Shown piece after piece: positions 1 to 22,155 of a stretch of DNA of 22,155 nucleotides. Where the stretch lies: IMG/VR virus record IMGVR_UViG_3300000101_000117, positions 5,232-27,386 of that record. One strand, 5' to 3'. Numbering within the stretch: the first letter of the stretch is position 1; each line of letters starts with the position of its first letter. Source of the stretch: a virus. The position numbers and the translations under genes were made by a program. The notes below the pieces were generated by a model. It was given only the letters and a program-made list of their open reading frames with translations. It ran no database searches and was not told the origin of the DNA.

Positions 1-179
1 TCCCATAGCTTAATTAGGTTTGCGCTCATAATAGATTGAGTAATAGACAGCGCAAAGATACCTAATAACTTATCAAGCACTCCACTGGCAGAACTTACTG
101 TATCCGACTGCGCAGATATAAATGGCTCTTCTTCAGTGCCGTATACGCCAAAATTATAATAGAACTGGTTATACTTCAC
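1..179 (-). CDS. Partial protein at the left end, function unknown
   Basis: Only the first 59 codons are visible; the gene continues past the left edge. The start is a GTG at 179-177 that overlaps the TGA of the upstream gene as GTGA, the sort of coupling seen elsewhere in this block; no clear Shine-Dalgarno site precedes it. The peptide opens with aromatic residues (KYNQFYYNFGVYG), then an acidic stretch (TEEEP), and from about residue 33 has an amphipathic to hydrophobic segment (VLDKLLGIFALSITQSIM) that could be a helix. As the last visible gene of the adaptor unit it is probably a virion or tail component, but no family is recognised. Confidence 0.6.
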   Translation of the reverse strand, partial: MKYNQFYYNFGVYGTEEEPFISAQSDTVSSASGVLDKLLGIFALSITQSIMSANLIKLW

Positions 180-547
180 GTTAAGCTAACATCCAAATCG
201 CCAATCGAGAACCTTACAATGTCTCCATTAATGATTGTCCTGGAGCTAGTTAAAGCAGTGGATATTAATAAATTGCCGCCAGTAGCTGCATCGGAAACCC
301 CAACGTAATCTACAAGACCCCAGTTGCCCGTTGCCACATATTCAATGTTGTTATTGTTGGTTGCCGCAGAGCCAGATACTGTAAACGAACCAGTAGGGCG
401 AGAATACCCGCTTCCTGTGACCTCAGAGCCCCCATTGGTAGGATCTCCATTCCACAGAGAAACATAAACATTGCTTGGAGATGCGTAAGCAACATTATCT
501 AATACATGCTTTAAAAGGTTGGATTCTAAATATGCTGTAAAGCTCAT
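176..547 (-). CDS. Small beta-rich phage structural protein (tail or head fibre/decoration type)
   Basis: A 123-residue protein rich in Thr, Ser, Gly and Asn. A short N-terminal helix (about residues 1-20) is followed by the pattern VYVSLWNGDP, then GYSRPTGSF, then VGVSDAATGGNLL, ending in DLDVSL. This order (V-x-V-x-L-x-x-G-D-P, G-Y-x-R, W-x-x-V-x-x-x-G-x-x-D-A-x-x-G-G) is the one I know from small phage tail-fibre-like beta-sandwich proteins found near head-tail connector genes. The family assignment is from memory. Its ATG shares one base with the adaptor stop (TAATG) and GGAGAG lies about 7 bases upstream, so translation is coupled. A precise role in the virion cannot be assigned. Confidence 0.7.
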   Translation of the reverse strand: MSFTAYLESNLLKHVLDNVAYASPSNVYVSLWNGDPTNGGSEVTGSGYSRPTGSFTVSGSAATNNNNIEYVATGNWGLVDYVGVSDAATGGNLLISTALTSSRTIINGDIVRFSIGDLDVSLT

Positions 548-1203
548 TATCTGTCTCTCCAGTAATTGGCAGAACGGCTAGTGTCTAAGCCTTTAACCCG
601 CATGCCCAAGCCTGTGCCAGAATACTTTGCTGCGTCAGATTCCTGATTAAGCCTTAACACTGCCGCACTGTATAACTGAGCCCATACAGCAACTCTAGAA
701 TCTTCAGCTAAATACGGGGCTGAATGTATTAGGGCGCCATACAAGTAAACATCAGGGGCCGCCGACAAGAGCCAGTTGCTTGTAGCTTCGTCAGACAGTG
801 CGGGAATCTTCTGGAAATACACCAGCTCCGCGCTTGTGTCTGCATTTGGGCTAGGGAATACCTCAAACTGGTTTTCGATGTGACGGTAGTATCTTGGCTC
901 TCCTGCAACATTGTCTGAATTGCCACGGCGTTCGTCCATTGCCGCTGTACTCAAAAACTGAAGCGGTCTAGTGCCATTGCCAAGCATTACCAGGCGAATA
1001 GTTTCTACCCAGTCCGCTGGTCTTGTCAGGTATTGATCGTTCAATGTCGCTGTGGCCCGGTTTTCCATCTGCCAATGACGAATATCGCGGGAAATTTGAG
1101 CCTCAGCCAAAGAGATAAACGTAGGGATTGCAGTAGCCAAGTCTTGACGGTTTAAGAAATCCGCCATGCTTGACTGTAATTCTGCGTAAGTTGTTAATGC
1201 CAT
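547..1203 (-). CDS. Head-tail adaptor protein (SU10 adaptor-like)
   Basis: A 218-residue protein of the phage adaptor type: it bridges the portal dodecamer and the tail nozzle after packaging. The N-terminus TYAELQSSMADFLNRQDL, then IPTFISLAEAQISRDIR and a basic aromatic segment (HWQMENRATATL), matches the helix pattern typical of SU10-like and other podophage adaptors. The middle (WVETIRLVM, FEVFPSP, ELVYFQKIPAL) is a small beta domain and the C-terminal third is helical (APDVYLYGALIHSAPYLAED). Length is normal. The ATG at 1203 follows CTGGAG at a good distance. A TATAATCGGG promoter-like element lies 20-30 bp upstream, just beyond the stop of the 1224-residue gene, so the adaptor probably heads its own transcript with the next two genes. 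Confidence 0.85.
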   Translation of the reverse strand: MALTTYAELQSSMADFLNRQDLATAIPTFISLAEAQISRDIRHWQMENRATATLNDQYLTRPADWVETIRLVMLGNGTRPLQFLSTAAMDERRGNSDNVAGEPRYYRHIENQFEVFPSPNADTSAELVYFQKIPALSDEATSNWLLSAAPDVYLYGALIHSAPYLAEDSRVAVWAQLYSAAVLRLNQESDAAKYSGTGLGMRVKGLDTSRSANYWRDR

Positions 1204-1223
1204 TCTGTACTCCAGTATTATTT

Positions 1224-1236
1224 CCCGATTATAACA
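1224..1236 (-). promoter_or_regulatory. Extended -10 promoter-like element, TATAATCGG copy A
   Basis: On the minus strand the sequence reads TGTTATAATCGGG: a perfect -10 hexamer (1233-1228) with the TGn extension and the shared CGG downstream. No good -35 box is seen 16-18 bp upstream. It sits in the 33 bp gap between the stop of the 1224-residue gene and the adaptor ATG, leaving room for a leader with a CTGGAG ribosome-binding site. The same 9-mer occurs at 4945, 6851 and 14869. Confidence 0.6.
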
Positions 1237-4200
1237 TTAAATTGGACTTAGCAGGCCACCTAATAACCTAGCGGAATCTCTAGCTCTTTGATCTCGCTCA
1301 TCTACGAAGGTGTAATCAAGCAGACCGCCTAACCGATCTCTTATCGGAGTTGCTCCTTGCCAGTTCATTGTAGCTGCCGCGCCAGGAATGTTTGACAAAA
1401 AATCTAGACCTGAAACAACAGCATCGGCACCACCCATCCCGATTTCTGCAACCGTAGGCAATAACTGCGAGCGTCTATATTCAGATAACTCAGGAGAAGC
1501 CTTTCCCCAAGATCCTCCAGGCATAGTTGCAAGCCTATCCTGCTCTGCCATCAATAGGCCAAACTTCTGATCGTCTGCTGCCTTGGCTCTTCGGTTAATG
1601 TCGCCGTACTCTTGAATCATGCTGCCAAATGACTGCTCATCGATAACAGGCGCTTCAGTGTATTCTTCAGCTTGAGAATTTTGCGGCAATGCCAGCGCCC
1701 CTAAGACACCAGCTCCAGCTACCGAAGCCATAAAGTTGTTACTTCCCTGATCGTCTATATTAAATTGAGCTTTAGGGCTTCTTACCTGCTCTGGCTTCAA
1801 GCTGACAATCTCTCTGCCGTTGCGAACCAAAACATCAGCACCACCAGCGCGATAGATTCTGTTCTTAGCATCCCTAGACAATGGCGATGCGGTTAAATCT
1901 CCATAACGCAAAAATTGATCAACTTTCTCATCGAACCATCCTTGTTTATGCTCTGGTAGTTCGCTGTATTTTACTTTAAAAGCATCTTCAAGCTCACTGA
2001 GAAATTGCTGTTCCATCTCTGGGGTAGGCGTATCTCCGCCAATTACAAAAGCCTTGTCTCCCCTTGTAACTGTTTCATACTGCTCTAAGGACTTATCTCT
2101 GTATCGTTGCATTTGATCCAAATAGCGATCACTTTCACGCTTGGTAGGATAATTGTACATTCCTGAGACAGCGTTTTCATTTGCAGCCGCAGCCGCATTC
2201 AAGTCATAGCCTTGCAAGCCTGGCTCTCCTACATGCTGAAGTATAGACGGGCTATATCCTTGATCAATTGCACTTTGAGGCAAGTCAGCTTGCTCTGCTT
2301 CAGCTAATAACTTTTGAAGCCACTTATTACCCTTATCAGTAAATGCAGTAAGTGGAGCCGCATCAGCATCTTCACTACCAAGCACTCCCGCGCCAAGCAA
2401 TCCAGCAGTAGCTACAGGGGCAGCCTGGCGTATGACTGCGCTGCCATAGACTGGATGTTTTTTGCCTCGAACATCAATCTCGCCAATCTGCTCACCTAGC
2501 TCTACAGACCCTTTCCTGGTTGGGCGAAGTCTTGGTTCAGATGCAGATTTCTCATACCTGGCCAAGTCAACTCCATCAGGGAATTGCGCATCAACCGTGT
2601 AATAGTGATTTTTACCATCCTGAACCGAAACAATAGGGAAGTTGCCTGCCGGTTCTGGGTCATAACCCTCTGGAACTTGGCTCCATTTCCATCCTGCTTT
2701 TTTCTTAAAAAGGTTGGTCTTAATTTTTCGCCCTTCATTTGGTGGAGTGCCAGAGCGCTGCTCACCCGCAACTTGAAACTTTGGCTTACCGTCTGGGCCA
2801 ACAGATATGTTAGCAGACGCAGGGTATTGACCAGTTATGTCCACAGGGCCATTCTCACCCATCTCTAAGTATCGACCGCCAGGCTGTTGCTCAAACTCAC
2901 TTAAAAAAGGCTTAAAGTCTTTGCTGTTAGGGTCAAACATTCTTTGAGGCGCAGGGAATACATTTCGCAACAATCCAGAAGGAGAAGCTAGGGCTTTAGA
3001 TTGTAAATCAAGGGCAGTGCCGTAGTCGTCAACCATGTTAGGCGAGACAGGCGTTGCGGGAGCGTCATCCAAGGACATTAAAGAGATGTCAGGCTGGCCT
3101 TCATTGAACTTTCTATAGGTCAGCATGTTCCAATCATCAGGAGCTTCTGCGGGGTCAAACTTAACGCGAGCAGCCTCTTTAAATCCCATCTGGGCGTAGA
3201 GGTCAGGAAGCACTGTATCAAACGCATCGAGCTTCTTACCGCCCTGCTCAATACCATGCATGATCAAGTGAGGGCCGACACCTTCATACTTGCCAGCAGA
3301 GAAAGCCGAAACAATGTCTCCGTCTGGCTTTAGGGCGTACCCGGTGCTGCCATCTTCTGACAAGAAGAGGCGCATGCCTTTGTATTCATCGACATCGTAG
3401 GCGGTTACAGAGGAGCCATACTTGCTGGCGTCTTTGCCCTCCATAAGTTTTTCACGAAATAACCTGGCGCCAGTTTCATCAGATGCGAACTCAATTATGT
3501 CTGGGCTATCGACTCCGATCTTGCTCGTTTCGCCAGCATACTCTCTAGGGAAGGTATACCGTGAAATTCCTTTAACTCCCTCTCGACCTCCAATCTCGAT
3601 TGCTCCTGAGATGGGGCTGGAGTCAAAGACGTTTTCTCCAACGGAGTTGATCTGGTTTCTGAACTCATCGTACATTCTCGCTGTGGCTTCTTGGTCAGGC
3701 TTAACAAAAGTTTGTCCGCCCTGGCCAGGCAGTATAGCAGAATCCATTGGCTGTTTGGCAGCAGCGCTGTCTAATAAAGACGTATAATCGTCACCAATTT
3801 TTCTCGCTGCATTTAGCGTACCAGATACTACACCAGCATCAGAGTCTGAGCTGTAGAGTGAAGATGCACCCACCAAAGCAGTCGCAATACCTGGAATAGC
3901 TGCGCTCTTAAACTTAACTCCAGCATCTGAAAGAGCGTTTAATTTAGCCCTATCCAATATGCCAGATGGGTTAGCCTGCTTAATCCAGTAATCAACATAA
4001 CGGTCGGGAAGTCTTGTGCCATCGTTTTTAAAAAATATGTCGTCTGGGGACGTTAACTGGCGAGCAGTTAAAGGCTCACTTAAAATACCCTTTCCTTCAC
4101 CATACATGCCAAACGGATAATTTAAACTGGAATTTGGAGCCATTCCTTTATCTACATCTATCTCAGCTATTGCTGGCAGAGTGTTATTAGGAACGTCTAT

Positions 4201-4911
4201 AAGGTCAGGGTTGGTCAATGCCACTCGCGCATTGCCAATGGAAAGGCCGCCTTCATTTTTAAGCTTGTCTAACTTTAGCTGCACTGCTTTTCTGGTATCA
4301 GCAGGCAAATTGTAAAAAGCCTCCATAGACTGTGAGTCAGTGGCGCCACGCCAGCCAGGAATTGCGTCTTTTAAAATAACATCTTGCTGCTTTAGGGTGC
4401 TTTTGGGAGCGTTGACTACATTCCACCGTAGCATTGTCGTCATAAGGTGTTTATCGAAGTCCACCCCTTGCGGCCCAAGTAATCTAGGCAGCATTATTGG
4501 ATTTTTACCAGTTTGCTCTTTTAGAACTTTTGCCTGGTTCATCATTCTAGAAACTACTGACTTACCACTAGACCAAACTTGATCGTTGTGGAACATGAAA
4601 TTACTGCCAGTGTTTAGGTCTATAGGCGAGGACAATGCTTTGTTGCCAATACCCTCAAGCCTGCGGTTAGCAATTGCTCTATCCGACTCGCCTAGGACGT
4701 AGCCTCGCCCTTCAAAGTCAGAAAGATTAACAACAGGGTATTCAATTGGATCAACCACTACCTGATTTGGACGCATCCAATCTTCAAGTATTTTATCCGG
4801 GTCTTTTGATGTGGCGTTAGAGTAGTCTCGTAGACGGCCAGTTTGCTCCATCTTTGGGTTGTCAAGCAGCTCTGAAAGCAAGCCAACAACGGTTTTGATT
4901 CTTCCAGCCAT
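1237..4911 (-). CDS. 1224-residue multidomain virion-type protein with a GNAT-like segment
   Basis: A very large protein between TerL and the adaptor, the place where podophages keep ejected internal proteins. Four blocks can be seen. Residues about 1-330 include FMFHNDQVW, GWRGATDSQ and LPDRYVDYWIKQ. Residues about 500-605 have a GNAT-like pattern: GYALKPDGDIVSAFS, a Gly-rich helix start, FDTVLPDLYAQMGF. Residues about 650-825 include KTNLFKKKAGWKWSQVPEGY and HPVYGSAVIR. Residues about 860-1055 end in VSLKPEQVRSPKAQFN, a C-terminal pattern I associate with phage polyvalent proteins. Three Ala/Gly-rich hydrophobic segments (about 335-360, 827-853, 1058-1082) separate or follow these blocks, each followed by a small acidic patch (SDSDAG, SEDADAAP, QAEE). 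I infer an internal, possibly ejected, protein with enzymatic modules; no activity is proven. The ATG at 4911 follows promoter copy B. Confidence 0.75.
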   Translation of the reverse strand: MAGRIKTVVGLLSELLDNPKMEQTGRLRDYSNATSKDPDKILEDWMRPNQVVVDPIEYPVVNLSDFEGRGYVLGESDRAIANRRLEGIGNKALSSPIDLNTGSNFMFHNDQVWSSGKSVVSRMMNQAKVLKEQTGKNPIMLPRLLGPQGVDFDKHLMTTMLRWNVVNAPKSTLKQQDVILKDAIPGWRGATDSQSMEAFYNLPADTRKAVQLKLDKLKNEGGLSIGNARVALTNPDLIDVPNNTLPAIAEIDVDKGMAPNSSLNYPFGMYGEGKGILSEPLTARQLTSPDDIFFKNDGTRLPDRYVDYWIKQANPSGILDRAKLNALSDAGVKFKSAAIPGIATALVGASSLYSSDSDAGVVSGTLNAARKIGDDYTSLLDSAAAKQPMDSAILPGQGGQTFVKPDQEATARMYDEFRNQINSVGENVFDSSPISGAIEIGGREGVKGISRYTFPREYAGETSKIGVDSPDIIEFASDETGARLFREKLMEGKDASKYGSSVTAYDVDEYKGMRLFLSEDGSTGYALKPDGDIVSAFSAGKYEGVGPHLIMHGIEQGGKKLDAFDTVLPDLYAQMGFKEAARVKFDPAEAPDDWNMLTYRKFNEGQPDISLMSLDDAPATPVSPNMVDDYGTALDLQSKALASPSGLLRNVFPAPQRMFDPNSKDFKPFLSEFEQQPGGRYLEMGENGPVDITGQYPASANISVGPDGKPKFQVAGEQRSGTPPNEGRKIKTNLFKKKAGWKWSQVPEGYDPEPAGNFPIVSVQDGKNHYYTVDAQFPDGVDLARYEKSASEPRLRPTRKGSVELGEQIGEIDVRGKKHPVYGSAVIRQAAPVATAGLLGAGVLGSEDADAAPLTAFTDKGNKWLQKLLAEAEQADLPQSAIDQGYSPSILQHVGEPGLQGYDLNAAAAANENAVSGMYNYPTKRESDRYLDQMQRYRDKSLEQYETVTRGDKAFVIGGDTPTPEMEQQFLSELEDAFKVKYSELPEHKQGWFDEKVDQFLRYGDLTASPLSRDAKNRIYRAGGADVLVRNGREIVSLKPEQVRSPKAQFNIDDQGSNNFMASVAGAGVLGALALPQNSQAEEYTEAPVIDEQSFGSMIQEYGDINRRAKAADDQKFGLLMAEQDRLATMPGGSWGKASPELSEYRRSQLLPTVAEIGMGGADAVVSGLDFLSNIPGAAATMNWQGATPIRDRLGGLLDYTFVDERDQRARDSARLLGGLLSPI

Positions 4912-4939
4912 ACCCTAAATCTCAATGTAATTTATAGAT

Positions 4940-4953
4940 GGCCGATTATATCA
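4940..4953 (-). promoter_or_regulatory. Extended -10 promoter-like element, TATAATCGG copy B
   Basis: Minus strand TGATATAATCGGCC: perfect -10 (4950-4945) with a TGn extension. It lies in the 46 bp gap between the TerL stop (4958) and the ATG at 4911. No convincing -35 is present. It would separate expression of the 1224-residue protein from the terminase genes. Confidence 0.6.
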
Positions 4954-4957
4954 CAAA

Positions 4958-6244
4958 TCAGACAATTCCCTGAAGGTTCCTGCGGATGGGTTCGCCCCAA
5001 TTTGTCGCTGGCCTGTAACCAACTGACAGGTATCTGAACGCATCAGCGCAGTGACTGGTCCAGTCGTGCAATGGACGCCCACGCCACACCATGTTCTTGT
5101 CGTCATAGTCTCGGCGGTACTGTCGCAAAGCATCGATGCCTCGCTCGCACTTAACAATATCGAACCAGCACTTGTGCAGCATGGTCCTGGAAGCCTGGAT
5201 GCCGTCATCTACTCCAAGCTGCGGGGCAATAACAATGGGCGTCACCCTTAAAGCCTCTAATGTCTCTAGCCTGGACTTGCCGGTGCCGAGCTCCCTTACC
5301 CTGACATCATGCGGAAGGATGTGACTTTCGTAGTGGTAGCCTTTATCAGCCAAAACCTTGGCGTAATGGTCCAGACCGACACCGCTGCACTCATAGTAGT
5401 CTATAAGGCGCACCTCCTGCCCCACAAACTGCGCAAACCAAATAGAGGTGCTATCGCCTACCCCAAGATCCCAAGCCGTTACAACGCCAACAGCGCGGTC
5501 GTATGGCACCACCCCAAGCCTACCCTCCTCGTTAGCCAGGCGCATCTCTGTTGCGTAGTACGCACCATCAGCATGGATTAGCATTTCGCCTTCCCAGATG
5601 TGGTCATACATGTCAGGGCGTAGCTTCTTGTCCTCTAGGCGCTCACGGTTAAGGACATCAGGGAAGTAAGGGTTGTCTTGCCAGTTGATAGTCGCAATCT
5701 TCATATCTTCTGGAGGGTTCAATCTAAACCGGCGGTGAGTCGCTGATTGCTTTGTCTCCGGGTTCCATGTCACCCATATCTCAGAGCCATCCTCTCGGAC
5801 CGTAGGAATAAGCTTTAGCCAGGCGGACTCAGACACTCCCTCGGCCTCGTCTACCCAGGCCAGGATAACCCTAGCCTTTGACTTGATTGAATCTAGGTTG
5901 CGCCTTAGACCGGCAAAGACGTAGTTGATACGCCCATCTTTAGACCTAACAAACTTCTCACCTATCTCGTAATAGGCGGACAGCCAGTCAACGCTGCGAA
6001 TAGCGGATTTGATTTCTTCCAGGGATGATTCATCAAGGGAGTTGAGGTGCTCGCGGGCGCATAGGATCTGCCCACTCTGTCCAGACATTCCCCACTTGTA
6101 TCCGACAACAGCAGTCATCAATGCAAAGGATCTAGTCTTACCTGACCCTCGACCACCATAAGCCACACGATACCTAGCCTCACCCTCGAATATAGAAACA
6201 ATCTTAGGCGGGAGCCTGATCTCTGCTTTAGTGGGTTTGGCCAT
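4958..6244 (-). CDS. terL: Terminase large subunit
   Basis: The ATP-driven DNA packaging motor and headful nuclease, acting at the portal vertex. Numbered from the ATG at 6244 (428 residues), a Walker A motif GGRGSGKT lies at about 30-37 and a Walker B VILAWVDEAE at about 130. The C-terminal RNase H-like nuclease shows AWDLGVGDSTSIWF (first Asp), LPHDVRVRELGTGKSR and SHCADAFRYL (last Asp). The order and the GTGKSR segment fit the Terminase_3 / Sf6-like group. Length is normal. A TTG two codons upstream (6250) is possible, but the ATG is preferred. The start overlaps the end of TerS by 17 bp, so the two are co-translated. Confidence 0.95.
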   Translation of the reverse strand: MAKPTKAEIRLPPKIVSIFEGEARYRVAYGGRGSGKTRSFALMTAVVGYKWGMSGQSGQILCAREHLNSLDESSLEEIKSAIRSVDWLSAYYEIGEKFVRSKDGRINYVFAGLRRNLDSIKSKARVILAWVDEAEGVSESAWLKLIPTVREDGSEIWVTWNPETKQSATHRRFRLNPPEDMKIATINWQDNPYFPDVLNRERLEDKKLRPDMYDHIWEGEMLIHADGAYYATEMRLANEEGRLGVVPYDRAVGVVTAWDLGVGDSTSIWFAQFVGQEVRLIDYYECSGVGLDHYAKVLADKGYHYESHILPHDVRVRELGTGKSRLETLEALRVTPIVIAPQLGVDDGIQASRTMLHKCWFDIVKCERGIDALRQYRRDYDDKNMVWRGRPLHDWTSHCADAFRYLSVGYRPATNWGEPIRRNLQGIV

Positions 6245-6665
6245 GATCAAACTCAGGGAAAGGCTCTGCTACTAGCGTGATAATAGTAGGCTGGAATGAG
6301 TCATCAGAGGACGTTACATCCAACTGCTGCTTGTCTCCATACTTTTTAGGGGCCATCCTAGCAACCTTCCACTTGCGTGAGTCGATGCGTAGCTTAGCCT
6401 TGTTAATAGCGTTACTGTCTACGTCATCACCCAGCTCATCGGCTATATCTACGATCTCATCTGCGTAAAAGTCAGCCTGACAGTCTCTAGCTCTCGCGTA
6501 CTGCTCCGAAAACTCTTTCTTGTCTGTCTCTGTAAGCCACTTCATCAACGTGGATAGACTAGGCATCTGGTCTGATCGGCATATCTGCCTGGCGCTCTCT
6601 CCCATTGATAGCCTGTAACAAATGCTGTCACCTAGATCAGAGGTGAATATAGATGGCCTGCTCAT
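6228..6665 (-). CDS. terS: Terminase small subunit (Sf6-type)
   Basis: The DNA-recognition subunit of the packaging motor, 145 residues. An N-terminal helix-turn-helix (about residues 8-45: ICYRLSMGESARQICRS, then PSLSTLMKWL) is followed by an acidic oligomerisation helix region (YADEIVDIADE) and the pattern AKLRIDSRKWKVARMAPKKYGDK, which is typical of Sf6-gp1-like small terminases. The ATG at 6665 overlaps the TGA of the preceding gene (ATGA); an ATG four codons earlier is possible, but the overlap favours 6665. The tail (about 118-145) is acidic then His-containing and extends into the terL start. Confidence 0.9.
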   Translation of the reverse strand: MSRPSIFTSDLGDSICYRLSMGESARQICRSDQMPSLSTLMKWLTETDKKEFSEQYARARDCQADFYADEIVDIADELGDDVDSNAINKAKLRIDSRKWKVARMAPKKYGDKQQLDVTSSDDSFQPTIITLVAEPFPEFDHGQTH

Positions 6666-6844
6666 ATCTTTTCGCATATGCAGTTTACTTCATAGCATCT
6701 ACAGGAGGAGTCTAGCCGTTCCCAGGCTAAATAAATTACCTCTTCCATCAGATGTTTATCCTTGTCAGTCAAAGCCAAGGCAAAGTCGTTTACCAACTCT
6801 ACGTCAGCCTCGTGTATGTCTTCGTCTATCGTTATCCTTATCAT
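6662..6844 (-). CDS. 60-residue acidic protein upstream of terS, unknown
   Basis: No family is recognised. The protein is short and acidic (IDEDIHEADVEL in the N-terminal third), probably helical in the middle (ALTDKDKHLMEEVIYLAWERL), with four Cys near the C-terminus (SSCRCYEVNCICEKI) arranged C-x-C and C-x-C, a possible metal site. Its ATG at 6844 is only 6 bases downstream of a TATAATCGG element and has no separate ribosome-binding site, so its mRNA may be leaderless. The stop overlaps the terS start (ATGA), which makes it the first gene of a terS-terL unit. Confidence 0.65.
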   Translation of the reverse strand: MIRITIDEDIHEADVELVNDFALALTDKDKHLMEEVIYLAWERLDSSCRCYEVNCICEKI

Positions 6845-6858
6845 AGCCCGATTATACC
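6845..6858 (-). promoter_or_regulatory. Promoter-like element, TATAATCGG copy C, abutting a start codon
   Basis: Minus strand GGTATAATCGGGCT directly followed by ATG (6844). The -10 hexamer is at 6856-6851. It lacks the TGn extension (GGG instead) and a good -35. Normal spacing puts the transcription start at or within 1-2 bases of the ATG. It is nearly identical to copy D at 14867-14880, which also abuts an ATG. Confidence 0.55.
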
Positions 6859-6861
6859 CTA

Positions 6862-7068
6862 TTACTGGTCTTCCTCGATAGTTTCAGTCCATTCTATCTC
6901 AGTAGGTGACGATAGGTGGCATATGTCGCAAACTCCGTAAGCTGTTTCTTCTCGCTCGCACAGCCAATACTTCATCTCTTGGCCACAATCACAGTAAACC
7001 TTCTTGAGAAGCATAGCAGTTTTGCTGCTATCTTTTTGCTGACCGACTAAATTGATCACCTTGTTCAT
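6862..7068 (-). CDS. Small zinc-ribbon-like protein
   Basis: A 68-residue protein with six Cys; KKVYCDCGQEM (about residues 22-32), a lone Cys in YWLC and GVCDICHLSS (about 46-55) resemble a C-x-C...C-x2-C metal-binding ribbon. The last 15 residues are acidic (EIEWTETIEEDQ). The ATG at 7068 has a good AGGAAG 5-6 bases upstream. It lies 12 bp after the DUF3310-like gene and ends 17 bp before the next start, among the small accessory genes. Role unknown; such proteins in phages may bind nucleic acid or host proteins, but nothing here shows this. Confidence 0.65.
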   Translation of the reverse strand: MNKVINLVGQQKDSSKTAMLLKKVYCDCGQEMKYWLCEREETAYGVCDICHLSSPTEIEWTETIEEDQ

Positions 7069-7080
7069 AAGCTCTTCCTT

Positions 7081-7311
7081 TTAACTTTCATCAAACACTA
7101 CTTCCTGCAAAAGCTTAGCTAAGTACCACTGAGCCTTCTGCAAGTCCTCTACTGGCTTGTCAGGGTGCTTTGTCTCATACCGCCAAAGGTACTTCATGCA
7201 GTTACCCTTTAGGTAGCCTTTAAATGCATCGCTAGACATAGACTCCTGGATTGCATCTATGCATTCTATGCTGCCAGTTTTATAATGATCCGGGTTTATT
7301 GCATCACTCAT
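7081..7311 (-). CDS. DUF3310 protein (T7 gp1.7-like nucleotide kinase family)
   Basis: A 76-residue protein with the full DUF3310 signature: NPDHYKTGSIECIDAI at the N-terminus, GYLKGNCMKYLWRYETKHPDKP in two adjoining parts in the middle, then EDLQKAQWYLAKLL. The family includes a domain of T7 gp1.7, reported to act as a nucleotide kinase; whether this short version is active cannot be told. Its ATG overlaps the stop of the metallophosphoesterase gene (ATGA). Length is typical of stand-alone DUF3310 proteins in phages. Confidence 0.9.
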   Translation of the reverse strand: MSDAINPDHYKTGSIECIDAIQESMSSDAFKGYLKGNCMKYLWRYETKHPDKPVEDLQKAQWYLAKLLQEVVFDES

Positions 7312-8081
7312 TTGCCTTCGTACTCCGATTTTAAGTAGGGCAAACTAATAGGCATCTCATCAAACTGCCCGTGTTCGTCTACCTCGTTAAACATCCAAAT
7401 GCCCCTCCAGCTATTGTTTGTCTGAGGGTTCAAATAATCTTGATCTTCAGTATAGAATATCCCGGCAAACACGCCAGTCATTCGCTTACCGTCAGCCCTC
7501 TTAGCAAATGCAATCTGCCTGTCCTGAACATGGCCCATACATGTACTCATATGTAGCTTGTTCAGCATAAGCTGCGCAGATGATACAGGACGCCCCATTA
7601 CACCTGAGCAGTGGTAATGAGAGTAGCAAATTCCATCGATTACAACAGGCTCTAAGAATCCATAAACCTCCCAGCCCATTTCCTCAAGCATCAGATCCTG
7701 GAATCCTATCAACCCCTCTAGCTTAGGGTCATCGTTAATAGCTCTCGCTATACGGTTCTCGTGATTACCAAGAGTAAACACCATGCGAGGGTTCCAGCGC
7801 TTGTCTTTGTTTCTAACAAGCCTTTGGCGCTCCTCGATGATAGGCTCCAGGAAGATCCTCATAGCGTTGATACCAGAGTTTACATCGTCAACGTAGCGCC
7901 TGCCCTCAAAAAGCTTTTTTCCGACATCAAAGCTTGAAAGGCTGGGCATGTCCCAGTGGTCCCCTGCGTGAACAATAACGTCAGGCTTCTTTTCTGCTGC
8001 ATACAAACCAGCCCAGCGAAGATGTTCAAAGTCTTGGCCGGGCTTGCACTGCGTGTCTGGGATGATTAAATGTCTTGCCAT
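7308..8081 (-). CDS. Calcineurin-like metallophosphoesterase
   Basis: A 257-residue phosphoesterase. Motifs in order: PDTQCKPG at about 8-15 (the family DxH position carries Gln, D-T-Q), VHAGDHWDMPSLSSFD at about 37-52 (GDxxD), FTLGNHENR at about 110 (GNHE), SHYH at about 165 and MGHVQD at about 193 (the GHxx position). The D-x-Q variant together with DMPSLSSFD and EGRRYVDDV is the pattern I know from phage members of this family. The substrate is unknown. The ATG at 8081 with GGAG 5 bases upstream is chosen over an in-frame GTG at 8120. It ends in a 4-base overlap with the DUF3310 gene. Confidence 0.85.
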   Translation of the reverse strand: MARHLIIPDTQCKPGQDFEHLRWAGLYAAEKKPDVIVHAGDHWDMPSLSSFDVGKKLFEGRRYVDDVNSGINAMRIFLEPIIEERQRLVRNKDKRWNPRMVFTLGNHENRIARAINDDPKLEGLIGFQDLMLEEMGWEVYGFLEPVVIDGICYSHYHCSGVMGRPVSSAQLMLNKLHMSTCMGHVQDRQIAFAKRADGKRMTGVFAGIFYTEDQDYLNPQTNNSWRGIWMFNEVDEHGQFDEMPISLPYLKSEYEGK

Positions 8082-8120
8082 AACAACTCCAACTTGCTGT
8101 ATATGGAAACAGTATACCAC

Positions 8121-8339
8121 CTATTTTGACAATAACTCCATAACCTGCCTTTCTTGCTCCGGCGTCACCCAAATACTAATCTCAGTTAGCCCCTCAGTTT
8201 TTCTGCGCTCACGCATGTCACGCATCATCTGAGCCTTGTCCTTTGGCTTCTTCTCTTTGTTTCTAAATATGGCGTCAAAGTTCGACTCAAACTTTTCCCG
8301 GTTAGGCATTGGCCTAGGGGCTGATCCTTTACCATTCAT
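8121..8339 (-). CDS. Small conserved phage protein with a possible ribbon-helix-helix end
   Basis: A 72-residue basic protein. The N-terminus NGKGSAPRPMPNREKFESNF is like a widespread phage motif (SAPRP, then an E-F-x-x-N-x-D-x-I-F segment). A central Lys/Arg-rich helix is followed by EGLTEISIWVTPEQERQVMELL, a strand followed by a helix, as in ribbon-helix-helix DNA-binding proteins. The start at 8339 overlaps the stop of the HTH_39 gene (ATGA); an upstream ATG at 8354 is less likely. Function not established. Confidence 0.7.
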   Translation of the reverse strand: MNGKGSAPRPMPNREKFESNFDAIFRNKEKKPKDKAQMMRDMRERRKTEGLTEISIWVTPEQERQVMELLSK

Positions 8340-8554
8340 TGCGGCATACTCCATTGTGAAACGGTGCAGTTTTCGCCAAACCTATTTTTAACCGTTATCT
8401 GCTCCTTTTGAACTGCAACACCCTGACGCTTGATGTCGTATATCCGAGAAGCGAGACGCATAATGCCAAGCTCCTTCCAGGCATCTAAAGACGTTATTTT
8501 GTTTCCTTGACTAAGGTAGTTTATCACACGCTCATTTTGCGTTAACTTTGCCAT
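8336..8554 (-). CDS. HTH_39-type helix-turn-helix protein
   Basis: A 72-residue protein with QNERVINYLSQGNKITSLDA, then WKELGIMRLASRIYDIKRQG, the pattern of the small winged-helix family HTH_39 found in many phages (ITSLEA...LGIxRLAxRIxxLRxxG). The C-terminal residues (VQKEQITVKNRFGENCTVSQW) form the likely wing and last strand. A regulator or DNA-binding accessory protein is probable; targets are unknown. GAGG lies about 9 bases before the ATG and the stop overlaps the next start. Confidence 0.8.
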   Translation of the reverse strand: MAKLTQNERVINYLSQGNKITSLDAWKELGIMRLASRIYDIKRQGVAVQKEQITVKNRFGENCTVSQWSMPQ

Positions 8555-8557
8555 TGC

Positions 8558-8761
8558 TTAAACCTCGTTATTTAAAGAGAATTTATGGCGACACTTTTTA
8601 AGCGCAGCCTCTATTAAAATTGCTGACTTTTGGCTTCTTAACCATGAGTCACCGTTCCAGTAATAACTAAACCCATGTAGACCAATTTTATAGTATAAGC
8701 CGTTTAAAATTCCAATAGCGTTATTAGGTATTGCCTGGACATTACTAGTTAATTTTTCCAT
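8558..8761 (-). CDS. 67-residue protein, unknown
   Basis: A short protein with a good ribosome-binding site (AAGGAG about 7 bases before the ATG at 8761) and a position 11 bp after the previous gene and 3 bp before the next, so it is very likely translated. Aromatic-rich middle (GLYYKIGLHGFSYYWNGDSW), basic C-terminal half (KSAILIEAALKKCRHKF). No family recognised. Confidence 0.6.
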   Translation of the reverse strand: MEKLTSNVQAIPNNAIGILNGLYYKIGLHGFSYYWNGDSWLRSQKSAILIEAALKKCRHKFSLNNEV

Positions 8762-8772
8762 TCTACTTCTCC

Positions 8773-9240
8773 TTAATTATAATCGTAAGATTCTTCAAGA
8801 CCTTGAGCGTCAAACAGCTTTTCGCGCAACGTATTTTCAAGGTTAAGATAGATAAGCTCTTTAAGCATATCTGCAAAGCTAATATGATCAGAGCCAAGAA
8901 GAGCAGCGGCATCAGTGCAGATAGTTTCAAAATCACCCAGAGCCGAACTTGAATAAAATACATCTTCGTTACCCTCAATAGGAAAACCTCTCGTTACGCT
9001 ATAAGATTTTCTGCACTCGTCTAATAAAGGTCTGAAGGCTGGAGTATCAGTGTATAAGCAATGTATCAGGCTTTTAGACTGGCCGAAAACAGCTTCAGGA
9101 AGGTAATCATCAATCCAGGTTGGGTGAGCTTTGAACCAGCTATAAACTGCTAAATCCTTCAGCTCATCTGACAGGCTCATTAGGTCACTGTCCCAATTAA
9201 CTGGCGCTTGCGCAATTACGTCATCAAAAGTGCATTTCAT
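8773..9240 (-). CDS. 155-residue acidic protein, unknown
   Basis: No family recognised. The ATG at 9240 is preceded by AAGGGGAA, matching the ribosome-binding pattern of its neighbours; an in-frame start at 9294 would overlap the 50-residue gene and cross the hairpin at 9258-9271. The protein is acidic and Asp/Leu-rich (VNWDSDLMSLSDELKDLAVY near the N-terminus), with aromatic patches (SWFKAHPTWIDDYLPEA) and a helical end (FADMLKELIYLNLENTLREK). No membrane segment or obvious catalytic motif is visible. It belongs to the unit starting at the palindrome promoter 9468-9496. Confidence 0.65.
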   Translation of the reverse strand: MKCTFDDVIAQAPVNWDSDLMSLSDELKDLAVYSWFKAHPTWIDDYLPEAVFGQSKSLIHCLYTDTPAFRPLLDECRKSYSVTRGFPIEGNEDVFYSSSALGDFETICTDAAALLGSDHISFADMLKELIYLNLENTLREKLFDAQGLEESYDYN

Positions 9241-9257
9241 TTTGTTTCCCCTTAGTT

Positions 9258-9271
9258 GCCCCCGAAGGGGC
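9258..9271 (-). repeat. CUUCGG-type intercistronic hairpin, copy 1
   Basis: Minus-strand RNA reads GCCCCUUCGGGGGC: five G-C pairs closed on a UUCG loop. It lies between the stop of the 50-residue gene (9279) and the AAGGGGAA ribosome-binding site of the 155-residue gene. The same 14 bases recur at 9819-9832. CUUCGG tetraloop hairpins are known as unusually stable RNA folds and are found between genes in phage T4. There is no U-run, so it is not a terminator. Confidence 0.7.
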
Positions 9272-9278
9272 GGTTGGT

Positions 9279-9431
9279 TTACGAATTTAGCCATTCGTCA
9301 TAAGTTTTAACTGGCTTTCCGTCAAGCCATAAGCCAGTCTTTTTATCTGCGGCTGAAAGATATATGGCGTATTCTTGATCATTAGTGCCACGAGCCTGAG
9401 TCTGCCAAAATTGATTTTGTTCAAGTTCCAT
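9279..9431 (-). CDS. 50-residue protein, unknown
   Basis: A short gene from ATG 9431 to TAA 9281-9279, found by reading the minus strand. The ribosome-binding site AAGGGGAA lies about 6 bases upstream, the same as for adjoining genes, which supports translation. The peptide begins MELEQNQFWQTQARG and ends KPVKTYDEWLNS; it is polar, with AIYLSAADKKTGLWLDGK in the middle, perhaps a small beta hairpin. It is the first gene after the palindrome promoter at 9468-9496. Confidence 0.6.
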   Translation of the reverse strand: MELEQNQFWQTQARGTNDQEYAIYLSAADKKTGLWLDGKPVKTYDEWLNS

Positions 9432-9467
9432 GTTGATTCCCCTTACTTGTTGCGTTAATGAGGCTTC

Positions 9468-9496
9468 ATGGTAATAGAGTAACGGTTACCATGCAA
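9468..9496 (-). promoter_or_regulatory. Promoter with GTAACCGTTAC operator, site 2
   Basis: Minus strand: TTGCAT (9496-9491) as -35, 17 bp spacer, TACCAT (9473-9468) as -10. The perfect 11-base palindrome GTAAC-C-GTTAC fills 9489-9479, leaving 5 bp to the -10. Predicted transcription start near 9461, giving a roughly 30-base leader to the ATG at 9431. The hexamers alone are weak; the case rests on exact repetition of the palindrome in the same position as site 1. Confidence 0.6.
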
Positions 9497-9515
9497 CCCC
9501 CTAAACAAAATAATT

Positions 9516-9797
9516 TTACCAGTCCAAACTGCAAGCCATCATTGTCCCGGCATCTTGATTCTCAAGGTAGAACCCGTGCTTCTCCACTAGCTTCTCAAGC
9601 TTTGGGTGGAACCCGGTAGGATGCCAAACGCGCCAGTAGTCGTGCAGCGGCATTCCATCAGAAGAACACTCGCCCTCGCAACGAAACCAGATGCGGTGCT
9701 TATCCACCTTTTCTTCGCCAGTCCATTGATCGTAGGTCACAGCATTAGCATTTGGGAACGCCTTATTGATGTGCTTGCATAAAGTGATTGCTTTCAT
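9516..9797 (-). CDS. 93-residue protein, unknown
   Basis: No family recognised. The ATG at 9797 has AAGGGGAA about 6 bases upstream. The sequence is rich in Trp and His: TYDQWTGEE, HRIWFRCEGEC, LHDYWRVWHPTGFHPKLEKL, and ends DAGTMMACSLDW. Three Cys in the body (one near the N-terminus, C-E-G-E-C later) are not in a standard zinc pattern. It is the second gene of the unit starting at the 10037-10064 promoter. Confidence 0.65.
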   Translation of the reverse strand: MKAITLCKHINKAFPNANAVTYDQWTGEEKVDKHRIWFRCEGECSSDGMPLHDYWRVWHPTGFHPKLEKLVEKHGFYLENQDAGTMMACSLDW

Positions 9798-9818
9798 GTA
9801 CTTCCCCTTGGTTTGAAT

Positions 9819-9832
9819 GCCCCCGAAGGGGC
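9819..9832 (-). repeat. CUUCGG-type intercistronic hairpin, copy 2
   Basis: Same 14 bases as 9258-9271 on the same strand (RNA GCCCCUUCGGGGGC). It sits 5 bp after the stop of the 56-residue gene and just before the AAGGGGAA of the 93-residue gene, so the two copies share a layout: stop, hairpin, ribosome-binding site, ATG. Confidence 0.7.
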
Positions 9833-9837
9833 GCTAG

Positions 9838-10008
9838 TTATCGGTTTGAGATTTCCCTAATGATTGCCGCCCTATCACTAGACCATCTAGCGAAAGATGT
9901 GCGCTTTATAAATGCGGGCGCTTTATTATATTTGGCGTTTGTACGCTCGACATAATCAAGTAGTTGATCTTTTGTAAATTTAACCATCTCACTTTTAGTT
10001 GCTTTCAT
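9838..10008 (-). CDS. 56-residue basic protein, unknown
   Basis: The ATG at 10008 with AAGGGCAA upstream is chosen. An ATG ten codons earlier (10038) overlaps the -10 box of the promoter and would not be in the transcript. The protein is basic and helical: MKATKSEMVKFTKDQLLDYV, then a segment rich in Lys/Arg (IKRTSFARWSSDRAAIIREI). Size and charge would suit a small nucleic-acid or protein-binding factor, but no family is recognised. Confidence 0.6.
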   Translation of the reverse strand: MKATKSEMVKFTKDQLLDYVERTNAKYNKAPAFIKRTSFARWSSDRAAIIREISNR

Positions 10009-10036
10009 TTTATTGCCCTTGGTTAGTATGGGTCTC

Positions 10037-10064
10037 ATTATACATGGGTAACGGTTACTGTCTA
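10037..10064 (-). promoter_or_regulatory. Promoter with GTAACCGTTAC operator, site 1
   Basis: Minus strand: TAGACA (10064-10059; 5 of 6 to TTGACA), 16 bp spacer, perfect TATAAT (10042-10037). The perfect palindrome GTAAC-C-GTTAC (10058-10048) lies in the spacer, touching the -35 and 5 bp from the -10. A protein bound there would block RNA polymerase. The predicted start near 10030 lies just upstream of the ATG at 10008. A terminator stands 133 bp upstream, isolating this promoter from the preceding unit. Confidence 0.75.
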
Positions 10065-10196
10065 AGAACTTAAATGCATATGCTTATTCCAAAAAGTTAG
10101 GTACTCCCAGGCATGACTACACTAATAGGACATTTAAGCCTCTATGACACGCCGCGCAAGGGTTTCAGACATGCTGGTTAATCTTAAATAGCAGGC

Positions 10197-10224
10197 AAAA
10201 AAAAGACCCTGCGTTAACAGGGCC
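10197..10224 (-). terminator. Rho-independent terminator of the replication/recombination unit
   Basis: Minus-strand RNA GGCCCUG-UUAACG-CAGGGUC followed by eight U. Seven pairs with one G-U, six-base loop. It closes the transcript running from the XRE regulator region through the 86-residue gene. On the plus strand there is no T-run, so it is one-directional. The 132 bp between it and the promoter at 10037-10064 holds no supported gene. Confidence 0.85.
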
Positions 10225-10320
10225 AAAGGGGACGTAAAATCAACTGGCGCTAGGCAACCGTAGGCCGCCCAAGCCTAACCATGTGTATGAGGCATGGTTA
10301 TGTGCGGAATTGCACGACTA
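10225..10320 (-). ncRNA. Structured 3' region, possible small RNA ending at the terminator
   Basis: These 96 bases between the 86-residue gene and its terminator hold no gene but three inverted repeats: GTGC/GCAC with a 6-base loop (10302-10315); a perfect 8-bp TAACCATG/CATGGTTA with a 9-base loop (10276-10300); and TAGGC/GCCTA with a 7-base loop (10261-10277), which shares two bases with the second. With the terminator they form a hairpin array. It could be a stabilising 3' UTR or a processed or separately transcribed RNA. It does not fold as a tRNA by eye. Confidence 0.35.
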
Positions 10321-10581
10321 TTATTCTACATCAAATAATGGATTTAGCAACAACAATTGCTCTTCGTCTAAGGGCTTATTTAACTCCGCAATGACATCCT
10401 GGACCTCAATCGAAATACAATTGATTTCCTCAAAAGCATCGCAAGGCTTAGCGCATCCGGTGATGATGGACTGCGTAATATTGTAAATCCTCTGTTTTGC
10501 GTCAACTAATCCATACTTTTCAGTAACATCAATTAGCTGCCCAATATCATATGACTTGTATTCATAGTTGGCTTCAATCAT
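10321..10581 (-). CDS. 86-residue acidic protein after ninG, unknown
   Basis: No family recognised. ATG 10581 overlaps the ninG-like stop (ATGA) and AAAGG lies a few bases upstream, so translation is coupled. The protein is acidic and probably helical (YDIGQLIDVTEKYGLVDAKQ; IEVQDVIAELNKPLDEEQLL) with two Cys around residues 43 and 47 (GCAKPCDAFEEINC). It is the last gene of the replication/recombination unit. Confidence 0.65.
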   Translation of the reverse strand: MIEANYEYKSYDIGQLIDVTEKYGLVDAKQRIYNITQSIITGCAKPCDAFEEINCISIEVQDVIAELNKPLDEEQLLLLNPLFDVE

Positions 10582-10985
10582 CGCAACCTTTCCTCTTCAA
10601 TCTTCATTTGATTTTTCATAGACTCCAGCAACTCTCGGTAATCTGCTGCATAAAGCTTTCTAAGTTTTCGCTTGTCCCGGTGCATGGTTTCAACAAACTC
10701 TTTACCGTAATAATCAATCATCCAGAGCGTGTACTGACCCTCAGCACTGCCCCTAGACATACCAAAAATGTTACAACCTACACACTGCGGATGAACATTT
10801 TCTTCTTCAAGCGCCCAGTAAGACGAGCTTCCTTTTGCTATATAATGACCACCCTGAGCCTCTTTCCAATGCAGGTAAGCATTGCACGACACGCAATTGA
10901 CCATTCCCTCGTCATTTGCCGCCTTCATTCTGACCAAGCGCTGTATAGCCTCTAGGCACTGCGCCCTAAGTGTCTTCTTAGCCAT
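10578..10985 (-). CDS. ninG: NinG/Rap-like recombination protein
   Basis: A 135-residue protein. Phage lambda NinG (Rap) is a structure-specific endonuclease active on recombination junctions. Visible here: zinc knuckle CVSC at 31-34, QGGHYIAKGSSSYWAL at 44-59 (His47), NVHPQCVGCN at 63-72 (Cys68, Cys71), then a basic helical tail (RDKRKLRKLYAADYRELLES). This CxxC...GGHY...ENVHPQCxxCN layout is that of the NinG family. The start at 10985 is chosen because it overlaps the NinB-like stop by 8 bp and follows AAAGGC; an upstream in-frame start at 11012 is less likely. With the NinB-like gene it makes a nin-type pair. Confidence 0.85.
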   Translation of the reverse strand: MAKKTLRAQCLEAIQRLVRMKAANDEGMVNCVSCNAYLHWKEAQGGHYIAKGSSSYWALEEENVHPQCVGCNIFGMSRGSAEGQYTLWMIDYYGKEFVETMHRDKRKLRKLYAADYRELLESMKNQMKIEEERLR

Positions 10986-11430
10986 TTTTGCTTGCCTTTT
11001 CAGGGTAATCAAGTATGGACGGAAACTGCTCGTTCACCTGACCATTTGTTAAATCAATTAATTTCCTGTTTATAATATCATAAATTTTGCTAACTTTATC
11101 CCTTGGGCACTTCCTTGTCGAGTCACCAGTACCTGGCGCAACCGCTTCTTGCACTGTAAGCCACATTTTAGATACCAGCTCTTTGTTCCATTCCACCTCA
11201 ATATCGCTTTTAAACATCGGTGAGCTGATGTAGCACGACATGCCAATCCTGTTGAGGCCTTCCGCCACATGACCAAAGTATTTCCACATTGCCGCATTCT
11301 GATTGTTTGTCCTTTTCTTGCCTGTGACCCAGGTATAAGTAACCCAGCCGCTGGATGAGTGCAGCTCTGCCACTCTAGACATAAACGTGCCAAGGGACTT
11401 GTCACTGTTAACTACAATTTGCTCGCCCAT
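10978..11430 (-). CDS. ninB: NinB-like recombination protein
   Basis: A 150-residue protein. NinB (Orf) of lambda binds single-stranded DNA and helps load recombination functions. The segment GKKRTNNQNAAMWKYFGHVA shows the R-T-x-x-Q-N-A-x-x-x hallmark; later come VEWNKELVSKMWLTVQEAV, then a TRKCPRDKVSKIYDIINRKL helix and a short end with FPS. The RTxxQNA motif and the later helical pattern match phage NinB-like proteins that sit beside NinG. The start at 11430 is chosen because its ATG shares one base with the upstream TAA (TAATG) and has AAGGGTGA before it; an in-frame ATG at 11451 lacks this. Confidence 0.7.
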   Translation of the reverse strand: MGEQIVVNSDKSLGTFMSRVAELHSSSGWVTYTWVTGKKRTNNQNAAMWKYFGHVAEGLNRIGMSCYISSPMFKSDIEVEWNKELVSKMWLTVQEAVAPGTGDSTRKCPRDKVSKIYDIINRKLIDLTNGQVNEQFPSILDYPEKASKNG

Positions 11431-11798
11431 TATAATTTCACCCTTAACCACTTATTGGACAAAACCTCACACACACGTTCACAACGATTTATATTTAAAG
11501 ACATTTCCCTGTGCTTGTTGCTTGCCGTTTTTGGTTTAGCAAACGCTCTTTCTTGAGCTGGCCTGAAAGTATGGGCACTCACGGTCCAACTAGATCCACT
11601 TACCTTGTCAATGTTTTCGTCCCGCAACCTTGTCCTCAAAGATTCGTGCTTTAAGCCTGTTTTGGCAGACATGCACTTGTAACTTAGGAGGTCTCCCTCA
11701 GAAAAACCCATATAACTTTTTCCTACATATTTAAACCAGTGCCTTCTACGGTCGTTGTAGGCATTCTTTTTAGGCTGATAAAAGTTAGTGTTCTTCAT
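11430..11798 (-). CDS. 122-residue basic protein, possible HTH, unknown
   Basis: No named family. The protein is basic (NDRRRHWFKYVGKSYMGFSE at about 15-34). The segment SYKCMSAKTGLKHESLRTRLRDEN (about 39-62, two adjacent parts) has the helix-turn-helix look of a DNA-binding protein that recognises a site after a short turn. The C-terminal third has clustered Arg/Lys and Cys (NINRCERVCEVLSNKWLRVKL). Its ATG overlaps the replication-protein stop (ATGA), with AGGAG upstream; its stop overlaps the NinB-like start. Confidence 0.6.
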   Translation of the reverse strand: MKNTNFYQPKKNAYNDRRRHWFKYVGKSYMGFSEGDLLSYKCMSAKTGLKHESLRTRLRDENIDKVSGSSWTVSAHTFRPAQERAFAKPKTASNKHREMSLNINRCERVCEVLSNKWLRVKL

Positions 11799-12487
11799 AG
11801 TGCCCAGCTCCTGTCGTGTGCGTCTGCGATGATTCCCCGCGATCGTATAGAATCGCTTTCCTTTAATTGTTTTGTTTGCGCTTTAAGCTTGTCTCCGCGC
11901 TCCCAGGTTCTTACGCAAGCTTGCCAGTCAGTCACCGGGTTACCGCCTTTAGTCTTCCAGCCGCGAGTCGAATAGTAATCAACAAAATGATCGGCATCAA
12001 TTCCGTTAGCCCTAGAATTACAATACTCCTGAACCTCTTCTTTTGTGGGATGCTTCTTCTTCACCACTGTAGTATTAGTTGTAGTATTAGTTTGTAGTAT
12101 TAACCTAGAAGATTCGTTCAGGGGGGTGGGGAACATTTGCTCTATAGGGTCATGAACAATCGTTCCAGGGGTAGTGAACACATCTTCACCACCTACCGAA
12201 GCCTGTACGCATCTAATGTATCGCCTCTCAACCTGCTTCGTGCCGTCACGATACTTCAATTGAGTCTGAATGTAGCCGCAATCGCTTAACTGGCCAATCC
12301 ACTTAGTAATTGATCTTGTAGAGCAATCGTATTGTTCAGCAAAATACTCATTGAAAGCCCAGCAGTAACCCTTTTCGTTGCACAGTGCAGTAATCTCACC
12401 ATAAAGAAGTCGAGCCATAGGAGTAACGCGCTTGTCGTACCTAACGCTTGCGGGGATAATTGCATAATACGACTTCTTATTTTCCAT
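11795..12487 (-). CDS. Replication initiation protein with N-terminal winged helix (lambda O-like role)
   Basis: A 230-residue protein. The N-terminus (about 5-85) is a winged-helix: SYYAIIPASVRYDKRV, LLYGEITALCNEKGYCW, EYFAEQYDCSTRSITKWIGQ, a pattern common to phage replication proteins. A Thr/Asn linker (about 130-145) coded by iteron-like DNA follows. The C-terminal part (about 145-200) has EVQEYCNSRANGIDADHFVD and TDWQACVRTWER, the helicase-recruiting end seen in DnaT- or O-like proteins. I infer it binds its own internal repeats and loads the host helicase. The start at 12487 is chosen for GGTGA 5 bases upstream and its overlap with the XRE stop; in-frame starts up to 12505 are weaker. 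Confidence 0.8.
   Translation of the reverse strand: MENKKSYYAIIPASVRYDKRVTPMARLLYGEITALCNEKGYCWAFNEYFAEQYDCSTRSITKWIGQLSDCGYIQTQLKYRDGTKQVERRYIRCVQASVGGEDVFTTPGTIVHDPIEQMFPTPLNESSRLILQTNTTTNTTVVKKKHPTKEEVQEYCNSRANGIDADHFVDYYSTRGWKTKGGNPVTDWQACVRTWERGDKLKAQTKQLKESDSIRSRGIIADAHDRSWAL
12068..12105 (+). repeat. Three iteron-like direct repeats inside the replication gene
   Basis: Plus-strand TGTAGTATTA occurs three times, at 12068-12077, 12080-12089 and 12093-12102, with periods of 12 and 13 bp. Because the third copy is shifted by 13 rather than 12 bp, one copy is read in a different frame (L-I-L-Q) from the other two (T-N-T-T), so the DNA repeat is preserved although the protein repeat is not. 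A run of GGGGGGTGGGG lies 15 bp beyond. Lambda places its origin iterons in the same part of gene O, so this is a candidate replication origin. Confidence 0.55.
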
Positions 12488-12695
12488 AACTTTCACCATA
12501 GGCAATAAACTCGCTCAAAGGTATTCCCAGTGCCTCACTGATTCTAGATAGGGTTCTAATGTTTGGGTTTGACTGACCGCTCTTCATAAAGGAAAGTTGC
12601 TGCGGCCTAAGTTGTGCGGCCCCAGAAAGCTCAGCATTTGTTAAATTGTGTACTGCGCCTGCAACTCGTATTGCCTGCTTAATGTTAAAAACCAT
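12477..12695 (-). CDS. XRE/Cro-like helix-turn-helix regulator
   Basis: A 72-residue HTH protein of the XRE family, about the size of Cro or a minimal repressor. The DNA-binding domain covers about 5-65: IKQAIRVAGAV, LTNAELSGAAQLRPQQLSFM (helices 2-3), SNPNIRTLSRISEALGIPLS. There is no C-terminal cleavage or oligomerisation domain, so if it is a repressor it is not the LexA-cleavable type. TAGGAA lies 5 bases before the ATG. It is transcribed away from the recombination island, and a promoter with an inverted repeat lies 30-58 bp upstream. It may also act on the GTAACCGTTAC sites; that is inference. Confidence 0.85.
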   Translation of the reverse strand: MVFNIKQAIRVAGAVHNLTNAELSGAAQLRPQQLSFMKSGQSNPNIRTLSRISEALGIPLSEFIAYGESYGK

Positions 12696-12724
12696 GATTA
12701 TTCCTAGCTGTTAAGTGAAGTGAC

Positions 12725-12753
12725 ATCTTACCCTTAGTAACCAAAGATGGCAA
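12725..12753 (-). promoter_or_regulatory. Promoter of the XRE regulator with an inverted repeat in the spacer
   Basis: Minus strand: TTGCCA (12753-12748; 5 of 6 to consensus), 17 bp spacer, TAAGAT (12730-12725; 4 of 6). The spacer and -10 hold TTAC-TAAGG-GTAA, an inverted repeat on which a regulator could sit. The plus strand shows TTACCCTTA (12728-12736) and TTAACCCTTA (12756-12765), a direct repeat offset by 29 bp. The 150 bp divergent gap must also hold the plus-strand promoter; a weak candidate is TTGCGC (12788-12793), 17 bp, TAAAGT (12811-12816), next to an AGTTC-GA-GAACT inverted repeat at 12814-12825. Confidence 0.5.
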
Positions 12754-12846
12754 CATTAACCCTTAAAAAGTTTATTTAAATGATTAGTTGCGCATTTGCA
12801 GATTATAGCGTAAAGTTCGAGAACTAACTAAAAACGAGGTGAGACA

Positions 12847-13032
12847 ATGCAGAACTTCACTGTATCCGACCTGATGGACTTCAACACTTTCTATGCTCGC
12901 ATGGCTGAGCTAGACTTTTATGATCACCTACCTGCACGAGATAATATGCCTGACAGTTATTATTTGGCGTATGGCTCTTTGTACAACGAATCTGAAAGGC
13001 AATCACACTTAACTGAAATTGAGGCATTATAA
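12847..13032 (+). CDS. 61-residue acidic leader gene of the recombination operon, unknown
   Basis: First gene of the plus-strand unit. The ATG follows GAGGTGAG, the strongest ribosome-binding site of this island. The protein is acidic and aromatic: FTVSDLMDFNTFYARMAELD, later DSYYLAYGSLYNESERQSHL. No family recognised. Its TAA shares one base with the ATG of the Rad52-family gene (TAATG), so the two are coupled. Acidic small proteins in this place can be inhibitors or partners, but there is no evidence for that here. Confidence 0.65.
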   Translation: MQNFTVSDLMDFNTFYARMAELDFYDHLPARDNMPDSYYLAYGSLYNESERQSHLTEIEAL

Positions 13033-13433
13033 TGAGCGAATCTAAAGACTGGGCATCTGTGCAAGCAGCACTAAAATCCCCATTTAACCCAAGGGCTTTG
13101 AGCTGGAGAAAGCAGGGTGGAATTGACCTGGCGTATCTTAACGCAAGGGACGTTATGAAGCGTCTTGATGACGTTGTAGGGATAGAGAACTGGCAGGACC
13201 GTTACGAGGAGTGCAGTGGCAGGGTAATCTGTTACATTTCTATTCGCGTGGAGGGTGAGTGGGTAACCAAAGCTGATGGCTCAGGGGATACTAAAATTGA
13301 GGGCGACAAGGGAGGCATATCTGGAGCGTTTAAAAGGTCTGCGGTCCGGTGGGGAATTGGCCGCTACTTGTACTACTTAAAGCCTGGTGCATCTGCCAAT
13401 AACTTGCCAGCATGGGCAATTCCAAATGAATAA
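13032..13433 (+). CDS. Rad52-family single-strand annealing protein
   Basis: A 133-residue annealase of the Rad52/Rad22 family, which pairs complementary single strands during phage recombination. Key segments: AYLNARDVMKRLDDVVGIEN (start of the core), NWQDRYEE, ICYISIRVEGEWVTKADGSG (strands), then KGGISGAFKRSAVRWGIGRY and LYYLKP. The G-x-x-x-A-x-K-R-x-A-x-x-W-G-I-G-R-Y-L-Y segment is the family hallmark. It is short because only the annealing core is present, as usual for phage members. It is coupled to the gene before and overlaps the nuclease gene by 8 bp; annealase plus exonuclease is a standard phage pair. Confidence 0.92.
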   Translation: MSESKDWASVQAALKSPFNPRALSWRKQGGIDLAYLNARDVMKRLDDVVGIENWQDRYEECSGRVICYISIRVEGEWVTKADGSGDTKIEGDKGGISGAFKRSAVRWGIGRYLYYLKPGASANNLPAWAIPNE

Positions 13434-14193
13434 GTATGTGGCAGAATCAGGGCATTGGTACGACCAGGACGGGAACCCTGCTTATACGATTATTGGAGCT
13501 AACGGATCTGAGCGCAACACTACGCTTAGGGATGCCAGAAAGTTAAAGCTAGTACCTTCTGTTACTACAATACTTGGGGTCGCAGCCAAGCCAGCGCTAG
13601 AAAACTGGAAGGTTGACCAGGCAATATTAGCAGCCACTACTCTTGAGCAGCACAACAGCGAAACGCTTGAGGAATTTAGGTCAAGAATTAAATGGCAATC
13701 AAAGCAGGAGGGAAAGAAGGCTGCTGAGCGTGGCACTGAAATACACGCTCAGATTGAAAGTGGGTTTAAGGGTAAAAGTAAAAATGATGCGTACTGCGCA
13801 GTTCGTGATTACTTGGAGCTTATGTTTCCTGGCGAGACCTGGTTTGCTGAAGAGTCATTTACAAGCAATCTAGGATATGGCGGAAAAATGGATCTTCGCA
13901 GCGCAGCAGGCGTGTTTGTAGATTTTAAGACCAAAGACGGTCTTACAGAAAATTCTGATGGGTCTAAGTTAGTGTATGATGAGCATGGCATGCAGTTGTC
14001 TGCCTATGCTGCTGGCGCAAACTTTATTAACCCGGAAAGAATGTCGGTATTTATTGACCGAAAAGACCCAACTATAGTGTGTGGTTATGTTTGGCCACAA
14101 GAGTCCCATGAACGACATCTTGAGATGTTTAAACAATTGCTTTCATATTGGAAGCTAGTAAAAAAATACAATCCTAATGAGGAAGAAAAATGA
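13426..14193 (+). CDS. PD-(D/E)XK exonuclease (Cas4/RecB-like)
   Basis: A 255-residue nuclease that would trim double-strand ends to feed the annealase. From the ATG at 13426: VPSVTTILG at 43-51, GTEIHAQIE at 103-111 (His107), GKMDL at 153-157 (Asp156), VFVDFKTKDG at 163-172 (Asp166-x-Lys168), and QLSAYAAG at 190-197 (the QxxxYA motif of RecB-like nucleases). This ordered set supports an active fold. The start is taken at 13426, overlapping the Rad52 stop by 8 bp; an in-frame ATG at 13387 inside the Rad52 gene gives 13 extra residues with no family likeness. Confidence 0.88.
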   Translation: MNKYVAESGHWYDQDGNPAYTIIGANGSERNTTLRDARKLKLVPSVTTILGVAAKPALENWKVDQAILAATTLEQHNSETLEEFRSRIKWQSKQEGKKAAERGTEIHAQIESGFKGKSKNDAYCAVRDYLELMFPGETWFAEESFTSNLGYGGKMDLRSAAGVFVDFKTKDGLTENSDGSKLVYDEHGMQLSAYAAGANFINPERMSVFIDRKDPTIVCGYVWPQESHERHLEMFKQLLSYWKLVKKYNPNEEEK

Positions 14194-14579
14194 GCGTATC
14201 AATAACAGGTAAATTAAACCGAGCAGCTAACCAATTTCAAGCTGGCGACAGCACAGGCTTTGGCGTTAGATTAGGCGTAAAGTTTTACAACCGCGAAACT
14301 AAAGCCCAAGAGTACACTAATTACGAAGCTGTGATATTTGCCAGGGCAGGTAACCAGGCAGAGTTTTATACTGCAATGTTAGATGAAGGGTCTGTAGTTG
14401 AGATAAGCGGTTCTGGCTGTCAGATTAAGACTTTCCAGGGAAAGAATGGGCCTATAAATTCTATTGCAATACTTGACGCAAAGTTGGGTTATGTCGGTGC
14501 AGGAGCAACGCCACCACGAGCGCCAGCACAATCTCAGGCAACTGCGGATGTTAGCTTTGACGATGAGCTACCTTTTTAA
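14190..14579 (+). CDS. ssb: Single-stranded DNA-binding protein
   Basis: A 129-residue OB-fold protein: MSVSITGKLNRAANQF, later FGVRLGVKFYNRETKAQEY, YEAVIFARAGNQAEF, GSVVEISGSGCQIKTF and a Pro/Ala/Gln linker. The last six residues, DDELPF, are the acidic tip by which SSBs dock partner proteins. It protects single strands for replication and annealing. The ATG overlaps the nuclease stop (ATGA), so annealase, nuclease and SSB are one coupled cassette. Confidence 0.88.
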   Translation: MSVSITGKLNRAANQFQAGDSTGFGVRLGVKFYNRETKAQEYTNYEAVIFARAGNQAEFYTAMLDEGSVVEISGSGCQIKTFQGKNGPINSIAILDAKLGYVGAGATPPRAPAQSQATADVSFDDELPF

Positions 14580-14584
14580 CAATA

Positions 14585-14642
14585 CCAAGCGTCCTCGCGC
14601 TTAGTGGCAGGCTTGGCCCACCTGTGGTATGAAACGGGCCAC
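14585..14642 (+). terminator. Hairpin cluster after ssb, possible weak terminator
   Basis: The 176 bp between ssb and the 25-codon gene hold several inverted repeats: CCAAGC/GCTTGG (14585-14590 with 14611-14616), AAGCG/CGCTT inside it (14587-14602), and TGGCCC/GGGCCA (14614-14619 with 14636-14641). The last is followed by CACTTTTAG, a short U tract, so it may terminate weakly. The rest (14655-14755) is AT-rich with TATATAAT at 14687-14694 but no good -35; no gene is seen in it. Confidence 0.35.
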
Positions 14643-14755
14643 ACTTTTAGCGTGCAACGCATATCATATATGGTATAAAAGCCATGATATATAATGATTT
14701 CCACTCATAGGTAATATCAATTAAAATCGCGCCTTATTCAAGTAAGGGGTGTAAC

Positions 14756-14833
14756 GTGGTTTGGTATGGTATTACAGTGGTGCTGCTTGGGTTGGCAGCG
14801 ATAGCAAAAGAAGACCTAAAGAGAGACTCCTAA
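14756..14833 (+). CDS. 25-residue putative membrane peptide
   Basis: A GTG start at 14756 follows AAGGGG 6 bases upstream. The peptide is VWYGITVVLLGLAAIA followed by KEDLKRDS: one hydrophobic span of about 16 residues with a charged, soluble tail, the pattern of a single-pass membrane miniprotein. The TAA is in the loop of the terminator at 14824-14848, so the gene end and terminator are nested. It could be a small membrane protein or a leader peptide whose translation affects the terminator. No family recognised; too short for similarity arguments. Confidence 0.5.
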   Translation: MVWYGITVVLLGLAAIAKEDLKRDS

Positions 14834-14848
14834 CGGGGTCTTTTTTTT
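14824..14848 (+). terminator. Rho-independent terminator overlapping the 25-codon gene
   Basis: AGACTCC-TAAC-GGGGTCT followed by eight T in all (14841-14848). Seven pairs with one G-T wobble and a 4-base loop that contains the stop codon. It ends the recombination unit; the next promoter begins within or just after the T-run. Confidence 0.85.
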
Positions 14849-14880
14849 GCCCTAATTTCAGGTTGTGGTATAATCGGGGT
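14847..14880 (+). promoter_or_regulatory. Extended -10 promoter, TATAATCGG copy D, abutting a start codon
   Basis: Plus strand: TTGCCC (14847-14852), 16 bp, TGG-TATAAT (-10 at 14869-14874) then CGGGGT and the ATG at 14881. Of the four copies this has the best -35. Standard spacing puts the transcription start at about 14881, at the A of the ATG. It is the only plus-strand copy. Confidence 0.65.
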
Positions 14881-15165
14881 ATGAAGAAAAAAGATAGCAA
14901 GCTTACAAACGCAGGTGTTAGCGCTTACAATAAGCCAAAGCGCACCCCAGGCCACAAGACCAAAAGCCACGTTGTCGTGGCAAAAGAGAATGGTAAAACA
15001 AAGACTATTCGATTTGGTCAGCAGGGCGTATCTGGATCTCCTAAAACAAAAGGCGAATCAGATGCGGCAGCAGCAAGGCGCAAATCATTTAAAGCCCGGC
15101 ACAGTAGCAACATAGAAAAGGGCAAGATGTCAGCGGCTTATTGGTCTAATAAAACAAAATGGTAG
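14881..15165 (+). CDS. 94-residue very basic conserved phage protein (DUF6321-like)
   Basis: Lys/Arg-rich throughout. The segments NKPKRTPGHKTKSHVVVAKE, KTIRFGQQGVSGSPKTKGES and RRKSFKARHSSNIEKGKMSA then YWSNKTKW match, from memory, a conserved phage protein family (DUF6321) in which the ending K-x-F-x-x-R-H...GKMSxxYWxxKxKW is constant. Its role is unknown; strong positive charge suggests contact with DNA. An upstream in-frame start at 14761 would run through the terminator and promoter, so ATG 14881 is chosen. It has no separate ribosome-binding site, consistent with a leaderless message. Confidence 0.75.
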   Translation: MKKKDSKLTNAGVSAYNKPKRTPGHKTKSHVVVAKENGKTKTIRFGQQGVSGSPKTKGESDAAAARRKSFKARHSSNIEKGKMSAAYWSNKTKW

Positions 15166-15174
15166 GAGTAGATC

Positions 15175-15285
15175 ATGCCTAAAGTCGGCAAAAAGCATTA
15201 TCCGTACACAAAAGAAGGCCAGGCTGCCGCTAAAAAGGCTGCAAAAAAGTCAGGCAAAAAAGTAACTAAGAAAAAGAAATACTAA
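15175..15285 (+). CDS. 36-residue Lys/Ala-rich basic protein
   Basis: ATG 15175 has AGGAG 7 bases upstream. The peptide begins MPKVGKKHYPYTKEGQAAAK and continues with KKAAKKSGKKVTKKKKY: a short aromatic head and a histone-tail-like basic repeat. I know similar MPKVGxKxxPYTxxGxxAA peptides from other phages, near head genes; the role is not established, DNA contact being likely from charge. The TAA overlaps by 3 bp the stop of the M15 peptidase on the opposite strand, so transcripts converge here. Confidence 0.75.
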   Translation: MPKVGKKHYPYTKEGQAAAKKAAKKSGKKVTKKKKY

Positions 15286-15641
15286 TAGCACCATGACACT
15301 GGCGTGGTATCTCTAATATCCAGGTGAACAAAAGAACTGTGAACACCAATGCCACTAAAACCTAAAGCATATGCGTGACGCTGTATTTCATAGCGCTGAG
15401 AGCCGTTTAGAGCCCTTATGTCCGCAGCTATACCTTTGGTATGTGTTCCACCTCCATTTGGCTTAGAGCGCTCCAGGGAGTGATCTGGAGACCTATAACC
15501 GCTGGTGACTATAAGAGGAAACCCGCAAGCTTCTCGCAAGCTGTCTAATTTGCGCAAAAACCCCATATCCATTTTGTTTTCACCAGTTTGCTGGCAATCA
15601 AAATCCGATAGTTTGAAATACTTTAAGGTTTCTTCGGCCAT
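15282..15641 (-). CDS. Peptidase M15-type cell-wall peptidase (endolysin-like)
   Basis: A 119-residue peptidase of the M15A type (D-Ala-D-Ala carboxypeptidase or endopeptidase fold). Core segments: VTSGYRSPDH at 45-54, GGGTHTKGIAADI at 63-75 (zinc ligands His67 and Asp74), and SFVHLDIRD at 103-111 (His106). All three zinc ligands are present, so it should be active on peptidoglycan stems, at lysis or during DNA entry. No signal peptide or membrane helix is seen, so export would need a holin, not visible here. The ATG at 15641 shares one base with the stop of the previous gene (TAATG). Confidence 0.9.
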   Translation of the reverse strand: MAEETLKYFKLSDFDCQQTGENKMDMGFLRKLDSLREACGFPLIVTSGYRSPDHSLERSKPNGGGTHTKGIAADIRALNGSQRYEIQRHAYALGFSGIGVHSSFVHLDIRDTTPVSWCY

Positions 15642-15937
15642 TAGAATTTCCCATCCCACACTCGAAATTTATCAAAGTCGCCAGACATCATCTTTTTGCG
15701 AATAATGTCTTTTCTCGCGTCATTGTCATCTAAAGCAACGCCTGCTTCCTTCATCCACTCGGTAACCATAAACATAGGAATGCGCCCTACTAGCCTGTTC
15801 TCGCCAGTAACGCCTGCGCCAGAGTCTCGAATGATCTTGTTCTGCTCTAGAATAGGGTTTACGTCATACTGTCGCTGAATGGTAAATTTATTGCCATCAC
15901 TGTGATAGTGAACTTTTTCTTTAAACTTGTCGTCCAT
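15641..15937 (-). CDS. 98-residue protein after the capsid gene, unknown
   Basis: Starts at ATG 15937 with GGAG 6 bases upstream (an in-frame ATG at 15949 overlaps the terminator U-run). Polar and basic, with FTIQRQYDVNPILEQNKIIR at about 18-37, GRIPMFMVTEWMKEAGV in the middle and KFRVWDGKF at the end. Position between capsid and peptidase suggests a structural or assembly role; no family is named with confidence. Expression follows read-through of the terminator at 15950-15974 or a promoter not seen. Confidence 0.65.
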   Translation of the reverse strand: MDDKFKEKVHYHSDGNKFTIQRQYDVNPILEQNKIIRDSGAGVTGENRLVGRIPMFMVTEWMKEAGVALDDNDARKDIIRKKMMSGDFDKFRVWDGKF

Positions 15938-15949
15938 CGTAATCTCCAT

Positions 15950-15974
15950 AAAAAAAGGAGGGCCGAAGCCCCCC
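15950..15974 (-). terminator. Strong terminator with UUCG loop after the major capsid gene
   Basis: Minus-strand RNA GGGGGGC-UUCG-GCCCUCC followed by seven U, seven pairs with one G-U, and a tetraloop. It stands 24 bp after the capsid stop and just before the next gene, so it should set capsid mRNA levels apart from the downstream genes. It is the third CUUCGG-type fold in the window. Confidence 0.9.
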
Positions 15975-15998
15975 TTAATGTTACCACTTACTACAAAT

Positions 15999-16961
15999 TT
16001 AGCTAGTAGTTAAGTCAGCTACGATACCACTTGCAGCTTCGTTCTTAGATACAAGAGTAAGCTCAGTAAGAATCTGACGCTTAGTTGAATCGCCAGTCTT
16101 GGCCAATGCAACACTCTTGGTTGGACGCAGGATAGCAGCACAGAACATATCGTTCTGAAGGATGTAAACATCACGCGAACGGTTCTCACGGCTAGGCATG
16201 AACTCTACAGTACCCCAAGGAGTAACATAAACGTCCAGAGACTTAACCACTTTGCTGTCGCCAGCCTGAACAGTAGAGCGCTGGTTGTTGTTACCAGTAA
16301 AGCCCAGAGCCTTGTTCATCTGGAAAGGAGACAGATAAACACGATCAGGATCGCCACCGTTAGTCCAAATTGATTCCATTACAGAGTCAAACTTAGCTTG
16401 GTCAAATACGCGCTGAGTACCGTCAGTACGAGTAGTTGATCCTGCTGGGTTACCTGCGTTTTGAACAGGGTCAGCACCACCAGTGCCTTTGCTTGAGTTA
16501 GTTGCCAACCAAGCGCCAAGACCGGCAAGTTTACGGGCAACAGTAGCGGAGCCAGAAACGCGAGCCTGGTTTTCAAACAAAGCTTTTTCAATATCAAGCT
16601 TCTGTTGGCGAGCTTCTTTCAGCATTTGGTAAGCCATTTCCTGCTTACGGCCTGCTTTTAGTACGCCATCTTCAGTGTCAGCAATAGTAACAGCGTTCTT
16701 GAAGATTTGAGTGTAGTTACCCAGGCGAACAGTTGGAGATACAACATCAGCAGTAGTATCGCCGCCCTCAACGTGGGCATTTACAGCGGAGCTGCGCAAG
16801 GAATCAGTCTGCCATTCGTGCAGAGTGTTAGTTGCTTTGGTTTTCTTACAAGCGGTATAAAACGGGGTATCATCAGGAGTTACGGAGTAGATGATGTCGC
16901 TTAGGTCTTCACGGATACCGACCGAGTCATATGTGTCAAAAGTATTAGTAGGCTGTGCCAT
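15999..16961 (-). CDS. Major capsid protein (SU10-like)
   Basis: A 320-residue capsid subunit. The N-terminus NTFDTYDSVGIREDLSDIIY and SVTPDDTPFYTACKKTKATN, a middle FDQAKFDSVMESIWTNGGDP, then YLSPFQMNKALGF and a C-terminal region VKSLDVYVTPWGTVEFMPSR fit the SU10 major-head-protein family (HK97-like fold). Length is typical. AAGGA lies upstream of the ATG at 16961. It follows the scaffold by 11 bp and is closed by its own terminator, as expected of the most abundant virion protein. Confidence 0.93.
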   Translation of the reverse strand: MAQPTNTFDTYDSVGIREDLSDIIYSVTPDDTPFYTACKKTKATNTLHEWQTDSLRSSAVNAHVEGGDTTADVVSPTVRLGNYTQIFKNAVTIADTEDGVLKAGRKQEMAYQMLKEARQQKLDIEKALFENQARVSGSATVARKLAGLGAWLATNSSKGTGGADPVQNAGNPAGSTTRTDGTQRVFDQAKFDSVMESIWTNGGDPDRVYLSPFQMNKALGFTGNNNQRSTVQAGDSKVVKSLDVYVTPWGTVEFMPSRENRSRDVYILQNDMFCAAILRPTKSVALAKTGDSTKRQILTELTLVSKNEAASGIVADLTTS

Positions 16962-16972
16962 TTTAAAATTCC

Positions 16973-18016
16973 TTAATCAATTAATAAAGCTATGGCGTCC
17001 TCAACGGAGCCAGTGCGGGATAAAGTTTGCTTTGCCTTTTTGCGCTTAGCATTGTTGCTTCCGGTTTGCTTAGATCCAGACTTAACGGGGCGCTTTCTGC
17101 GCTTTGCCGGGTCAGCTTTTTCTTCAGCAGCCTTCTTGCCTTTTAATAACTCTTGATATTTCATAGCGTCACTTAATACCCTAATGGCTCTATGATCCAT
17201 AACCTGAGATATTTCATCGGCAGCGTATCCATAAACAGATTCACCCACGGTAACCAATTGCTCTCGTAATGCTTGAGCTTTGGTTTGGTCAGCAAATTCT
17301 GGCATCGCCTTTTGGAGATTGGCCAATTCATGCTGCAAGTAAGCTTTCTGAGCCGCTTGAGTCGCTTGAGTTTGTTGTTGATTAACAGCTTCCATCTGTT
17401 GCATTTGATTCTGATAAGAACCTAACGCTTCGTCATATTTTAGTTTTGCATCCATATAACCGATTGGATCTGTTTCAAACAACTCTCTTCCTGGCTCAAT
17501 TGGCGCAGTAGCTAACTGCCCGTTCTTTGCCTGTTCGTATACTTGTGCAATTTGCTGTCGCTCATGCAACAGGGCGCTATAGACCTGCTCAGCCATTTTC
17601 TTGGCTTCAGAGGCTTCCTGCATTCCCTTTTGGATGTACTTTTGCCCACTGTATCCTTGCTTCAATTCATCAAGGGTAACAACTGTATTCTTGCCATCAA
17701 CTTTGACGGTGAATGACTGTTGCTCTTGTTTGTCTTCGGCTATTTCAGTGTCTTCGTCATCCTCATCGGACGTTCCATCTTCCTCATCTGATTCTTCTGA
17801 CTCTTCATCGTCATCATCACCAGGTTGCTCGCTGTCAACATCCTCAGAATCTTCCTCTTCCTCATCTGGAGTGGCGGGCTCAAGCTCAGACTCAATTTCT
17901 GTCTCATCTTGAAGCGCTTCCGATTCGGAATTGGTCTCCTCTTCTGGTTGTAGCATTGATGCAATGGCTCCCTCAATAGAGCCGTCTGTGCTGCCTAAAG
18001 TTTCAGTCGTTTCCAC
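16973..18016 (-). CDS. Capsid scaffolding protein
   Basis: A 347-residue scaffold that shapes the prohead and is later lost. The first ~100 residues are low-complexity Asp/Glu/Ser (for example EEDSEDVDSEQPGDDDDEES), then a KVDGKNTVVTLDELKQGYSG segment, long Gln/Ala-rich coiled-coil-like helices (about 130-260, with QQMEAVNQQQTQATQAAQKA), and a basic C-terminus (KADPAKRRKRPVKSGSKQTG) of the kind that binds coat protein. Acidic head, helical body and basic tail are classic for scaffolds, and it lies directly upstream of the capsid gene. Starts at GTG 18016 (AGGAA upstream), overlapping the 86-residue gene by 22 bp. Confidence 0.85.
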   Translation of the reverse strand: METTETLGSTDGSIEGAIASMLQPEEETNSESEALQDETEIESELEPATPDEEEEDSEDVDSEQPGDDDDEESEESDEEDGTSDEDDEDTEIAEDKQEQQSFTVKVDGKNTVVTLDELKQGYSGQKYIQKGMQEASEAKKMAEQVYSALLHERQQIAQVYEQAKNGQLATAPIEPGRELFETDPIGYMDAKLKYDEALGSYQNQMQQMEAVNQQQTQATQAAQKAYLQHELANLQKAMPEFADQTKAQALREQLVTVGESVYGYAADEISQVMDHRAIRVLSDAMKYQELLKGKKAAEEKADPAKRRKRPVKSGSKQTGSNNAKRKKAKQTLSRTGSVEDAIALLID

Positions 18017-18255
18017 GGTGCTGTTTCCTTCTGCTTTTTGTCGTAGATCGCCTCGTCTGTAAATACAGTTTGGAATTGATCTTCAATCAAATTAAGCGCC
18101 CTGATTATATCATGGGCGCCTTTAATAGTCTCTATTTGAGACTGGCTGTTCAGGAAGACAGCGGACTGCCTATCCCGAATAATTTGCAAGATTTCCTGAA
18201 AGGTTTCATCTCGACTTAAATTTCTGGCTAATGCAGCCTTATCTTTTATATTCAA
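17995..18255 (-). CDS. 86-residue protein between portal and scaffold, unknown
   Basis: A helical protein with a TTG start that overlaps the portal TGA as TTGA; no ATG alternative is near. Segments DETFQEILQIIRDRQSAVFL, SQIETIKGAHDIIRALNLIE and FTDEAIYDKKQ look like a small helical bundle of the kind often coded beside phage portals. A chaperone or minor head role is possible. The non-ATG start and weak ribosome-binding site imply translation depends on the portal gene. Confidence 0.65.
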   Translation of the reverse strand: MNIKDKAALARNLSRDETFQEILQIIRDRQSAVFLNSQSQIETIKGAHDIIRALNLIEDQFQTVFTDEAIYDKKQKETAPWKRLKL

Positions 18256-20348
18256 AATCGACCGCCGGTTACAGCTTGAACCGGAGTGCTGTCTGGGTAT
18301 CTAGGCGCAGCTTGCTCAGCTTTAATTCTTGCAGTGTCTACTGCTGTGCCGTACTTACCTAGTATCTCAGCCGCATCAACCAGTAAGTCTTGATCCATCT
18401 GGTCGCGCTCGCGGTCATCGTTGGCAATAGCTTTCTGTGCGTCAATTTGCAACTTAGCCATATCAGTAGTCGCCTTAGATTGAGCTTTAATCTGCTCAGC
18501 CTGGACATATGCTTCTGGCTGCGTAAGCTGCTTCTGACCTTGTTGCTGCTGTTGTTGCTGTTGTTGAATCTGCTGTTCAATCTGCATATCCATAGGCATA
18601 AAGTATCGCTCGGCATTGGTAAGACCATTTATGGCTAGCATATCGGACAAAGTGTTTCTTATTTGCGTCATTCCAACCAAACCGTTTCCTATACCATACG
18701 TTTGAAATACCTGCATTTGAACTTGCAGTGCCTGCTGTAAAGCAGCCATTTTTTCACCATCTTTACCCGTTCCAAGACCGACATTAATTCTAACGTCCAT
18801 AGCCTTGTCCCACGACCTGGGATCTATAGGCTCATATTGGCCGCCAGTAACGCGCATAATTGTGGCTTCGTCACAGTTCTCAACAACAAGTTTAAGCATC
18901 AATCTGAACAACTGAGTCATTCCGCCTTCTGCAAGGTTTCTGGCCATGATCTCAATTTGATCATCTCCACCTTGCCTGGCAGCCATAATAGCTGTTGCTG
19001 TGCTTGCCTGAAGTACGTCAGGGTCTAGACCCATACTGGCCTTTGATATTCCGACTTTGTTTTGTATCTCTTGATCGTAATATTGAATAGCAGTTAAAGT
19101 TTGCCCTGCGACAAAAGGAATTGTCTGTGGAGTAATTGCACCAGCTTGCTTAGTACGGATGATGCCGCCAATTTCGTTATTCAGCAGGTCGTCAATGTTA
19201 ACTTGACCATCAATAACTTCTGTACGAGGGTTGTTAGTGAGGGCAATGTTATCAAGTACGCCTCTAAGCAATGCTGTGGCACTGTCCTGGTCGTTAAGTA
19301 TCAAGTCTGCAACAGAGTTACCGTAGAACGTGTGCGGCTCAGGATCGACCTCAAAGACTGCAAATGGCAAATGGCCCCAAAGCTCCATGCCGAGCATGTG
19401 GTAATTATCTCCACCCATAGTCAGCTTGTACATTTGGGGAATGCCAGTACCGTCAACGTCCATCTTCATGTAGCACTCGGTAATCATAACCAGGCGCATG
19501 CTAGGGTCAGCGTCATCGTTGTCGTTGTAGTTGTCCATGTAACCTGTGCGCTCAAACTCTTCCATATCAGAGAAGGTAGAAGATTGCGAAGAATCTCCAA
19601 GCTCTGCTACTTCATCAAAGTCAAAGCCCATCTCAACCAAGTCGCCAACGCGCATGTCTGTTCTGTGGCATACAGCGTAAGCGTCTTCCAGCGATTTAGC
19701 ATTTGAATCAACAAAAAACTCTTCTGGCGGGACGCTTTCAAGCTTTAGGCTGCCCATCTCCTTGGTACGCATAATCTTTAAATCGTGCCGTGGAGACTCA
19801 ACCTCAAGCCCCATCTGGTCCAACTCAATCTCAATGCGCGTAGTATGCTCTATAACTTCAACACCCTCGTCATTTACAATAGCAGTAAATTCCATATCGT
19901 TAAGGTTATCAAAGGTGTAAGTCTCTGCTTCTTCTGAAGTATCCCAGTAAGACTTAATAATACCGTTCTTCTTCAGTAGGGCATCGTGTATGGCGTCATA
20001 CAGCACTCTGTAGCCATTTAACTCGTTAAACTTGTAGTTGACGTACTTGGTAGCTTGCTCAGCAAATGGGACATCCTGGGGCTTCTCAGGGATATACTCG
20101 ACAGCCCGGTCAGTTTGCAGGAACACTCTCATCAGGCTGGGCTTAATAGCTCGAATTGCATCACGCACTTTTGTAGATACAACGCTGGATCGGCCCTCTT
20201 CTTGGCCAATGTCTACGTTACCCTCGTAATAGCGTTGCGACTTCAATCGGCTAAAAGCAACCTCAGACTCTACAAAATCAACACAGTCTTCAATAGCGCT
20301 TCGAGCAATGTTCTGGATCTCATCTTTCTCTAAAGGCTTTAATTCCAC
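18252..20348 (-). CDS. Portal protein (SU10-like)
   Basis: A 698-residue portal subunit, the dodecameric gate for DNA at the head vertex. Recognisable parts: an N-terminal helical lead (PLEKDEIQNIARSAIEDCVD), SSVVSTKVRDAIRAIKPSLM, then MRVFLQTDRAVEYIPEKP, QATKYVNYKFNELNGY and KKNGIIKSYWD, all typical of large podophage portals; further on, WGHLPFAVFEVDPEPHTFYG, GNSVADLILNDQ and the C-terminal QQ-rich tail. The start is taken as GTG 20348: AGGAGAG lies upstream, 2 bases follow the previous stop, and an in-frame GTG at 20390 lies inside the previous gene. The end overlaps the next gene by 4 bases. A run of nine Gln is at 18566-18540. Confidence 0.92.
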   Translation of the reverse strand: MELKPLEKDEIQNIARSAIEDCVDFVESEVAFSRLKSQRYYEGNVDIGQEEGRSSVVSTKVRDAIRAIKPSLMRVFLQTDRAVEYIPEKPQDVPFAEQATKYVNYKFNELNGYRVLYDAIHDALLKKNGIIKSYWDTSEEAETYTFDNLNDMEFTAIVNDEGVEVIEHTTRIEIELDQMGLEVESPRHDLKIMRTKEMGSLKLESVPPEEFFVDSNAKSLEDAYAVCHRTDMRVGDLVEMGFDFDEVAELGDSSQSSTFSDMEEFERTGYMDNYNDNDDADPSMRLVMITECYMKMDVDGTGIPQMYKLTMGGDNYHMLGMELWGHLPFAVFEVDPEPHTFYGNSVADLILNDQDSATALLRGVLDNIALTNNPRTEVIDGQVNIDDLLNNEIGGIIRTKQAGAITPQTIPFVAGQTLTAIQYYDQEIQNKVGISKASMGLDPDVLQASTATAIMAARQGGDDQIEIMARNLAEGGMTQLFRLMLKLVVENCDEATIMRVTGGQYEPIDPRSWDKAMDVRINVGLGTGKDGEKMAALQQALQVQMQVFQTYGIGNGLVGMTQIRNTLSDMLAINGLTNAERYFMPMDMQIEQQIQQQQQQQQQGQKQLTQPEAYVQAEQIKAQSKATTDMAKLQIDAQKAIANDDRERDQMDQDLLVDAAEILGKYGTAVDTARIKAEQAAPRYPDSTPVQAVTGGRF
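18540..18566 (-). repeat. Nine-glutamine CAG/CAA tract in the portal C-terminus
   Basis: The coding strand holds nine CAR codons in a row (CAA and CAG mixed) inside a longer Gln-rich stretch near Ile-Glu-Gln-Gln-Ile. Mixed codons argue for a protein-level run rather than simple slippage, but such tracts can change length. Confidence 0.9.
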
Positions 20349-20349
20349 G

Positions 20350-22155
20350 TTACAATCTCTCCTGTCCGAGTTGAGCGCCTTGTTGCGCACCTGCTACCCC
20401 CGCCCCTCGCGTAAGCCCAGCAGCCAAAGTTTCCGCTCTTTTGATGAGCTTTGCAAGTACGGTTTTGTCAGTCAACGCTTGAGCTACTAATTCAGGGTTT
20501 TCAGAATATAAAATACGCCCCACTTCTGCCATTTGCTGCTGACTTAATCCTTGAGCCGAAGGAATGCCTGCAGATACAAGCTTAATAATTGCCATCGGAT
20601 CGCCCTGAGTTGCCCTAAGCATGTCTTCCGCAGAATTACCGCTACCGCGCAACTCCTGTTCTCTTATCAATCCCGCAGTCGGTGACCCGGAAGTAGGTTG
20701 AATAAACTTGTCCATTTCTGAAGCTTCAGCAGCTCGACCAACTCTAGCTAGAACATCAGGAGCCTGGCCCTCTGGCAATAAAACTCGAAGTGCAGCTCCA
20801 ACTTGAACGTCTTCTTTAGCTAAGTCTCGAAGAAGAACTCCAGATCGCCTTGCTCTATTTCTTAGCGCATCCATTGAGCCCGCCCTAAATGCCGACAAAG
20901 CCTCTCCTTTTAAAGACTCCATAACCATTTCTAGCTCATCAACATTCATGGTTAAGGCTTTCTGGCGCCCTTCATCAAACGCCTTGTTCGCATCCATCAT
21001 TTGACTGTATTTTTGTCGTACCGCAGCTAAGTTAGGAGATTCTAAATTAATTGCTTGCCGCAAAGGAGCCTCAGTACCACTAAGCGCCTCTCCAACGGAA
21101 CCTTCACCAGCTCGGAATCTAGCACTAGCCTCTTCTCCAATGTTCCTTCGCAATATCTCAGCATCTTCTAAATTAGGCTTTCTAACAAAAACTATAGCGC
21201 CATTGGGATCTTCTTTAAACAGAGGCACTAAGTTCCTAATTCTATAAAGTTCATCTAGCTTTAATTTTGCAGTAGGGACGCTTTGAATAATGTTAAGCAT
21301 TTGATCCTCTACCTCTGGACTCACAGACGGAGAAGATGCAAAAACCTCATCATATGCACCGCTTTGCTCTTTTTTAATATCAGCTTCCTGAAGTCTGCGA
21401 GCCCTCAAAACATTGGGGTCACCCACTTCTGGAGCTAACGCGCCTCTTAAAGATTCAGTTGCCTCCGACCCGGTTGATTTGCGCCTGGCGCTACTAGCAG
21501 CTAAAATTTCAGCCCTGGTTAAACCGCCTTCTTGCACCATTGACTTAATCGCAAGTCCAAGCGTCTTGTTGTCTGCCATGATTCGACCGGAAGCAACATC
21601 TGCAATAACCTCATCAATTGACTTGCCTGTACCTTCCGCAAGCCTACGCAGCTCAGCTTGCACAGCAGTATCCGCACCGCCCATATTTTTTCGGACAAAA
21701 TTGATAAGTTTAGAACCGAGGTTGCCAATCTTCCCAAGTGCAACTTCCGACCCGACACCAACAGCAGTTCCAATGGTAGTTCCAAGACCAACGTCCTTAG
21801 CTCCTGTCTCAAAATCATCTGCCTCAGAATATCCGGCAGAGCTTACTAAAGCTTCTCCTGCGCCTCTTGTAACTATGCTTCTAAGGTTTTGACCAGCGGC
21901 TACTCTAGCCCCAGGAACAGGCGCAAAAGCCATTACGATAGATGGCAAGAATGCTCCAGCTAATTCAGCAGATAGAGCAGCTCCCGGATTTTTTTCAGCA
22001 TAATCGGATAGCTTGCGTCTTAGCTCATCTCTCACTTCAGTGTACTTACCGCCACCCATTGATTCAGGAACAACAGCGCGAACCGCAGCTTCAATCTCGT
22101 CTGCAAATCCAAAAGTTGCCCCTTGAGCAAAGGTTCTGCCTAATTGTGAATCAAC
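20350..22155 (-). CDS. Large probable internal/ejection virion protein, N-terminus beyond window
   Basis: The frame is open to the right edge, so 601 residues plus a stop are visible and the start is outside. The visible N-terminal part reads GRTFAQGATFGFADEIEAAV, then GGGKYTEVRDELRRKLSDYA and a Gly/Ala-rich hydrophobic stretch (ALSAELAGAFLPSIVMAFAP, later GLGTTIGTAVGVGSEVALG). The rest is Ala/Glu/Arg-rich helix (for example LRRLAEGTGKSIDEVIADVA, MVQEGGLTRAEILAASSARR), ending in AAGLTRGAGVAGAQQG. Glycine-rich hydrophobic segments followed by long helical repeats are common in phage proteins ejected into the cell. No catalytic motif is seen. It lies directly before the portal gene, with 1 base between its stop and the portal GTG. 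Confidence 0.7.
   Translation of the reverse strand, partial: VDSQLGRTFAQGATFGFADEIEAAVRAVVPESMGGGKYTEVRDELRRKLSDYAEKNPGAALSAELAGAFLPSIVMAFAPVPGARVAAGQNLRSIVTRGAGEALVSSAGYSEADDFETGAKDVGLGTTIGTAVGVGSEVALGKIGNLGSKLINFVRKNMGGADTAVQAELRRLAEGTGKSIDEVIADVASGRIMADNKTLGLAIKSMVQEGGLTRAEILAASSARRKSTGSEATESLRGALAPEVGDPNVLRARRLQEADIKKEQSGAYDEVFASSPSVSPEVEDQMLNIIQSVPTAKLKLDELYRIRNLVPLFKEDPNGAIVFVRKPNLEDAEILRRNIGEEASARFRAGEGSVGEALSGTEAPLRQAINLESPNLAAVRQKYSQMMDANKAFDEGRQKALTMNVDELEMVMESLKGEALSAFRAGSMDALRNRARRSGVLLRDLAKEDVQVGAALRVLLPEGQAPDVLARVGRAAEASEMDKFIQPTSGSPTAGLIREQELRGSGNSAEDMLRATQGDPMAIIKLVSAGIPSAQGLSQQQMAEVGRILYSENPELVAQALTDKTVLAKLIKRAETLAAGLTRGAGVAGAQQGAQLGQERL

Follow-up and report, generated by a model that had tools for sequence, protein, structure and literature searches.

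The linker of the replication initiator gene of this phage is very probably its theta-type replication origin, in which, on the sequence evidence, iterons are combined with AT-rich melting repeats in the manner of phage lambda and the RepA_N plasmids. Comparison of relatives demonstrates, at the sequence level, that both of these blocks exist and are constrained as DNA, and that the iterons covary with the recognition helix of the initiator. The window analysed here (22,155 nucleotides) spans positions 5232-27386 of the viral record, itself 27,386 bases long; the record is a linear and incomplete fragment, so that a further origin elsewhere is conceivable. The original prediction had located the best origin candidate of the window at three short repeats in the stretch of the gene that links the DNA-binding and C-terminal regions; the position is confirmed and our analysis favours its candidacy, with the following features, all on the minus strand.

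11795-12505, minus strand: replication initiator gene, 236 codons, with a probable ATG at 12487
12209-12469, minus strand: N-terminal winged-helix domain, assigned from covariation and from the RepA-like fold of the AlphaFold2 model (block-mean pLDDT mostly 74-90); recognition helix T-R-S-I-T-K-W, in which R58 is position -5 and K62 position -1 (numbering from the ATG at 12487)
12062-12205, minus strand: DNA-constrained linker, codons 101-148, encoding a predicted disordered segment
12176-12187, minus strand: predicted iteron core 1, GAAGATGTGTTC, supported by homologous position and by 22-24 bp periodicity in relatives
12154-12165, minus strand: predicted iteron core 2, GAACGATTGTTC
12131-12142, minus strand: predicted iteron core 3, GAGCAAATGTTC
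12108-12119, minus strand: predicted iteron core 4, GAACGAATCTTC
12120-12175, minus strand: ACCC-rich spacers ACTACCCCTG (12166-12175), ATGACCCTATA (12143-12153) and CCCACCCCCCT (12120-12130)
12093-12102, minus strand: putative melting repeat 1, TAATACTACA, frame-shifted, encoding L-I-L-Q
12080-12089, minus strand: putative melting repeat 2, TAATACTACA, encoding T-N-T-T
12068-12077, minus strand: putative melting repeat 3, TAATACTACA, encoding T-N-T-T
11798-12058, minus strand: C-terminal part of the initiator, helical in the AlphaFold2 model

The initiator carries an N-terminal HTH_36 domain (PF13730; E=2e-10, 40.6 bits against a curated cut-off of 25), which is the only Pfam match at E<=0.01, the RepA_N domain (PF06970) being absent, and it matches PHROG families annotated as 'replication initiation protein' (phrog_19658, the best, at E=1.3e-28, and phrog_270 at E=4e-23). 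The best fold matches of its structural model are the N-terminal domains of the plasmid RepA proteins of pSK41 and pTZ2162, at weak E values of 0.009-0.02, and a search of solved structures by sequence with the family profile returned chance-level matches only. Residues 96-143 are predicted by AlphaFold2 to be disordered (pLDDT ~31). The C-terminal part, presumed to be a helicase-loading or primosome-recruiting domain, is exchanged for unrelated C-termini among relatives, and the linker elements are retained.

The repeat TGTAGTATTA is present as three exact copies on the plus strand, at 12068-12077, 12080-12089 and 12093-12102, in steps of 12 and 13 bp, as had been described; the 13 bp step does shift the reading frame, so that the copy at 12093-12102 is translated differently from the other two. 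On the coding strand of the initiator gene the repeat reads TAATACTACA, one form of the pattern TAATAnTACA, which occurs exactly three times in the whole 27,386-base record, at these positions, compared with no occurrence of the reversed control pattern. When synonymous codons were permuted within the gene, preserving protein and codon usage, the mean number of TAATAnTACA matches was 0.11 and none of 500 shuffles reached three. Allowing one mismatch across the window recovered the same three sites only, and since 15 of 100 whole-window shuffles gave three scattered one-mismatch matches, it is the exactness and clustering of the copies that is unusual. The 37 bp starting at 12067 are less stable than any other 37-mer of the initiator gene and rank third in instability among the separate sites of the window, placing an unstable AT-rich region beside the iteron block.

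The prediction that selection here acts on DNA is borne out by comparison with close relatives (L003-L005), which are 80-82% identical and have nearly the same winged helix. Relative to L003, synonymous changes affect 4 of 35 unchanged-residue codons inside codons 101-148 as against 77 of 153 outside (P=1.8e-5), and 13 of the 48 linker codons differ non-synonymously. All three relatives keep three TAATAnTACA copies and the 13/12 spacing with a changed middle base, for example TAATAATACA, and the frame-shifted copy is retained in them and in L024. A near-identical winged helix lacking the repeat, which would have spoken against the original prediction, was not encountered among them.

The pattern extends well beyond these close relatives. 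In 39 non-redundant relatives, collected by protein alone and without use of the motif, we counted 73 TAATAnTACA in the initiator reading frame compared with 10.6 expected under synonymous shuffling, and about seven in all flanking DNA, three of which form an array just beyond a premature stop in L066. Exact copies are missing from five of the 39 and from some further relatives. In most relatives TAATAnTACA comes after the iterons, regardless of recognition helix, C-terminal domain or host. A protein-blind DNA scan for the triple repeat found at least 120 loci in viral contigs and, among the 120 matches listed, 109 lie inside open reading frames encoding this winged helix, all on the same strand. 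In bacterial genomes 20 of 52 triple-repeat matches fall inside such initiator reading frames; the pattern alone is not specific, because most of the other bacterial matches are long NNT-type repeats in unrelated proteins.

Some phages carry the array outside coding sequence and so offer a means of separating its DNA role from its protein role. The L188 initiator, of 119 residues, terminates once the winged helix is complete. Iterons and repeats lie in the next 160 bp or so, in which every frame contains stops, and a 596-residue helicase/primase-like gene comes next. The order iterons, repeats, helicase-like gene recurs in L156, where the array lies outside open reading frames on a contig that ends before the initiator. 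In L271-L273 the initiators end at 109-114 residues and the iterons and repeats precede the next gene, so that in the L271 type the array lies between a short initiator and a helicase/primase-like gene; one reading frame stays open across this array, without a listed forward ORF. In L066/L174 and L250 a premature stop ends the initiator frame, with the repeats located beyond it. From their sequences, the elements have been retained without a coding role at least in the L188 and L271 types, with L156 as a probable third lineage. In the split-type phages (L188:184-2495 and L271:1501-3317) the initiator consists of the winged helix alone, without a C-terminal loader domain. A Carnobacterium bin contig (L209:4600-4751) contains iterons and TAATAnTACA with no intact initiator ORF and looks like a decayed prophage origin.

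These data bear on the possibility that the repeats lack a DNA function and arose as a side effect of a flexible protein linker rich in Asn and Thr, or through replication slippage. The predicted disorder of the linker is compatible with such an origin, as is the occurrence of NNT-type repeats in unrelated low-complexity bacterial proteins, 32 of the 52 genome matches not being assigned to initiators. However, neither a protein linker nor slippage accounts for the frame-shifted copy and the synonymous trough, for the excess over the protein-preserving null (73 against 10.6) or for the arrays outside coding DNA in L188, L156 and L271, and the varied middle base and 12/13/15 spacing are unlike pure slippage. 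We regard this explanation as largely refuted and extremely improbable.

Directly upstream of the repeats in the gene lies a second, longer array that was missed in the original prediction, comprising four 12-bp palindromic cores of the GAAC-N4-GTTC type at 12108-12187, 22-23 bp apart and separated by ACCC-rich spacers. In relatives the units have variable arms around an A-rich centre (for example GAAG-AAAA-CTTC, GACA-AAAA-TGTC or AACA-AAAA-TGTT) and are separated by ACCC- or GGGT-containing spacers; ACCCY/RGGGT words number 89 in the linkers of 38 relatives compared with 24.9 under synonymous shuffling. Among the permitted lags of 15-40, one of 21-24 bp gives the best self-match of the iteron block in 36 of 37 relatives, and the period is often 22 or 23 bp and hence out of codon register. 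Tandem iterons are found within the initiator gene under DNA-level constraint, although in the window alone the iteron repeat score falls within its synonymous null (P=0.28); homology and the synonymous trough are what identify the iterons of the window. A search for perfect palindromes overlooked many iterons, those of the window among them, and was superseded by a chain search; the latter places weak sites wrongly in L017, L051 and L188, among other relatives, which lowers rather than raises the association described below.

To relate the iterons to the protein, arms were called blind to protein sequence in 87 non-redundant initiators. Arginine at helix position -1, just before the recognition-helix Trp, accompanies C at arm position 3 (15/21 versus 2/66, P=2e-10; independent tree contrasts 8:0, P=0.004), and arginine at position -5 accompanies G at arm position 1 (12/15 versus 9/72, P=5e-7; contrasts 7:0, P=0.008). 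The Fisher P values are too small because non-redundant genomes share ancestry, and the tree contrasts are the safer numbers. When all 64 position pairs were compared in an unbiased 16x4 scan, these two ranked first and third. Both rules had been spotted in these data ahead of the formal test, and further relatives are few; most of 11 additional non-redundant relatives follow both rules, the exceptions being loci with weak iteron calls. The window itself, with R58 and K62, agrees with the rules, its arms having G at position 1 and A at position 3.

The initiator's binding sites are thus likely to be the palindromic cores at 12108-12187, as judged from this covariation. The original prediction had instead taken the TAATAnTACA copies to be iterons bound by the N-terminal winged helix and had proposed comparing iteron DNA with initiator N-termini in relatives; that comparison, once made, revealed covariation in the cores and not in TAATAnTACA. 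The TAATAnTACA copies, being tandem, near-exact and within the initiator gene, could themselves be the initiator's double-stranded binding sites, with the palindromes auxiliary, but we consider this very improbable. The palindrome arms vary with the recognition helix whereas TAATAnTACA stays constant across differing helices, so the recognition helix is unlikely to read it; moreover, the repeat consists almost wholly of A and T, and no DNA in the gene is less stable, features shared with known unwinding regions. In composition and placement alike, the three repeats would correspond to the AT-rich melting region of the lambda origin rather than to its iterons.

On the origin reading, block 1 (12108-12187) would provide four palindromic iterons, each probably bound by a winged-helix dimer, and block 2 (12068-12102), directly downstream in the gene, would supply three TAATAnTACA as the DNA unwinding element. 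Bound to the iterons, the initiator would then melt the AT-rich repeats, may hold or present one freed strand, and would recruit the helicase or its loader through its C-terminal domain.

Origins inside initiator genes are already known, in lambda O and in RepA_N plasmids. The lambda origin lies within gene O, with iterons in mid-gene and, after them, an AT-rich tract on which unwinding depends (PMC7466680). The arrangement in the window is similar, in that iterons and an AT-rich tract lie inside the initiator gene, but the lambda iterons are different and the window initiator has only weak PHROG similarity to O-like proteins. Lambda is not known to have a conserved tandem AT repeat of the TAATAnTACA kind. 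One study of RepA_N plasmids places the pSK41 origin centrally in rep, where it encodes the linker between the DNA-binding and C-terminal domains, and describes pPR9, in which a PF13730 N-terminus was swapped along with the origin region and which supports replication (PMC5703833). RepA_N iterons are described in another as inverted repeats converging on a poly-A tract (PMC7145576). A central origin in the initiator gene with inverted-repeat iterons is common to pSK41, pTZ2162 and, as proposed here, the family of the window; inverted repeats around an A-rich centre are present in the consensus of our relatives, and the core centres of the window are less pure (GATG, GATT, CAAA and GAAT). The RepA_N plasmids differ in having a PF06970 N-terminus, whereas the window's initiator has PF13730, shared with pPR9, and resembles RepA_N by fold only. 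A TAATAnTACA array is not mentioned for pSK41, pTZ2162 or pPR9 in the portions of these two sources available (PMC5703833, PMC7145576). The rep gene of the lactococcal phage Tuc2009 is annotated as containing an origin of replication; Tuc2009 and TP901-1, lactococcal phages known for intragenic origins, were considered as relatives and rejected, with no convincing winged-helix profile match and no TAATAnTACA at up to one mismatch.

How the constant repeat might be read is suggested by two bacterial systems. DnaD binds a TnnT motif, the DnaD recognition element (DRE), as single-stranded DNA (PMC10201434), and TrfA of RK2 binds the AT-rich 13-mers of oriV as single strands (PMC4081077). By analogy, the RK2 13-mers and the DRE and DnaA-trios of B. 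subtilis are short AT-rich tandem repeats beside initiator sites, as here, although they serve other initiators and the family of the window has 10-bp units at 12/13/15-bp spacing. TAATAnTACA contains TnnTnnT (T1, T4 and T7), and thus at least two TnnT on one strand as in the DRE, a loose pattern of low specificity. DnaA-trios proper were considered and rejected, as TA-n triplets are present but many are TAT or TAC, breaking the TAG/TAA rule, so that the likeness is one of analogy only. The most speculative of our proposals is that TAATAnTACA may be read as single-stranded DNA in the manner of the DRE and the RK2 13-mers. More broadly, and tentatively, with the balance tipped somewhat against it, TAATAnTACA could be an unwinding element widely shared by phages, a counterpart of the DnaA-trios and DRE that persists through changes of iteron specificity, C-terminal domain and host, and that is recognised in single-stranded form by a host protein or by the conserved body of the winged helix.

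Regulation is another role open to palindromic sites in an early operon, and the linker array might be mainly regulatory, the initiator binding the palindromes to control its own operon and the true origin lying elsewhere, for instance at other AT-rich sites in the window such as 12753, in a divergent intergenic region, or 14687. We consider this very improbable, as the palindromes are well within the gene and in fixed order with the unstable repeat block, the block lies just ahead of the helicase/primase-like gene in the split-type phages, and the matched precedents, lambda O and the rep genes of pSK41 and pPR9, are origins. Upstream of the initiator and overlapping it is a small Cro/CI-type HTH gene (12477-12695, minus strand), which adjoins the divergent AT-rich intergenic region 12696-12846 with its least-stable site at 12753, the main alternative AT-rich site near the initiator; this is likely to be an early control region.

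In the open-access literature we found neither the TAATAnTACA element nor the two-residue iteron code described, and among the matches listed for open-access papers containing TAATACTACA or TAATAATACA, none had a title or abstract on phage replication. The analysis offers a sequence rule for finding replication origins in a large number of phages, most of them uncultured, and part of a code for protein-DNA recognition by their initiators, and it exposes a conserved, putative melting repeat. If TAATAnTACA is indeed a shared unwinding element, then together with the two-residue code it would make origins and initiator specificity predictable from sequence.

The gene neighbourhood of the initiator includes a divergent recombination operon (13032-14579, plus strand) encoding a Rad52/Erf-like annealing protein (13032-13433), an exonuclease-like protein (13420-14193) and a single-strand binding protein (14190-14579). 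Downstream of the initiator, 10578-11451 on the minus strand encodes a NinG/Rap-like protein (10578-11012) and a weak NinB/Orf-like match (10978-11451), a lambda-like arrangement. A 14-nt inverted repeat, TCGCCCATTATAAT (11423-11436) and ATTATAATGAGCGA (13026-13039), is 93% complementary and its arms overlap gene-start contexts. Further along, the portal protein (18252-20390, minus strand) matches the SU10-type portal family PF23899 at E=7e-194, which suggests a podovirus-like virion.
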